A stretch of 64,000 bases of DNA, from assembly GCF_001584725.1 (NCBI RefSeq), contig NZ_CP014606.1, positions 62,001-126,000 of the forward strand. The letters run 5' to 3'. This document shows positions 1-64,000 of the stretch, piece by piece; positions within the stretch are counted from its first letter, which is position 1, and every line of letters starts with the position of its first letter. The notes beneath the pieces are model-generated. The model was not told the origin of the DNA. It saw only the letters and a list, made by a program, of their open reading frames with translations, and ran no database searches. A program made the translations under genes and the position numbers. The DNA comes from an endosymbiont 'TC1' of Trimyema compressum (GTDB lineage Bacteria; Bacillota; TC1).

Positions 1-1173
1 GGTATCAGTTGTTGTAGGAGAAGTTAACATTAAAGTATCAGATATGATTCCTCCTAAAATTAAACCGCAGTAAGCATCATCAGGCATCATATGTCTTTCT
101 AAAAATTCTTGCAGGAGTAAGGTGCTGGTACTGCCTAATGGCAGGTTTTTAAATTGTAGAGGATAAGTGGTTTTAATATCCCCTAATTTATGATGATCAT
201 AAATTTCTAAAATAACAGCTTCCCTAAGGCCTTCAGCACTTTGAATATATTCATTATGGTCAACAAGGATAACACTTTTACCTTGAGCGCCAATTAAATT
301 TTTACGAGAAAGCATTCCTAAGTAGCGGTTTTTTTCATCAACTACGGGGAAGGCTGATTGATTAGGTTTATTTTTCATGTCCTCTACTACCCAAGAAAGA
401 TAATCTTGGTCACCAAAATAATCAGCATCTCTTTTTAAATAGGTTGCAATTGTTTTGCAAAGGGGTAGTTTTTTTGATGTTTCATAACTATCAAAAGGGG
501 TAGAGATAATGGTAATATCTTTAGCATCAGCTTTGTCAATTAATTCTTGAGGTAAATTATGATTACCAGTAACAATAATTAAAGAAACATTTTTTTCAAT
601 AGCCAATGCTGTAATATCATGGCGATCACCAACAATAGCAATATGATAATCTTTTAAAATATCTTTCTTTTTAAGAGTATCATAGTGATAGGCTAAAACA
701 ATGATTTCTCCATTAATATAGAAGGGTGGTGTTGTCCTAGTTAAAGGACTGGAAGATAAGCCTTCGCAAATATTATTGAAAGGGGCATTTAGCTCCTTTT
801 CATAAGTTCTAATGAAAGTCAGGGCTAGTTCTTGCAAATCAACAATGCCCATAACATGGTTGTGCTTACTCACAACAGCAAGAGAACGGAGTTCTTCTTT
901 TTCCATTAAATGAATGGCTTCCATAATACTAGTAGTTAAGGTTCCTACTGACGCTTTTGTATATGGAATATCAGCTACCTGTGTTTTAACATTTTTTAGA
1001 TAGCGAGGAGCATTGATTTTAAATCTATTTAAAATGTATTGGGATTCTTCATTAATAGGACCTAAACGACAAGCTTGGGTTTTAATGCCTAACTTCTTTT
1101 TTAGATGGGCTAAGACAAGAGATGCCACTATGGAATCTGTGTCAGGATTTTTATGGCCGAATATATAAATCAT
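1..1173 (-). CDS. ppaC: CBS-domain manganese-dependent inorganic pyrophosphatase (family II), C-terminus beyond left edge
   Basis: Hydrolyses pyrophosphate to phosphate in the cytoplasm. The visible 391 residues are one open frame. The N-terminus has FGHKNPDTDSI (DHH-superfamily metal site). A CBS-like segment lies around residues 70-130, a DRTGG-like segment near 180-240 and a second CBS near 240-300. The DHH motif (YDHHKLGD) is at about residue 325, followed by GGIISDT and SPTTT near the edge. This order matches CBS-DRTGG-CBS pyrophosphatases of clostridia, in which adenine nucleotides regulate activity through the CBS pair. The family is about 550 residues, so roughly the last 150 lie outside. 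The start is chosen because GAGAGGTGA sits just upstream of ATG at 1173. The neighbouring xdh genes are divergent. The frame is intact, unlike the next genes. Confidence 0.9.
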   Translation of the reverse strand, partial: MIYIFGHKNPDTDSIVASLVLAHLKKKLGIKTQACRLGPINEESQYILNRFKINAPRYLKNVKTQVADIPYTKASVGTLTTSIMEAIHLMEKEELRSLAVVSKHNHVMGIVDLQELALTFIRTYEKELNAPFNNICEGLSSSPLTRTTPPFYINGEIIVLAYHYDTLKKKDILKDYHIAIVGDRHDITALAIEKNVSLIIVTGNHNLPQELIDKADAKDITIISTPFDSYETSKKLPLCKTIATYLKRDADYFGDQDYLSWVVEDMKNKPNQSAFPVVDEKNRYLGMLSRKNLIGAQGKSVILVDHNEYIQSAEGLREAVILEIYDHHKLGDIKTTYPLQFKNLPLGSTSTLLLQEFLERHMMPDDAYCGLILGGIISDTLMLTSPTTTDT

Positions 1174-1441
1174 TTAGTCACCTCTCTGGAATTTATTTTA
1201 ATTATTTAGAAAAAATTACTTAAATTCTTTTTATCTACTATTATCTATCATAGTACTTCCATTATAGTAAAAATGAAAGGTTTTTACAAAAAAGATTTTA
1301 ATTTTTTGGAAAAATATAGCTAAAGAAAAGAGGAAAATAGTGGCAGAAAAAGGAGTAATATGGTATGATTTAGGAAAATAGGCATTTGAAATACATGTTT
1401 TTGTGAAAATGTTTTCAATTTAAGGGAGGCTATAGTGTACA

Positions 1442-1916
1442 ATGAGAGACATGACGTTATTAATTAATAGTAAAGAGGTCAATGTATCAGTAGATGAAAG
1501 TTGGACTCTGTTATATGTATTAAGAGAAGTATTAGGATTAACTGGCACTAAAGAAGGCTGTGGAACAGCGGATTGTGGAGCCTGTAAGGTTATTCTAGGC
1601 GGGAAAGCAGTTAATTCTTGTGTCATCAAACATTAAGAAAGCAGAAGGCAAATCAATTACTACAATTGAAGGTCTAGCAGCGGGCGAAAAACTGCATCCT
1701 ATTCAACAAGCCTATATTGATGCTGGTGCTGTTCAATGTGGATTTTGTACACCTGGAATGGTCATGACTACAAAAGCATTGCTGGATGTAAATAGCAACC
1801 CAACTGAAATGGAAATTAGAGAGAGTTTTAAAAACAATCTTTGTCGTTGTACTGGTTATGCGAAGATTGTTGATGCTGTAAAAATGGCAGCAACTGCAAT
1901 GAAGGAGGGGAAGTAA
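1442..1916 (+). pseudogene. Xanthine dehydrogenase-type 2Fe-2S subunit, frameshifted
   Basis: Electron-transfer subunit of a molybdenum hydroxylase. The first part (1442-1636) carries the plant-ferredoxin-type cluster motif EGCGTADCGACKV, then the frame breaks after NSCVIK. The second part (read from about 1620 to 1916) carries the second cluster motif QCGFCTPG...CRCTGY. Together they give about 158 residues, the normal length for this subunit, so a single indel near 1628-1638 is the only lesion seen. GGGAGG near 1424 is the only good ribosome-binding site. The TAA at 1914-1916 abuts the ATG of the large subunit. Both four-cysteine motifs are complete, so the gene was functional before the indel or is intact in reality. 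No FAD subunit is present nearby. Confidence 0.85.
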
Positions 1917-3770
1917 ATGTATAAAGTTATTAGTTCAAGCCTTCCAATTCATGATGCTGTAGGTAAAGTAACAGGTGAAATTGAATACACAGGTGATATT
2001 AAATTATCCAATATGGTTTATGGTAAATTAGTTTTATCTACAATACCTCATGGTAAAGTAACAAGTATTGATAAAACAGAAGCATTAGCAGTTGAAGGTA
2101 TTCTAGGGGTTTTAACTTATGAAGATTTTCCTAGTACAAAATATAATAGTGCCCTGCGCTTTAAAGATCGTGATATTATTAAATCAGAAACGGTTTTGTC
2201 ACAGGAAGTCCACTTTGTAGGAGATCGTGTGGCTGTTGTTGCTGAAACACAAAAAATTGCAGAAAAAGCGGCTAAATTAGTAAAAGTTTTTTATGAAGAA
2301 TACCCTGCTGTTTTTGATGAAGAAGGGGCTCTTAAAGAAGGAGCACCTGTTCTTCATGAAGGCTTAATGGCTGGCAATAATGTGTTGACTATTAATGCTG
2401 GAGCATCAGAAGAAGAAATGGAAAAAGGATTTGCTGAGGCGGATTTTATTTTTGAAGATAAAGTGAAAATACCTATGGTAAGCCAAGTGCCGATGGAAAA
2501 CCATACGGTTATTGGTGATTATAAAATGGGTAAAATGACTATTTATACATCTAAACAAAACTCATTTGCTGTGAGAGTATTAGCATCAGATGTTTTTGAA
2601 ATGCCTTTAAATAAAGTTCGTATTATTCAACCTACTTTAGGGGGGAGCTTTTGATAGTAAACTGGAATTGGTTCAGAGTTAGTTGCTGGAGGAGCTTCAA
2701 AGCATTTTAAACTACCTGTTAAGATTGTTTTAAGTAGAATTAGAATTGATAATATGGTTTCTTCAAGAACCAGAAATGGTGCTACTATGTTTATGAAATC
2801 CGGTGTTAAAAAAGATGGTACATTAACGGCTATTGATTTTAAAATCTATACAAATACAGGAGGTTATGTAGGCTCTGCAGTCAATGTTATTGGTGCTCGC
2901 CAAGATCCGGTTAACTTAACACTGCGTTTAAATGAAGATGGTACCTTTAACTACTGGTCAGCCAGTCATGATATGGGGAATGGTTCATTAACAGCACAAA
3001 CAATGATTATGGCTGAAGTTTTAAGTATTAATCCTCGTATTATAGAGCCTACTAGAGTTGATACAGAGACTTGTTCATGGAACCTAGGAGATTATGCTAG
3101 CCGTGGTGTTTTTGTTGAAGGCTATGGTGCATTAAAAGTAGCTGAGCAAATTAAAGAACGTATTTTAGAAGTGGCTAGTCAAATGTATGAAATTGACCAA
3201 GCTAAAATTACAATAGAAAACAGTCAAATTGTTGCTGATGGTAAAACGCTAGGTAACTTAGGTGACATTGCAGTGTATGCCCAAAGAAACAAAATTGGAG
3301 AATTAATTGTGACTCAGCCCCATGAATCTTTTGCTGGGAGAACATCCTATGGAGCCCGTTTCTCTCATGTAGAAATCAATAAAGAAACTGGTGATATTAA
3401 ATTACTGGATTATGTAGCAGTTCATGATGTAGGTAGAGTTATTAATAGAATGGGTGTTGAAGGTCAATTAGAAGGTGGTATCCAAATGGGTACTGGATAT
3501 GCCTTGAGAGAAAAAATGACTTTTGACCCTGCTACTGGACAACTACAATAAAGGAATTTAAAGAAATATCAAATGTATAAGGCTCATGAAATGCCAGATA
3601 TTACGCTTGATTTTATAGAAACTGGAGATGAAGGTGGACCATTTGGAGCAAAGAGTATATCTGAATGTGCGGTAACACCAGTGGCACCAGCCATTATCAA
3701 TAGTGTTAATCATGCTCTTGGCAAACAAATTACACAGTTCCCTGTAAGCAAAGAAGAAATTATAGAGTAA
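1917..3770 (+). pseudogene. Xanthine dehydrogenase-like molybdopterin subunit, multiply disrupted
   Basis: Molybdenum hydroxylase catalytic subunit, expected to oxidise purines such as hypoxanthine or xanthine. The N-terminal domain (1917-2654) has DAVGKVTGEIEYTGD and QVPMENH; the Moco-binding domain has LGGSF and, near the C-terminus, ETGDEGGPFGAKSISECA. Lesions: three consecutive in-frame stops TGA TAG TAA at 2652-2660 replace the conserved FGxK residues; an apparent in-frame internal deletion near 2900 joins GGYVGSAVNVIGA directly to sequence that in relatives lies much further on, losing the RG(F/Y)G-type segment; and a stop at 3549-3551. The total is about 617 codons against about 760 in the family. 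The gene follows the 2Fe-2S subunit directly and precedes purine transport genes, which supports a purine role. It is almost certainly inactive. Confidence 0.85.
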
Positions 3771-3917
3771 TGCTTCTTATGGCTTAAAATTAATAGACAC
3801 AGATAACAGATATAAGGTAAATACAATAGATTGAGCATAATCCATTCGCCTAGATGAGACAAAAGGAGAACTTTAAGCAAGATCCCGCAACTTGAAAAGT
3901 AAGATTGTCATATTATG

Positions 3918-3946
3918 TTGACAGCTATTGTATTTATTTTTATATA
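3918..3946 (+). promoter_or_regulatory. Sigma-70-type promoter for purine transporter genes
   Basis: TTGACA at 3918-3923, a 17-base spacer, then TATATA at 3941-3946, 23 bases before the GTG start at 3969. The 200-base gap 3771-3968 holds no gene. I saw no recognisable purine riboswitch core in it. Confidence 0.55.
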
Positions 3947-3968
3947 AAATGAAAAAGAGGTGACGTAG

Positions 3969-5060
3969 GTGAAAAGACATGCTTCTAAAATGGAAATGAC
4001 CATTAAAATTTTAACTCCAATTGTAGCAGTCGTACTTGCTTTATGCATGGGTATGCTTTTAATTTTAATATTAGGGCAAGACGTGCCTAGAGCCGTTCAA
4101 GATTTTCTAAAAGGTGCGTTAGGTGGGCCGGTTCAAATTGGTGATATGCTAGCAAAAGTAGCACCCCTTGTCTTTACAGCCTTAGCATATGCTATTGCTT
4201 CCCGATGTGGCTTAGTAAACATTGGGGCTGAAGGACAATTCTTGTTAGGTGGACTTGCTTCTGGTTTAGTGGCCATTTATGTACAAGGTTTACCGATGTT
4301 TATCCATCTTTCACTAGCAATTATTGTAGGTTTTATTGCTGGGGGTTTATGGGGATTTATTGCAGGTTGGCTTAAGACTTCCTTTGGCGCCAATGAAGTT
4401 ATTACAACCATTATGTTAAACTACATTGCGTTGTACTTAGTTCGATACTTAGTTGGTTACGATGGACCATTTAATGATCAATCAGGAAACCCGCAAAGTA
4501 TTGAGTTTTTGGAAACAGCCCGATTTGCAAAAGGATTTTTAATTTCAAAGTCCGATTTAACTTTTTCCATTATTATTGCAATACTAGGACTAGTATTCTA
4601 TTATATTTTCTTCTTCAAAATGAAGAGAGGATATGAAATGAGAGTGGTTGGTCTTAATCCAACTGCCGCAGAATATGCAGGGATGAAAGTAAAAAGTAAT
4701 GCGATGTTATCCATGTTTATGGCAGGTGGCTTTGGTGGTTTAGCTGGTGTTTGTGAATTGTTAAGTGTTCAATCAAGAATCTTACCTAACTTCTCATCAA
4801 ACTATGGATTTGACGGAATCGCAGTAGCCCTTTTAGGACAATTAAATCCAGCGGGAATGGGCTTAGCAGCAGTGCTGTTTGCTATTCTTAAGAATGGTGG
4901 ATTGGCTATGGGAAGTAAGGGAACAATTTCTCCCTATATTGTAAGTGTTATTCAAGCATTTGTTATTATTTTTGTTATTGCTAGTGGATTCTTACTGGCT
5001 GAATACAATAAACGCAGATTAATTAAAAGTGCAAATAGTAACAAGAAGAAGGAGAAATAG
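3969..5060 (+). CDS. ABC transporter permease, purine nucleoside/nucleobase uptake (NupP/YufP-like)
   Basis: Membrane subunit of a BMP-type nucleoside importer. The 363-residue frame is intact with about nine hydrophobic segments, including an N-terminal anchor, and the family signature ANEVITTIMLNYIALYLVRYL. The segment CGLVNIGAEGQFLLGG is also typical. Family members move guanosine and other purine nucleosides together with a BMP lipoprotein and a double ATPase, both of which lie downstream. The GTG start is chosen from AGAGGTGA a few bases upstream. Only three bases separate it from the second permease, so they form an operon. Exact substrate is inferred from the neighbouring deaminase and xanthine-dehydrogenase-like genes. 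Confidence 0.88.
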   Translation: MKRHASKMEMTIKILTPIVAVVLALCMGMLLILILGQDVPRAVQDFLKGALGGPVQIGDMLAKVAPLVFTALAYAIASRCGLVNIGAEGQFLLGGLASGLVAIYVQGLPMFIHLSLAIIVGFIAGGLWGFIAGWLKTSFGANEVITTIMLNYIALYLVRYLVGYDGPFNDQSGNPQSIEFLETARFAKGFLISKSDLTFSIIIAILGLVFYYIFFFKMKRGYEMRVVGLNPTAAEYAGMKVKSNAMLSMFMAGGFGGLAGVCELLSVQSRILPNFSSNYGFDGIAVALLGQLNPAGMGLAAVLFAILKNGGLAMGSKGTISPYIVSVIQAFVIIFVIASGFLLAEYNKRRLIKSANSNKKKEK

Positions 5061-5063
5061 ACT

Positions 5064-6068
5064 ATGAAAAAGAAAACTAAAAAGTATGGCATTATAGTTG
5101 GAATCATTCTAATCGCTATATTATTATGTGGTTTACTCCTTCCTGAAAGCGCTAGTAGTATTCTTGCAAACTTTATTGCTCAGGATTTGAGAATTGCAAC
5201 ACCTCTTGCTATTGCAGCAATTGGTTTAGTATTTAATGAGAGAGCTGGAATTGTTAATATTGGAGCTGAGGGTTTCTTATTAACAGGTGCTTTATCTGCT
5301 TGGATGGGAACAGCTATTACAGGTAGTACCTTAATTGGTTCTGTTACGGGTATGTTAGCAGCAGGTGTAATGGCACTCTTATTCTCAGTATTAACAATTA
5401 CTCTACGTTCTAATCAGATTGTAATTGGGGTTGCAATTAATATTTTAGGCTTAGGAATTACCTCAACTATATTTAGAGCGGTACAGTCTAACGTTGGACA
5501 AAGTGTAGGCTATCCTGTAATGAATTTTGATTTCTTAGCTGGAATACCTAAAATTGGACCATTTTTAGATACTATTTTATCACAGCACATTATGGTATAT
5601 ATTATGGCGATTTTAGTATTTGTTTTACAATTTATCTTATTTAGAACCAACTTAGGTTTAAAAATAAGAAGCGTAGGGGAACATCCAAAAGCTTGTGATA
5701 CTGTAGGTATTAATGTTAACAGAATCCGTTATGGCACAACTATATTCGGGGGCTTAATGTCTGGTTTAGCAGGAGCAATCCTTTTATTAGATGTTAAAAT
5801 ATTCGCTGAAAACATGGTTGGTGGTAAAGGATTTATTGCTTTAGCTGCTGTTATTTTTGGAAAATATACAACTGTTGGAGCATTTGGCGCTTCTCTAATT
5901 TTTGGGGGTGCAGAGTCAATCCAGTATTTAGTAAAATCACTAGGTTGGAACTGGCTAAATGATTTAATTAGTATGCTACCATACGTAATTACAATAATTG
6001 CACTTTGTGGATTGGTTGGTAAAACACATCAACCAGCAGCAAGTGGAACTGCTTACGTTAAGGAGTAG
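5064..6068 (+). CDS. ABC transporter permease, purine nucleoside/nucleobase uptake (NupQ/YufQ-like)
   Basis: Partner permease of the preceding gene, 334 residues, intact. It carries NERAGIVNIGAEGFLLTGAL near residue 70, the usual NupQ-class signature, and about eight membrane segments with LGLKIRSVGEHPKACDTVGI as the cytoplasmic coupling loop that contacts the ATPase. It starts at an ATG three bases after the upstream TAG and precedes the deaminase gene by three bases. Both permeases and the ATPase are intact while the substrate-binding lipoprotein is broken, so the importer may be inactive or may use a lipoprotein encoded elsewhere. Confidence 0.88.
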   Translation: MKKKTKKYGIIVGIILIAILLCGLLLPESASSILANFIAQDLRIATPLAIAAIGLVFNERAGIVNIGAEGFLLTGALSAWMGTAITGSTLIGSVTGMLAAGVMALLFSVLTITLRSNQIVIGVAINILGLGITSTIFRAVQSNVGQSVGYPVMNFDFLAGIPKIGPFLDTILSQHIMVYIMAILVFVLQFILFRTNLGLKIRSVGEHPKACDTVGINVNRIRYGTTIFGGLMSGLAGAILLLDVKIFAENMVGGKGFIALAAVIFGKYTTVGAFGASLIFGGAESIQYLVKSLGWNWLNDLISMLPYVITIIALCGLVGKTHQPAASGTAYVKE

Positions 6069-6071
6069 AAT

Positions 6072-7445
6072 ATGAAAATCTTTATTGACAATTGTTCTCT
6101 TTTAAAAATAAAAAGCAAAAGAGACATGACTGTTTTACATGAACAATACGTGCTTATTAAAGAAAATCGTATCACAAAAATAGGAACTGTTAATGACGAA
6201 GCCTACCTTTTAAACAAAGGTGAAGGTGAAGAAATTCTTCAGGCTAACGGACAATTGTTAATGCCTGGTTTTTTAAATGGACACACCCATTTGTTTCAGA
6301 CATTTACAAGAGGTTTTAGTGATGGTAGGAGTCTTTTTACATGGCTAAAAGAATATATTTGGCCTTTTATAACTATTATGGAAGAAGATGATTTTTACCT
6401 TTCTGCCCTAGTAGGAGCAGTAGAGAATATTAAAAGCGGGGCTACCAGTGTTATTGATCAACACTATGTTCATATAAAACCTGAATTTGATGATAAGACA
6501 ATTGAGGCTATGATTAAAAGTGGTATTAGAGGAACTTATTGCAGAACTTTCGGAGATATTAATGCCTATGATGCTCTACTGGAAGATGGAGCACACATTA
6601 AAAGTGAGTCAATAAGGCTTTTAGAAACCTACCATAATACGCAATACGCATAATGGCCGCAGTAAAGTGTCATTAGGACCGTTAAATCCTTGGGCAATTA
6701 GTGAACAACTTATGGTTGACACATATGGACTTGCGGAAAAATATGATACAACCTATCATATTCATACAGCTGAAACTGAAGGTGTCGTTGATAAAACTAT
6801 GTAAATGTATGGAATGAGAAATGTGCCTTTTTTGAAAAGCTAGGTGTTTTGAGCAAAAGAACACAATTAGCTCATAGTATTTGGCTTTCAGATGAGGAGC
6901 TTAATACAATTAAGAAATATGATGCATCTGTTATTTATAATCCTGTGGCCAATATGATTTTAGGAGATGGGACAGCAAAAATTCCTTTAATGAGGGAAAA
7001 AGGCATTACCGTTACTCTAGGAACAGATGGTCCAGGTAGTAATGACCGTGAAGATATGTTTGAAGTATTGAAGACAGGTGCTTTATTACAGAAAAATAAT
7101 CACCTTGACCCAGAAGTTCTCGATCGTTATGATATGTTGGATATGGCTTTTTCAGAAAGTGGAAAAGCGGTGCTAGATGATAGCATTGGATTAATAGAAG
7201 AAGGATATAAGGCTGATTTAATTTTAGTCAATATTAAAAAATCTCATATTATGCCAATACACGATTATTTAAGCAGTATTGTATTCAATTGTTGTGGTAG
7301 TGATGTGGAGACAGCTATTATCGATGGTGAAATTGTTATGAAAGATAGAAAAATATTGACTGTAGATGAAGATGGATTACTTTCTTTATGTCAGGAACGT
7401 TTAAACTATCTCCAGAAAAAGCCAATTGGTAAGGAGGAAAATATC
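6072..7445 (+). pseudogene. Guanine/8-oxoguanine deaminase-like amidohydrolase, frameshifted
   Basis: Metal-dependent deaminase of the TrzA/ATZ/SsnA class. The N-terminal part (6072-6653) has the metal-binding motif NGHTHLFQTFTRG and EYIWPF; the rest continues in other frames with YHIHTAETE near 6750, HSIWL near 6870 and the distal metal motif GTDGPGSND near 7025. Lesions: a frameshift at about 6645-6655, a TAA at about 6802 and a frameshift in the T run near 6830. The tail ELL-type C-terminus EEGYKADLILV is present. An oddity is that the last frame has no stop before the next gene: it reads straight through the ribosome-binding site and the ATG at 7446. Position between purine transporter genes suggests a purine base as substrate; guanine, 8-oxoguanine or another aminopurine cannot be separated from sequence alone. 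Confidence 0.8.
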
Positions 7446-8113
7446 ATGCCAAAAATTTTAGGTATTTGTGGAAGCCCTAGAAAAGGTGTAACTCAATTCG
7501 CTTTGGAAGAAGCATTGAGTGAGGCAACAAAAATCCCTGGAATAGAAGCTGAAATATGGTCTGTTAGAGGAAAAATTGGGTATTGTGTACACTGGATGCC
7601 TGTATCCGTAAAAATGTTATGTGTATTATTAAAGATGATTTACAAGAATTGGAAAAGAAAGTATTAGAAGCAGATGCTCTTTTAGTAGGATCACCTGTTT
7701 ATGATATGAATGTTACAGCTCAATTACAGGCGGTTTTTAATCGTCTTCGTCCAATCTATTTAGTATACCCTGTTGGTTTGCAAAATAAGGTTGGCTCAGC
7801 AATATCTACAGGTGGCACACGTCATGGTGGACAAGAGCTAGTTAATACCAATATTTTAAATTTCTTTTTAATGCATGAGATGTTAGCATTTGGTGGACTA
7901 GGCGGTTGCTACAATGGTGGCACTGTTTGGAGTCGTGACCAAAAAGCAGCAGGTGTTAAAGAGGATACAGTAGGTCTTGATACAGTAAAACGTTTAGGTG
8001 CTGGTTTAGGTGAGGCTGTTATGGTATCTGCTTATGGAAGAGCAAAATGGCTTGAAGTGAAAGAGTCATTGAAAATTCAAAATGACAGTAAATCACCGCT
8101 TAGAGAGCACTAG
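7446..8113 (+). pseudogene. NADPH-dependent FMN reductase/flavodoxin-like protein, frameshifted
   Basis: Small flavoprotein with a flavodoxin fold. The N-terminus MPKILGICGSPRKG is the FMN phosphate-binding loop. The middle has a CxxC-type region around 7580-7610 that in relatives binds Fe-S, and LLVGSPVYDMNVTAQLQAVFNRL is the second flavin-contact segment. A single frame change near 7585 separates the two halves, giving about 222 residues in total. GTAAGGAGGAAAATATCATG gives a clear start at 7446. A flavin reductase beside a purine oxidation locus could serve as an electron partner for the molybdoenzyme; that is inference. The stop at 8113 is 15 bases before the ATPase gene. Confidence 0.75.
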
Positions 8114-8128
8114 AAAGGAGGCGAAATC

Positions 8129-9676
8129 ATGGCAACTATTTTAGAAATGAAGAAAATTGTAAAACAGTTCCCTGATGTTCTTGCTAATGATGACGTTAAT
8201 TTTAAGGTGGAAAAAGGTAGTGTTCATGCCTTAATGGGTGAGAATGGTGCAGGAAAATCTACCTTAATGAATATTTTATATGGTTTATATGAGCCTGCAA
8301 GTGGTGACATTTTTTTAAATGGCAATAAGGTGAAAATAGATTCTCCAAAAGTTGCAATTGAAATGGGAATTGGAATGGTACATCAACATTTTATGTTGAT
8401 TCCAGCAATTTCTGTTATTGAAAATGTTGTTTTAGAAAAAAAGGGGAACAAACAAGTTCTTGACCTTAAAACTGCAGCTAAGGAGTTTGTTGCTTTAGGT
8501 AAGCAATATAATATGACAATTGATCCTTGGGCTTTAGTTGGCGATTTAACAGTTGGGGAACAACAGAGAATCGAAATTTTAAAAGCTATTTATAGAGGGG
8601 CAGAGATTCTTATTTTAGATGAGCCTACTGCTGTATTAACACCACAGGAAGTTAAAGAATTATTTAAAATTATGAATCAGTTAAGAGATGAGGGGAAAAC
8701 TCTAATCTTTATTAGTCACAAATTAAATGAAGTACTAACAATTTGTGATGAAATAACTGTATTACGTTTAGGTAAAACACAAGATACTTTACCAGCAAAA
8801 GGTACAACCAAAGAAACTTTAGCTGAATTAATGGTTGGTAGAAAAATATTAGTTGAATTAAAGAAAGGGCCATATAAGCCTGGCAATCCTGTACTTGAAA
8901 TGCAAAATGTTTCAACACCTTATGATGAACATCAACATGGTGCACTTCAAAATATAAATTTAACAATTCGTGAAAATGAAGTATTAGGTATTGCAGGAGT
9001 AGATGGCAATGGTCAAGATGCATTAATTGAATCGATTACAGGTCTTTGCAAAGTTGAGCCAGGCGGACATATTAAGATTAAAGGTGAAGATATGACTAAT
9101 GCAAGTGCTAGAAAGGTTCTTGAAAAGAAAGTTTCTCACGTTCCTGCTGATAGACATAAAAGAGGAATGGTTTCTGATATGTCAATTGCTGAGAATATGC
9201 TATTGGTTAGTTACTACCACCCTCCTTATTCTTCAAAAGGATTGCTTCATTGGAAATTTATCAATAAGAAATCTGAAGAACTGGTAAAAGAGTTTAATGT
9301 AAAGACACCAAATATCGAAGAGTTTGCAGGGAAACTGTCCGGTGGAAACCAGCAAAAAATGGTTCTTGGAAGAGAATTAGATAGAGAACCAGACTTCTTA
9401 ATTGTTGCGTATCCTGTACGTGGACTAGATATTGGCGCTACAGAATATATTCATGAGAGAATTTTAGCTGAAAGAGATAGAGGATGTGGTGTTCTTTTAG
9501 TTTCAACAGAATTAGATGAAATTTTATCATTAAGTGACAGAGTAGCTGTGATGTATGAAGGTAAAATCATGGGTATTCTTGAGAAAGCAGAATTTGATGT
9601 TACAGAAATTGGTATGATGATGGCTGGAACAAAAAGACATACTGAAGAGGTTAAAGAAAACATCATAGCAGTATAA
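8129..9676 (+). CDS. ABC transporter ATP-binding protein, purine nucleoside uptake (NupO/YufO-like double ATPase)
   Basis: Energises the NupPQ-like importer. The 515-residue protein contains two ATPase domains. The first has Walker A GENGAGKST (about residue 37), signature LTVGEQQRIEILKA and Walker B ILILDEPTAVLTPQE. The second has a degenerate P-loop GVDGNGQDA, signature LSGGNQQKMVLGRE and Walker B-like FLIVAYPVRGLDIGA. One good and one degenerate site is normal for this family. In the second site the usual aspartate or glutamate after the hydrophobic strand is replaced by the AYPVRG variant. AAAGGAGGCGAAATC precedes the ATG. The frame is intact. Confidence 0.9.
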   Translation: MATILEMKKIVKQFPDVLANDDVNFKVEKGSVHALMGENGAGKSTLMNILYGLYEPASGDIFLNGNKVKIDSPKVAIEMGIGMVHQHFMLIPAISVIENVVLEKKGNKQVLDLKTAAKEFVALGKQYNMTIDPWALVGDLTVGEQQRIEILKAIYRGAEILILDEPTAVLTPQEVKELFKIMNQLRDEGKTLIFISHKLNEVLTICDEITVLRLGKTQDTLPAKGTTKETLAELMVGRKILVELKKGPYKPGNPVLEMQNVSTPYDEHQHGALQNINLTIRENEVLGIAGVDGNGQDALIESITGLCKVEPGGHIKIKGEDMTNASARKVLEKKVSHVPADRHKRGMVSDMSIAENMLLVSYYHPPYSSKGLLHWKFINKKSEELVKEFNVKTPNIEEFAGKLSGGNQQKMVLGRELDREPDFLIVAYPVRGLDIGATEYIHERILAERDRGCGVLLVSTELDEILSLSDRVAVMYEGKIMGILEKAEFDVTEIGMMMAGTKRHTEEVKENIIAV

Positions 9677-9731
9677 GTATTAAAACTATATTATAGTTGT
9701 AATAAATTTTTTAGCAAAAGGAGTGACTCAA

Positions 9732-10718
9732 TTGAAAAAGTGGTTAGGAATAGGAATATTAGTAATATTTTCATTGTTTGGGCTTGTAGCTTGTGGTGAT
9801 AGTAGCAGTGGTTCAGGAGATGGATTTAAGGTAGGCATGGCATTAACTGGTTCTAAAACCGATGGTGGATGGAACCAAAGCGGCTTATGAAGGGTTAGAA
9901 CCAAAGATAAGCTAGGTGCAGAAATTGTATTTAATGAAAATACACAACCATCTGATTATGAAAAGATTTTAAGAGACTATGCTAAAGAAGGTTGTACATT
10001 AGTAATTGGACATGGTTTTGAGTTTTCTGATGGAGCTAAAGTAGTAGCAGAGGAATATCCAGATGTGAAATTTGTTGCAACTAGTTCTCAGGTATCAAAT
10101 AATAAAAACCTAGGATCTATTGAAAATAATGCATGGGAAGCTGGATTCCTTCAAGGTGCTTTTGCGGCACTATTTTATGATGGAGAACCAGTTGGGACTG
10201 TTGGCGGACAAGAAATTCCACCAATTAAAAATTCAATGGTTGGTTATGAAGCAGGTGCAAAATACATTAAATCAGATATTAAAGTATTAAGTGCAACAAC
10301 GGGTAACTTTGATGATGCTAATAAAGTTAAAGAGCAATCATTATCAATGTTCCAACAAAGTGCAAGTATTTTAATGGTTAATGCGGATCATGCTGCACGT
10401 GGTTGCTATGAAGCTGCAAAAGAGAAAGGCAAATATGCTATTGGCTCTATTGCACCTTAGTATGAGCAATATCCAGAATCATTAATTGCGTGTGGTGAGG
10501 TTAATATGCCTAAAGCTATTTTCCAAGTAGCACAAGATGTTAAGGATGGAAAATTTAATGGTGAGTATTACTTGAAAGGTGTTGCAGATGACATTGTATC
10601 TTTAACCTACAATCCAGCTTTAGAATCAAAAGTTCCAGAAGCAGTTAAAACAAAAATCACAGAACTTACTAGTGAAATAAAAAGTGGTAAGTTAAAAGTT
10701 ATGGATTACATTAAGTAA
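9732..10718 (+). pseudogene. BMP-family substrate-binding lipoprotein, broken
   Basis: Membrane-anchored purine-nucleoside binding protein of the importer. TTG start at 9732 preceded by AAAGGAG. The signal peptide ends in a lipobox (LVACGDSSS). The mature part shows GMALTGSKTDGGWNQS, YPDVKFVATSS, GSIENNAWEAGFLQGA and YKP-type C-terminal elements, giving about 328 codons, normal for the family. Two lesions: a TGA at about 9888 lies in a short out-of-frame patch bounded by two compensating indels (about 9880-9905), and a TAG at 10458-10460 sits where relatives would have glutamine (IAP-stop-YEQYPES). It is the last gene before the terminator. Confidence 0.85.
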
Positions 10719-10725
10719 GTATGCT

Positions 10726-10759
10726 AAAAAGCTTTCCAAATTAATTTGGAAAGCTTTTT
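10726..10759 (+). terminator. Intrinsic terminator after purine locus
   Basis: A 15-bp stem (AAAAAGCTTTCCAAA paired with TTTGGAAAGCTTTTT) with a 4-base loop, directly after the BMP gene stop. A 19-codon open frame with a ribosome-binding site follows (ATG at about 10784), too short to call. Confidence 0.85.
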
Positions 10760-10871
10760 AATTCTATTGAGAGGAATTAGAATATGAAAAAAATTTTATT
10801 TTATTTTGAAACGTTAATAGGTTGTATTTATCATTTTTTGTAGTATATAATGCAAATAAATAGCTCGAATC

Positions 10872-11208
10872 TTAGTCTTTAATATTTGGATTTAGATTTT
10901 CTGTATAACCCAAGATTGTAATTTTACTGCTATGTTCAAGTTGCTATATGCACTAAGCGGTAAATTATTTGCACCAACAAGTTCTATTTTTGATGTAGCA
11001 AAAGGGGTTGTTAAATTTAAATTAATTTTTGGATCAACATAAACTGCCCAATCAGCTTCCTTAGGATCCGGACTAGGACTATAACTATTTGTAAAATTAA
11101 CAGTTGCAATAGCATCAGCAGCATTAGTATAGTTTGTACAATAAAATGAAATACAAACACTCATAAGTAAACTAAAAAAACAAATAATCTTTTCTTTATT
11201 TTTGTCAT
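10872..11208 (-). pseudogene. Small secreted surface protein of WxL locus, disrupted
   Basis: The start is the ATG at 11208, preceded by GGAGGAAATA. A frameshift within the first ten codons is needed to join MTKIKK to the hydrophobic signal sequence (IICFFSLLMSVCIS) and the mature part. The mature part begins after an alanine-rich site and reads WAVYVDPKINLNL...ATSKIELVGANN...LNIAVK. This resembles short beta-rich modules found with WxL proteins in Firmicutes. A second frame change near 10915 gives a natural end (LGYTENLNPNIKD) at 10872. Function unknown; likely surface-exposed. It is last of the minus-strand WxL cluster. Confidence 0.5.
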
Positions 11209-11299
11209 TATTTCCTCCATATATATTATATAAACACAAAAAATTATTTATTAAAAAATTAAATATCAATTTACTGTAATTCATCAATATAAAAAATAA

Positions 11300-11945
11300 T
11301 TAATCAGGTACGTCAGTTAATGTCCAAATTAAGGTGGTTGAATAATCGAGGGGGATTGCATCACCTGGTGAAACAATAAGGGCTATATTATCTCCACAGA
11401 CCACGTTGCCTTCCATTGAAGCAGTCCTTCATCAGTACGTGGAGCTCTCACAACATTAGATGGCATACTGACATTGTTAATAAAAACATCTGCATATATA
11501 TTGGAATAAACTTTTGGTGGTGTTCCTGCAGATATTCCCGAAGTAATTTCTCCAGTTATTTGAGTCAAAGAACTCACCTTTTTCAGACATATATTACTGC
11601 CGCTTAAAGCATCTGCAAATACAGTATGTTGACCATCTGTATAATAAACTCTCATAGGAAGACTGGCTTGAACCGTAAATCTATATCCACTTGACACTCC
11701 TCGCTCATCGCTCACTCTTACATTACTATTAACCATTGAGTCAAGATAAGTATTAGTAACATAATGCCCGTTAAGCGAAATCGAACCAAAGTTAAAAACA
11801 CTTGGCACTTCAAGTAACTTTAAATCACCTTTAACAAATTTAGCTGTAATAATAGTGCTTTGACTTTGTGAACTAGCTGATATTACAGAAATTCCAAATG
11901 TAAAAACAATATCAAAGTTAAAATTGCTGACACTAATTTTTTCAT
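11300..11945 (-). pseudogene. WxL domain surface protein, frameshifted
   Basis: Cell-surface protein held non-covalently to peptidoglycan by a C-terminal WxL domain. ATG at 11945 follows GGAGGATTA. The signal sequence MKKLVSAILTLI breaks at residue 12 in a T-rich run, then resumes as FTFGISVISASS. The core carries LLEVPSVFNFG, DERGVSSGYRFTVQA (the first WxL-type motif) and LLQWKATW. A second frameshift near 11395 precedes the distal motif LIWTLTDVP, the defining WxL C-terminus, at 11300-11340. About 214 residues, the usual size. Sits 49 bases after the DUF916 gene on the same strand, the arrangement seen in enterococcal and lactobacillar WxL operons. Confidence 0.8.
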
Positions 11946-11993
11946 TATTAATCCTCCTATTTACTTGGTGTAAAAAGCATATTTATACTATTA

Positions 11994-12989
11994 TCACTTT
12001 CTATTTTCTTTATTCCTTCTATTTTTTATTAAAAAATATACTAAAATTACTAATGCAATGTTAAAAATAATATAAAGAAAAATTGAATAATCAGGAGGAT
12101 TAACAACGTTTGTAGTATCATCAGAGGTCTTTTGATCTACTGTAAAAGATAATTGTTTTTTCCAATCCTTATCTCCGATTTTCACTGTAACATCTACTAC
12201 ATAATTCCCTGGATCTATATTATTTTTTTTCCAATATATTGGTAAGTCAGCATTAGAATTTGGTGCCATAGCAATCTTAGAGCTTTCATCAGATTGCAAA
12301 ATTTCTGAGGATCCTGCCTTCTTAACTTCCGTTTTAAGAATCATATTATTTATTATTGAAGCTTCAGTATTTTGAACATTAATAGTAATTACTGGTATTC
12401 TTTTATATCTTGTAACACCTGCTTTATTAATAATAATATTAGGTTCAGGAGCTATATCATAGTTTAGTTTTACGCCTTTGATTAACGCACTTATATTATC
12501 TACTTGAGTTTTATTTGCTATATCATTTTTATTTTTTTTCTCTCTATATTGAATTCCACCTAGTATTATTCCTTTTTTTATGTCTTTCGGAATTTTTAAA
12601 TTGGCTGTAATTTTTTTTGTAGTTTTAGCTGGTAAACTTATTTCTTTTTCATTCAATTCCAGTATTGTGCTTAAAGGGTTTTGTAAGCTTACATCTAAAG
12701 GATATTTTGTAGGTGAATAATCAATTTCTCCATTCATTGTTGTCCAAGCATTTGTTATTTCACCTTCTAATTCTACATCAGCATCTTTGTTATTAACAAG
12801 CGTTACCTCAAGAACCTGACTCATTTCAGGCTGAATAGATAAATCAAAAAAAGTTTCATTAGTGTGAATTTGATTGCTAGGTAAGTTTGCTTCCATTGTC
12901 ATATATTCATCATCTGCTAGTATTTGACATGCACCAAATATAAAAGAAAAAAGAGCTATTATAGTTATAATACATATTTTTTTCAACAT
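11994..12989 (-). CDS. DUF916/DUF3324 WxL-associated membrane protein
   Basis: Accessory membrane protein of WxL loci; its first domain is annotated as a WxL-protein peptidoglycan-binding domain and the second as a host-binding domain. The 331-residue frame is intact. It has an N-terminal signal sequence with a possible lipobox (FGACQ), TFFDLSIQPEMSQVLEVTLVN, an ILGGIQY motif around residue 160, two immunoglobulin-like beta domains, and a C-terminal membrane helix (IFLYIIFNIALVILVYFLI) with a KNRRNKENRK tail. The start at 12989 is chosen for AAGGGGGATGGAAAT upstream. It is the only intact minus-strand gene of this locus. Confidence 0.85.
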   Translation of the reverse strand: MLKKICIITIIALFSFIFGACQILADDEYMTMEANLPSNQIHTNETFFDLSIQPEMSQVLEVTLVNNKDADVELEGEITNAWTTMNGEIDYSPTKYPLDVSLQNPLSTILELNEKEISLPAKTTKKITANLKIPKDIKKGIILGGIQYREKKNKNDIANKTQVDNISALIKGVKLNYDIAPEPNIIINKAGVTRYKRIPVITINVQNTEASIINNMILKTEVKKAGSSEILQSDESSKIAMAPNSNADLPIYWKKNNIDPGNYVVDVTVKIGDKDWKKQLSFTVDQKTSDDTTNVVNPPDYSIFLYIIFNIALVILVYFLIKNRRNKENRK

Positions 12990-13106
12990 ATTTCCATCCC
13001 CCTTACCAAAAACACTTGGGATAACTGTATCCACAATTACCCCAAGTTTAAAAAATCAATTATTTAAACAATAACAAGAACATTTACTAATGTCCATATC
13101 AAAATA

Positions 13107-13746
13107 TTATGGCACATCAGCTAATGACCATGTCAAAGTACATAAATAATCTCCGGCTTTTGCTTCTCCAGCTTTAACATTTAAAGTAATTTTATCTCCT
13201 GTCCAATTTGCAGCCCAACCCAAAAGACCTTGGTCACTCAAGTGGGATGTGGATAGAACTGTAGATGGAATAGCAACTCCTAAATTAAAATTATCAGCAT
13301 AAATTGTACCTGAACCATTAAATACTAATGGTTCAGTTCCTATACCAGCAGTTGTAGAATCTTGAACAAGTGTAGGCTTTATTAATTTTATATTACCTCC
13401 ATCTAATTCATCCAATATTATTGAATGTAGTTCATCTTCTTCATAAGATATCATTCCAGTGAGAGCTTGAACTGTTAATTTATAACCATTTATGCCACCT
13501 CTTTCATCCGTTACATGCGCTGTATAGGTGGTAGTATTTGGTAATGTTGCGCTACTAGCTTTTACTGCATTTACAAAAATATCTCCAAAAGCAAAAGAAT
13601 CAGGAACTTTATCTAATGTTAATAAAGAAGCAGGCTCTTCTGCCTTTAAAGAATTAGGCTGGAGTAAGTTTAAGTTAATAAATAATATAACTATTATTAA
13701 TAAATATAGAATATTTTTTTAATAGGGTTAGAATTTGACTTGTCAT
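13107..13746 (-). pseudogene. WxL domain surface protein, frameshifted signal peptide, shares inverted repeat
   Basis: WxL-anchored surface protein. ATG at 13746 follows AAGAAGG. The first eleven codons (MTSQILTLLKK) must shift frame in a seven-A run near 13715 to reach the hydrophobic segment ILYLLIIVILFINLNLLQ. The mature part then reads VPDSFAFGDIFVNAVKAS, DERGGINGYKLTVQAL and LLGWAANW, and ends in LTWSLADVP, a WxL C-terminus. From the FAFGDIF region to LCTL it is identical in DNA to the divergent gene at 14154-14810. Only the signal peptide half and the last eight codons differ. Confidence 0.8.
13135..13595 (+). repeat. Left arm of 461-bp perfect inverted repeat
   Basis: Reading both strands, 13135-13595 is the reverse complement of 14307-14767 with no difference that I could find. 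Arms lie inside the two divergent WxL genes and are separated by 711 bp carrying both gene starts. Sequence diverges abruptly outside both arm ends. Confidence 0.85.
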
Positions 13747-14153
13747 TATTTTACCTTCTTATTCATAAAATATTTTTTTGTTATTGTTATGTTTTTTAAT
13801 TGTATTCTATAAGGCGTTTGTTTGCCAATTCAATAATATTTTTATGATTAAAACATGTATCATAATACTTTTTAGTATAACTCATCTAAATATATTTTAG
13901 CATAAATAGCTTTATAAAAAACAGTATAAATGTATTATTTTTATTATAATACAAGGAAATTTCACTAAAAAAGCATTGACTTATTACTGCAATGACTATA
14001 CTATAAAATTAAAGAAATATATAAAATACTGAAAAATATTTTATAATAAAATAGCGAGCTACTACTGTTTAAGAAAAAGACTTCAATTACTCAAAATAAC
14101 ATTAGCGAAAAATGAAAACACATCGTGTATGTGACAGGAGAGAGATTTTTTAT

Positions 14154-14810
14154 ATGAAGAAAAAAGTTTTAATATTATTTGCAAGTTTACTAATATTAGG
14201 ATTTGCTTTGCCAGTTTCAGTATTTGCAGCAAACCTTACAGGAACAACACAAGTTACTGCAAAATTTAAAACAGGGGATTTAACATTGGACGCTATCCCT
14301 AGTGCATTTGCTTTTGGAGATATTTTTGTAAATGCAGTAAAAGCTAGTAGCGCAACATTACCAAATACTACCACCTATACAGCGCATGTAACGGATGAAA
14401 GAGGTGGCATAAATGGTTATAAATTAACAGTTCAAGCTCTCACTGGAATGATATCTTATGAAGAAGATGAACTACATTCAATAATATTGGATGAATTAGA
14501 TGGAGGTAATATAAAATTAATAAAGCCTACACTTGTTCAAGATTCTACAACTGCTGGTATAGGAACTGAACCATTAGTATTTAATGGTTCAGGTACAATT
14601 TATGCTGATAATTTTAATTTAGGAGTTGCTATTCCATCTACAGTTCTATCCACATCCCACTTGAGTGACCAAGGTCTTTTGGGTTGGGCTGCAAATTGGA
14701 CAGGAGATAAAATTACTTTAAATGTTAAAGCTGGAGAAGCAAAAGCCGGAGATTATTTATGTACTTTAGTATGGACGTTATCTGATGTACCTGCAGCAGT
14801 TGTAGTCTAG
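14154..14810 (+). CDS. WxL domain surface protein, intact
   Basis: Secreted 218-residue protein. The start at 14154 has a clear signal peptide (MKKKVLILFASLLILGF... ending VFA), preceded by ACAGGAGAGAG. The earlier in-frame ATG at 14112 would bury the signal. The mature chain has TAKFKTGDLTLDAIPSAFAFG, DERGGINGYKLTVQAL and the distal LVWTLSDVP, defining a WxL domain that binds the cell wall. It reads away from the minus-strand WxL operon and shares a 461-bp perfect repeat with the opposite gene. It is the only WxL gene of three without a frameshift. No terminator hairpin was seen between 14811 and 15050, which holds no gene. Confidence 0.85.
   Translation: MKKKVLILFASLLILGFALPVSVFAANLTGTTQVTAKFKTGDLTLDAIPSAFAFGDIFVNAVKASSATLPNTTTYTAHVTDERGGINGYKLTVQALTGMISYEEDELHSIILDELDGGNIKLIKPTLVQDSTTAGIGTEPLVFNGSGTIYADNFNLGVAIPSTVLSTSHLSDQGLLGWAANWTGDKITLNVKAGEAKAGDYLCTLVWTLSDVPAAVVV
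14307..14767 (-). repeat. Right arm of 461-bp perfect inverted repeat
   Basis: Reverse complement of 13135-13595. See the left arm. The arm covers codons from the FAFGDIF segment to the last few before the WxL C-terminus. Confidence 0.85.
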
Positions 14811-15054
14811 ATGATTTTTTAAATCATGTTAAAATGAAAAGTAGTATAGAATGTGATTAATAGAAATGAGAGAGAATAAAAAGTGGTCTAAAAACCTATG
14901 AAGCGTGTTAATTATCATTTTAAGTTTAGCAGATAGGAATAGGCTTAGTATTTAATATAAATAATTGTATTAGACTTAGATAGTTATCAAACTACCTAGT
15001 TCTTAGTTTTTTATTAATGAAGTAGTCAATAATTAAGAGGCATAAAAAGACTGA

Positions 15055-15928
15055 ATTAAACCACCTGTTCAATTCTAAATCGGACAGGTGGTTTTCCATT
15101 AAGTTTCCGAACAGGCCTAATATAATTAAAATAGTGAATTGTTTTAGCGACTACAGAGCGTAAATCATCTTCTAACCAATAACGGGGCGGAATTGAAAAC
15201 GCAAAACATCTTTAAACCTGCCAAAGAAACTTTCCGTAATGGCATTATCTTTTGGGTTATCGACTCTTGACATACTTTGAACAACATTATATTCTCTAAG
15301 CAAGGCTTGATAAGCTGATGAAGTGTATTGAATACCTTGGTCACGGTGTAAAAGGATAGGGTAATCAAGTACGCTTTGTTTTTCCAGAAACCTTTTTGCG
15401 GAGTCTAGAACAAATTTCATACCAAGAGAATCACTTAATTCCCATTCTATAATTTCATTGTTGAATAAATCTAAATAACAAATTAGATAGTAACATTTTC
15501 CTTTATGTTTAATATATGTAATATCTGAAACCACTTTTCTGAGAGAATCTAGTGTGTTAAATTTTCGATTTAAAATATTAGGATAAATACAGGTAACGGG
15601 CTTTACGTGTATATCCTCTAATATTGAGCCGCTTCATTGAACGCCACACAGACACATCACATACTTGCCAATCAACCTCTAATTCAAGTTTATCTCGCAG
15701 TTGTCGGTATCCCACATTGAAGGATAGTGGGTATGAATATTTTTAATATGAGCATCTAGCAATACTTGTGTTTTTCATACTGATTAGGTTCTCCTTCTGC
15801 TAATTATTGTTACTCCCATTTGTGGATGTTGCTTTCACTTATTCCAGTTTCTTTTGAGAGGTTTTTTCTAGATTCTCCTGACAAGTATCGCTTTACTATT
15901 GATAGCTTTTCTTCTTTACTGTGAATTT
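15055..15928 (-). mobile_element. Truncated IS3-family (IS150-like) element
   Basis: Transposase OrfB remnant reading leftward. VSDITYI (first Asp), HRDQGIQYTS (second Asp) and NAITESFFGRFK (Glu) give a complete DDE triad between 15165 and 15545. Upstream pieces to about 15640 match the HTH_21 part (KPVTCIYPNIL) in shifted frames. An OrfA N-terminus (SKIHSKEEKLSIVKRYLSGES) lies at about 15850-15925 and abuts the next IS, which seems to have inserted at its start codon. Near 15060-15093 an inverted repeat (ACCACCTGT/ACAGGTGGT) marks the distal end. Several frameshifts; inactive. Confidence 0.7.
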
Positions 15929-17193
15929 TGGATATATACTAAAAAAGTAGACAGGAAAAAGTGAAACATGTTTTAAATAAGTAGACACATAAGAAAGGAT
16001 AAAATTATGAATAATTACAAGAAATACGATGAAGAATTTAAAAAAAGTATTGTTAATTTACACCAAAACGGTAAAACTCAATCCCAACTTTCTAAAGAAT
16101 ATGGTGTCTCCATGTCTGCTTTACACAAGTGGATTAAACTTTATTCTCAGGTTAGAATTGATGATGATACTATTCTAACCGCTAAGCAGATTAAGGATCT
16201 TCAAAAGCGTAATGCTCGACTCTAGGAGGAAAATATCATTTTAAAAAAAGCAATTGCCATATTCACGCCTCACTCAGACAAAGATTAATGGCTGTTCATA
16301 CCCTTCGTTTTCAGCACGCTATCTCTTTTCTTTGTCATGTCCTTAAAGTGAACCGCAGCTCCTATTACAAATACTTTTCGGAAAAACTTTCTCCTAGAAC
16401 TATTGAGAATTAAAAACTCCGTCAGCTTATTCTCGGAGATTTGTCATCTTACTAAGAGACGTATTGGCCCATCTAAGATTAAGGCTCTTCTTTCCTATGA
16501 CTATGGCATCAACATCAGTATTGGTAGAGCGAGCCGCCTGATGACTGACATGAATCTTCCTAAAATGCCTACTATCAAACTTCGGTTTATTCATCCGAGG
16601 TCTATTCCCAATTTTGATTGCCCTAACTACCTAAATCAAAATTTTAATGTTCCTCAGCCCAATCAAGTCTGGGCTAGTGACATTACCTATATTAATTTAA
16701 ATGCCTCTTTTGCTTATCTCTGTGTTATTATGGATTTATTTTCTCGTAAAATTATTGCTTGGAAGCTCTCTCTTAAAATTGATACTTCTCTTGTTAAGGA
16801 TACTTTTATCAAAGCCTTTTATTCTCAAAAACCTTCTACTTCTCTTATTTTTCATTCTGACAGAGGTTCCTAATATACTTCTTTTATCTTTAGAAAGCTC
16901 CTTGATTCTTTTGGTATCATTCAATCTTTTTCTAAGCTTTCTCATCCTTGGGACAATGCTGTCGTTGAGTCCTTTTTAAATATATGAAAAAAGAAGAAAT
17001 TCTTCGTAGGTCTTTTTCTTCCTTTGCTCAAATTAAGCTTTCCTGCTTTGAACACATTGAGGGCTTCTACAACCCCCTATACGTCCCCACTCTGCTAATA
17101 ACATTCTTTCTCCTAATTCCAAAGAAGACTATTTTTTCACTTCTATTAAAACTTAATTTCACTTTTTCTATCTACTCTATTGACATTCTTCCA
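15929..17193 (+). mobile_element. IS3-family insertion sequence, copy 1 (1265 bp)
   Basis: Ends begin TGGATATATACT on the left and finish GACATTCTTCCA on the right; after a few bases both ends share the internal motif GTAGAnAGnAAAAAGTGAAA, consistent with terminal inverted repeats. It encodes OrfA and OrfB (see next entry). An inverted copy of equal length lies at 19469-20733; I found one difference, near the left tip. No target-site duplication is visible: the left flank ends GAATTT and the right flank starts GTAGCT. It interrupts a remnant IS on the left and a B-repeat surface gene on the right. Confidence 0.8.
16007..17160 (+). pseudogene. IS3-family transposase OrfA/OrfB, copy 1, with stops
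   Basis: OrfA (16007-16288) is a helix-turn-helix protein (YDEEFKKSIVNLHQNGKTQSQLSKEYGVS) with an in-frame TAG at 16223 just before EENIILKKA. OrfB starts at the overlapping ATG 16288. It contains VNRSSYYKY, then the DDE integrase: WASDITYI (D), HSDRGS (D), NAVVESFFKYMKKEE (E). OrfB has TAA at 16411, a frameshift at about 16435, TAA at 16871 inside HSDRGS-stop-YTS, and further shifts near 16980. The same lesions occur in copy 2, so they predate duplication. A functional transposase supplied elsewhere, or suppression, would be needed for movement. Confidence 0.8.
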
Positions 17194-17199
17194 GTAGCT

Positions 17200-18326
17200 T
17201 CATTTAAACTGTCTACTTCCTTTATATCCACACTGAAGTTTTCAACACTTAATTCATAGCCATGTTCTTCCCATTGGGTATATAAAATTACATAATTATT
17301 TGGCATCACTGTACTTGCAAAGTCCCATTTTATTCCACTTCCATCTTTTGCTGTATTACAACCGCTAAATGCATAACCCGTTTTGTGTAGTTATTACTTG
17401 GTAAATTTTGTTTAGCACCTTCCTTGAGGCTTAGAGGAGACATTATTCCTTCTCCTCCATTACTATCAAAATTTAGTTTGTTTTTCTCTCTTACATTAAC
17501 AAATGAAGTTATAGTACCAACTTTTTATTATTTCTGATATCCATAATATCTATAGATATTGTTTTTTCCAATAGTTGAAAAATCAACCGGTTGAACTACA
17601 TTAGCACTATAACCTTGCAACAAGGAAGTCACTAAGCTATTATCATCTGGAGCTGAATCACCTAAATAAATTGTATTGTTTACTGGCGAAGCAATCTTAA
17701 CCCAATCACAACCATCAATAAGATTCCCAGCAACATCACTATCATAAGGTTTTTTACTATAAGCCTTAAATTCAACTCTTGTTATAGAAAGTGACGGAGG
17801 TGTTGCAAAATACCCTTCATGATAAGTCAAATAACGTACAGTGCTATCAGCTATAAATTCAAATTGATTATCAATATCAAAAGCTTTATCACCATTTATT
17901 AAAGCGCCCGCATACTCCATCCCGCCATATCTTGCCCTATGCCAAAAAGACCATCTATACAAAGACCCTGAATCTGTTGAAAGATTTTGATACACAGATG
18001 CAGGAGAGTTAGCATTAAGTTCGCATATAAAACGACCATTATGAGACACTGCTCTATATAAAGGGGTTGCCCAAATCTCAATTTGATTATTTATATCAGT
18101 TGTTGACCAGCCAGGAACATCTTTTGGATCTAACATCCAACTAATTACCATTTGAACCATAATTTACATCATCAAAACCCTTATTTTGAAGCTCCGTTGG
18201 ATAAAGCATCACCTGTGCTCCTTGTATCCAGTTGTCAATCGATGTACAACAAAACATCAAAAAAACAACTAAAAATAATATTAATACCGGTCCAAAAAAT
18301 TTTTTCTTTGTATTCATTTTAATCAT
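17200..18326 (-). pseudogene. Secreted carbohydrate-binding-like protein with InlB B-repeat, truncated by IS
   Basis: ATG at 18326 (after AAGGAGTA) opens a signal sequence (FFGPVLILFLVVFLMFCC). After a frame change at about 18150 comes a beta-sandwich module with IEIWATPLYRAVSHNGRFICELNAN and SLYRWSFWHRARYGG, then VAGNLIDGCDWVKIASP. The main piece ends at 17528. Downstream fragments in other frames hold one InlB/Listeria-Bacteroides repeat (LNFDSNGG...KWDFASTVMPNN...LYTQW) before IS copy 1 cuts it at 17193. The module matches the gene at 34512. Probably a wall-exposed adhesin; dead here. Confidence 0.75.
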
Positions 18327-18459
18327 TACTCCTTATATTTATGCAAATTACACTCAAGATACAAATAAAAGTATTCAACAATCTAATAAAAATACCACTC
18401 TGATAAGTTTTCATCATTTTAGGAAAATACATTTTATAATTTTTTTATTAATATAATAT

Positions 18460-19375
18460 AATATTATATTATATTTGTCAACATCTTAGATATTATCATA
18501 TAATTATACTATTTAATGTGAATTAATTGTTATATGCTGAAAAACAAATAAAAAGCTAGCAAAAGAACTAGATATTTAAAAGTTTGTCAGTATTTTGAAG
18601 TATTACATTTAGGCTACAATGAATTCCCTTATTACACTCCTTTAAATCTTGAATTTGAAAATGAAATTCTCAGAAATATACTTTTTGAAATTATCTTTAT
18701 CCATAAAGGTATAATAGGATGCTATTAAAATACAGATTTTTCAAAAAAGAAACAATTATTATATGATTGACTATTCATGCAAATTAAAGAATTCAATACA
18801 CAGGTTATCCTTTTTATGTAAGTTCTGCTATTTACCATTTTATTCATAGACTTTCTCACAGGCAAGTCCTTATGATAATACAGCGGTCGACTCTTTTAAG
18901 CATAAAATTCGACCTAATAAATTATATCAAACAAAAACATATAATATTGTCGATTATTTAAAAACTTTTAAAAAACACTAAATGTATTCATTTTAGTTTA
19001 GATTATTTTCATTATGGATTTCAGTATTCCAATAATTTCTATTAATTTTTTTGTCCAAGTTCACCTTGACACTATAATAAATTATCTATATTCCACTGAA
19101 AAACAATAACCAATATTATAGCAAAGTGAACGAAAGATATATTTAATTAAGCAAAGTTTAGATATGAAACACTTGCTCGACTGTTTATTAGTCATTTACA
19201 TTAAATACCATTATTCTATTATTTTTATATTTTCTTTCTATAAAATTAACCATAAAAAACTAAATCTGAATTATAAAAAGAAAAACAGAAATCATCTTAA
19301 ATAAAAGCATTTTGCTCTTTCAACAAGTATCAATAAAGCTTAATCAGTAGCCTTTTCTACTTATAAAACTGAAAT
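18460..19375. other. Non-coding, decayed stretch with IS fragment
   Basis: No intact gene. At about 18770-18980 on the plus strand, shifted frames give FYVSSAIYHFIHRLS...PYDNTAVDSFKHKI, a remnant of an IS3-type integrase C-terminus (the DNA...ES region). The rest is AT-rich with no recognisable feature. Confidence 0.5.
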
Positions 19376-19379
19376 AGTA

Positions 19380-19421
19380 TAAAGATAGGAGACACAAAAA
19401 GACGTGTCTCCTATCTTTTGT
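19380..19421. terminator. Bidirectional hairpin terminator
   Basis: A perfect stem AAAGATAGGAGACAC/GTGTCTCCTATCTTT with an 8-base loop and a T-rich tail. Confidence 0.7.
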
Positions 19422-19468
19422 TATATAATGAAAAAAGGCGGTGAGAAAATGATAGAAGAATATACCTC

Positions 19469-20733
19469 TGGAAGAATGTCAATAGAGTAGATAGAAAAAG
19501 TGAAATTAAGTTTTAATAGAAGTGAAAAAATAGTCTTCTTTGGAATTAGGAGAAAGAATGTTATTAGCAGAGTGGGGACGTATAGGGGGTTGTAGAAGCC
19601 CTCAATGTGTTCAAAGCAGGAAAGCTTAATTTGAGCAAAGGAAGAAAAAGACCTACGAAGAATTTCTTCTTTTTTCATATATTTAAAAAGGACTCAACGA
19701 CAGCATTGTCCCAAGGATGAGAAAGCTTAGAAAAAGATTGAATGATACCAAAAGAATCAAGGAGCTTTCTAAAGATAAAAGAAGTATATTAGGAACCTCT
19801 GTCAGAATGAAAAATAAGAGAAGTAGAAGGTTTTTGAGAATAAAAGGCTTTGATAAAAGTATCCTTAACAAGAGAAGTATCAATTTTAAGAGAGAGCTTC
19901 CAAGCAATAATTTTACGAGAAAATAAATCCATAATAACACAGAGATAAGCAAAAGAGGCATTTAAATTAATATAGGTAATGTCACTAGCCCAGACTTGAT
20001 TGGGCTGAGGAACATTAAAATTTTGATTTAGGTAGTTAGGGCAATCAAAATTGGGAATAGACCTCGGATGAATAAACCGAAGTTTGATAGTAGGCATTTT
20101 AGGAAGATTCATGTCAGTCATCAGGCGGCTCGCTCTACCAATACTGATGTTGATGCCATAGTCATAGGAAAGAAGAGCCTTAATCTTAGATGGGCCAATA
20201 CGTCTCTTAGTAAGATGACAAATCTCCGAGAATAAGCTGACGGAGTTTTTAATTCTCAATAGTTCTAGGAGAAAGTTTTTCCGAAAAGTATTTGTAATAG
20301 GAGCTGCGGTTCACTTTAAGGACATGACAAAGAAAAGAGATAGCGTGCTGAAAACGAAGGGTATGAACAGCCATTAATCTTTGTCTGAGTGAGGCGTGAA
20401 TATGGCAATTGCTTTTTTTAAAATGATATTTTCCTCCTAGAGTCGAGCATTACGCTTTTGAAGATCCTTAATCTGCTTAGCGGTTAGAATAGTATCATCA
20501 TCAATTCTAACCTGAGAATAAAGTTTAATCCACTTGTGTAAAGCAGACATGGAGACACCATATTCTTTAGAAAGTTGGGATTGAGTTTTACCGTTTTGGT
20601 GTAAATTAACAATACTTTTTTTAAATTCTTCATCGTATTTCTTGTAATTATTCATAATTTTATCCTTTCTTATGTGTCTACTTATTTAAAACATGTTTCA
20701 CTTTTTCCTGTCTACTTTTTTAGTATATGTCCA
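19469..20733 (-). mobile_element. IS3-family insertion sequence, copy 2 (1265 bp), inverted
   Basis: Same length as copy 1 and seemingly identical apart from a T/C difference five bases from the OrfA-side tip. It reads leftward: OrfA 20655 to about 20374, OrfB from about 20374, with the same internal stops and frameshifts. Flanks (TACCTC left, AAACAA right) show no target duplication. With copy 1 it brackets 2.3 kb holding a surface-gene fragment and a decayed IS. A short frame with start (ATGAAAAAAGGCGG) at about 19429 runs into its left end, so it may have broken a gene there. Confidence 0.8.
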
Positions 20734-20845
20734 AAACAAAAACAATGGTATTCTTATTTATTAAAAAAACATAAAAAAGACAAAAAATTGGTGTAAAATG
20801 GTATTATAAATATAGCTAGTAGAATTTTTTGAGAGGAGATTAAGC

Positions 20846-21529
20846 ATGGTGAATTTATTAATTGCTGATGATAATGAAAAAAATTGCTTCTATATTAGAA
20901 CAATATGCTAAAAAAGAAGGATTTAGCGTTACTAAAGTTTTTGATGGAGAAAGTGCCTTAGATGCTTTTTTGAGAAAAAATTTGATCTAATTTTATTAGA
21001 TGTAATGATGCCTAAAAAGGATGGTTTCGAAGTTTGCCGGGAAATTCGTAAAACGTCTCAAGCTCCTATTATTATGATTACTGCAAGAGGTGAAGATTTT
21101 GAGAAAATTATGGGGTTTGACATAGGGGCTGATGATTATATTGTAAAACCTTTTTCACCTGGTGAAGTTATGGCGAGAGTCAGAGCAATATTAAGAAGAA
21201 TTAATAAAGAAGAACCTGTTGAAGCTGAAAAATTTCATTTGATAATTTAATGGTGGACTTATCCAGCTATAAAGCTGAGCTTGGTTCTGAAGAAATAATA
21301 TTAACAAAAAAAGAAATTGAAATGCTATGGCTTTTTATGAGTAATCCCAATAGAGTTTTTACAAGAGATAATCTTTTGAATAAACTTTGGGGCTATGATT
21401 ATTATGGTGATAATAGGAGCGTAGATTCACATATTAAACGTTTAAGGGCAAAACTTGACCAGTTACCACATCCGAACTGGGAAATTAAAACCATTTTGGG
21501 GCGTAGGCTATAAGTTTGAGGTATTATAA
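20846..21529 (+). pseudogene. OmpR/PhoB-type response regulator, frameshifted
   Basis: Cytoplasmic DNA-binding regulator of a two-component pair. ATG 20846 follows GAGAGGAGA. The receiver domain has LLIADDNE (acidic pocket), LILLDVMMPKKDG (phospho-acceptor Asp), IIMITA and DDYIVKPF (conserved Lys). The winged-helix domain has LTKKEIEMLWLFM, VFTRDNLLNKLWGYDYYGDNRSVDSHIKRLRAKL. Frames break at about 20877 (A7 run), 20975 (A/T runs), 21240 and 21499 (extra T before GGGGCGTAGG). Full length is about 228 residues, normal. The TAA overlaps the kinase ATG at 21529. All indels lie at or beside homopolymers. Confidence 0.8.
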
Positions 21530-21935
21530 TGAAAAATAAGATTGCTTTAAAACTTATTATTTATTTTGGCATTTCTATCTTAATTTTAACAGTAATGATA
21601 GGCGTTCTATTTACTCGGTTTTATTCTGAAAATATCATAACAACCTATAGGAGTAGTATGTTGAAAAATGCGGAGTCTATCAGTAAATATCTTATTGACT
21701 ACTTTTCCCCCAATACGAATCAAATGACTGAAATGGGAAAAGGAAAAGGTAGCCAATATAGTCAAAAAAGGGGGGGTAGTAATGGTTATGGAGGTTTTTT
21801 ACGTTTCCTTAACGAGGGGAAAACAGAAGATGTCTTGGTAATTGATAGCCAATACAATTTAGTCACCTATGGTAAAAATGAGACCCATGTAAACTATGAA
21901 GCATTACCTGATGATGCTGAGGTGGTAATTAAAAA
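21529..21935 (+). pseudogene. Sensor histidine kinase, N-terminal fragment
   Basis: Only the sensor part of a membrane kinase remains. Residues 1-30 form a membrane helix (LKLIIYFGISILILTVMIGVLF), followed by an extracytoplasmic segment containing EDVLVIDSQYNLVTYG. Frame runs to a TAG at 21961, but the sequence after about 21935 is not kinase: on the other strand it is the start of an ABC ATPase gene. HAMP, HisKA and HATPase domains are absent. Start overlaps the regulator stop. Confidence 0.8.
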
Positions 21936-21995
21936 GTTTTCCACTACTTTTTTATCACCATAGCCACAGGTAATATTTTTAATATCTAAAATCAT
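21936..21995 (-). pseudogene. ABC transporter ATP-binding protein, first 20 codons only
   Basis: ATG at 21995 overlaps the FecCD stop codon (ATGA). The 20 codons MILDIKNITCGYGDKKVVEN match the start of FecE/BtuD-type ATPases. After VEN the sequence switches to the histidine-kinase gene on the opposite strand, so Walker motifs are missing. Confidence 0.7.
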
Positions 21996-23048
21996 AGCCA
22001 ACCCTTTCTTCCTTTCCATAATAGGTAGATAAATAGAGGGGCTCCAATAATGGCTGTTAAAATACCCGGTGGAATTTCTCCAGGAGCGATGGATCGTGCT
22101 ACATTATCGACAACTAGCATAAAGGTTGCTCCTGTAAGTATGGCTGTAGGCAGTAAATATTTATAGTTTGGTCCTACAATAAATCTTGATATATGAGGCA
22201 TAATTAAACCAACCCAACCTACAATGCCCACAAAGGGCTACTGAGGATGCAGTTAACAGAGTTGCAGTGATAATAATAGTAAGGCGAACTCTTTTTGTAT
22301 TAACACCCATAGCTTGCGCTTCTTCTCCGAAGGACATTACATTTATTTTCCAACGTAACAGCATGATAGGAAGAACACCTACTAAGAAAGCAATTAGCAT
22401 AATAACTACATTCTTCCAGATACCAGTTTTAGCAAAACTTCCCATTAACCAAAAAGTAATTTCTGGTAGCTTTGTATCAGTATCAGCTAAATGTTTCATC
22501 AAAGAGGTAATGGCACTAAAGAGAGCTGAAATAACAGTTCCAGCTAAAAATTCATTATTAAGAGATTACTGTTGCCTCTACCAACTGCTGTACTAATGCT
22601 CAACACTAAAAAACTGCTCCAAGACCAAAAACAAAAGCTAATATCTGAATGGATAAGTCGCTAAATGAAAGAAGGATTCCTAAACATGCACCAACACTAG
22701 CACCAGAAGAAACCCCTAGAATATCAGGGTAGACCATATGGTTTTTAAAAAGACCCTGGTAAGCTGCGCCTGCTGCAGCTAAGGCAAAGCACCTACTAGG
22801 ATTGCCAGACAAATTCTAGGTAGCTTTATAATAAAGAGGACTGCACTGTTTTGACTGGCCATGGACTCAGGATTTCCCGAAGACATTAAGGCGCTTCCTA
22901 TATCTGAAAAAGTCATACCATAACGGCCTAACCTTAAGGAGATTAAAACAACAATAAAAAGCAAAAAAAATAGTCCCAATAAAATTAAACGTTCTCTTCT
23001 ACCATGACTATTTGTTGTATTGTCATTTAATAAATTTTTACTTACCAT
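21992..23048 (-). pseudogene. FecCD/BtuC-type ABC permease, frameshifted
   Basis: Permease for an iron-siderophore, cobalamin or oxyanion-type importer. ATG 23048 follows AGGTGGTGAAAG. The pieces in order are IKLPRICLAILVG, LAAAGAAYQGLFKNHMVYPDILGVSSGASVGA (FecCD signature), TFWLMGSFAKTGIW, AQAMGVNTKRVRL (EAA-like coupling helix), GIVGWVGLIMPHISRFIVG and IPPGILTAIIGAPLFIYLLWK. Frame changes are needed at about 22800, 22560-22610 and 22240. About 340 residues in total, normal length. It is preceded by a structured leader with a terminator. The ligand is not determined by sequence. Confidence 0.8.
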
Positions 23049-23085
23049 TCTTTCACCACCTAATATATTTGTTTCAAGGAAAATA

Positions 23086-23133
23086 AAAAGTCAAACAAAC
23101 TTCTCCTTAATAAAGAAAAAGTCTGTTTGACTT
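23086..23133 (-). terminator. Intrinsic terminator in FecCD leader
   Basis: On the minus strand AAGTCAAACAGAC pairs with GTTTGTTTGACTT (one G-U), followed by TTTTATTTT, and ends about 38 bases before the permease start. A terminator between promoter and gene implies attenuation control. Confidence 0.75.
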
Positions 23134-23290
23134 ACTCATTTTTTAACATTCAAATAAATACGATTAACAATCGCTAGCTTCTTACACAAAGCCATTCTCC
23201 TTTTCAAACACGGAAGGCTCCATCGTTTCCCATGAAACCCATAGTCTACTTACCATTTGCATGCGCAATTAGGTAAAAATAGATTGGATA
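23134..23290 (-). ncRNA. Candidate riboswitch or structured leader upstream of FecCD permease
   Basis: On the minus strand the segment is closed by CAATC (about 23285) and GATTG (about 23167). Inside are a hairpin GTTTC-ATGG-GAAAC and a second helix AAACGATGGAGCCTTCCGTGTTT. It is GC-richer than its surroundings and ends at a terminator before the gene, the usual layout of an OFF riboswitch. I could not match it with certainty to a class; a molybdenum-cofactor/tungsten-type or metal-sensing RNA is possible given the transporter type and the molybdoenzyme in this window. It lacks the cobalamin B12 box as I know it. Confidence 0.4.
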
Positions 23291-23462
23291 ATTGTGGATT
23301 GCCACTAATCGATTAAAGTATAACATTCTTAACAATATTATGCAATTAAATCATATTGTACAAAGAGAAAAAATAATCTTTTGTATTAGCATATTTAAGG
23401 GAAATAAGAAGAAATTTCTTTACATAATTTTTAATAATTGCTATACTGTTTAAGGAACGTTT

Positions 23463-23556
23463 GGAGAAGTGGCCGGAGTGGCTGAAGGCGTTCGCCTGGA
23501 AAGCGGATATATGGTTTATAGCTGTATCGAGGGTTCGAATCCCTCCTTCTCCGCCA
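23463..23556 (+). tRNA. tRNA-Ser (anticodon GGA)
   Basis: Class II tRNA of 94 bases. Acceptor GGAGAAG pairs with CTTCTCC; the anticodon loop is CTGGAAA; a long variable arm and TTCGAAT T-loop are present; discriminator G and CCA are encoded. Its 3' end is the left attachment site of the following element. Confidence 0.95.
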
Positions 23557-23558
23557 AA
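23547..23558 (+). repeat. attL-like direct repeat in tRNA-Ser 3' end
   Basis: TTCTCCGCCAAA, matching 31177-31188. It restores the 3' end of the tRNA. Confidence 0.7.
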
Positions 23559-23671
23559 TCATAAAAATCACAAGAAAGACGCTGAAACAGCGCAATTCTG
23601 ATTGATTTTTACTTTCGTGAAACCAACGACTTGTTGTTGGTGGCGCGGAAAGTTTTTGTCCACGAACAGAA

Positions 23672-23713
23672 AAGCGGACGTGTCATCTTTTGGGATGATA
23701 CGCCCGCTTTTTA
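23672..23713 (+). terminator. Hairpin terminator before repA
   Basis: AAAAGCGGaCGTgTCATC pairs with GATGAtACGcCCGCTTTT and is followed by T. It lies 16 bases before the repA start, so it may regulate it. Confidence 0.7.
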
Positions 23714-23728
23714 CGTTATGGAGGCATT

Positions 23729-24085
23729 ATGAGCAATTTTGATTATTACTACTTTCGACAATCAGAGCAGTTCGCCTTTTACCGAATATCAAAAGTCTTA
23801 TTCACGGATGAACGCTTTGCAAGCCTGTCTTCATGCAGCAAGGTTTTATATGGACTGATGCTTGACCGCATGACATTATCCCGCAAGAACAACTGGATTG
23901 ACAAGCTGGGCAGGGTATATATCTATTTTACGCTGGATGAAGTTATGCAGCATCTTCATTGTGCGCGTGAAAAGGCCAACTGCTTAGTTTCAGAGCTGGA
24001 CTCACGGGGCATAGGCTTAATTGAAACAAAGCGGCAGGGATTAGGTAAAGCCAACATTATTTACGTCAAAGACTTTACCTCATAG
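23729..24085 (+). CDS. RepA_N-type replication initiator (N-terminal domain)
   Basis: Plasmid/ICE replication initiator with the winged-helix RepA N-terminal domain. The 118 residues include FYRISKVLF, LSSCSKVLYGLMLDRMTLS and REKANCLVSELDSRGIGLIETKRQGLGKANIIYVKDF, the core of the domain. ATG 23729 follows GGAGGCATT. In related elements a variable C-terminal part follows; here TAG comes right after DFTS. Remains of that tail may exist in the repeat-rich stretch 24090-24300 (GAAGTTTG, CCGAACTTC, GTTCGATTTCCGAACC), where I see no supported gene. The domain is complete. Confidence 0.8.
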   Translation: MSNFDYYYFRQSEQFAFYRISKVLFTDERFASLSSCSKVLYGLMLDRMTLSRKNNWIDKLGRVYIYFTLDEVMQHLHCAREKANCLVSELDSRGIGLIETKRQGLGKANIIYVKDFTS

Positions 24086-24465
24086 CCTATATTGGATTTT
24101 CCAACACAGGCTTTTCCTTTTCTGGCCGGAAAGGAATGGATAGAATAGATATAGTTCAAGTAGATATTACTCTTTAAGTATTATTTCAGTTTGATTATCG
24201 AACCGCCACAAGTGCGATAATCGTATTTCTTGAAGTTTGAAAACCGAACTTCAGGAGTTCGATTTCCGAACCCTGTTCGCAGAAAAATCCCATTGTGGAC
24301 TGGCTTTTCAACATGGTGCAGTTTATGCACATTTTCCCTGCGGTATTGCTGCAACATGCGCCGTAAGGGATTGTTTCATTGCCTACTTATTAAAGACGCC
24401 ATATAAAGCAAGTAAGGCTTGTTTTCAGCACCTTTTTGCTACAGATGATAGGAGGATTAAAAGAT

Positions 24466-24803
24466 ATGAATAAACCCAATAGAAAGCGTTCTGTTCAGCT
24501 TATCTCGTCCGCGTGACAGAGGAAGAAAAAGACCTCATTCATTAAAAAATGGCCTTGTTGGGGATGGCAAACCTCAGCGCCTATATCCGCAAAATAGCCA
24601 TTGACGGCTACATTATCCATGTTGACCATACCGAAATTAAAGAACATGCCGCCCAGCTTCAACGCATAGGCGGCAATATCAATCAGATTATCAAACGTTT
24701 GCACCAAACGGGCAGCCTGTATATTGGTGACATAGCGGAGATTAAGAAAATACTGCATGATATTTGGCTGTCGGAACGGCAGTTGATGCTAATCTGTAAA
24801 TAG
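24466..24803 (+). pseudogene. MobC-like relaxosome protein, broken
   Basis: Accessory protein that helps the relaxase at oriT. ATG 24466 follows AGGAGG. MNKPNRKRSVQLI continues, after a frame change at about 24504, as RVTEEEKDLIH, then TAA at 24543-24545 where relatives have Gln (xxQKM), then KMALLGMANLSAYIRKIAIDGYI and GGNINQIIKRLHQTGSLY, the MobC core. It ends with TAG at 24803. The relaxase that should follow is absent. Confidence 0.75.
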
Positions 24804-24812
24804 TAATTGAAA

Positions 24813-24992
24813 CTAGGGGCATTTTACTTTATATACCTCTTGTAGCAAATTGGGTATCCTTGCTCTAGAACTCAAATCAAAAACATCAATGGCATTTGCT
24901 ATAGGATTGATAAAAGGGTTTTCTATTGCAGAAATATTTGCCTGTTGCATTACACTAAGTAATTCTTTGTTCTGCATCACACGACTATCCAT
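24813..24992 (-). CDS. Hypothetical small protein
   Basis: 59 residues from ATG 24992 (MDSRVMQNKELLSVMQQ...). No domain recognised. It begins just after the stop of the HNH-like gene and the frame is open to 24813. Could be a chance frame or the second gene of that pair. Confidence 0.35.
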   Translation of the reverse strand: MDSRVMQNKELLSVMQQANISAIENPFINPIANAIDVFDLSSRARIPNLLQEVYKVKCP

Positions 24993-24996
24993 TCCC

Positions 24997-25897
24997 TTAT
25001 AGAAAAACATCTTCAGAATATGCCAAAATAATATAACAAATTGCGGACAGTGCATCTAGTTCGTCTAATTTTTTTAACTGTCGGATAAAGTTGCGATATC
25101 GTTTTTTCTCCTTGCTTGATAAAAATAGATACTACGGTTGAATTTGATAGTGGAAATACGCAAAGGTGAATGTCTTTGGTGTGGTAGTCAGGAGACATAT
25201 TATATATGTTATTTATTATGTTGCCGTCAAAATCAGAAATAAGGGTTATATTGTTTTGAAAAGCCAATGGAACTATGTAGTCAAGCCTTTTGAAAAAAGC
25301 CAAAAAAATAATTATCGTTCCACTTGCTTTTTGCTGCTTTTTTGCATAAGTGAACTCATTGATATAATCTTCCAAATCCAGTTGGTTGACATTTTGCTGC
25401 TGAGAAAGATTTTTCCCGGTTAGCTTTTCTATATTTGCGTATAATGCTATTTCTTGTTTTCTCTTACTTATATTTTTCAAAGTGTTTTTAGCAGCAATCT
25501 GAGCCATAATTTTATCTGATAAAGTATCTGAATAGTTTTCTTTATTTTCATAATCCGAGAAAAACGATTTTCACAATCTCTGCAAATAATCTTAAATGTC
25601 CCAGCTTCATTTAAGCCTTTTTCAATGTTGAAAAAAGGCAAATCAATAAATGTATTAGAATAAAAAAGGTGTCCGTTTACAGCAATATTTTCTAAACAAA
25701 ACCGTGGCACTGAATGCGAATTACAAAAGCTGGTGGAAGGAGCGCCGCACAAAAAGCACGTATCTCATTTTGATTCTTCACGGCTTTTCTTATATAATAC
25801 TACTGATTTTTTTATTATATCCAATTTTATTGTTTTCATAGTTCTTCCGAGAATCTTCATCAAATCTTAGATGAAGCATGTTTTTGTCTATCTTCAT
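24997..25897 (-). pseudogene. HNH-endonuclease-like zinc-binding protein, multiply broken
   Basis: ATG 25897 follows AAGGTGG. The product starts KIDKNMLHLRFDEDSRKNY. After a frame change near 25805 and a TGA at about 25770 (an Arg CGA to TGA change would fit) it has CFLCGAPSTSFCNSHSVPRF, then ICRDCEN: paired CxxC motifs with an SHSxP core, the layout of HNH_5-type zinc-finger nucleases. The C-terminal part reads DYIVPLAFQNNITLISDFDGNIINNIYNMSP and ends YIILAYSEDVFL. More frame changes lie near 25557 and 25110. About 295 residues. The protein may be a nuclease or a nucleic-acid binding toxin or defence factor; that is only inference from the motif and its place in a mobile element. Confidence 0.55.
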
Positions 25898-25989
25898 TTA
25901 ATCCACCTTAAAGTATAAATTACGCATTTGCCAATTTACTTATTATATCATATTACGGAGAATTATTAAGGGGTTTGGGTTCTCCCAAC

Positions 25990-26021
25990 GAGCAAAACAC
26001 CACTTCCAACTGAATGAGGTG
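25990..26021. terminator. Hairpin terminator
   Basis: AAAACACC...GGTGTTTT stem with a 14-base loop in the gap 25900-26290. The same gap holds a perfect 16-bp palindrome AACTGGATATCCAGTT (26030-26045) and a receiver-domain fragment. Confidence 0.5.
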
Positions 26022-26138
26022 TTTTACGTAACTGGATATCCAGTTCCTATGCTTGCCATTTTATAGTTATGTAGATAGACAATATAGATAAAGGAAATTT
26101 GTGTTTGATGTTGAAAGTCGGCTGAAAAATAATGTCAC

Positions 26139-26219
26139 AAAAATACTCGTTATTGACAATGATATTGATTTATGCAGATTGATTGAAAAACACCTTACAC
26201 TAAGACGCATAAAGCAATA
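26139..26219 (+). pseudogene. Response-regulator receiver fragment
   Basis: About 26 codons, VTKILVIDNDIDLCRLIEKHL, match the start of a receiver domain (acidic DND pocket) and then end at TAG. Nothing else of the gene remains. Confidence 0.5.
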
Positions 26220-26230
26220 GTGCTGGAAAA

Positions 26231-26247
26231 TGAATAAATGTTATTCA
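26231..26247 (+). promoter_or_regulatory. Candidate TetR operator 1
   Basis: Palindrome TGAATAA-ATG-TTATTCA lies directly before the -35 box of the tetR promoter. A near-identical site occurs at 26883-26899. Confidence 0.65.
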
Positions 26248-26276
26248 TTGACGTATTTGGTATCCTTTGCTATACT
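26248..26276 (+). promoter_or_regulatory. tetR promoter
   Basis: TTGACG (26248-26253), 17-base spacer, TATACT (26271-26276), 20 bases upstream of the start codon. Confidence 0.65.
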
Positions 26277-26296
26277 ATAGATTATGAGGTGATACT

Positions 26297-26860
26297 ATGC
26301 AGAAAATTACAAAAGACCCAGATATACGCAAACAAGAAATTATTGACACGGCGCTACAACTGTTTTATGAAAAAGGATATGAGCAAACATCCATGCTCGA
26401 CATTACGAAGAAGATGAATGTATCGCAAGGCTTATGCTATCGCTATTTTAAGTCAAAAGAAGAAATATATTCCGCTGCTTTAGATAATTATGTTAATGAC
26501 GGCGTAGAAATGTTTATAGCGCTTTACTGCGACAGAACAAAACCTATAGCAGGACGCCTTAGTTCATTGGTTTCGATTGCAGAAATCAATAACGGAAACC
26601 AAGAAAATGATTTTTTCAATAAGCCCGGCAATTCACATTTTCATACACAAATGCAAATAGCCCTATGTGACAAATTGTATCCTATTATTCTGAATGAATT
26701 GGTTGACGCTATGAGCAAGAACGAAATAGCTATAGACAATCCCGAAGCTGTAGCTGCATTTTGTATTTATGGCCAGTTGGGTGTTTGGTCTATTGCCGAT
26801 ATACCAGACGACAAAAAGATAAGTGAAACCCAAAAGCTAATTATGAAAATGATAGAATGA
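26297..26860 (+). CDS. TetR/AcrR-family transcriptional repressor
   Basis: 187-residue intact regulator. The N-terminal helix-turn-helix reads IRKQEIIDTALQLFYEKGYEQTSMLDITKKMNVSQGLCYRYFKSKEEIYSAAL, the TetR_N domain. The rest is a helical ligand-binding domain that I cannot assign to a ligand. The ATG follows GAGGTGATACT. Palindromes TGAATAA-N3-TTATTCA sit before its own promoter and just before the next gene, so it probably represses both. It is one of only a few intact genes in the mobile element. Confidence 0.88.
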   Translation: MQKITKDPDIRKQEIIDTALQLFYEKGYEQTSMLDITKKMNVSQGLCYRYFKSKEEIYSAALDNYVNDGVEMFIALYCDRTKPIAGRLSSLVSIAEINNGNQENDFFNKPGNSHFHTQMQIALCDKLYPIILNELVDAMSKNEIAIDNPEAVAAFCIYGQLGVWSIADIPDDKKISETQKLIMKMIE

Positions 26861-26882
26861 GCCGCAAGCGTTTGCCAAAAAA

Positions 26883-26899
26883 TGAATAAAATTTATTCA
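26883..26899 (+). promoter_or_regulatory. Candidate TetR operator 2
   Basis: TGAATAA-AAT-TTATTCA has the same half-sites as operator 1 and ends about 15 bases before the oxidoreductase start, overlapping its ribosome-binding region. Confidence 0.65.
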
Positions 26900-26913
26900 A
26901 TAAAGGAGACATA

Positions 26914-27842
26914 ATGACAATATTAATTGTTGGAGCGGGTACGATTGGTCTCACATATGCTTGGCTCTTATCCGCCAACCATAATGTTACGGTTTACGTT
27001 AGGCCGGAAAAAATAGCAAGCTGTGAACAAAAATACGAATTTGATATACAGGATTTGCGTGACAAAAAGCAAAAACATTTCACTTATAGGCGCCCAACCT
27101 CACAGATGTTATTACCAGTGCGTATGACGCGGTTCTAGTGATGGTCAACCGAATACAGCTTGCAAGCGTATTGCCAAAATTATGTGATTGCCCCAACACC
27201 GTGTCTATGCTGAACCATTGGGATATAGACAACGAGGTTAATAAGGCTTTGTGTCCCCAGCACAGTATTTTTATGGTTTTCCCTCGCAGGTTGGCGGTGG
27301 CAGGAATGGCAATAAAGTGGAAGCTGTAGTATTCAATGACGGAACCGTTTTAGGCGAAAAGATGGTGATGCAACGGAACGCCTCACAAAATTGGAGCAGG
27401 CTTTCAAGCAAGCAGGGCTTACCGTTGAGGTAAAATCAGATATTTTGAGTTGGCTGAAAGTGCATTATTTACAGCAATCACTTAGTGCGGGTGGAATAGC
27501 AAAAGCCGGGAGCTATGAAAACTTTGCAGGTAGTTACCACGCTGTAAAAGAAATGGTGTATGCTTTCCGTGAGGGTGTAGAGGTATGTGAAGCACAAGGC
27601 ATCAGCACTAAAAAAATATTCCCTGCAAATATGTTCCGCTATCCGAACTTTTATTGGCCTTTGCAATGAAAGATATGTTCAACAAACCCGAAACAATAAA
27701 GATGGTTAAAGGCCATATGAAGCAGGGAATGCCGGAATGGATTGCCGGTTTTAATGAGGTTTTGGATGATGGAAATCACCTAAATGTTACTATGCCAATA
27801 TGGAAATCATACAAACCTTATGTCGATGCTTATGATTTGTGA
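26914..27842 (+). pseudogene. Ketopantoate reductase-like (ApbA/PanE) oxidoreductase, frameshifted
   Basis: NAD(P)-dependent reductase of the ApbA/PanE fold. ATG 26914 follows AAAGGAGACATA. The N-terminal Rossmann loop is ILIVGAGTIGLTYAWLL (GxGxxG), followed by VTVYVR. The middle includes VLVMVNRIQL and a PSQVGGGRNG segment. The C-terminal helical part has LSWLKVHYLQQSLSAGG, with the conserved Lys, and ends at TGA 27840. Frame changes fall at about 27070, 27245, 27375 and 27645. About 305 residues, normal. Found with a TetR regulator in many clostridial genomes; the substrate is unknown and true pantoate synthesis is only one option. Confidence 0.75.
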
Positions 27843-27872
27843 GTAGTTCCCCAACTTCCTGCCAAATTTAGG

Positions 27873-28064
27873 ATGGTGATTAATATAGAATGGATATACT
27901 GCCCCAACTGTGAAAATAAAACCCGACTAAAAATACGGGAAGATACGGTACTTGAAAACTTCCCCCTGTTTTGTCCGAAGTGCAAAGAAGAAACAATAAT
28001 CTCAATTAGAAAAATGAATATGTCAGTTATCAAGGAGCCAGACGCTAAGACGCAGAGCCGATAA
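27873..28064 (+). CDS. Cysteine-rich KTR-type small protein
   Basis: 63 residues with two CxxC zinc motifs (YCPNCENKTRLKIRED and LFCPKCKEE), the signature of the cysteine-rich KTR family common in Tn1549/CTn-like elements. The KTR residues follow the first knuckle. Function unknown. A terminator overlaps the stop. Confidence 0.8.
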   Translation: MVINIEWIYCPNCENKTRLKIREDTVLENFPLFCPKCKEETIISIRKMNMSVIKEPDAKTQSR

Positions 28065-28096
28065 AATGTGAGATAAACGCATTTATCGGCTCTTTC
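28052..28096 (+). terminator. Terminator after KTR gene
   Basis: AGAGCCGATAAA pairs with TTTATCGGCTCT, followed by TTCTTT. Confidence 0.75.
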
Positions 28097-28099
28097 TTT

Positions 28100-28690
28100 A
28101 TGATAACAAGCGCAAACCAGATTGCTGGCATTCTGCAACAACGTAAGCAAAACCGTTGTTAAGCGCTGGCGCGCAAGCCCCAAATTGCGGTTTTGAAAAA
28201 TCAAAGCCGCCGTCTTTTATTTTCGGAGGGTGTATTAAAGTTACTCTATTTTAGAACACGGCGGTATGGGAGGTATCACCATGTTATTTTTTATCTGCAT
28301 GACCCGCCTAATATACGATTATCAAAAAAGCCCGTTTCATTTACTGTATATATGCGCTTATGAGTATGGCATATACAGTGTAGATATAGGGTCTATAGTC
28401 AAAACTACTGGATGCCCGGCTGATTACATTTCAGCTGGGCATTTTTGCGTTCTCCCCCTTTTTCATATTCGGGAGCTTTCAGAAGAAGAGCAAGCATAGG
28501 AAGCGGATAGCCACTTCCGTAAAATCGCCGTTTTCGCCTGCAGGCTACACGATGATTTTTGCTTGTTGGGAAGTATCCCAAACCCTCTTGCTTTTGAAAA
28601 AACATATCTCCACTTTTGCAAATCCCATTGCTTCCCCTGTGGTCGAGGCGAAAGGGGTAGCCACACCCATTTCCATTCCACACGGAAAGG
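28100..28690. other. Non-coding part of element
   Basis: I see no supported gene. A hairpin ATGCCCGGCTG/CAGCTGGGCAT followed by TTTTTGCG at about 28410-28447 looks like a terminator. A 77-codon frame at 28266-28499 spans it and is probably not a gene. Confidence 0.4.
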
Positions 28691-28701
28691 AGGTGAACAA
28701 A

Positions 28702-29137
28702 GTGGAGCTTACCTCGCAAGACAAAGTGCGCATTCAGCACCGGTTTGACTCTTTCTGTACCATCGTTCTCAAATATGCTGCCCGCAATATTTACCAAGAC
28801 CGTAAACGGCGGGCAAAACATGAAATAAGCTTGTCCGAAGTGAACGAGCCGCAACTCGCACAACTTTCCTATACAGATGATTTCATCACTGATGTGCAGC
28901 GTTTTACTGTTCTCGGATATGACCTTGCAATCAAAAAGTGAATTGCTGGCGGAGGCCATCCGGCTATTGCCCGAAGTGCGGCGTGACATTTTACTACTGT
29001 ATTATTTCCTTGATATGAATGACCGGAAGATTGGTGAAGCCCTTGGGATGATACGCGGCACAGTCAATTATCAACGAATGAGTTCGCTCAAACTACTGCG
29101 AAAGATTTTGGAGGATATTAAAAATGAAGAGATATAA
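28702..29137 (+). pseudogene. Sigma-70-type factor of Tn916/Tn1549 elements, frameshifted
   Basis: GTG 28702 follows GGAGGTGA. The first part reads KVRIQHRFDSFCTIVLKYAARNIYQDRKRRAKHEISLSEV. After a frame change near 28935 the sigma-4 region reads ELLAEAIRLLPEVRRDILLLYYFLDMNDRKIGEALGMIRGTVNYQR, a helix-turn-helix. The length, about 145 residues, fits ORF7-like sigma factors of conjugative transposons. The end overlaps the next start by about 14 bases. Confidence 0.75.
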
Positions 29138-29330
29138 ACTTTTACCGTTTGATGTTATACAATCCGCAGCCAGCGGCAATGTAGAAGCTATGAACCGTGT
29201 TATTCGGCACTATTCCGGCTATATCGCAAAGCTCTGCATGCACCCCCCTTTATGATGACAGCGGCGGGCAGCGTTATGTGGTGGATGAAGATATGCGTCG
29301 GCAGTTGTAGGCGAAACTCACCGCCGCCGG
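29124..29330 (+). pseudogene. Helix-turn-helix element protein (Tn916 Orf8-like), broken
   Basis: MKRYKLLPFDVIQSAASGNVEAMNRVIRHYSGYIAKLCM is the conserved start of this family. A frameshift in a C run near 29245 follows, then LYDDSGGQRYVVDEDMRRQL and a TAG at about 29308 before AKLTAA. The usual end is missing. Sequence 29330-29510 encodes an unrelated open stretch (HVKSICTGNKNLADILFELAKGRM) that I do not recognise. Confidence 0.65.
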
Positions 29331-29530
29331 TAAGATGAAAGCCTGCAAAACAATTGTTCATGTAAAAAGTATATGTACAGGCAATAAAAATCTTGCAGAT
29401 ATTCTCTTTGAACTCGCAAAAGGGAGAATGCGTTTCATGGAAAAGGCGGCTCCCGTATGCTATACTGATGGTAACGGAAGTGAAAATCAATATCAGGATT
29501 GTGCTTTTTCATAGCTTCAGAGGAATGACT

Positions 29531-31144
29531 ATGAAAGCACAAAAAGCTATATGTTGGTATTTACTGTCGCCTCTCTAGTGATGATAATAACGGCAACCAG
29601 GAAAGCATGAGTATTTCTAATCAACGCGATATGCTGCTTTCCTATATTCAAGAAAGGGGATGGCGTTTAAGAGACATCTACATCGACGACGGTTACTCCG
29701 GCACCACATTCGAGCGGCCAGATTTCATGCGCATGATTAGCGACATTGAAATGGGAAAACTCAACCTTGTCATTACGAAAGACCTGTCCCGTCTGGGCAA
29801 AAACTATGTAATGACCGGCCAGTATACAGACTTTTTCTTTCCGCAGTTTGGTGTCCGATATATAGCGGTGAATGAAGGTTATGACAGCCAAAATGCAGAC
29901 AACGACATAGCACCTTTTAAGAATATTCTCAATGAAATGTATGCGAAAGATATATCCAAAAAGGTGCTTTCTTCCCGCCAAACAAGTGCAAGGCAGGGCA
30001 AGTTCATGGGCAGTCAGCCGCCGCTAGGCTACATGCGAAGCCAAACAGATAAGCATCTGCTTGTCCCTGATGAAGATGCAGCCTCGATTGTTAAACGAGT
30101 ATTCAAAGACTTTGCAGACGGCGATAGCGGCAGACATATTGCCGACATCCTGAATAAAGAGGGATTTCCCTCACCGGCGGTATATCATTATGGCAAGAAA
30201 GGGAAAACGCATCCCAACCCAAAGGTCAGCAACACATGGGGGGGCAGCGCAACCATTCTGCAAATGATGAAGAACGAAGTCTATATCGGAAACACGGTAC
30301 AAAACAAACGCTCTGTGACTTCATTCAAAACCGGCAAGCGCCACCCCTGACAACCTCGGACGAATGGATTTGTGTACAAGGTACCCATGAGCCGCTTGTC
30401 GATATGGAAACATGGGAAGCAGTTCAGACGCGAATAAAAAAAGAATGTCCGCCGGAAGATTTACCACACAAGTGAAGTGAGTTTGTTTGCCGGAGTACTT
30501 AAATGTGCCGACTGCGGCAGCGCAATGACATTCAACACCAAACAAATGCGCGATAAGGTATACATGGTCTACAAATGCAGTAGCTATGTCAATCGCGGTA
30601 AAAATGTCTGTTCCATCCATTCGGTTGCGCTATCCCTGCTGGAAGATGTTGTTTTACAGGATATTAGGAATAACGCGAAGCTGGCAGCATCCGAGCAGGA
30701 AAAGTTGATAAAACGGTTGATGAAGTATGGTAACCGTGAGCAGGAAGAAAAACGGCTGGCACTAGAAAAGAGCTTATGTGAAGCAAAAGCCGGATTAAGG
30801 AGCTTGACAGATTAAGCAAAAAGCTTTTTGAGGAACGATGTTCCGAAAATGTGCCCGACCAGTATATTCAAGCGATTGATGTCTGATTACGAGAGAGAGC
30901 AACAAACCATGCAAGGCAGTGTCGGTGATTTACAGGCAAGCCTTGCGAAATGTTCAAGTTCAGAAAATGATGTGTCCCGTTGTGTGGACAGCATTAGCCA
31001 GTACACCGAGATACAATCCCTTACCCGTTCTGTAGTGGTCGAGTTGATAGACAGTATCTACGTTTCGGAAAGGTACGAAAAAACGGCGAAATACATCAGG
31101 ATATTCAAATAAACTACAAGTTCGCTGGCAGTATAAAACAATGA
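29531..31144 (+). pseudogene. Large serine recombinase (TndX/TnpX-like), frameshifted
   Basis: Site-specific recombinase expected to excise and integrate the element. The N-terminal catalytic domain has YCRLSSDDNNGNQESMSISNQ, the motif bearing the catalytic Ser in the preceding strand region (partly in a shifted frame near 29560), then YIDDGYSGTTFERPDF and ITKDLSRLGKNYVMTG. The recombinase domain has PPLGYMRS and NEVYIGNTVQ. The zinc-ribbon domain has CADCGSAMTF...YKCSSYVNRGKNVCSIHS. A coiled coil follows and the end IDSIYVSERYEKT...INYKFAGSIKQ is typical. Frame changes lie near 29565, 30345, 30474, 30800 and 30880-31090. It ends 33 bases before the right repeat. Confidence 0.85.
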
Positions 31145-31176
31145 GAAAACTTGTTGATTTTTGATGGTAGGTGAAG

Positions 31177-31188
31177 TTCTCCGCCAAA
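31177..31188 (+). repeat. attR-like direct repeat
   Basis: TTCTCCGCCAAA duplicates the tRNA-Ser 3' end. Confidence 0.7.
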
Positions 31189-31231
31189 AAAGCTAGAACG
31201 CCTTTAAATAGGTTGTTCTAGCTTTTATTTT
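31188..31231 (+). terminator. Terminator originally downstream of tRNA-Ser
   Basis: AAAGCTAGAAC pairs with GTTCTAGCTTT, followed by TATTTTTA. It starts right at attR, as expected if the element split the tRNA from its terminator. Confidence 0.75.
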
Positions 31232-31346
31232 TATCTGTGGCAACATTTTATTTTCTCAAAAAAACAAGAGCTTGACTAGTTCCTGTGATTTCAAGGCATC
31301 TTAACAATACAGTCACATGGCAGTTTTTTCGCAGAACAAGCATTGT

Positions 31347-32283
31347 TTAGTAAAACTCTTCTATTAGCTTTACTGCATATGCATTTCCACCAGCAGATAA
31401 CGACTTTTCTTTGAAGAAGTTTGCGTTAGATTTATAGTTGCTATCCTGCAAAATTTCACAGGCCGAATCATATAATTGAGACGGAGTTATTTTTTGTTTA
31501 TTTGTATTGTCTTTATGTGATTCCTCTACAAAGCCTGCAGTTATTATTCCAGTTGGGACAGCGACTAAGGCAATGCCTAAAAAGCAATAATGCCTCCTAG
31601 CATTCTGCCCGCTGATGTTATTGGGTACATATCACCATAACCTACAGTACTTAAAGTTTCTACTACCCACCAGAGACCAGAAAAGGCATTTTGAAAAGAA
31701 TTTGGTTGTACTGGATTTTCAATACTATACATTAAAATAGAGCTAATAATCATAAGTATAAACACAATAAAAAGTGAAGAAATTAGCTGATTAGCATTTT
31801 TTTAAAAACATTAATTACTGTTTTTAGAGAGTTAGAATAGCGATGAAGCTTGAATAGTCTTGCAATTCTTAACAATCGAATAACTCTTAATACTCTTAAA
31901 TCAACAGGAAATATAAAGGGTAAATAGAATGGTAAAATTGTTAGTAAGTCTATTATGGCCATTGGTGATTTTATATACTTAAATACTGCTTTATTTGTTG
32001 GAATAGATGAAAACATTAAGGGGGAAGTCCATAAACGTAATATATATTCAATTGTAAATACAATAACACTTGTCGTATCTATTACATTATAAATTAACAT
32101 AAATAAAGGACCTTTAAAAAAAGTTTCAAGTATAATTGAGATTACACTGAGTATAATAAAAAAATAATTATCATATAAAATATATTACTGGCAAAATTAT
32201 CAATACTATCATTACATATTATATTATAAATATTTTTTCTGAATTGGTTTATTATATGGCTTTTTTCATGCAGTTTTATTCCT
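31347..32283 (-). pseudogene. Voltage-gated-type potassium channel, frameshifted
   Basis: Membrane ion channel with S1-S6 layout. The voltage-sensor S4 reads LRVLRVIRLLRIARLFKLHRYS with regularly spaced Arg. The pore has TLSTVGYGDMYP, a K+-selectivity filter (TVGYGD). N-terminal pieces lie between 32100 and 32283 in shifted frames; frame changes also near 31775 and 31580. The C-terminal cytoplasmic tail reads AVPTGIITAGFVEE...LIEEFY. About 300 residues. The exact start is not clear because of the N-terminal lesions. Confidence 0.75.
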
Positions 32284-32311
32284 TTTCTATATTTTATTAA
32301 AATTTATGATT

Positions 32312-32946
32312 TTATAAGAATCTCCTTCTAATTTCTGCCAGTATACCAATCGGTTTAATAGGTAATTCTTCATTTTTGTTGTTGTGAAAAAATAAAGGGT
32401 TATAGCCACCCTGTATATTTAAAGGCATTAATGTAACTCCGTCATTATTAAATATTATTTTTTTAATTGTATATTCATTGCTGCTTACCTGTGCTACTCC
32501 AATTTTTCCATTTTCGATAGTAGGCTGTAATTTAATAATAACAGTATCGTCATCTTTAAGTTCTGGCAACATACTGTCTCCCTTTATTTTTAGAGCGATA
32601 AATTCACCTTGTTTTTTCCATGAGACATTCATTTCCTCATAACCTAATATATCAGGTTGTTCTGAAATAGGCATGTCAGCTGTAATACTACCAAGAATCG
32701 GAATTAAGTAAGTTTTATCGTTATTTAAATGTGTACTTCCATCAATAAGCATAGTATGGAACTCTTTACCGAAAAAGCAGATAATATTTCTAAATCCTTT
32801 GCTTTAGGAAATTGTTTTGCGTTTAGCGGCATAGCATATTTTTGTTTTTTCTCCCAACTTAATTAAGGACAAATTACAATCCTTTCTCATTAATTTTAAG
32901 TTTTTAGCAAAAATATCTTTTATATTATTTAAATTAACCACTCCTC
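32312..32946 (-). pseudogene. S24-peptidase (LexA/CI-like) repressor with damaged DNA-binding domain
   Basis: The C-terminal 146 residues (32312-32752) are intact: ALKIKGDSMLPELKDDDTVII holds the catalytic Ser and EYTIKKI the Lys of S24 self-cleaving repressors; the likely cleavage zone is SITADM. Upstream to about 32946, shifted frames read NNIKDIFAKNLKLMRKD...LIKLGEKT, part of a helix-turn-helix, so the DNA-binding half is disrupted. Such proteins control prophage or stress genes. A GAGGAG site lies before the presumed start. Two identical half-sites in the upstream region could be its operator. Confidence 0.7.
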
Positions 32947-32964
32947 ATATTTATTTTTATCATA

Positions 32965-32997
32965 TTTTACAAAATTGTTAAATAGTTTTGCAAAATT
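32965..32997. promoter_or_regulatory. Candidate operator repeats for S24 repressor
   Basis: TTTTACAAAATT (32965-32976) and TTTTGCAAAATT (32986-32997) start 21 bases apart, two DNA turns, just upstream of the repressor gene. Confidence 0.45.
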
Positions 32998-33278
32998 AAT
33001 AAATTGATATATGAAAAGTGTTAATGTTTTACTAAATTAGCAAAGCAGATGCATGTTGCCCAACAAGTAGACATTATATAGCGTATTGCTTGATTTATCA
33101 TAAGAAGATATAGTAAAATGATTTGTACTAGGAATCTTGACTATTAAAATATAACTGGTTTGAAATCAACATAATGGAGCATTGGGGAAAGTGGTGTTAT
33201 TTAACTTGTATAGCCATGATAAAATTAATAAAGCATTTTAGGTTAATTTGATTATTATAAAAATAGAAGGAGATTATT

Positions 33279-34248
33279 GTGGATATTATAGATTACTTAC
33301 AATCCAACAGCGAAGCATGGCTTCAATATAGCGTAATAATAAACTTATGACTTGAAAAAAGACTAATTATCTGAACTTAAATCAGAAGCATTGCAGGATA
33401 GTAAAATAAAAGGCTATCTTATGGACGTTGAAAATTATCATAATATTTTAGTTAACAACCATAAAAATCCTGCGTTACCAATTCATAAACTACTGTTTTT
33501 ACTTGATATTGGATTTGATACTTCTGAACCCGAAATCAGAACAGCAATTAATGAAATAATGAAGCATAAGGATGAAAACGGAATATATCAATCACTTATT
33601 AAGATCCCAAAGCATTTTGGTGGTATAGGTGAAGATGAATTTGATTGGTGTTTATGCGACAGCCCTTTATTATTGTTGGCATTACTCAAGTCAGGTGTTT
33701 CTTATGAGGAATATATCAAACCTGGTGTAGATTATTTGGCAAATCTTCCACAAGTACAGGGGTATCCTTGCACAGTATCAAAAGAGTTTGGAAAGTTTAG
33801 AGGCCCTGGACGCAAAGATGACTGTTGCCCATATGCTACACTTTTAATGCTTCGCTTATTTGCAGAGGTAACTGAATATAAAGATACAGATTTAGCTAAT
33901 AAAAATATTGATGCTATACTTTCTTTACGGCAAAAATAGTCTTGAAAAACATCCATATATGTTCTATATGGGTACAGATTTTAGAAAGCTAAAAGCACCT
34001 GCAATTTGGTATGATATTATTAGTGTCACAGATTGTTTAAGCCGGTTTGAGTACGCTAAAAAAGATCCCCGATTCAAGGAAATGGTGGAAATTATTAAAG
34101 GAAAGCAAACTGCAGAGGGGTTGTTTATTCCTGAATCAGTTTACCAAAAGTGCAAAGGTTGGGATTTTGGACAAAAGAAAGTCCCTTCACCTTATCTTAC
34201 ATTTCTTTGTCTGAGGATTTTAGGAAGAGTTAATCAAAAAGTGCTTTA
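33279..34248 (+). pseudogene. Alpha/alpha-toroid (prenyltransferase/squalene-cyclase-like) hypothetical protein, frameshifted
   Basis: GTG 33279 follows AGAAGGAGATTATT. MDIIDYLQSNSEAWLQY then a frame break near 33350 precedes the main part (33391-33939). Repeated helical motifs read FLLDIGFDTSEPEIRTAINEI, SPLLLLALLKSGVSYEEYIKPGVDYL and DDCCPYATLLMLRLFAEV, which resembles the repeat pattern of toroid-fold terpene cyclases and prenyltransferases. Another frameshift at about 33935 joins SLEKHPYMFYMGTDFRKLKAPAIWYDI. About 320 residues. I see no DxDD or DCTAE-type catalytic motif, so cyclase activity is not supported. Confidence 0.55.
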
Positions 34249-34511
34249 ATCTTTTTTTGACAGTGTCACGTTTAGAGTCCTACCAGCTACTATTGGGCGT
34301 TTTATTGAGATTAGCAGCCTTATAGATGGAAAGTGCCTTTGTAAGGGGTTTATTGGTTTTAAGTAAGGGGATTTATATTGCAGTTGTCAATGATGTTTTT
34401 GTGTAATTCATTTTAAATTTTAATTTGACAAATAGATATCTGTTATTATAAAATTATAGCAACATAAAAATGATATGCTAATTATTTTATAAGAAAGAAG
34501 GACGTTTATTT

Positions 34512-36095
34512 ATGAAAGGAAATTTATTATCTACATTCAAAAAACTATACTATGTTTATTACTAGTTTTTATGTTGTTTACTAGCTTAATTTTTTTCAGA
34601 CTGATTCTTTAAAAGCAGAAAATATTCTTAATAATCAAACAGCAACTGTTCAGACAGAAACCGTAAATAATTTATTGCGAAATGGGGATTTTGATGAATG
34701 TAATTTTCAAGGAGTGAATCCTACCTTTGTAGTTAATGGGAAGTATGCTTGGACGGTTGATGTAATTAATACGTCAAATATCATTCCTTTGCGGAAAACC
34801 ACAGCTTCTGACAATCGAATGGAAATATGGGAAAGTAATTATATAGGTGTTCCTGCACATAGCGGGAAATACTTATGTGAAATCAATGCTTATATGTTTG
34901 CTTCTGTATATCAGGTTGTACCAATGACCGAAAATTCACTTTATAAATGGTCTTTTTGGCATAGAGGTAGAGCAGGAGCTGATACTGCTAGAGTTTGGAT
35001 AAATAGCGAAGAAAATAGTATGTGTGATGTTGCAGGAAATATGGATTTTACAGACAATAATAATGAATAGGGATACCATGAAGGCTATTTTAATGTTAAT
35101 GATTCTAATGAAATTAAGATTGGATTTAAAGCCTTTAAAACAACTAATAATCATCCTAGCATTGGTAACTTAATAGATGATTGTGGTTTAATCAAAATAG
35201 CATCACCAACAACTCAAACTATACATGTGGGGGGATCCAGTACCAGCGAGACATTAGTGTTTTTGAAGAAAATGGATTTAGAGCGGAAAAAGCAAATCCA
35301 GTGCCTGATTTTTCAACTACGGGAACAAAACGGGTAAATATGAATATTATTGATTCTTCAAATACAGTTGTTGGATATGTTGAATCAACAGTAAATGTAA
35401 TAGAAAGAGAACATACATTATCTTTCGATTTAAACGGTAGTAGCGGAATAGATCCAGATAATCAAGTAATTAAAACAGGAGACTTAGCTACTCCTGTACG
35501 TAATCCAATGAGAGAAGGCTATATATTTAATGACTGGAATACAACAGCAAATGGAAGTGGATTAGCATGGGATTTTGCAACAACAACTATGCCAAATTGT
35601 GATGTTACACTATATGCTCAATGGCAACAAAATAAGCATATAGTAAGCTTTAATGGAACAATAGGAGAAGGAACAATGGACCCTATTACCATTAATGAAG
35701 GCGAAACTCAAAATTTACCAAAAAATGAATTTATAAGTAATGATAACACATTTGTAGGCTGGGCAACAGAAGAGGGCGGAGTTGTAGAGTATGCAGATGA
35801 AGCCCTATTTACAATGGGAACAAATGATATTACTTTGTATGCTGTATGGGAAAAGATTGATCTAACATATACATTATCCTTTGATTTTAATGGAGGCTGT
35901 TGGGGAATGCCAGAAGATCAAATATTACATGAAGGAGAAAAAGCACAAGCAGTAAAAAATCCTTTCAGATTTTTTTATACATTCGAAGGCTGGAATACAG
36001 CAAAAGATGGAAGTGGAGAAAACTGGAAATTCAATAAAACAACAATGCCTGATCATAATGTAATACTATATGCCCAATGGCAATGTTGGTGGTAA
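34512..36095 (+). pseudogene. Secreted carbohydrate-binding-like protein with InlB B-repeats, broken
   Basis: ATG 34512 follows AAGAAGGACG. The signal peptide needs two frame corrections, at an A6 run (about 34540) and a T7 run (about 34592). The N-terminal module has NGDFDECNFQGVNP, MEIWESNYIGVPAHSGKYLCEINAY and SLYKWSFWHRGRAG, matching the gene at 17200-18326. A TAG at 35068 lies before GYHEGYF and a frameshift at about 35190 follows. Three B-repeats come next, each ending YAQW or YAVW (near 35620, 35850, 36085). Such repeats occur in surface adhesins of gut and oral Firmicutes. No LPXTG motif is visible. A decayed repeat at 36560-36695 shows the gene was once longer. Confidence 0.8.
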
Positions 36096-36790
36096 TGTAA
36101 AAAAAATAAAAAACCATGTTGTTATTATTTGTAGCAATTAAAATGACAATATGTATCCTAGACAGTAGTTTGCACATAAATTTATGGAAATGACAGAAGC
36201 AGGCTTTCCAATCATTCAGATTATTAATAGATATTTAGGGAAAGCAGTTGACAAGTTTGCTTAAAAGCTTAAAAAATTTAAAATATTCCTTTAGAACTAA
36301 GTAATAACTTATTATCAATAAGTAATTTATGTTGAGATCAAGACCAATTGATTTTAAAAGGGAATTCATCTGTTGAGATAACGAATAGAGAAGTACTGTC
36401 AAATATGAAGCTTTCAGATTATGTAGGTTTAGTCAAAAAGAGAGCTTGCTCCAAAACATGAATTTATATTAACATAATATACGGATGATAAAGGCAAAAC
36501 AATAGTGGGCATGCAATTTAACAGGGAGTTTATCAATACGCCTTAAGATGACAAGCTATACATTATCATTTAGATTCAAAGATAATAGGGTATAAGTTTA
36601 TAGGCTGGAATACTGAAAAAATGGAAAAGAAACTAAGTGGGATTTAAGTAAAAACAGAATGCCGACAAACAATGTTAAGCTATATGCACAATAGTCAAGG
36701 AGGTAATTGGTAAATAAGCTATTTACAAAAAGTATAATTAACGTTACTATTAATATGATACTAACATATCATATTTAAATTTTTAATTTA

Positions 36791-36826
36791 AGGTAGAACT
36801 CCCTAGGCAATGAGCTTAGGGAGTTT
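36791..36826 (+). terminator. Terminator after surface gene remnant
   Basis: AACTCCCTA pairs with TAGGGAGTT, followed by TTGC. Confidence 0.65.
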
Positions 36827-37115
36827 TGCTATAGACAGATAATCAACAAGCAAAAGAGCTAGATTAATTTCTAACATGCATCTCTTTCCAATAATTTTCT
36901 TCTTTTTTGCAATTTCTTTTTCAATGGATACTAGGTCATCTAGATTTGATTGTGAATGCATTTTTGATTCTAAACTGAATAATCTGCTTATAAAAACACT
37001 TTTGTTTAAAATATCTTGTTAGTTTTTGCTTTTAGCTAAAAAATTGAAGATTTATTATTATTTATTAGAAATTAAAATAACTACATCAACCACTTTTTTT
37101 AAATAGAGAATAACA

Positions 37116-37146
37116 AAAAGCCAGTCCATTGTGGATTGGCTTTCTT
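37116..37146. terminator. Hairpin terminator
   Basis: AAAAGCCAGTCC pairs with GGATTGGCTTTC, with flanking A and T runs. Confidence 0.65.
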
Positions 37147-37643
37147 GCACTTAAAGAATACTTATATGAAAAGTACAATTAAGAAAATAATACAATAATA
37201 ATATATCATACTATATTCGGTTGTGCAACCCCTAAATTAATATTTAATAGAATGCTGAGAATGTTTTGTTAGCTAATCAAATAAAGATTATGTGAATATT
37301 GCGTGTGTTAATTAGATTTTATTTTCACTGGTAATAAATGATGTGACTTTGTATATAGTATCAAAAAAATAATTATATTTATATTTTAATGGAGACTGGT
37401 GGAACAACTGGGATTCTAATAAAATAGCATTTTTAGGATGATTTTTTATGGTGCTAATTTTGCTTAATAATATCCACTAAAGGCTGGTAATAAAAGTATC
37501 TGTTTGCTATAATGATTGAAATAATGTACAACGAGCATTAGAAAATACTGCTATGCAAATGTGATGGTATTTAGCATATTGTATTATCAATTAAATATAA
37601 TAAGGATTTTAATATTTATCAATATTATTAGGGGTGTTAAGAT

Positions 37644-39158
37644 ATGAAAAAAATATTTTAAGATTTTAGCGTTATTGTTTATGACGAGCATACTCTTAGT
37701 TGGTTGTTTTAAGGCGTTGAAATCAAATAATGCAGTACTTGGAGAACAAAGAATAGAAAAACATGATGTAGTAGTTGTTGTTGGCGGTATTTCTGGTTTG
37801 ACAAGTGGCTACTTTTTAAAAAATGAAGATGTTCTGATTTTAGAACAAAAGGATACGGTAGGGGGACGTACTGTTTCTGGTGTTCATAATTCTTTTACTT
37901 ATGCAAAAGGAAATGAATATTTAGGGACACCAGAAACAGTATTAGCTCAAATGATTGAGGAATTGAGCCTTGAGCCAAAAGAAATTCCTTCCCCTATGGA
38001 TGCAATGTTTGATGGTAAGCATTTTTATTATGGCTACTAAGGAGAAAAAAGGTACCTAGTTGAGAATAGTAATATAAAGGATTATCAGAATTTTGTTAAA
38101 CTTGTATTGGATAAATACGATGAATATAATGAAATACCTCAGCTTAACTATACGACTCAGAATAAATATTTAGACAATATTACTGCTGGTCAGTGGCTTC
38201 GTAAAAATGGCGTTCAGGAAAAATATATTAGTAAGTATAATGTGACTACAAAAGGATTGTTTGGGGCTAATATGGACGAAATATCTGCATTGAATTTTAT
38301 TCCAGAAGCAGCATTTGACTATGAAGATGTAAGTTACGAAGAAACAGTTGATTATAGTAAATTTTCTGATAAAGATATTGAAAATGAGTACTTTTTAGCT
38401 AAAAAAGAAAAGTCTTCTTCATATTCATTTGAGAAAGGTGTAACGGAACTTACTAATAAATTAGGAGAAGTGTTAGGTGATAAAATAAGGAAGAATAGCA
38501 AGGTTGTGAGTGTTACAAAAAAGGGAGAGGATTATCTTGTTGAATATATGGGAAATGGTGAAAATTCACGTCAAGTACTTGCTAATAAAATTGTTTTAGC
38601 TGTACCTTCTACGGAAGAAACGAATATTGCATCAACTGTTATTACAGAAGAAAAGGCACATATTATGAAACAAATTGAATATTCCTCTTATGCAACAGTT
38701 GCACTTTTTTTCTGATACTCCTATATTTAATAAAGCCTTTGATTTATCAGTTCCAGATGGCTATTTCTTTACGGATATTTATGATGCTACTTGGATTGAA
38801 AGGCATTATAATTCTGAAAAAAGATTTAGGATATTATATTATATCAGTTTATATTGCACCAGCAAAAAGCAAAGATCGCCTTTTGGATACCATAAGTGAT
38901 GCGGAAATAATACAAAATATATACAGGGATTTAGATAAGGTTTTTGAGTCAGCAAGTAGTAAGATAACTGGTTATGATATTGAACGCTTTCCTTATGGCT
39001 ATACAGTTATGTCAAAAGGAGCTTATGGTAGACTATTGCAATTAGATAAATTGAATCATGGCTCATTAATATTAGCAGGTGATTATATGGTTTATCCAAC
39101 CTTTGAAGGAGTCATTCAATCTGGTTATTTAGCAGCACAAAGAATACAGGATAATTAA
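37644..39158 (+). pseudogene. FAD-dependent amine-oxidase-like lipoprotein, frameshifted
   Basis: ATG 37644 follows AGGGGTGTT. MKKIF shifts frame at a four-T run, then ILALLFMTSILLVGCFK is a lipoprotein signal (LVGC). The FAD-binding region reads VVVVVGGISGLTSGYFL, where the first Gly of GxGxxG is replaced by Val, then LILEQKDTVGGRTVSG. TAA at 38038 (GY-stop-GEKRYLV) and frameshifts in T7 at about 38705 and A6 at about 38823 follow. The C-terminal FAD segment is SLILAGDYMVYPTFEGVIQSGYLAAQRI. About 500 residues, as in amine oxidase/protoporphyrinogen-oxidase-like flavoproteins. The substrate is unknown. Being membrane-anchored outside the cell is unusual for such a fold. Confidence 0.8.
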
Positions 39159-39350
39159 ATAATTTTCAATCGATGTGTTTTTTGCATTTTTATTTATGAA
39201 AGATTTTTATTTTGTGCTCTAAATAGTAAATAAAGGAAAGAAGTATATTTTTAATTAAAAAATGTACTTATGTGGAATATCGTTTTATTAAATTTCCATT
39301 AAAAGATAGTTTATTTTTAAGAATTGGACATTTCTAAATAGTGCCAATAT

Positions 39351-39385
39351 AAAACCACTTAAACATGTGTTTAAGTGGTTTTATT
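39351..39385 (+). terminator. Terminator after FAD oxidoreductase
   Basis: AAAACCACTTAAACA pairs with TGTTTAAGTGGTTTT with a 2-base loop. Confidence 0.85.
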
Positions 39386-39554
39386 ATATTAAAAATTTAT
39401 ATTTTTTAAAATATGATAGTTGAGTAAAGTTTATTAGGTTTAAGAATCACTTTTTTAAAATTAAGTTTAAAATTCTAAACTTTTTATTGCAATTCTAGAA
39501 TGAGATGATATAATAAAAGTTAAGAATACTAAACTTATTAGAAGAGTGATATTG

Positions 39555-40165
39555 GTGAAAAAACAAGATAAATTTATGATGAAAGATTACCTAATAATTG
39601 GCATTCTCGCTGTAGTAATGTTTGCTATTATGTTAGTTGTTAGTATGCTTGTAATGCCTTTTTACAATTTTCATATGTTGTAGGTTCCGCTTTAGTTACT
39701 TTTTTATGGCGCCAATTTATTTAGTGATAGTTTTTAAGGTGCAAAAAAGGGTGCTTTTCTAATTTCAACTATAATTATATCTCTAATATATATTATTATG
39801 GGTTCGCCTCAAATGTTGATTACCGTCTTACCTGCAGGCATTATAACTGAATTTATTCTATCTTATATGAATGGATATTATTCAATTAGAAAAGCAACAT
39901 TGGCTTGGTCGAGATACTGTGGTATTTATAGTATTCATGGTGCGGCGATGCTTTGGGTATTGGGAAAAGCGTTTATGGAAGAAACTTTTGGCGATACCAT
40001 ACCTGCTGAAAGTAGAGGGCTTATTGAAAGCCTTTATTATAGTCCTGTTTGGATTGTTGTTATGGTTGCATTAGGTATTGTTCTTGGTATTGCTGGTTGC
40101 TTTTTTTGGCTATAAATTATTAAAAAAATTTTATAAAATCTGGTGCAATACAGGCAATAAAATAG
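39555..40165 (+). pseudogene. MptB/Trep_Strep-family ECF transporter S component, copy 1, frameshifted
   Basis: Membrane substrate-binding component of an ECF-type importer. GTG 39555; MKDYLIIGILAVVMFAIMLVVSM is the N-terminal helix, and MGSPQMLITVLPAGIITEFILSY plus GYYSIRKATLAW form the family core. Frameshifts lie near 39690, 39715-39760, 40108 and 40125. About 200 residues. Pairs with a near-paralogue immediately downstream and with EcfT and a double ATPase, so it is a complete ECF module. The ligand of this family is not well established; I do not assign one. Confidence 0.75.
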
Positions 40166-40190
40166 CCGAAAAAGAAAATAGGAGGAAAAA

Positions 40191-40802
40191 ATGAAAAAGA
40201 AAGATAAAATGGTAATGAAAGACTATATTACAATTGGTATTTTGACAGCTGTAATGTTTGCAGTGATGATGATAGCAGGTATGGTGGTAATGCCGTTTTT
40301 GCAGTTTGCTTACATAGCAGGCTCAGCTATAGGCTCTTTTTTATGGCGTTGATTTATTTGTTAATTGTATTTAAAGTCCAAAAAAGGTGCTTTTTTAGTA
40401 TCAACAGCAATTATGTGTTTTATTTATATTGTTATGGGGACTCCTCAAATGTTGATTACAATGATACCTGCTGGTATTATTGGAGAACTAATATTATCTT
40501 ACAGCAATGGCTATTATTCAATTGGCAAAGCAACATTAGCCTGGGCTATTTTTAGTGGTATTTATGGACTTCATGGTGCTGTAATGCTCTGGGTATTTGG
40601 CAGAGCATATATGGAAGAAAACTTTAGCACTTCTTTTTCTCCAGAAGCAATGGCTATTATTGCAAGTCTTTACTATAATCCAATGTGGATTATAGTCATT
40701 GTAGTGCTAGGAGTAGTTTTCGGGGCTTTAGGGTGTTTATTTGGTTACAAGTTGCTAAAAAAGCGCTTTATAAAGTCTGGAGCAATTAAAGAAGTTTATT
40801 AG
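40191..40802 (+). pseudogene. MptB/Trep_Strep-family ECF transporter S component, copy 2, frameshifted
   Basis: ATG 40191 follows ATAGGAGGAAAAA. It aligns along its length to copy 1: MKDYITIGILTAVMFAVMMIAGMVVMP, MGTPQMLITMIPAGIIGELILSYSNGYYSIGKATLAW, and FGYKLLKKRFIKSGAI. A single frame change at about 40345-40375 breaks the first third. 203 residues, five or six membrane helices. The gap to ecfT is 24 bases. Confidence 0.78.
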
Positions 40803-40826
40803 TTAGGGAAAGAGGGCGTTTACTTA

Positions 40827-41528
40827 ATGAAAAAAGTGGTTTTTGATCCAAGGACACAGGTGTTGCTTTTATTAATTGCTACGATTGCAATTTTTATTAG
40901 TAATATGACAGTTATTGTAAGTCTATTTGTATTTATGGCAATTTATCTAATAATTCAAGGTCAGATAAAGTCAGTAATAAAATTTACTATAATCTTTACT
41001 ATAGTTGGCTATTTACAGTTTCTGATTATAAATACCGGTGGACAGGCAATAAGTTTTTTAGGTTTTTTCACCTCTCTTATACTTCGCTTTATGCCAATTA
41101 TTATGGCGGCCAGTATTTTGAGTAAAAATCCTTCAGGGAAAATTATGTCAGCATTGCAAAAGTGGCGTTTACCAAAGAACATGTTAGTTACATTTGTAGT
41201 AAGTTTAAGATTTCTCCCTGTAATGAAGTTTGAATGTCAATCTATTCAAATTTCAGCAAAAATGAGAGGACTTTCTTTAACCAATCCTAAAAATTGGTTG
41301 CATCCACTGAATACTTTTGAGTATACAATTGTTCCACTTTTAATGAGGAGCCTAAGAATTTCTGAAGAACTAGCAGCAGCAGCTATGACTAAAGGCATTG
41401 ATAATGATGAGGCTAGAACGAGTATCTATAGCTTAAAAATGAATGTCTTAGACTATCTAATAATTATTCTTTTAATTAGCAGTATCGTTATTGCAGGTAT
41501 TTATAGCAATGGAGGTAGTTTATGGTAG
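40827..41528 (+). CDS. ecfT: ECF transporter transmembrane component EcfT
   Basis: Shared membrane scaffold that couples the S component to the ATPases. 233 intact residues with about six helices and the two cytoplasmic coupling motifs: SAKMRGLSL (Ala-Arg-Gly-type) near residue 155 and AAAMTKGID near 190. ATG 40827. Its end overlaps the start of the ATPase gene (ATGGTAGAT at 41522), as in translationally coupled ECF operons. Confidence 0.88.
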   Translation: MKKVVFDPRTQVLLLLIATIAIFISNMTVIVSLFVFMAIYLIIQGQIKSVIKFTIIFTIVGYLQFLIINTGGQAISFLGFFTSLILRFMPIIMAASILSKNPSGKIMSALQKWRLPKNMLVTFVVSLRFLPVMKFECQSIQISAKMRGLSLTNPKNWLHPLNTFEYTIVPLLMRSLRISEELAAAAMTKGIDNDEARTSIYSLKMNVLDYLIIILLISSIVIAGIYSNGGSLW

Positions 41529-42972
41529 ATAAAAAGCCATTTATAGAAATAAAAAATGTATCTTTTAAATATAATGATACAAAGAGTCAATTGAAAAATA
41601 TTAATTTATCTATCGATAAAGGAGCGCTTATTGTTATTATGGGACCTAGTGGTGGCGGAAAAACAACCCTTATTAGAGTTATTAATGGATTGATACCTAA
41701 CTTTTTTGAAGGCACATTAGAAGGAAATATTTATCTTAACGAAAAACAAGGGAGTGAATATACTCCTTGTGAATTTGGTGAATTAGTGGGTAGTGTATTC
41801 CAAGATTCGAGGAGTCAGTTTTTTACTTCTCATGTGAGAGATGAGATTGCATTTAGTGGGGAAAATTACTGTTTTGAAAAGCAGGAGATATTAGAAAAAA
41901 TTGAATATCTTTCCAATAAGTTAGGCATAGAAAATCTTTTAAATAGGAAAGTTCATGAAATTTCTGGAGGAGAAAAATAGAAGGTAGCAATTGCTTCTGC
42001 TATGATGAATAATCCTGGTGTTCTTCTTTTTGATGAGCCATCAGCTAATTTAGATATGAAAGCATCTGAAGATTTAGGGATGCTTTTAAAGTCTCTTAAG
42101 GATTTAGGCAAAGCAATTATTGTAGCAGATCATCGACTTCATTATCTTATGCCAATCTGTGATCGTATTATTATGTTAGAAGATGGAAAAATAACATGTG
42201 AATGTAAACACCTGAGGAATTATGTAATTATGACCTAGAGTCTATCTACGATTTAGGTTTAAGGCTACCTGCTATAAAGATTTTTGTTTCCAGGGAAAGA
42301 CCAACTATAGAAGAAAAATAAGCAGTAAGATTAGAAAATGTTTCTACGTTTCTAGTTATCTAAATCTTGCTATAAAGAAAAAAGAAATTGTTGCGATAGT
42401 AGGCGACAATGGCGTTGGCAAAACAACCTTTGCCAAAACTCTTTATGGTTTATTAGCTGAAAAAATGGGTCAATTTATATTTCTGGAGAAAAATTGGAAA
42501 AGAAAAAGATTATCAAAATTATGGTATATTCTTCAAGACAGTGATTATCAACTTTTTTCTGATAGTGTCTATAATGAATTGTTAATGGGAACAAAAATAA
42601 CAGCTGATAAAAAAGCTAAAGCAGAGAATCTTTTAAAGTCTCTAGATCTATGGGAGCTAAAGGATCAACATCCATTTTCCTTATCAGGCGGCCAGAAGCA
42701 AAGTCTTACTTTTGCTGTAGGTTATATGAGTGACGCAGATATTTTAATATTAGATGAACCGACTTCTGGTTTAGATAGTAAAAATTTATTAAGAGTAGCT
42801 GATTTAATAAATCAATTGTCAAAAGATGGCATAGCTGTCATTGTTATTACCCGTGATTATGAATTAATTCAAACAGTTTGTCACAGAGTTCTTTTTTGAA
42901 AAATCTGAAATTAGTGAAAAAGCTGTAACGGAGGTTACAATGCCAGAGATTGTTAAGAGAATGAACAGCTGA
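41522..42972 (+). pseudogene. Fused double ECF ATPase (EcfA-like), broken
   Basis: Two ABC domains in one gene. Domain 1: Walker A GPSGGGKTT, Q-loop SVFQDSR, signature ISGGEK followed by TAG at 41978 where all relatives have Gln (SGGEKQKVAIA), then Walker B VLLFDEPSANLD and the switch His VADHRLH. Domain 2: Walker A VGDNGVGKTT, signature LSGGQKQSL and Walker B ILILDEPTSGLD. Frame changes lie at about 42205-42340, 42460 and 42895. About 480 codons. Double-domain EcfA proteins are common with MptB-type S components. All motifs are conserved, so decay is recent or the breaks are not real. Confidence 0.82.
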
Positions 42973-42985
42973 CTTTTTAATTAAC

Positions 42986-43024
42986 AAAAAAGCCAAGAAT
43001 ATTATTTAGTATTCTTGGCTTTTA
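42986..43024. terminator. Bidirectional terminator between convergent genes
   Basis: AGCCAAGAATA (42991-43001) pairs with TATTCTTGGCT (43010-43020), flanked by A and T runs. Confidence 0.85.
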
Positions 43025-43905
43025 TAGTTTAATTCTCTCTTTGCTAATCCAGAGGTTAGCTAAATTAATTGCCCCTCTAAATCCCATTAATGAAGGAATA
43101 TAAGGATTTAAGCGCCATTGTGTATCAGGGTTACGTATCTGTAAATCTCTGTTTTTATTGCCCTGTTCTAAAGCTTCGCTGCTGACCATTAGGATTCCTT
43201 TCTTATGGTTTTTAACAACGTTCATCCATTCTTTTTCTGTAAAATAAGGAATGTCATCACTGCCCATAATTGGGCAATCGTATAAAGCCAGTTCTTTGTT
43301 CCTGCTATTCCATAGGTTCGAGATAATAGGTAGGGTGTGTTAAACTTTTCTTTTAAAAATTTTTCAGTTGCTTCACCTTCTCGACGAATTTCTGATGTTA
43401 AAATACAATTTGTTTTCATCTTAAAAGCCCCTTTAAGGAGTCGAACAATTTCTCTAACATCTGTTTGAAAATTAAGTAAATCAGCACAGGAACCGAGAAT
43501 GTTAAAAGTAGGTTGAATAGATTTTTTTATTTCAATAGTTAATGACTCTGCCAGCAATAAAAGAGCCTTTTTAATGCCTTGGTGTTGTTTTATGTTAAAT
43601 CCACCATAACTAATAGGCAGTAACGGGGTTTGAGGATATAGAGGTTGTAATTCTTGACTAATTGCTACTAAATCCGTTCCAATTACCTGAGGAATTGATG
43701 ACGGTAAAAGAAAGATAACTTGTGGATTATCCTTCTCAATTATATAGGCAATGCTTTCTTCAAGTCTTGATGTGTCACCTAAGGCAATATCTGTTTCTGT
43801 TATATGTGTAGAGTAGAGCTGGCATTTTATCATCAATCCCAGTCCTTTCCAATGCTACATGACTATAAAAGAGAAGCCCTATACAGCCAAATTCAACAAG
43901 ATTAG
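43022..43905 (-). pseudogene. Nitrogenase component 1-like protein (NifD/NifE/BchN superfamily), partial
   Basis: Oxidoreductase-type nitrogenase superfamily protein. The N-terminal portion (about 43840-43905, shifted frame) reads NLVEFGCIGLLFYSHVALERTGI, including the cluster-ligand-like Cys context. The main frame (43222-43836) reads STHITETDIALGDTSRLEESIAYIIEKDNPQVIFLLPSSIPQVIGTDL, the classic conserved block, and PISYGGFNIK. The last part (43022-43267) has SLMGFRGAINLANLW. Frame changes at about 43835 and 43250. The length, about 290 codons, is below the 420-450 of the family. Which reaction it served is open: fixing nitrogen is unlikely without further nif genes. Confidence 0.75.
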
Positions 43906-44059
43906 CATTTTTTAGTGCTCCTTTATTGTTATTATTTTTGGCATTAACGCTATCTAATATTCTTGTTAGTAAATTAATTGTTTTTCATAACCTATTTGTC
44001 CATAAAAATCGAACATCTCAGTAATATCTAAATTTAGTTGATTTAAAACTAAAACATCT

Positions 44060-44264
44060 TGCTCTAAGTTAAGCATTTGACAAACATGGGGATCCCTCCC
44101 CCCTCCCCATTGAGGCTATATTCTTATTATGGACATGATCTTCTGGATAATATTTTTCCAAGTGTATAATAATAGGTTTCATACCTAAGATGCTTAAATA
44201 AATAGTAAGAGGTAGAGGAACGTCTCCCAATACCACCTTTTCCATATATTGCAATTTTCTTCAT
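44060..44264 (-). pseudogene. NifH-like ATPase, N-terminal fragment
   Basis: ATG 44264 starts MKKIAIYGKGGIG, the deviant P-loop of NifH/BchL reductases (GKGGIGKS), but frame shifts after this. Other frames continue YLSILGMKPIIIHLEKYYPEDHVHNKNIASMG, matching the NifH beta strand that normally reads xxIIGCDPKxDS, with the Asp-Pro-Lys lost. Nothing recognisable as the two cluster cysteines follows before component 1-like sequence begins at about 43905. Probably an internal deletion fused the remnants of an H and a D gene. Confidence 0.6.
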
Positions 44265-44358
44265 TTTTCCCTCTAATATAAAAGTAGTTTGTTATACTAA
44301 CCTTTTAATATAGCAAACAAACTACTCCTGTTTTTGGAATGGGGGAATCATGAATACT

Positions 44359-45179
44359 CTATGGACTATTCATGAATTGTTTTCGTAAATTGCTAGGGGA
44401 GGCACCTATGTTTTTTGAAAACCCGGCTAAAATAAAGAGGGTCTTGGCAACCTACATTTCTAGCAATTTCATTAATAGGTGTGTCTGTAGTTATTAGTAG
44501 TTCTTTACTACGATTTAGACGATACTTAAGAATATAATCATGACAACCCGTATCTGTATATTTAGTAAAGATATAATAGAGTCTATTTTCATTAATCTCA
44601 TTTAAGTCTGCTATTTTTGAGACTGATAATTCTTCCATATAGTGTTCGTGGATGTAGGTAGAAATTTTATCAAAGAGACTTTTCATATCGTCTTTTGTTT
44701 GCTTTTGTGCGCCTCTAAAAACCTCTTCAAGTACTTGGCGAAATAGGGTGTCAACTTGAAACTTAGGTAAATATCCTGGCTGTTTATTAATTAGCCATAG
44801 ACGTTTAAGGAACTCATTTAAACGTAGATTTTGTCCAATCGTAAATTCAAAATGCATTCTAGGCAAATTTAATGATTTTGTTTCTGGGGATGTTAGGTTG
44901 TATAAAACAGAAATATACTCCCATTCTTGATTACCTAAAACACGTTTGTGAAGATTCATATTAGCGCCCACCATGAATAACTTTTCCAACCTCCGCTCTG
45001 TAAAGTGAACCTTCAAAATGGTATTCTGCCTTTCCTTTAATAGGAAAAATAAATCCTGGAAAGGGTCTTGATTTTTACCAACCTGATAGGCCGGGTTTTA
45101 TTTTATAATGATAGACTCCTTCAACATGAAAACAGGTGTTGGCCAAAGGGTGTATTAATTGATTGATTTTTATTTCCAT
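44359..45179 (-). pseudogene. AraC-family transcriptional regulator, frameshifted
   Basis: ATG 45179 follows GGAGGCATATA. The N-terminal cupin-like sensor reads MEIKINQLIHPLANTCFHVEGVYHYKIKPG, then shifts near 45090 and 45015. The C-terminal DNA-binding part reads YIHEHYMEELSVSKIADLNEINENRLYYIFTKYTDTGCHDYILKYRLNRSKELLITTDTPINEIARNVGCQDPLYFSRVFKK, two helix-turn-helix motifs. A frameshift at about 44412 precedes the end GASPSNLRKQFMNSP. About 272 residues. Adjacent to the nitrogenase-like remnant on the same strand and may have controlled it. Confidence 0.8.
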
Positions 45180-45321
45180 TATATGCCTCCTTGAAGTTAA
45201 TAAATATAAACAATTCTTTAAGAATACCATAACATTTGTTAGAGTAGAATTCAAGGGGCTAAATAAAGAAAAGTGAAAGTTAGGTATTCATTTTTTATTC
45301 ATGGAGAAAATAAGAAAAAAG

Positions 45322-45362
45322 AAAGGCAAAAACCCCTTAAAAAGTTGTGGGTTCTTGTCTTT
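45322..45362. terminator. Hairpin terminator
   Basis: GCAAAAACCCC and GGGTTCTTGT form an imperfect stem followed by CTTT, in the gap 45180-45393. Confidence 0.45.
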
Positions 45363-45393
45363 AACCTAATCTCTTTCTATAAGTCCATATGTT

Positions 45394-46127
45394 TCAGTAG
45401 TGATATTTTTTTACATTTTCTTTAATAAAATTAGGAGGGAGTATAGTTGTCCAGCGAACAATGGCATTTTCTTGGGGTAAGAGTGTTTCAGGACTCGTTG
45501 CAGATGTCATAAAACTTATTTGATCATTTTGATCATAGAAGAATATTGTTGATTAAGTTGAAACTATTTTTTATCGCTTTGATTGAAAACGCTTCCCTTT
45601 ACCTGATCAATGGATATGCTATCCCGAAGAACTATATTATTTGCATTTTCAAAGGATACATCAGTAGTTTCTAGTTTTATGTATTGAGGCTTATAATTTT
45701 TTAAATGTTCTCCGTTCCATTTTTTAATAATATAGTTTTTATAGTTAGCTTCATTAACCTTGAACTGCGAATCTACTGTTGCTGATGAAGCTAAGTATTT
45801 TGATTCTCCAGCAGTAATTGAAGTTGGATTGACGGGTAATGTTTATAGTTTGGCCTACAGAACCATTGGCTTTAATTAATTCAATATCAATACTGTATGG
45901 ACGGATATCTCTATTACTAATATTTTCAATTTTGCCAACAAATTCAAAGGAAACAAATAACTCATAATATATAACGTGAGCATAATATTCCTTAATTGCA
46001 AACTCTGTAGGTTAAATGATTTCCTCAAAAATTTCTTTAGCATCGTCGACGATTTTTTTATTCTCTGAACACCCAGCAAGAGAAAAAAGTAGAAGAAAGG
46101 ATAGGCATAATAAAAGTATTTTTTCAT
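45394..46127 (-). pseudogene. Hypothetical lipoprotein, frameshifted
   Basis: ATG 46127 follows GAGGTGA. MKK shifts frame at a six-A run to give ILLLCLSFLLLFSLAGCSENKK, a lipoprotein signal with LAGC. The mature part begins IVDDAKEIFEEII, then a stop near 46015, then EFVGKIENISNRDIRPYSIDIELIKANGS, resembling immunoglobulin-like domains of secreted Firmicute lipoproteins. Later pieces (LKNYKPQYIKLETTDVSFENANN and LLPQENAIVRWTTILPP) need more frame changes. No function can be assigned. Confidence 0.5.
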
Positions 46128-46339
46128 TTCATTCACCTCAAAATATTTTTGTAATATTAGTTAATACTATTTAATCATTTATTATGAGGTAAAACAATAC
46201 TTTTTTAAATTATTAAATTATTTTACATGTATCACCATTTGGCTTTTCGGATGGTTATAATTTGCTGTTGAGGTTGCATAATTAAATTAATATCGCTAAT
46301 TATTGACATTCTTAATCCTCCCTTGTTCAGACATTTTGT

Positions 46340-47739
46340 TTAATGGGTAAATCCCTGAACTTTCTTTTTATTTTTATCGTGGAAGAGAATATGTGCTTTA
46401 TATAATTCATTGATAGCATTCTTAAAATCTTCAACATATGCTTCGGCTATATTGTAGCCTAAATCAGCCCGGCAGACTATTCTTTGAATTACAATATTAT
46501 CTAAGTCTTTTGGAAGGGGGTAGGTTGGCACTTGCCAGCCTTTCATTAAGAGGCGGTCTGATAAACCATAAAGTGTCCATTTAATTTTTGTTTCGTCCTT
46601 TAAGCGATAGCAAACAATGGGCAGGTTACTGCCATCATTATAGATTTCAAAAAGCCCTGTCTCTTCAATAGCATTTGCAATAAAGGTAGCTACTTTCTTC
46701 GTTTTCTCCTGTATTTTTTGATAGCCTTTGAAACCATAGCGTATAAAGTTATAGTATTGACCAATAATTTGACTGGCGCTATGGGAGAAGTTAATTGCCA
46801 TTATTGGTACTTCACCACCCAAATAGCTGACTTTAAAAATTAGTTCTTCCGGCAAAAAGCTTCGTCTCGCCAGAGTATCCATCCGACACCTGGATAGACT
46901 AAGCCGTATTTGTGACCGGAGGCATTAATAGAGACTACGTTTTTTAAACGAAAATCCCATTCAAGATCTGGTTCAACAAAAGGCGTGAAAAAACCACCAG
47001 AAGCTCCATCTACATGAATATAAACTTTATAATCTGTTGTTTGGTTATAAGCTTCCACTTTTTCATTAAGGGCTTTAATATCATCAAATTTTCCAGTGTA
47101 GGTAATGCCTAGAGTTCCTACTATACCAATTGTGTATTCATCTACATAATCCATAACTTTATCCATATCTATACTCATATGTTTAATGTTCATTGGGACT
47201 ATACGCATTTTTACATCCCAATAGACACAAAATTTTCCCAGCAGACTTGATAGCCAGAGGAAATAACTAAGTTTGGTTTTTTAGAATGTATATTAAGTCC
47301 TAGTTTTTCAGACCTATTTTTCCAAGCAAATTTCATAGAAAGACCACCAAGCATACAAGCTTCTGAAGAGCCTATTGTAGAGGTACCTATGAATTTTTCT
47401 TTTTTATCAGCATGCCATAAATCAGCAATCATGTTTACACAGCGATTTTCCAATTCGGCAGTGCGAGGATATTCTGATTTATCAATGGCATTTTTCTAGT
47501 GTTTCTGACATAAGGGTAATTACTTCATTTTCCATATAAGTTTGGCAAAAAGTTGCTAAATTCTGTCTAGCGTTACCTTCATCCAATAGTTCATCTTTGA
47601 CAATTCGATAAGCTATCCTTGGTTCAATTGATTCATTGGATAGTCTATATTTTGGAATATCTTGGTATTCTGCTCTAGAGCCAAATATAGGTTCTAGAAT
47701 TTCATCTTCATCTTTATTCTTATTTATATTTTTTACCAT
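46340..47739 (-). pseudogene. gadB: Glutamate decarboxylase, frameshifted
   Basis: PLP enzyme converting glutamate to GABA with proton uptake, used in acid resistance. ATG 47739 (MVKNINKNKDEDE). In order: PKYRLSNESIEPRIAYRIVKDELLDEGNARQNLATFCQTYMENE, then IGSSEACMLGGLSMKFAWK (PLP phosphate region), VDGASGGFFTPF, and SINASGHKYGLVYPGVGW with the PLP-binding Lys. It ends YNIAEAYVEDFKNAI. Frame breaks lie at about 47475, 47215 and 46855. About 467 residues, the normal length. No GadC antiporter is nearby. Confidence 0.88.
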
Positions 47740-47916
47740 ATAGCATACTAATACCTCAAATATATTTATTCTGATATTTATAGTATACACAACGAGGTGC
47801 TTTCATTCAAGAAAGTAGTATTTTATTATAATTTTCATATAAAATTTGAAACAAAATGCTATTTTTGATATTATTCTTAAGTAAGATTAAAAAATGATAG
47901 GAGTAGGGACAGTTTT

Positions 47917-48921
47917 ATGGAATTAGGAAGAAAACAAAGAAATAGCTATATTGATAATATGAAGGCCATCCTAATATTTTTAGTGGTAATAGGTCATTTT
48001 ATTAACAGCTTTTATTATACAAGCGGCTTTTTGAAAGTTCTTTACGATTTTATTTATTTTTTTCACATGCATTTGTTTATTTTCATTAGTAGTTTTTTTT
48101 CTCAAAAAATTGATTCCTCTGAGAAAGCAATTAGGAGAAGTTTTTACTTTTTGAAACTATATATTATTTTTCAAATTTTATATACTGCTTTTAATTATTT
48201 TGTTGGTCAACATGGAACGGAGATTCCTTATACACCTCAAATTATGAGTCCCTATTGGATTACTTGGTATTTATTAGCATTTGCAATCTGGACTTTATGT
48301 ATACCCTTTATTAAAGAAATTAAACATCCCTTTAGATTTATTATAGTAATGATTGTTGCAGGTTTGTTAGTAGGCTTTATTCCTGATATTGGCAGTTATC
48401 TTGCGTTTTCTAGAGTTATTGTATTTTTTTCCTTCTTTTTACTAGGCTATTTTTTACCTAAAAAGCAAATGACTTACTTTGAAAATAGCAAACAAACTAG
48501 CACTAAAATATTTTTTGGGATTATTTTTTTAGTTGCATTTATATTAATAGCAGTTTTTAGCAGCAACATGGAAACTATATCCCTTTATGGGGCTAGTTCT
48601 TATTGGTCCTTATCGAGTTCTATTTGGGAAGCCTTATTACAGAGAGGAATTAATTTAGTTGTTGCTTTATTATTGTCATTATGTTTTCTTGTAATAACAA
48701 CGTCAAAGCATCGCTTTTATACTGAAATAGGTAAAAATACATTGCATATTTATTTATTTCATGGTTTCTTTGTGTTGTTAACTGGTCGCTTTCTAGCTGA
48801 TTTTTTACGGAGCTTAAATGATATACTTCAGGTTGTTGCCGTTTTTGGACTAGCTATTGGAACTATAGTAATAATTAATTTATTTACTAAACTGTTTAGA
48901 ATGGCTGGTTTTATAAAGTGA
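47917..48921 (+). CDS. Acyltransferase 3-family membrane protein
   Basis: 334 intact residues, about ten membrane helices. The N-terminus RNSYIDNMKAILIFLVVIGHFINSF contains the conserved active-site His of the acyltransferase 3 family, and FFHMHLFIFISSFFS follows the expected pattern. Such proteins O-acetylate surface polysaccharides or fucose-like sugars using cytoplasmic acyl donors. ATG 47917 lies after a weak AGGAGTAGGG. It is divergent from gadB and followed by a GNAT gene after 28 bases. The acceptor is unknown. Confidence 0.8.
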   Translation: MELGRKQRNSYIDNMKAILIFLVVIGHFINSFYYTSGFLKVLYDFIYFFHMHLFIFISSFFSQKIDSSEKAIRRSFYFLKLYIIFQILYTAFNYFVGQHGTEIPYTPQIMSPYWITWYLLAFAIWTLCIPFIKEIKHPFRFIIVMIVAGLLVGFIPDIGSYLAFSRVIVFFSFFLLGYFLPKKQMTYFENSKQTSTKIFFGIIFLVAFILIAVFSSNMETISLYGASSYWSLSSSIWEALLQRGINLVVALLLSLCFLVITTSKHRFYTEIGKNTLHIYLFHGFFVLLTGRFLADFLRSLNDILQVVAVFGLAIGTIVIINLFTKLFRMAGFIK

Positions 48922-48949
48922 CGATAGCTTTTGGGAAGGAGATAGGTAG

Positions 48950-49396
48950 ATGGTAAAAATGAGATATGCTTTAGAAAATGATAAAGGGTTTTGGTTTAAA
49001 TATGATGAGGAGTTAAGTGAACAGGAGTTTCTTTTAAAAATTCGAGAAAAACGGGCTTATGTAGTATCAAATGGAAATGAATCTGTTGGGATTATGCGTT
49101 ATAATCTCATGTGGGATATAATTCCTTTTTTAACACTTATTTATTTTCCTGAAGCCAAGCGCGGGGAAAGGATTAGGTCGAGACGCGATGTTTCTTTGGG
49201 AAAAAGAAATGGTTGGCCTTGGCTACAAAATGGTTATGACATCTACTCAGGTTAATGAGGATGCACAACATTTTTATAGGAAACTTGTATAGGAAACTTG
49301 TATAGGAAACTTGGTTATCAAGACAGAGGTAGTCTTTTTTTAGATAATACTCCTTATGAACAGCCACAGGAAATGTTTTTGTTAAAAGTTCTTTAA
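48950..49396 (+). pseudogene. GNAT-family acetyltransferase, frameshifted by indel and 13-bp repeats
   Basis: Acetyl-CoA-dependent N-acetyltransferase. ATG 48950 follows AAGGAGATAGGTAG. The fold starts MRYALENDKGFWFKYDEELSEQEFLLKIREKRAYVV. Around 49160-49175 the acetyl-CoA loop (EAKRGKGLGR-type) is out of frame. A triplicated 13-bp unit at 49275-49313 interrupts HFYRKLGYQDRG, the conserved C-terminal GNAT motif. The end LFLDNTPYEQPQEMFLLKVL is in yet another frame. About 146 residues if repaired. Confidence 0.78.
49275..49313 (+). repeat. Three perfect 13-bp tandem repeats (TATAGGAAACTTG)
   Basis: Units at 49275-49287, 49288-49300 and 49301-49313. One unit gives an open FYRKLGYQ frame; three units add 26 bases and shift the frame. 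Confidence 0.95.
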
Positions 49397-49434
49397 TAGA
49401 TAATGTTAGATTTGATTTAAATCATAATAAAAAT

Positions 49435-49476
49435 AAAAGTTGAGGCGTGGCATTAAATGCTACGCCTCAACTTTTA
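49435..49476. terminator. Bidirectional terminator between convergent genes
   Basis: AAAAGTTGAGGCGTgGCAT pairs with ATGCtACGCCTCAACTTTT with a 4-base loop: a strong symmetric hairpin. Confidence 0.9.
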
Positions 49477-50126
49477 TTATGATAATTCTTTATTTTTTAA
49501 TATTTTCAGCGAAATTTTATAAGAAATTATACTCACTAGAATAGTTATAATTAGGAGTGCTCCTAAAACGATAATAGGCAATACCTTTTCTAAATTTTTA
49601 TTAATGGATATTGAATTTAGTAGTGGTAGCAATAAGTATAAGATTAGCATTATTAGAGCAAGGCCTCCAAATAAAATCAATCTAGCTTTTTCTGGTCCAA
49701 ATTTGAAAATAATTGGAAGAAAACCCCCATCATAATTAAGGTAATACAGAAGATGATACCTAATGTTAACATAATTTCCATAATATGTACTGTAGGGACA
49801 ATAAAAGGGGTTAGATTCATTATAAGAGCTATAATGAAAGCTAACAGTAAAGATACTAATGCAACTAAAAGGGTTAAATAATATTTTCCTTTAACAATAT
49901 CCTTTTTAGCAATAGGGGTAGTTAGTATGAATTCATTCCATTTTGAAGTTGTATCAAATGAAAATGAGGTTGTAACAATCATTAATGTAATAAAAATATT
50001 TATGCCATAAACCATGGAAAGTTCTTTATTTAAAAGGGTAATAGCAGAGAAAATAAGTATCATGATTAAATAGAGTTTTAAATAGCTTTTAATATTAATA
50101 TAATCTTTAATAAGTAAACCCTTCAT
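49477..50126 (-). pseudogene. ABC-2-type exporter permease, frameshifted
   Basis: Membrane partner of the following ATPase. ATG 50126 (overlapping the ATPase stop) opens MKGLLIKDYINIKSYLKLYLIMILIFSAITLL, and SKWNEFILTTPIAKKDIVKGKYYL is typical of ABC-2 permeases of the YtrC/bacitracin-like group. Six helices are predicted. A frameshift near 49710 in FKFGPEKA separates the last two helices. About 216 residues. Confidence 0.75.
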
Positions 50127-50967
50127 TATTTCTCACCTCTTATTAATAATAACATTATTGTTTCAATAGTTATTGTTTCAATGGTTAACTGTGTTTGATC
50201 AGCTAGCACCTGTTGCTTATTATTAACTAATACTTCGTAGGAAAAGGCATTGCTTCTATAATTAACAACGTATTCAGGATTAATTTTTCTAAAATCTTCT
50301 TCAGAAGATTTTACTAGACCATAGTCACTGAAAAGAATATCTTTATTTTCCTTTAAGATAATATTTCCATTGTGGATAAAAATAATATAATCAGCAATTT
50401 TATCTAAGTCACTTGTAATATGCGATGAGAGAAAGATGCTGTTTTCTTCATCCTGTATAAAATCCATGAAAAAATCTAAAATATCTTCTCTTGAAACAGG
50501 ATCCAAACCACTGGTAGGTTCATCTAGTATGAGCGGTTTAGGTCTATGACTTAATGCTATAGATATTTTTAATTTCATTTTCATGCCCTTAGAAAGTTCT
50601 TTGAAAGCTTTGTTTATATCTAATGAAAAGCTTTTCAAATAATTTTCATATAGATTTGTATCCCAATTTTTATAAATATGTTTCATTACAGTATTGATTT
50701 CTTTTAGCTTAGTATTCTCATAGAAAAAAGGATCATCTAAAACAACGCCAACCTGTTCCTTAATTTCTTTTTCATCTTTGATAGAATCCAAGCCTAATAC
50801 CTTAATTTGACCTTCATCATATTTTATTAGATTGAGAATAGCTCTTAAAGTTGTAGTTTTTCCTGATCCATTTTCACCTACAAAACCTACAATGGAACCA
50901 GAAGGTACCTCCAAGTTAATATTTTTTAGGGTAAATCCAGAATAATGTTTTGTAAGGTTTTTACTTC
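50126..50967 (-). pseudogene. ABC exporter ATP-binding protein, start region damaged
   Basis: ATPase with Walker A GENGSGKTT, Q-loop GVVLDD, signature ELSKGMKMKLKISIAL and Walker B PLILDEPTSGLDPV with switch His LSSHITSD. From an internal ATG at 50914 the frame is intact for 262 residues. The true N-terminus (IEVKTL then KHYSGFTLKNINLEVPSGS) reads in two frames split near 50940, with no good start codon after the GntR stop at 50972. It may start at 50914, which would lack the first beta strands. Operon with a GntR regulator suggests a stress- or antibiotic-induced exporter, as in YtrA systems. Confidence 0.7.
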
Positions 50968-50971
50968 AATA

Positions 50972-51358
50972 CTATTTTTCGTTTATCTTCTTCTCATAAA
51001 GTGCTGTCATTACTTGATAGAGATCTTTAAGTGATAGCCCACTTGTTGTCCCTAGTTGAATAGCTTTTTCCAGATGGATTTTAATCGTATCCAGCTGCAC
51101 CTCTTTTACTTTTTCCATATTTTTTTCACCTATATAGTAGCCTTTCCCTGGTCTTGAAATAATAAATTCTTCATGGGCAAGTTCTTCATAAGCCCTTTTA
51201 GTTGTAATTACACTGATTCGCAATTCCTTTGCTAAAAATCTTAGGGAAGGTAGTTCGTCTCCTTCTTTTAATTCACCTGTAATTATTTTTTGTTTTAATT
51301 GGGTGATTATCTGCTCATAAATAGGTTTATCGCTGGAGTGGCTTATTATTATATTCAT
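50972..51358 (-). CDS. GntR-family (YtrA-type) repressor
   Basis: 128 intact residues: short GntR with winged helix (KPIYEQIITQLKQKIITGELKEGDELPSLRFLAKELRISVITTKRAYEELAHEEFIISRPGKGYYIG) and a 50-residue dimerisation tail, the YtrA subfamily, which lacks a ligand domain. ATG 51358 follows AGGAGAGGAGG. It heads the ABC exporter operon and a palindrome overlaps its promoter, so it likely represses its own operon. Confidence 0.9.
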   Translation of the reverse strand: MNIIISHSSDKPIYEQIITQLKQKIITGELKEGDELPSLRFLAKELRISVITTKRAYEELAHEEFIISRPGKGYYIGEKNMEKVKEVQLDTIKIHLEKAIQLGTTSGLSLKDLYQVMTALYEKKINEK

Positions 51359-51373
51359 GAATCCTCCTCTCCT

Positions 51374-51416
51374 TACTGTATATGTTGAGTATATACGGTA
51401 GTTACAGTAGTGTCAA
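51374..51416 (-). promoter_or_regulatory. GntR operon promoter with overlapping operator
   Basis: On the minus strand TTGACA (51416-51411), 17 bases, TATACT (51393-51388). An imperfect palindrome TACTGTATAT...ATATACGGTA (51374-51400) covers the -10 box, the expected operator position. Confidence 0.75.
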
Positions 51417-51440
51417 TATATTATTAAAAAAATAATAAAA

Positions 51441-51468
51441 AAGGAACCACTAGGTGTAGTAGTTCCTT
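51441..51468 (-). terminator. Terminator after DUF2085 gene
   Basis: On the minus strand GGAACTACtacACCTAGTGGTTCC followed by TTTTTTATT. Confidence 0.65.
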
Positions 51469-51482
51469 CGATAATTATAGTT

Positions 51483-51830
51483 TTAAATAAAAAGACTTAG
51501 AATTAGTTTAAATATTTGGATATAGAAGTACATTAATCCAGCGCCCCCTAAAATGCCAGTTATAAGGCGTCTCTTATTTGTTGAAGGCAAAATACCTTAG
51601 AAAATTGTAATAGCCAAAATCAAAAAGCATGATTGAGCAGCCTATGAGGGCTATAATGGGTTTAATAGGTATTAACATAACAAGGGGTATTGCTAAAATG
51701 TAGCTAATAATAACGCCGGTGCAACGAGCACAGACTGGAAACTGGTAGCCATTAATAAAAAACTTCGATCTGGTTTCTGATGGCAACCTATTCTTTTGCC
51801 AAAATCCATCCATTTGAGCCAACGCTCCAT
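51483..51830 (-). pseudogene. DUF2085 small membrane protein, frameshifted
   Basis: ATG 51830. IGCHQKPDRSF, then after a slip in the T6 run NGYQFPVCARCTGVIISYILAIP, then several helices. The CH...PxRSF...PVCARCTG pattern defines DUF2085. More frame changes at about 51598. About 115 residues; function unknown. The start overlaps the stop of the zinc-ribbon gene. Confidence 0.7.
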
Positions 51831-51836
51831 TAGCTG

Positions 51837-52046
51837 TTAAACCGTGAATGACAGGCTATCACATTCATAATAATGACGCGCTGTCTGGAGCCGGCTATTT
51901 CCAGCACCGCAGAGACCACAGAGAAGACCTATTGGACCAAATAAAATATAACCACAAAAACCTTCGCCCGCACCATAACCTTTTGTTGTAGTATCAACTT
52001 CCTTGACTAAATGTACATGGTCGGATTGACAATTTGGACAGTTCAT
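51837..52046 (-). CDS. Zinc-ribbon small protein
   Basis: 69 residues: MNCPNCQSDHVHLVKEVDTTTKG, a glycine-rich FCGYILFGPIGLLCGLCGAGN turn and a C-terminal YYECDS. Two CxxC-type pairs suggest zinc binding. ATG 52046 follows GAAGGTGATG. Function unknown. The last part (CDSLSFTV) lacks the fourth cysteine usually seen (CxxC), so the end may be altered by a point change or indel. Confidence 0.6.
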   Translation of the reverse strand: MNCPNCQSDHVHLVKEVDTTTKGYGAGEGFCGYILFGPIGLLCGLCGAGNSRLQTARHYYECDSLSFTV

Positions 52047-52076
52047 AACATCACCTTCTTTAAAATCTTATTATCA

Positions 52077-53451
52077 TTATACAGGGTAATTGTAAAATTG
52101 ACAAAGGTACTTATGAATGATTTTTAGTATAGCGTCTTCCCTTTTTTGGCTGCCGCCTTTAGTTTTTCTTCTTTGTTTTTTATTTCTTCTCCAAATGCAT
52201 ATTATTATACATACCAGTATTATTAAAACAGCTGCAATTAAAAGCATTAATTGAAAAGATGAAAGCTCACTAATAAACTCAATAAGAGAAAATGGTGCAG
52301 CTACAAAAGCCACATTTGGGGGGCTTCATGGCCTGGTAAGTATTGTCTTTCTAAATTTGTTTTTACTTTGTTACTCTCAAGAGTTAGTGGAATATCTTGA
52401 TTTTTTGGTACACAATCCCAAAAATCCTCTTCTGTTATAATTTTTTGTTCATTGATGATATGTTTACCTTTAGGTAAAATCATTTTATATTCATATTCAG
52501 CAAAGGCTTTTTCCATAATAGCATTACCAATTAAATGACGAATATCTTCACCTGCTTGATCTTCCCATGTTGAGACGCCTAAGACAATTTCTACTAGCCT
52601 AGTATCGCCACGTTTAGCAGTTGATGAATAGTTAAAACCTTTTAAGGCAGAACCTGTTTTTATGCCATCTGTTCCTTTCAAACCATATTTAGCACCCTCA
52701 AGGGAATGCTGATAGGTATCAAATTTTTCTTCAAAATGGGTTCCTTTTTTAACCACAATATTGGGAGATTTAGTGTGATTTAATAAATCGGGATAGTTTT
52801 TAACAAGATAAGTGCATAACAGAGCATAATCTGAAGCACAAGTCATGTTATCATTAGTTAGAGATTGATTAGTTGGTTGATAAGGGGTTAATATTTATTA
52901 ATAACACCAATAGTAGCGTTATAGTATGTGGTGTTAGTCATTCCTAAAGCAGTTGCTTTCTCATTTAAAAGAGCCGCATATTTATCTGGATTGGGTTCAA
53001 TTAAATCAGCAAGCATATAAGTAGCAGCTGCAGAAGAAGGCACAATAATTAAATCAATTAGTTCACTTACTGTATAGCTTGCTCCTGGCAAAATCTTGTT
53101 ATTACTTAGCGAGTGGCGACTGGAAATATCTAAATGTTTTTTATTGGCAGCTACGACTGTATTTATGTTAAATTTTCCTGCTCCAATAGCCTCATAAGCT
53201 AGCAACAGAGTCATTAGCTTTGACATACTTGCTGGAGGCAATAGTTTATTGGCATTTTCCTGCCAAAGGATTTGTCCTGTGTTTATTTCAGTAATAATAG
53301 AGCCGGCAGGTTGATATTTTTCTTCAAGTTTAAATCCTTTTTCTCTGGCAACATCAATAGCTCTTTCAGCTTTTAGAGGTGTGGCTGGGATTATGGCTAT
53401 CAGTGCCACAAAGATTATAATTAGCCAATTTTTAAATATTTTTTGCTTCAT
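52077..53451 (-). pseudogene. D-alanyl-D-alanine carboxypeptidase (PBP5/DacF-like), frameshifted
   Basis: Trims peptidoglycan stem peptides outside the membrane. ATG 53451; signal peptide IIIFVALIAIIPATPLKA. SxxK motif is ASMSKL (about residue 75). The second motif, usually SxN, reads PSSAAATY, so the Asn is absent. KTG motif DGIKTGSALKGF is present in the second piece (52301-52846). A frameshift near 52890 and another near 52315 split the gene. The C-terminal piece contains a membrane helix (FQLMLLIAAVLIILVCIIICIW) with a basic tail. About 450 residues. Confidence 0.85.
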
Positions 53452-53646
53452 AAATATAAGAAATCATTTCAGTTGACATAATAACAGCTGAAATAATTAT
53501 AGCATGAATATTTTAGCCTATCAACTTCATAAAGACTAAATGATTTTCTAGGCTTTGGGCGTCAGGCAGTAAAGGTTTTTTGATATATAATGAATAGTAT
53601 ATACTTTGAACCTTAAATGAATATTAAATTTTTAAAAATATTTTTG

Positions 53647-53675
53647 TTGACATATAAATAAGAACAGTGTAGTAT
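53647..53675 (+). promoter_or_regulatory. Promoter of aromatic amino-acid operon
   Basis: TTGACA (53647-53652), 17-base spacer, TAGTAT (53670-53675). Transcription should start near 53682, about 29 bases before the leader peptide. Confidence 0.75.
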
Positions 53676-53710
53676 TATAGTGTCGAAGACTATAGTAAGG
53701 TGGTTGCATT

Positions 53711-53800
53711 ATGAATCAAGTAAAATCAATCACAACTCAATACTTTTATTTTAGTGGCGTAGGCTATTTTTTTAGCTTAGGTCAAATTTTAATGAAATAA
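53711..53800 (+). CDS. Leader peptide of aromatic amino-acid operon (Phe/Tyr attenuator)
   Basis: A 29-codon peptide, ATG 53711 to TAA 53800, with AAGGTGG 8-14 bases before it. Eight of its 29 residues are Phe or Tyr, in two clusters: YFYF (residues 11-14) and YFF (19-21). It is followed after 57 bases by an intrinsic terminator and then by the DAHP synthase gene. Ribosome stalling at Phe/Tyr codons would control the terminator, as in the E. coli pheA leader. The peptide should have no function beyond its translation. Confidence 0.8.
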   Translation: MNQVKSITTQYFYFSGVGYFFSLGQILMK

Positions 53801-53857
53801 ATATAGTATTGATTAGAGTCGGAGAATAAGAATATAAAAATGTAAAGTTGTAGTGGT

Positions 53858-53884
53858 AGAGACTCTTTTAAGAGTCTCTTTTTT
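53858..53884 (+). terminator. Attenuator terminator
   Basis: AGAGACTCTT pairs with AAGAGTCTCT (2-base loop) followed by T6. The segment AGAGTC at about 53816-53821 can instead pair with GACTCT (53861-53866), giving a possible antiterminator. Confidence 0.85.
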
Positions 53885-53913
53885 ATGCTTTAAAGAAAAT
53901 TGGAGGAATGAAA

Positions 53914-54930
53914 ATGATTATTGTTTTTAAGCTAGGTACTAACGAGGAAACCCTAGGAAAAGTCAAAGAACTTGTTGAAAAGCAAGGCATTGAAGTAAGT
54001 GTTACAAAAGGCGCACAACAAACTATTTTTGGTTTAATAGGTGATACTAGTACTATTAATATTGGTCAACTTGAAATGAATGATGCTGTTGAGAAAGTAA
54101 TGAAAATTCAAGAACCTTTCAAAAAAGCTAATAGAGCTTTTCATCCGGCTGACTCTGTAATCAATATTGATGGACAAAAAATAGGGGGCGGTCATTTTAC
54201 AATTATAGCAGGACCCTGTGCTATTGAAAGTGAAGAACAGTTTATGACCATTGCTAAAGCAGTCAAAGAAGGTGGTGCAAATTTCTTAAGAGGTGGTGCC
54301 TTTAAGCCAAGAACATCCCCTTACAGTTTCCAAGGATTAGGAAAAAAAGGTATTGAGATTATGGAAATGGCAAAAAAAGAAACAGGCTTACCAATCATTA
54401 CTGAAATGATGTCTGCAAAGCAAGTTGAAAAATTTGGTGATAGAGTTGATGTAATTCAAATTGGGGCACGTAATATGCAGAACTTTGATCTTCTAAAAGA
54501 AGTTGGAAAGTCAAAAACTCCTGTTCTTTTAAAAAGAGGACTATGTGCTACTTATGAAGAGTTTTTGATGGCAGCTGAATACATTATGGCTGGTGGTAAT
54601 GAAAATGTAGTTTTTTGTGAGAGAGGGATTCGTACTTTTGAAAGCTGGACAAGAAATACTTTAGATGTAAGTGCAGTTCCAGTTATTAGGAGAAAAAGTC
54701 ATCTGCCAATTGTTATTGATCCAAGTCATGCTGGCGGTATTAACTGGTTAGTAGAACCACTCTCAAGAGCTGCTGCTGCCATTGGTGCAGACGGTATTAC
54801 TGTGGAGGTTCATAATAATCCAGAAGAAGCTATGAGCGATGGACAACAATCATTATTACCTGAAACTTTTGCTAAAATGGTAGATAAAATTAATGTGTTA
54901 CGTAAAGTAATGTCAGAGATCGATGGATAA
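53914..54930 (+). CDS. aroF: 3-deoxy-7-phosphoheptulonate (DAHP) synthase
   Basis: First step of the shikimate pathway: PEP plus erythrose 4-phosphate. Residues 1-70 form the ferredoxin-like domain (MIIVFKLGTNEE) seen in type I-beta enzymes and 90-335 the TIM barrel with AGPCAIESEEQ, GGAFKPRTSPYSFQG, LKRG and DPSHAGG. 338 residues. The ATG at 53914 is preferred over 53908: GGAGG at 53902-53906 lies 7 bases from the former but only 1 from the latter. Such enzymes are often feedback-controlled via the N-terminal domain. It heads the operon behind the attenuator and its end overlaps tyrA by 8 bases. Confidence 0.95.
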   Translation: MIIVFKLGTNEETLGKVKELVEKQGIEVSVTKGAQQTIFGLIGDTSTINIGQLEMNDAVEKVMKIQEPFKKANRAFHPADSVINIDGQKIGGGHFTIIAGPCAIESEEQFMTIAKAVKEGGANFLRGGAFKPRTSPYSFQGLGKKGIEIMEMAKKETGLPIITEMMSAKQVEKFGDRVDVIQIGARNMQNFDLLKEVGKSKTPVLLKRGLCATYEEFLMAAEYIMAGGNENVVFCERGIRTFESWTRNTLDVSAVPVIRRKSHLPIVIDPSHAGGINWLVEPLSRAAAAIGADGITVEVHNNPEEAMSDGQQSLLPETFAKMVDKINVLRKVMSEIDG

Positions 54931-55756
54931 AAAGATAGGAATTGTTGGGTTAGGGCTCATTGGTGGTTCCGTAGCACTCAGCCTTAAAGGCAAGGTGACA
55001 AAAATAGTCGGCGTAGATACTAATGAAGAAAGCCTTAGACTAGGACTAGAAAGAGGCGTAATTGTAAAAGGGTCTACAAACCCAGAAATATTAAGAGAAG
55101 TAGATATTGTTATTTTAGCACTCTATCCCAAAGCTATCTTATCTTTTTTACGAAAACATAAACATATTTTGAATCATAAGCAACTGATTATTGATGTTGG
55201 TGGTATAAAAAAAGGAGTTGTAGCTGAAGCTCAAGCTATTTTAGGTGAAGGGGTTGAGTTTCTAGGAACACATCCTATGGCAGGAAGAGAGGGAAGTGGT
55301 TTTTTAAAAGCTAGAGAAGAGCTTTTTCTCGGCTCCAATTTTATTATTACCCCTACAGAAAGAAACGGGAAGGCCTCTATACACTTAATAGAAAAATTAG
55401 GCTATTTATTAGGTGCAAGCGCTTGTTATGAGCTATCTCCAGAACTTCATGATCAGCTTATTTCTCATACAAGCCATTTGCCTCATATTATGGCCTGTGC
55501 CTATATTAGCAATTATCTTAAGGACAGTGACAAAATTATTGGGGGTAGCTTTAGAGATGTTACTCGAGTTGCCAAAATTAATGAGAATCTTTGGAGTGAA
55601 CTTTTTTTAGCCAATAAAGAAGAGAATATTAAGGAGATTGAGCATTTAATTTTACGTTTAGATGAATTGAAAAATTATATTGAATTAGATGATGAAGAAA
55701 ACATCAGAATCTTTTTAAGAAAAGCTCGAGAGATTAAGGAAGGATTAGACCAGTGA
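54923..55756 (+). CDS. tyrA: Prephenate dehydrogenase
   Basis: NAD-dependent oxidation of prephenate to 4-hydroxyphenylpyruvate for tyrosine. 277 residues: Rossmann motif GIVGLGLIGGSVAL (residues 5-18), VDVG-type loop LIIDVGGIKKG, THPMAGRE (substrate contact) and HDQLISHTSHLPHIMA. There is no C-terminal ACT domain, so allosteric tyrosine control by ACT is not expected. ATG overlaps the aroF end (ATGGATAA), and its TGA overlaps the aroB GTG. Confidence 0.95.
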   Translation: MDKKIGIVGLGLIGGSVALSLKGKVTKIVGVDTNEESLRLGLERGVIVKGSTNPEILREVDIVILALYPKAILSFLRKHKHILNHKQLIIDVGGIKKGVVAEAQAILGEGVEFLGTHPMAGREGSGFLKAREELFLGSNFIITPTERNGKASIHLIEKLGYLLGASACYELSPELHDQLISHTSHLPHIMACAYISNYLKDSDKIIGGSFRDVTRVAKINENLWSELFLANKEENIKEIEHLILRLDELKNYIELDDEENIRIFLRKAREIKEGLDQ

Positions 55757-56829
55757 GACTAGAAGTAAACCTAGGTATAAATAGTTATGGTATTACAATA
55801 GAAAAGAATAGCCTTAAAAATTTAGGCGAGAAAGTAAAGTCTGTTTTTAAAGGTGAGAAAATTGCTATGATTACAGATGAAAATGTAAATGGCTTTTATG
55901 GGCAGCTCGTAGAGCAGTCTTTAGTAGATGCAGGTTTTTTTGTAGAGAAGTTGGTTTTACCACATGGTGAAAAAACCAAGACTCTAGATAGTGCCATTAT
56001 TCTATATAATAAAATGTTGGCGGCAGGCATCAGTCGAAAAGATTTAGTAATAACTTTAGGCGGTGGTGTTATTGGTGATTTAGGTGGTTTTGTAGCAGCT
56101 ACCTATTTAAGAGGCATTGATTTTATTCAGGTGCCAACTAGCCTACTTGCTCAAATTGATTCCAGTGTAGGTGGTAAGGTTGGGATAGATTTACCAGCGG
56201 GGAAAAATTTAGTAGGTGCTTTTCATCAACCAAAAGCAGTTTTTATTGATAGTAGTACACTAGATACCCTTCCTACTAAGTTTTTTATTGATGGCATGGG
56301 AGAAGCAGTTAAGTATGGTGCTATTTTTGATAAAGATTTATTTGAACTAATGAAAAAAAATAGCTATAGGAAAGAAAACTTTGATTTTTTAGATATGGAT
56401 GAACTAATTGAACGCTGTTGCTTTTGGAAGAAAACAGTAGTTGAAGAAGATGAAAAAGAAGCTGGCAGAAGAGCGCTTTTGAATTTTGGTCATACATTTG
56501 CTCATGGCATAGAAAAAATGGAAGGATATGAAGGCTATACTCATGGAGAAGCGGTAGCTATTGGGATGTGTACTATTACTAAGGGCAGTGAAGCTTTAGG
56601 TTTAACTAAACAAGGAACCTATGACTCTTTAAAGGAACTTGTTGTTTCCTTAGGCCTACCAAGTGTTTTTTCAGCTGAAAAAAAAGAGGCTGTTTTAGAG
56701 GCTTTATGGTATGATAAGAAGGTAGTTGGTTCTCATATAAATCTTATTTTACTAAAAGAAATAGGGATAAGTTATATGCAGGAAATGACTAAGGAACAAG
56801 TTGAAGAAATATTAAGTAAAGGATTGTAG
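55753..56829 (+). CDS. aroB: 3-dehydroquinate synthase
   Basis: Second shikimate step. 358 residues with the NAD-binding GGGVIGDLGGFVAATYLRG, PTSLLAQIDSSVGGKVGIDLPAGKN (substrate phosphate and metal region), GEAVKYGAI and the zinc ligand His in NFGHTFAHGIEK and YTHGEAVAIGM. GTG start overlaps the tyrA stop by four bases (GTGA), indicating translational coupling. Confidence 0.96.
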   Translation: MRLEVNLGINSYGITIEKNSLKNLGEKVKSVFKGEKIAMITDENVNGFYGQLVEQSLVDAGFFVEKLVLPHGEKTKTLDSAIILYNKMLAAGISRKDLVITLGGGVIGDLGGFVAATYLRGIDFIQVPTSLLAQIDSSVGGKVGIDLPAGKNLVGAFHQPKAVFIDSSTLDTLPTKFFIDGMGEAVKYGAIFDKDLFELMKKNSYRKENFDFLDMDELIERCCFWKKTVVEEDEKEAGRRALLNFGHTFAHGIEKMEGYEGYTHGEAVAIGMCTITKGSEALGLTKQGTYDSLKELVVSLGLPSVFSAEKKEAVLEALWYDKKVVGSHINLILLKEIGISYMQEMTKEQVEEILSKGL

Positions 56830-56836
56830 AAGAGAG

Positions 56837-58132
56837 ATGAAAAGTAAGATCACATTATTACCTAGCCAATTAGAAGGCGGTGTTACCATTCCACCATCTA
56901 AAAGCCTTGCTCATCGCTATTTAATTGGAGCAGCGCTAAGTGAGGGTCAGAGCTTTATAGAAAATATTGCTAAGTCAGTTGACATTGTAAGTACTATTAA
57001 TGCCCTTCAAGGTATGGGGGTTTTATTTTTAGAAGAACCTATAAATGATAATATTAGCAATTATGTAGTTAAAGGTGTAAGACGCCCCCTTGTTTCAGGC
57101 AATGGTATTTTTGATTGTGCTGAATCTGGTTCTACTCTTAGATTCTTAATTCCTCTCCTTCTACTAACAGGAGAGGAAACTACTGTAATTGGTAGAGGTA
57201 AACTTGTTGAAAGACCGTTAGATGTCTATTACGAGCTTTTTGATTTGAAAGAGATTGACTATCAAAAAAATCAAGGGTTGTTACCTTTAAATCTTAAAGG
57301 TAACCTGATTGGTGGAATATATCCAATAAGGGGAAATGTAAGTTCTCAGTTTATAACTGGACTTCTTTATGCACTGCCTTTAGTGGCTGAAGATTCCGAA
57401 ATTATTTTGACAACACCTTTAGAATCTAAGCCTTATGTTGATTTAACATTAGCTGTTTTGAAAGATTATGGAATTGAAATTAATGTGGCTGCTGATTACA
57501 TCAGTTTTAAAATAAAAGGTGGGCAGGAATATAAAAGTGGTACCCATAGAGTTGAAGGGGATTATTCACAAGTAGCTTTTTATGCAGTTGGTGCAGTGAT
57601 TGGCAAAAAGCCAATTACTTGTTATGGATTAAAAGAGGATTCACTACAAGGAGACAAGGCCATTTTATCAATTATTGAAGCAATGGGTGGCTCCTTAGAA
57701 CAACGACAGGAAGCAATTGTTTTTTATCCCTCTAAAACAAAAGGGATTACCATTGATGTTACAGAATGCCCAGATTTAGTACCGGCTTTAACCTTGCTAG
57801 GGACATTAAGTGAGGGAATTACTCACATTATAGGTGCTGAAAGACTGAAGATTAAAGAGTCAAACCGCTTAGAATCCTCTGCTAGTGAACTGAATAAGTT
57901 AGGTGGAGAGATTATCGTTGAGTCTGAAGGATTACTGATTAAAGGGGTTCCTAATCTAGGTGGCAATGTTGTGGTTGAAAGTTGGAATGACCATAGAATT
58001 GCTATGACACTTGCTATGGCAACCCAGAGAATAGAACACCCAATAACGTTAAAAGGATGGGAAAGTGTAGAGAAATCTTATCCGAATTTTTGGGAAGACT
58101 ATAAAATGTTAGGAGGCACTGTTAATGAATAG
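56837..58132 (+). CDS. aroA: 3-phosphoshikimate 1-carboxyvinyltransferase (EPSP synthase)
   Basis: Adds PEP to shikimate 3-phosphate. 431 residues: PPSKSLAHRYLIGAAL (substrate Lys-Ser), ESGSTLRFLIPL, GNVSSQFITGLLYALP, and ERLKIKESNRLESSASELNKLGG. ATG 56837, seven bases after aroB, follows AGAAGAGAG. Its end overlaps aroC by eight bases. Confidence 0.95.
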   Translation: MKSKITLLPSQLEGGVTIPPSKSLAHRYLIGAALSEGQSFIENIAKSVDIVSTINALQGMGVLFLEEPINDNISNYVVKGVRRPLVSGNGIFDCAESGSTLRFLIPLLLLTGEETTVIGRGKLVERPLDVYYELFDLKEIDYQKNQGLLPLNLKGNLIGGIYPIRGNVSSQFITGLLYALPLVAEDSEIILTTPLESKPYVDLTLAVLKDYGIEINVAADYISFKIKGGQEYKSGTHRVEGDYSQVAFYAVGAVIGKKPITCYGLKEDSLQGDKAILSIIEAMGGSLEQRQEAIVFYPSKTKGITIDVTECPDLVPALTLLGTLSEGITHIIGAERLKIKESNRLESSASELNKLGGEIIVESEGLLIKGVPNLGGNVVVESWNDHRIAMTLAMATQRIEHPITLKGWESVEKSYPNFWEDYKMLGGTVNE

Positions 58133-59228
58133 CGTTTATACTGGCAATATTACCTTGTCTTTATTTGGAGAATCCCATGGTAAAACTATTGGTATTGTTA
58201 TGGATGGTTTACCGCCAGGATTTAAAATTGATGAAAATTATATTAAGTTAGAAATGAATCGTCGAAAACCAGGACAAAATAAAATGAGTACACCGAGAAA
58301 AGAGTCTGATTCAGCGGAAATTGTCAGTGGTCTTTTTAATGGGTGTACTACAGGGGCACCGTTGTGTGGTCTTATTTATACGGGCGATACAAAAAGTAAG
58401 GATTATGGTGAATTAGTTGAAAAGATGAGACCAGGACATAGTGATTATTCAGGTGCCATCCATTATAGAAACCATAATGATTACCGAGGTGGCGGTCATT
58501 TTTCTGGACGTTTAACAGCACCACTTGTATTTGCTGGAAGCATCTGCAAACAATATTTAAGAGACATGGGTATTACAATTGGTTCTCATATTCTAAAAAT
58601 ACATAATGTAGAGGATAGATCTTTTCTGATGGAAGATTTAACTCAAGAAAAATTAGAATTATTAAGACATAAAACATTACCAGTTATAGCAGATTCAGAT
58701 TCTCTTGGTGTAGAAGAGAGAATGGAAGCTTGTATCTTAGAGGCTAGAAAGGAAAAAGATTCAGTAGGTGGTATTGTTGAATGTGTGGCTATTGGATTAC
58801 CGGCTGGATGGGGAAATCCATTTTTTCATTCAATAGAGAGTGAAATGGCTAGTCTTTTATTTTCTATTCCGGCTGTTAAAGGCGTCAGTTTTGGAGCTGG
58901 TTTTGAAATAGTAGATTTATTTGGTTCAGAAGCAAATGATGCTTTTCAAATGGAAAACAATAGCATTGTTACAAAAACCAACCACAATGGAGGTATTCTC
59001 GGTGGTATTACTAATGGCATGCCTATCATTTGCAAAGTTGCCATTAAGCCTACACCTTCAATTAGCAAGGCTCAAGAGACGATTAATCGAGTAACAATGG
59101 AAAATACGATATTAACTATTGAAGGACGACATGATTCTTGTATTATTCCAAGAGCAATTCCAGTTGTCGAAAGTGCAGTTGCAATTACTTTGTTTAATGC
59201 CTATTTGGAGGATAAAAAATGGAGTTAG
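58125..59228 (+). CDS. aroC: Chorismate synthase
   Basis: Last shikimate step, needs reduced FMN. 367 residues with GESHGKTIGIVMDGLPPG, RRKPGQNKMSTPRKESD, RPGHSDYSGAIHYRNHNDYRGGGHFSGRLTAP and GGILGGITNGMPI. ATG 58125 lies after AGGAGGCACT. The end overlaps pheA by 10 bases. Confidence 0.96.
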   Translation: MNSVYTGNITLSLFGESHGKTIGIVMDGLPPGFKIDENYIKLEMNRRKPGQNKMSTPRKESDSAEIVSGLFNGCTTGAPLCGLIYTGDTKSKDYGELVEKMRPGHSDYSGAIHYRNHNDYRGGGHFSGRLTAPLVFAGSICKQYLRDMGITIGSHILKIHNVEDRSFLMEDLTQEKLELLRHKTLPVIADSDSLGVEERMEACILEARKEKDSVGGIVECVAIGLPAGWGNPFFHSIESEMASLLFSIPAVKGVSFGAGFEIVDLFGSEANDAFQMENNSIVTKTNHNGGILGGITNGMPIICKVAIKPTPSISKAQETINRVTMENTILTIEGRHDSCIIPRAIPVVESAVAITLFNAYLEDKKWS

Positions 59229-60361
59229 ATTTAAATGAAATAAGGAAAACAATTGATGAAACAGATGAAAAATTAGTAGCCCTTTTTGAGAAAAGAATGG
59301 GTTTGGCAAGTCGAGTTGCCACCTATAAAAAAGAAAGAAATCTTCCTATTCTGGATTCTAAAAGAGAAGAAATGGTTACTGAAAAAAATGTTCTTCACTT
59401 ATCTAATAAAGAATATGCCCCCTATTTAGAAGATTTTTTAAAACAGCTCATGCAAATAAGTCGTTCTTATCAGAGCACCCTATTAGTTAATGAAGCCACA
59501 ACTTGGCAATCTGTTTTAGGCAATCTTCCAGTTTCAGAAGTTACTAAAAACCCTAAAGTTGGTTATAGTGGTACGGTTGGTTCTTATGGAGAAATGGCTG
59601 CTTTAGATTATTTTAGAGATAGTCAACCTATTTGTTATCAGACATTTGAGGAAGTTGTTAATGGGGTTTTAGATGGCAGTCTTGATTATGGTGTAATTCC
59701 TTTAGAAAACACATCAAGTGGCGGTGTGTTAGATGCGGTGCGCTTGCTTGAAAAATCACCTGTTTATATTGTAGGTGAAGCAGCAGTAGCTGCAGAACAC
59801 TGTTTGTTAGGTATAGGCACAATTGATGAAATTAAAACTATCTATTCTCATGTCCAGTGCTTTTTACAATGTAGCGAATATTTAAAGGATAAACCTTGGC
59901 ATCAAGTTCCCTATTTTAATACAGCTATTAGTGCTGCTTATGTTAAAGAAAGGAAGGATCCATCTAAAGCTGCAATTGCTAGTAAACGGGCAGCAGAAGT
60001 TTATGGTTTAAAGGTGCTAAAAGAAAATATTTATCATAATAAAAAGAATTATACGCGATTTGGTATTATTAAAAAATCAATGGAAGTATCAGATGAGGCT
60101 AATAAAATTAGTATTGATTTTGTTTTAGATGATAAGCAAGGTTCTCTTCACCCTATTATTAAAACCATTGCAGAACATCATTTAAATATAATGAAAATTG
60201 AGTCTAAGCCAATGTTGGGAACACCTTGGGAATATGTCTTTTTTATTGATTTTTCCGGTAATTTAAGAGATAATGAAGTCAAAAGAGCTTTACTTGAAAT
60301 TAAGGAAAATAGTAAGGAATTTCATTTCAAGGGAAATTATATTGAAAATACAGGGGGATAA
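59219..60361 (+). CDS. pheA: Bifunctional chorismate mutase/prephenate dehydratase
   Basis: Makes phenylpyruvate from chorismate. 380 residues in three parts: AroQ-type chorismate mutase (residues 1-85: LNEIRKTIDETDEKLVALFEKRMGLASRVATYK), prephenate dehydratase (about 105-280: GYSGTVGSYGEMAAL, PLENTSSGGV, SHVQCFLQC, NYTRFGII with the TRF motif) and an ACT domain (about 295-375: GSLHPIIKTIAEHHLNIMKIESKP). The ESRP motif of the Phe-binding site reads ESKP, a conservative change. The gene starts within the aroC end. Confidence 0.95.
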   Translation: MELDLNEIRKTIDETDEKLVALFEKRMGLASRVATYKKERNLPILDSKREEMVTEKNVLHLSNKEYAPYLEDFLKQLMQISRSYQSTLLVNEATTWQSVLGNLPVSEVTKNPKVGYSGTVGSYGEMAALDYFRDSQPICYQTFEEVVNGVLDGSLDYGVIPLENTSSGGVLDAVRLLEKSPVYIVGEAAVAAEHCLLGIGTIDEIKTIYSHVQCFLQCSEYLKDKPWHQVPYFNTAISAAYVKERKDPSKAAIASKRAAEVYGLKVLKENIYHNKKNYTRFGIIKKSMEVSDEANKISIDFVLDDKQGSLHPIIKTIAEHHLNIMKIESKPMLGTPWEYVFFIDFSGNLRDNEVKRALLEIKENSKEFHFKGNYIENTGG

Positions 60362-60363
60362 AT

Positions 60364-60972
60364 ATGGGAACGGAATTTGAAATTAAGTTGGGAGTAGAAA
60401 ACGAAACTCTTATGAAAGCCATTTTAAGTGATTCGGCAATTAATAGTCTTGGGGAATTTTCCATTGTTTCTATGCACGCCTATTACTACGATACAGCAGC
60501 CCTTGATCTTTTAAATGTTAAATATTCACTTCGTGTTAGAAAAGAGAATGGACAATACGTTGCTACATTGAAAACAGGTCATTTTTCAGAAAGCAAAGGT
60601 GTGTTTTTTAGAAATGAGTGGAATGTGCCTTTAAAAAACAAAGAGTTCTCTATTGATGTTTTTGAAAAAGAAAAAGAAAACTTGAAGGACATTACTAAAG
60701 GAGAAAAATTAAATGTTATTTTAGAAACAGATTTCATTAGAAGAAAAATGGACATTGAGTTTGGCGAGTCTTCCTTAGAGTTAGCAGTAGATCATGGTCG
60801 TATTTCTTCTGGTAAGCGGCAGTCTCCTATTTGTGAAGTAGAGGTAGAATTAAAAGAAGGCAGAGAAGAAGATGTCTTTGGATTCATTGAAACGTATTTG
60901 AGTAAATATGGTTTGCCTATGGAAGAGAAAAGCAAGTTTGCTAGAGGAGTGTCTCTTTATTTAGGCATATAG
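60364..60972 (+). CDS. CYTH-domain triphosphatase-like protein
   Basis: 202 residues beginning MGTEFEIKLGVE, matching the ExExK signature of CYTH proteins (here EFEIK), with YYDTAALDLL, SLRVRKENGQYVATLKT and CEVEVELKEG. CYTH proteins form a beta tunnel that hydrolyses triphosphate or inorganic polyphosphate. Starts two bases after pheA, so it is co-transcribed; no link to aromatic synthesis is known to me. The last gene of the operon. Confidence 0.85.
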   Translation: MGTEFEIKLGVENETLMKAILSDSAINSLGEFSIVSMHAYYYDTAALDLLNVKYSLRVRKENGQYVATLKTGHFSESKGVFFRNEWNVPLKNKEFSIDVFEKEKENLKDITKGEKLNVILETDFIRRKMDIEFGESSLELAVDHGRISSGKRQSPICEVEVELKEGREEDVFGFIETYLSKYGLPMEEKSKFARGVSLYLGI

Positions 60973-61008
60973 TCATAATGAATGTTTATGTAATAATAGA
61001 AAAAATCA

Positions 61009-61028
61009 TAGTTTCATGGTATACTATG
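61009..61028. promoter_or_regulatory. Candidate LysR operator and -10 box
   Basis: ATAGT-N10-ACTAT, a T-N11-A-type dyad, overlaps TATACT (61020-61025) about 45 bases upstream of the lysR start. Confidence 0.4.
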
Positions 61029-61070
61029 CAGTAATGATAGATAATAAATTCACTGGAAAGGTGTAATATT

Positions 61071-61967
61071 ATGATTAACTATAAACATTTGTTGGCATTT
61101 GTAACTGTCGTAAGAAAAAAGAGTTTTACAGGCGCAGCCAAAGAACTCTATATGACTCAGCCTGCAATTAGCTGGCAGATTAAAAACTTGGAAAATGAAA
61201 TTGACTTGGTTTTGATTGAACGCAAAGAAAGAGGCACTAAACTCACTGAAGCAGGCAAGCAATTTTATATGTATGCTGAAAAGATTATTAAAGCTCATGA
61301 ACAATTAATTGAGGAAATGAAACAACTTAAATGTATGGAAAAAGGTAGACTTTTAGTAGGAGCTAGTACTGTGCCTGGAGAATACATTTTACCAGCCTAT
61401 ATGAGTCGCTTTAAAGAAGCCTATCCATTAGCAGATGTTTTTGTTTCAACAGGACCATCGGAAAATATTGGTGAACAATTACTAAGTGAGGATATTCATA
61501 TTGGGGTTGTAGGTGCTAAACTTGAAGATAGTCGTATTGAGTCTACAGCGTTTAAAAAGGATAAGGTTATTCTTGTTGCAAGTACCGATCATCTTTTAAC
61601 TGAATTAGAAGAAGTAACTCTAGAGGATGTAGTTAAATACCCGCTGGTGCTTAGAGAACGTGGCTCTGGTGTTAGAAGAACTATAGAAGAGACTTTAGAT
61701 AAACATAACTATAAATTGCACCATTTCCCATATTATGTTGAACTGAGTGGCAGTAGAGCAGGGATTACAGCTGTAAAGAATTCCAATGCTGTTGCTTGGG
61801 TATCGAGTATTGTTGCTAGGGATAGTATAGTTTTAAATGAAATTAAGGAAATACCAATTAAATATGTTGATTTAAACCGACAAATATATTTGATACATCA
61901 TAAAATTAAAACACTGAGTCCTTTAAGTGAAACTTTTTTAAATTTTATGCTAAAACAGAAGGATTGA
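61071..61967 (+). CDS. LysR-family transcriptional regulator
   Basis: 298 residues: N-terminal helix-turn-helix (NYKHLLAFVTVVRKKSFTGAAKELYMTQPAISWQIKNLENEI) and a periplasmic-binding-like effector domain (MEKGRLLVGASTVPGEYILPAYM). The effector domain resembles the CysL/YwfM-like group with the GASTxPxEYxLP pattern. ATG 61071 follows GGAAAGGTGTAATATT. It stands alone after the aro operon and overlaps the next gene by four bases, so it may share a message with the QueG-like gene. Target genes and ligand are unknown. Confidence 0.9.
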   Translation: MINYKHLLAFVTVVRKKSFTGAAKELYMTQPAISWQIKNLENEIDLVLIERKERGTKLTEAGKQFYMYAEKIIKAHEQLIEEMKQLKCMEKGRLLVGASTVPGEYILPAYMSRFKEAYPLADVFVSTGPSENIGEQLLSEDIHIGVVGAKLEDSRIESTAFKKDKVILVASTDHLLTELEEVTLEDVVKYPLVLRERGSGVRRTIEETLDKHNYKLHHFPYYVELSGSRAGITAVKNSNAVAWVSSIVARDSIVLNEIKEIPIKYVDLNRQIYLIHHKIKTLSPLSETFLNFMLKQKD

Positions 61968-62659
61968 AAATGGAAAACTTAAATAAGTATTATGAAATAA
62001 TTGCTAAAAATAATGGGGCTACTCTATTTGGAGTAGCCAATCTTTTACCTGCAAAAGAATATATTAAAGAAAATTATGATCCTCGATATTTAAATTTAGA
62101 TAAAGCCATTGTTTTAGGGGTTCCTTATCCAAAGGAAATTGTAAATGAATTAGCCCAAGGGCCTACTCATACTTATCTTTATTATTATAAAATTTTAAAT
62201 ACAAAGCTTGATGACCTAGCATTACAAATAGCTATTCATTTAGAAGCGGAAGAGGTCATTGTTCCTTTCCTATACCTGCATCGCAAAGAGTAACTGATAG
62301 CCGTCTAAATGGTATTTTTCTCACCGGTTAGCTGCTCATTTGGCTGGTTTAGGTTGGATTGGAAAAATGCTTCACTAATTACAAAAGAATATGGTCCTAG
62401 ACTTCGTTTAGTAACTATTCTTACTTATGCACAATTACTTTGCAATGAGCCTTTTGAAGGAGATTATTGTGGAAACTGTACTGCTTGTCAAGAGGCCTGT
62501 CCATCAGGCGCAATTCTAGGCGCCTCTTTTAAGGCTACTGATTCTCTTGAAAAACGGTTTATTGGAGAACGCTGCGATGTTCATTTAAGTAAAGTTAGAA
62601 ATACATTTGAGAAACGTATATGTGGTAAGTGTTTAAGTGTTTGTCCCCATGGAAGATAG
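61964..62659 (+). pseudogene. QueG-like 4Fe-4S protein (epoxyqueuosine reductase family), frameshifted
   Basis: Fe-S protein related to QueG. N-terminal part to about 62270 reads YYEIIAKNNGATLFGVANLLPAKEYI and AIVLGVPYPKEIV. Frame changes near 62270 and 62330 separate it from [30 protein letters not shown], then two ferredoxin motifs: CGNCTACQEACP and CGKCLSVCP. It ends at TAG 62659. The length, 230 codons, is shorter than QueG (about 310), fitting the smaller QueG-like group whose role is unclear. It overlaps lysR by four bases. Confidence 0.75.
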
Positions 62660-62671
62660 GAGTTATGTGAA

Positions 62672-64000
62672 ATGGAATATACCAAAAAGAATGTTTGGGA
62701 TGAAGTTGAAGATAAAAATTCAATTTTTAAATTTAGTAAAGGCTACTTATCTTTCTTGACAGCTGTAAAAACTGAAAGAGAAGCAGTTAATTATTTAGAA
62801 GAAGAAGCAAAAAAAGAAATTATGTTGATTTAAAGACCGTAGATAAATTGCTAGAAAATCAACCTTTTTATTTTAATCATAGAAATAAATCCTTTTTTTA
62901 TGGGAACTATTTCTGGCTTGCTTAAAGAGGGAATGCATTTTCTTGGTGCTCATATTGATGCACCAAGATTAGACATTAAAAGTCAGCTTTTATATGAAGA
63001 AGAAGGTGTTGCTTTGTTTAAAACCCACTATTATGGTGGTATTAAAAAATATCAGTGGGTTACAATGCCTCTATCTCTTCATGGCGTAGTTTACAAAAAG
63101 ATGGTTCAAAAGTTACTGTTGCAATCGGTCATAGAAATACTGATCCAGTATTTACTATTACAGATTTATTTCCTCACTTAGCTAGAACACAAATACAAGA
63201 AACTATGGAGAAGGGAATTAAGGGTGAACAACTCAATGTTTTAGTTGGCAGTATGCCTGTTGAAAAAAGCCAAGAATAAAGAAGAAAAGGTAGAATAAAG
63301 AAATTAATATTAGACTATTTAGGAAAAGAATATGGCATAGAAGAAGATTTTTTAAGAAGTGAATTAGAAATTGTACCAGCATTTACACCGAGAGATGTTG
63401 GTTTGGATAGAAGTATGGTTGGTGCCTATGGACAAGACGACAGGGTTTGTTCTTATACATTAATGGAAAGTTTGTTTGAATCTAAGTCTCTTAAAAAATC
63501 TGTGCTAGCTTGTTTTTTGATAAAGAAGAAATTGGCAGCAGTGGTGATACAGGGGCTAAATCAAGAGTTTTAGAGTATCTTGTCACTTTATTAATTGAGA
63601 AAATAGGAGAAAAAGTTGCTCCTCTAGAGGTTTTATATAATTCAAAGGCCTTGTCTTCAGATGTTAGTGCTTGCGATGATCCAAGTTATCCAGGCGCTTT
63701 TGATAACTATAACAAGGCAACTATTGGTAATGGTGTTGTTATTTCAAAATATACAGGCTCAGGTGGTAAATACGATGCTAACGATGCCAGTGCAGAATAT
63801 GTAGCTGAAATAATGTCTATTTTAGATAAACATAACGTTATTTACCAGTTTGGAGAATTAGGAAAAGTTGATGAAGGTGGCGGTGGAACTATTGCTCAAT
63901 ATCTATCAGAACTAGGAATGGAAATTATATATATATTGGAACTGGTTTACTGAGTATGCATTCACCATTTGAAATTGCTTCAAAAGGCGATATTTATATG
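62672..64000 (+). pseudogene. M18-family aminopeptidase, frameshifted, right edge
   Basis: Zinc aminopeptidase. ATG 62672 follows AGGAGTTATGTGA. The pieces are FSKGYLSFLTAVKTEREAV; MGTISGLLKEGMHFLGAHIDAPRLDIK (zinc-binding His-x-Asp) and YYGGIKKYQW; VGAYGQDDRVCSYTLMESL; FFDKEEIGSSGDTGAKS (catalytic Glu pair); then FGELGKVDEGGGGTIAQYLSELGMEII and MHSPFEIASK near the edge. Frame changes fall near 62830, 63100, 63280, 63515 and 63935. Relatives have about 430-460 residues, so nearly the whole gene is here. Order fits M18 with five breaks. Confidence 0.82.

Follow-up and report, generated by a model that had tools for sequence, protein, structure and literature searches.

Two WxL surface genes, A and B, lie head to head in the window (the whole 64,000-nucleotide stretch of DNA that was analysed, from the endosymbiont 'TC1' of Trimyema compressum), and long identical inverted repeats inside them enclose promoter-like DNA (Table 1). 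The sequences indicate that A and B, which are oppositely oriented, are WxL paralogues that have diverged except in a homogenised core, and we put at about even the chance that homologous exchange between the two arms has inverted the spacer at least once in the past. As the pattern of identity shows, very recent homologous exchange between the cores of A and B has left the 461 bp identical, and in at least one case the exchange would have been a crossover, with inversion of the 711-bp spacer as its outcome. The inversion would have set the promoter and leader of a WxL operon on the outward-facing gene B, and a promoter and leader of the LRR type ahead of A and the WxLIP operon. The reverse flip would yield the arrangement found at the other two WxLIP loci of the genome. 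RecA-type homologous recombination is the likely agent, and a dedicated switch seems less likely than a rearrangement that happens now and then in an IS-rich, decaying surface region. The effect would fall on the promoter and signal peptide serving the WxLIP operon and not on the antigen.

The preliminary description had reported a perfect 461-bp inverted repeat, and direct comparison bears this out: 13135–13595 and 14307–14767 are reverse complements at all 461 positions, including 74 of 74 fourfold-degenerate sites. Divergence of the core is at most 0.65% (95% upper bound). Just two copies of the arm are present in the 1.62-Mb genome (two contigs). With its edges of lower identity the repeat extends to 512 nt and is 96% complementary (13111–13622 and 14280–14791). 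Beyond the core, identity falls to 65% for about 25 nt at each end (33 identities over 27 aligned nt next to the spacer plus 24 on the outer flank, 51 in all), against a chance level of 0.30 (binomial P ~3e-7). Since homology runs on past the arms at 65%, A and B are diverged paralogues, and at the divergence of the edges a run of 461 identical positions would be essentially impossible; perfect core and diverged edges together thus show very recent homogenisation of the core. The last eight codons had been placed outside the arms in both genes, which is right for A, whereas B continues for 13 codons after its arm. Both starts do lie in the spacer as had been stated (ATG at 13746 for A and at 14154 for B).

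Table 1. Features of the inverted WxL gene pair and its neighbourhood, in window coordinates; positions prefixed C1 are elsewhere in the genome
Feature	Position	Strand	Details
WxL gene A	13107..13746	-	ATG 13746, open body 13718-13110; PF13731 49.9 bits
WxL gene B, intact, with WxL-type leader	14154..14810	+	PF13731 53.3 bits; from translation
Arm 1, identical core in WxL gene A	13135..13595	-	461/461, reverse complement of arm 2
Arm 2, identical core in WxL gene B	14307..14767	+	461/461; two genome copies in all
Extended homology of A to B, with diverged edges	13111..13622	-	512 nt, 96%; edges 33/51
Extended homology of B to A, with diverged edges	14280..14791	+	512 nt, 96%; edges 33/51
Spacer (the part that a flip would invert), holding both leaders and promoter regions	13596..14306	.	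711 bp
LRR-type promoter-leader module, A side	13636..13828	-	74% to C1:425309-425498; 75% to C1:1310960-1311101
WxL-operon-type promoter region, B side	13957..14050	+	77% to C1:1172294-1172386
Promoter-like TTGGCA-18-TACAAT for A	13799..13828	-	L031 relative has TTGACA-18-TACACT in the same place
Promoter-like TTGACT-17-TACTAT for B	13976..14004	+	conserved at C1:1172 kb
Terminator-like hairpin between A and WxLIP	13014..13047	-	sequence scan
WxLIP gene downstream of A	11994..12989	-	PF06030 and PF11797 above cut-off
Frame-broken third WxL-like gene in the cluster	11350..11982	-	

The WxL domain PF13731 exceeds its curated cut-off of 25 bits in B and in the body of A (scores in Table 1), and a small WxL gene adjoins the WxLIP gene on the same strand, as in a WxL gene cluster. 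The picture of two divergent WxL genes is accurate for B, which encodes an intact small WxL protein whose signal peptide is in frame by inspection, and needs correction for A, whose own ribosome site and start do not lead into an intact frame. The leader of A, KNILYLLIIVILFINLNLLQPNSLKAEE, is unlike that of B and does not share the frame of its ribosome site and ATG, the break falling at an A7 run; the frame opened by the ATG reads MTSQILTLLKK and is off-frame relative to the body of A. There may be a single homopolymer error in this leader. A poly-A/Lys-Lys-Ala site is common to seven related signal-peptide leaders in the stretches read, three of these leaders being in frame and four out; among the latter, three are short by 1 nt and that of A by 2 nt. 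Two of the sites are in the window (13719–13746 on the minus strand, 34512–34550 on the plus strand) and five elsewhere (L031 7388–7420; L074 4340–4375, minus; L032 7043–7073, minus; L076 4075–4110; L033 6040–6074, minus). Frame variation at the leader poly-A could reflect decay at a hotspot, slippage or programmed frameshifting.

The two halves of the spacer were traced by searching the genome with it and aligning the matches, and by their relatives the A-side and B-side modules are of different ancestry. The B half matches 94 nt (77%) upstream of a WxL gene that is followed by WxLIP, at C1:1172294–1172386. The A half matches at 425.3 and 1311.0 kb of C1, in or near surface genes with the same type of leader; the gene at 425 kb encodes LRRs, and that at 1311 kb joins this leader to a different, IS-interrupted body. 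Promoter-like sites as a class are not enriched (15 against 13.7 in shuffles), so the case for the two promoters rests on conservation between loci and not on the scan.

Only three WxLIP loci are present in the genome. At the other two (C1:147 kb and C1:1171 kb) the WxL gene preceding WxLIP has a leader of the WxL type, while at the window locus that leader is on B, facing away, and the LRR-type leader is on A, before WxLIP. An in-silico flip of the spacer gives an in-frame gene composed of WxL leader, WxL body and A tail directly before WxLIP, and it is this result, together with the order at the other loci, that favours a past inversion. The comparison comprises two loci of the same genome, and it was the spacer search that singled out the modules before they were compared. 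The mismatch between module and operon is suggestive of a flip and is not proof of one, since the LRR-type leader on A could stem from a separate fusion. RecA is encoded and intact (544.8 bits), and 461 bp is ample for RecA-mediated exchange. As a separate observation, two further WxL-WxLIP-LRR loci of this genome span C1:146633–151300 (L034) and C1:1169700–1172400 (L033).

The main rival to inversion is gene conversion only, in which WxL genes that were already opposed exchanged sequence with no crossover and no flip, and A received its LRR-type leader by a separate fusion. We regard this as possible, though on the doubtful side. It accounts for the perfect core and its sharp edges, explains the identity of the arms equally well, and, leader fusion included, needs no more events than inversion does. 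Comparison of the tails of A and B does not discriminate between the two readings, as the tails tie neither leader to either side of the operon. What gene conversion leaves unexplained is a promoter and leader of the WxL-operon type on a gene that faces away, unlike the arrangement at both other WxLIP loci. It is very improbable that part of one WxL gene was recently duplicated in inverted orientation, or that the repeat arose in assembly. Perfect identity would likewise be expected of a fresh copy or of a repeat collapsed and copied; against duplication, the homologous yet diverged edges on both sides indicate two older paralogues and not a fresh partial copy. Fold-back artefacts do not have arm flanks that differ on both sides, as they do here, and 1.6 kb should be within reach of an assembly in two contigs that resolves many IS copies of 1.27 kb.

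A maintained, reversible switch, with repeated flips of the spacer and use of its orientations to alter expression of the WxLIP operon, appears unlikely. In its favour are the long perfect arms in one frame, the promoter-like modules in the spacer, the intact RecA and the surface location, and comparable cases are known (PMC5634654, PMC7858073). The swap of promoter and signal modules that the preliminary description proposed is structurally sound: both arms are in one reading frame, so the gene bodies stay in frame through a flip, and each module has its own relatives elsewhere in the genome. For the WxLIP operon, a different promoter and leader would be the plausible outcome of a flip, and even this effect could be limited by the hairpin that precedes WxLIP. 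Phase or antigenic variation, also proposed there, finds no support, because a flip keeps about 153 core codons and changes only N-terminal residues and the last 8–13 codons; the mature proteins would differ only at their ends, and the leader of A is off-frame. Because that leader is off-frame, one of the two protein products would be lost in either orientation, and the locus is decaying, both of which count against a maintained switch. So does the lack of a dedicated recombinase beside it: a search for a site-specific recombinase adjoining the locus found none, in line with the earlier remark, and the nearest candidate is a serine-recombinase-like ORF 15 kb off. This ORF (29535–30347, plus strand, 271 aa) carries PF00239 and PF07508 and is apparently short for a large serine recombinase. 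The locus also differs in construction from a site-specific inverton, having no adjacent invertase and repeats made of 461 bp of coding sequence. We would likewise give little credence to a homologous-recombination switch in which the gene cores act as arms around two modules, and a flip would rewire the promoter and signal peptide of WxLIP with the wall protein unchanged.

We return to past inversion as the reading preferred here, and to its setting. The region around A and B looks decaying and IS-rich: ORFs of 150 aa or more occupy 41% of 22–53 kb versus 94% of 53–62 kb, and nine or more copies of the 1.27-kb IS, near-identical or partial, are present in the stretches sampled. Sequencing error on a wholesale scale is unlikely. 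The long core ORFs, rpoB among them, are intact, and about 31 kb of long ORFs contain 75 A/T runs of six or more with no frame break, a count that says little about the error rate as these ORFs were picked as intact. Stop-codon recoding, as an explanation of the many broken frames, found no support; rpoB and other core ORFs read through under the standard code. A search of the region after B gave only one match that stood out, 48 nt and perfect, perhaps an IS end. Elsewhere in the window, inverted IS copies at 15926–17194 and 19468–20736 (99.9% over 1269 nt) lie on either side of 2.3 kb, which they could invert; the same IS turns up in many of the genome stretches read. A lipoprotein-like gene at 9684–10715 (plus strand) follows an intact ABC transporter gene and is broken at 9888 and 10458. 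Another inverted repeat, 109 nt at 73%, joins 17268–17376 to 35975–36083, its second arm being within a gene for a List_Bact_rpt protein.

WxL proteins are rare in the phylum as sampled. Matches (E ≤ 0.001) occur in 3 of 399 sampled genomes, the present one included, and this rarity may point to horizontal gain. When B was searched in 101 genomes, its own was the sole match; no close relatives were present among the genome contigs, viral contigs and phages searched, and the plasmid search returned only WxL proteins at 31–36% identity.

If the flip is real, homologous exchange between inverted genes, already a source of rearrangement at other surface loci, would extend to a WxL cluster, and what is swapped would be promoter and leader, not antigen. 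If there was gene conversion only, in a decaying region, the locus is an instance of ordinary paralogue homogenisation. In the open-licence literature searched, no title or abstract reports a WxL inversion.

At the Campylobacter fetus sap locus a single promoter reportedly serves S-layer proteins of different sequence, in contrast to the window locus, where the mature proteins would be almost unchanged by a flip. The sap inversion itself is attributed to Dworkin and Blaser 1996 and Ray et al. 2000 in PMC4902306 and PMC5634654. The nearest mechanistic match is vpma of Mycoplasma agalactiae lacking Xer1, where exchange likewise takes place at a stretch common to two surface genes: recombination at a shared 38-bp sequence inverts the promoter and yields hybrid genes (PMC5634654). 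That system has 38 bp and one promoter and was seen in vivo, whereas the window locus has 461 bp and two promoter-like modules and is known from sequence alone. The slpA/slpB S-layer inversion of Lactobacillus acidophilus (Boot et al. 1996, as cited in PMC6015585 and PMC7858073) is similar in that two surface-protein genes lie on an invertible chromosomal segment and inversion switches the expressed gene. A 6-kb segment there exchanges an active for a silent S-layer gene; at the window locus the gene core is common and a flip would swap promoter-leader modules. In short-repeat invertons, too, the promoter DNA of surface genes is bracketed by inverted repeats, but these are typically 10–40 nt long and come with an invertase (PMC11892184), in contrast to 461-bp coding repeats with no adjacent invertase. 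As for WxL clusters themselves, they typically consist of a small WxL, a large WxL and WxLIP, according to an excerpt of PMC10599100, and a small WxL gene adjoins WxLIP at all three loci of the present genome too. That excerpt describes no inverted WxL pair, whereas here a second small WxL gene stands head to head with the first.

Follow-up and report, generated by a model that had tools for sequence, protein, structure and literature searches.

How synthesis of Phe and Tyr is adjusted in the endosymbiont 'TC1' of Trimyema compressum is the question raised by the region (53647-53914) that precedes the first gene of its aromatic amino acid operon. The region lies in a window of 64,000 nucleotides, the whole stretch of DNA that was analysed and to which all positions refer, and a sequence-only reading had proposed a Phe/Tyr leader-peptide attenuator. 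As judged from the comparisons described below, the locus very probably encodes a ribosome-mediated transcription attenuator, to which the charging of tRNA-Phe and of tRNA-Tyr serves as the signal.

The operon and its leader region

The operon on the forward strand was identified by NCBIfam matches. It encodes a DAHP synthase of the aroF type (TIGR01361/NF006421; 53908-54930), prephenate dehydrogenase (tyrA; 54923-55756), 3-dehydroquinate synthase (aroB; 55753-56829), EPSP synthase (aroA; 56837-58132), chorismate synthase (aroC; 58125-59228), and chorismate mutase/prephenate dehydratase (pheA; 59219-60361). This gene content agrees with the earlier claim that the products are Phe and Tyr, and, given that the operon makes both amino acids, the mixed Phe/Tyr codons of the leader fit.

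All parts of the leader region are on the same strand. The promoter is present as had been claimed, with TTGACA (53647-53652) and TAGTAT (53670-53675) separated by a 17-nt spacer. It is followed by the ribosome-binding site AGGTGG (53698-53703), at the position of which relatives carry AAGG or GAGG, and by the leader peptide gene MNQVKSITTQYFYFSGVGYFFSLGQILMK (53711-53800), which encodes the expected 29 residues and has orthologues in relatives. The two aromatic clusters were correctly placed at residues 11-14 and 19-21, but they hold seven Phe/Tyr codons (Y11, F12, Y13, F14, Y19, F20, and F21) and not eight; Trp codons are absent. The intrinsic terminator, AGAGACTCT-TTTA-AGAGTCTCT with its T-run (53858-53884), was likewise found, with a stem of 9 bp (53858-53879) in place of the 10 bp reported earlier; the six T residues that end at 53884 include the last base of the stem. 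The left arm of this hairpin doubles as the 3' arm of the antiterminator. The DAHP synthase gene has its own GGAGG (53902-53906), as claimed, about 20 nt after the terminator and outside it, with the ATG at 53908. In the window and its family relatives L093 to L096, a short stem seems to pair the leader Shine-Dalgarno sequence (AGGTTG/AGGTGG) with conserved ACAACT codons (53698-53737); on folding grounds, re-initiation at the leader might be restricted by such a stem.

Taken singly, some of these parts carry little weight. Promoter-like sites are as frequent in shuffled sequence (4 found versus 4.6 expected), and at least 7 aromatic residues in 12 codons occur in 2 of the 305 small ORFs of the window that have a ribosome-binding site. 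One terminator was found against 0.3 expected by chance. When orthologues are compared, the combination of parts is, on this sequence evidence, far beyond chance. Neither the promoter nor the terminator can belong to the upstream gene, since that gene is on the opposite strand. It encodes a dac/PBP4-like D-Ala-D-Ala carboxypeptidase (52301-53451, reverse strand) and is divided between two ORFs, one matching the first half of a single profile and the other the second half; judged from this match, the split is a frameshift, either real or from the assembly.

Some further features of the window were recorded. A LysR regulator (61071-61967, forward strand) scores above the cut-off of the selenium-metabolism-associated family NF040786. 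Close to the right end (61964-63953, forward strand), more genes are broken, with one fragment of a QueG-like reductase and several of an M18 aminopeptidase in separate ORFs, which suggests that genes are decaying here or that the sequence contains indel errors. A molybdenum/tungsten cofactor riboswitch (23183-23301, reverse strand; 64.5 bits) adjoins a tRNA-Ser(GGA) gene (23463-23556).

Conservation among family and order relatives

A search with the 29-residue peptide alone returned its own copy as the sole confident match, and relatives were therefore reached via DAHP synthase, which is present in 8 of the 10 order genomes examined, including that of the window. The enzyme shares 73-74% identity with that of the window in four other family members and 64-66% in three order-level relatives. 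In all seven, promoter, ribosome-binding site, leader, terminator, and gene follow each other in the same order. A sigma-70-type promoter, with a match of up to 12/12, is located 30-36 nt upstream of the leader ATG at each orthologous locus, the leaders are 25-30 residues long and contain YFYY or YFFYF plus a further cluster of aromatic residues, and every DAHP synthase gene is preceded by a terminator. The sequence-only reading had called for a comparison of this kind, and the reading frame and its Phe/Tyr clusters were found to be kept in 4 of 4 family members and 3 of 3 order-level relatives, while both peptide and DNA drift. The absence of the small frame or of its Phe/Tyr codons, set beforehand as the observation that would speak against an attenuator, was seen in none of these relatives.

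Alternative RNA structures of the leader

Folding of the leader with its terminator removed yielded two structures that recur across the family. The first, the protector stem P1, pairs the first aromatic cluster (region 1; 53739-53754) with a segment that spans the stop codon and extends just beyond it (region 2; 53790-53810). The second, hairpin P2 (UAGGCUA-UUUUUU-UAGCUUA; 53760-53779), surrounds the second cluster, and in the orthologous hairpins both sides have changed in 3 of 6 pairs. Compared with dinucleotide shuffles, P1 is significant in the window (p=0.010) and in L093 (0.012), L094 (0.008), L095 (0.038), L096 (0.002), and L097 (0.002); in L098 (p=0.36) and L099 (p=0.16), which are f2 relatives, it does not reach significance. 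On the eight-sequence alignment, 83.6% of the P1 and P2 cells are paired, versus 41-55% in slid registers, and 15 two-sided changes were counted against a shuffle mean of 6.5. The covariation score was reached by none of 500 shuffles, in a test in which relatedness among the sequences remains.

The antiterminator arm AGAGTC, formerly placed near 53816, occupies 53815-53820 and pairs as proposed with GACTCT (53861-53866) in the left arm of the terminator. In L093, L094, and L096, the terminator is altered to GAGAAGGCTC, and GAGTCT or GGGTCT still pairs with the changed GGCTC arm. The terminator and antiterminator alternatives fold as had been proposed, and they covary. A search of the relatives L097 to L099 returned no clear antiterminator. 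That of the window comprises 6 bp at -8.5 kcal/mol, and roughly one in eight shuffled sequences offers an arm as good as this (single-locus p=0.12). As it is weaker than the terminator, at about -13 kcal/mol, it would have to act kinetically, and it must matter which arm is synthesized first. When a ribosome was simulated as stalled on either cluster, AGAGTC paired with GACTCT in the free RNA of the window, and with the ribosome at the stop codon the terminator became the favoured fold; L094 to L096 behaved in the same way. AGAGTC starts 15 nt past the stop codon, at the edge of the ribosome footprint, a position that was counted against the mechanism.

The mechanism proposed from these elements is as follows. 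RNA polymerase would start near 53682 and a ribosome would begin the 29-codon leader. When Phe and Tyr are plentiful, this ribosome is expected to reach the stop codon, beside or on the antiterminator arm, and the terminator (53858-53884) would then form and keep the operon off by the predicted termination. When Phe or Tyr is scarce, the ribosome is predicted to stall in either aromatic cluster and would cover region 1 or open P2, so that P1 could not form. AGAGTC would then pair with the left arm of the terminator before the right arm is made, and the predicted outcome of starvation is readthrough into aroF-tyrA-aroB-aroA-aroC-pheA, which would constitute the response to Phe and Tyr. Should no ribosome be on the leader, the first cluster would be held in P1 by the region of the stop codon, and formation of the terminator would be the default.

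Leaders upstream of DAHP synthase in a wider sample

The 450 bp located 5' of the same type of DAHP synthase were surveyed at 169 loci. The detector called for a ribosome-binding site, an ORF of 12-60 codons with at least five Phe, Tyr, or Trp residues in twelve codons, and a terminator thereafter. An aromatic-rich leader with terminator was present in 76 of the 169 regions (about 45%), as compared with 1 of 507 shuffled regions (three shuffles each) and none of 169 reverse strands, and only a handful of the sampled regions contain a T-box. The earlier statement that such a leader would be uncommon in low-GC Firmicutes is consequently wrong for DAHP synthase; to judge from the sampled regions, an aromatic leader before this gene is common in Clostridia. 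Matches amount to 26 of the 31 loci nearest to the gene of the window (84%) and 44 of 78 loci in named genomes, whereas only 6 of 60 were obtained for DAHP synthases that are more distant. Among the named holders are Clostridium, Clostridioides difficile, Candidatus Epulonipiscium, and Oscillibacter relatives, together with MAGs labelled Fusobacteriaceae and Spirochaetaceae. The 75 distinct leaders range from 16 to 60 residues; Phe is present in all 75, Tyr in 73, and Trp in 43, and Phe and Tyr make up 16% and 11% of their residues, respectively.

A leader-peptide profile built from 14 leaders was used for a blind search of 200 genomes of the phylum. Nine matches were obtained at E < 1e-7, all of them upstream of DAHP synthase and two at loci outside the upstream survey. 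Two weak matches (E > 1e-4), L192 within a germination-like gene and L193, were judged false. Other leader motifs, namely, CYYYFYFSTGYFW and SFTFTYGWTRFSGFGYF (L105-L107, L017/L022/L023/L035), also precede DAHP synthase, and these distinct types suggest repeated remodelling of the attenuator.

Antiterminators and constraint on the RNA

Across this set, the stretch that separates the terminator from the last aromatic cluster usually contains a segment complementary to the left arm of the terminator. The sequences of the paired arms differ among lineages: TAATGAGT:ACTCATTA in Clostridium, GGTTTGGCTG:CAGCCGAAC in the Oscillibacter relatives, and elsewhere CCAGTGAGG:TCTCACTGG, CGTACGGGTA:TACCCGTA, AGTGGAAGTC:GACTTCCAC, and others. 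Counting the fixed TAATGAGT:ACTCATTA register over mixed lineages proved too crude, 28 of 1000 swaps being as good, and was replaced by a permutation test of duplex energies. The duplexes of each arm with its own terminator sum to -984 kcal/mol, as opposed to -727 +/- 22 kcal/mol for permuted terminators (none of 10,000 permutations did as well; z of about -11.6; same result in the AT-rich and GC-richer subsets), and, with dinucleotide shuffles as the reference, 28 of 75 antiterminators reach significance at 0.05, where 3.75 would be expected (binomial 1e-17); both statistics ignore kinship, and relatedness inflates the figures. Despite this relatedness, selection is argued for by the fact that several unrelated arm solutions share the same geometry.

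Since the last codons often contain the arm, the RNA accounts for some of the peptide sequence that is shared, and the endings FGLAE or SNE coincide with the antiterminator arm. The Ser codon AGC is used in 82 of 101 cases after Phe or Tyr versus 41 of 145 elsewhere, a preference that, on the codon counts, is a mark of constraint on the RNA. Leaders of different lineages (L018-L125) repeatedly contain the nucleotides TTTTAGC (Phe-Ser); this motif may in part reflect small hairpins and in part something else, such as a polymerase pause signal.

Other possible routes of control

Three other readings were weighed against attenuation. That the small ORF is incidental and the operon is governed by another RNA route, be it a T-box or riboswitch or an RNA to which a protein binds, is very unlikely. 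The genome of the window does use T-boxes, with seven matches to the T-box model RF00230, and at L014, L020, and L067 a T-box takes the place of the leader upstream of DAHP synthase. However, RF00230 does not match at the leader, no Rfam family was found there, and relaxation to E <= 10 gave only implausible matches far below the cut-offs; the conserved element is the reading frame and its aromatic codons, and the RNA sequence that carries it is unrelated in many lineages.

Control by the leader at the level of translation, through arrest by the nascent peptide or a hidden aroF ribosome-binding site, is highly improbable. In favour of an arrest peptide, some non-aromatic residues are conserved (WG..FSAG in Clostridium; TT ahead of the first cluster), and the short stem described above could cover the leader's own Shine-Dalgarno sequence. 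Against this, the aroF GGAGG lies clear of the terminator hairpin, and a strong terminator with T-run has been kept in all orthologues. The idea that the ORF encodes a small hydrophobic protein with a function of its own, such as a membrane peptide, with the terminator merely marking its 3' end, is scarcely credible, as the hydrophobic leaders, some sharing WGFYFSAG, and their good ribosome-binding sites are outweighed by a terminator arm that covaries with the 3' coding and stop region, by shared peptide parts (the AGC bias, FGLAE/SNE) dictated by the RNA, and by the wide variation in peptide length.

Relation to known attenuators

The preferred reading, ribosome-mediated attenuation, can be compared with classical systems. 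A short ORF with a ribosome-binding site and clustered codons for the product is present here, as are a promoter of its own and a terminator between the leader and the first structural gene. An antiterminator exclusive with the terminator is supported set-wide by the permutation test, L093, L094, and L096 keeping it with changes, and a protector (1:2) stem links the cognate codons to the stop-proximal region, although it is weak in L098 and L099. The likeness to enteric pheA and trp attenuators noted earlier holds, and the parts are kept in the same order in seven relatives. As in enteric pheL-pheA and trpL, the succession is promoter, short leader with clustered cognate codons, protector, antiterminator, terminator, and biosynthetic operon (general knowledge; PMC9413887, PMC10953045). 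In contrast to pheL and trpL, the leader of the window would govern the first shikimate enzyme together with tyrA and pheA, has mixed Phe and Tyr codons, and belongs to a low-GC, clostridia-like host. The Rfam models Phe_leader and Trp_leader gave no match to it at gathering or at E <= 10, and NCBIfam has no family for the peptide. T-boxes (RF00230) also serve amino acid genes and respond to tRNA charging by termination, but there the tRNA is sensed directly by the RNA, without a reading frame.

In the open-access literature, the closest report is the uORFC-13-1 motif upstream of aroF, described from 24 sequences of Acholeplasma and environmental DNA only (PMC8632094); prior mention in Clostridia is possible. 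The motif likewise combines the DAHP synthase gene with a terminator and a small ORF upstream, of which at least one codon specifies Phe, whereas its text, the basis of this comparison, describes no Tyr cluster or antiterminator. Leader peptides of Firmicutes are known for His, namely, those of hisZ/hisS* in the Bacillus cereus group and of his operons in Peptostreptococcaceae and Erysipelotrichales, and for Leu, that of ilv-leu in Staphylococcus aureus (PMC2965389, PMC9413887, PMC5794164). In these cases, too, ribosome-mediated attenuation replaces T-boxes or repressors within the same broad bacterial group, but they serve other amino acids and operons, each in few lineages.

Implications

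Clostridia are often regarded as a group that makes little use of leader-peptide control. Ribosome-mediated attenuation requires that polymerase and the first ribosome remain close together. According to a review (PMC10953045), the polymerase of Bacillus subtilis runs ahead of the ribosomes, and all Firmicutes are predicted to share this behaviour; such uncoupling, if true of the organism of the window, would blunt the attenuator. On balance, we consider it probable that the leaders form a class-wide, largely undescribed Phe/Tyr attenuator family on DAHP synthase across Clostridia, in which lineage-specific antiterminators dictate parts of the peptide. If so, polymerase and ribosome would have to move together along these leaders, contrary to the view that Firmicutes are generally uncoupled, and a conserved attenuator on the aromatic gateway enzyme of many Clostridia would offer a direct native test of that generalisation. 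Such a family would also provide a ready rule for annotating many small ORFs that now lack annotation, and metabolic engineering in Clostridia would gain a natural sensor of Phe and Tyr.
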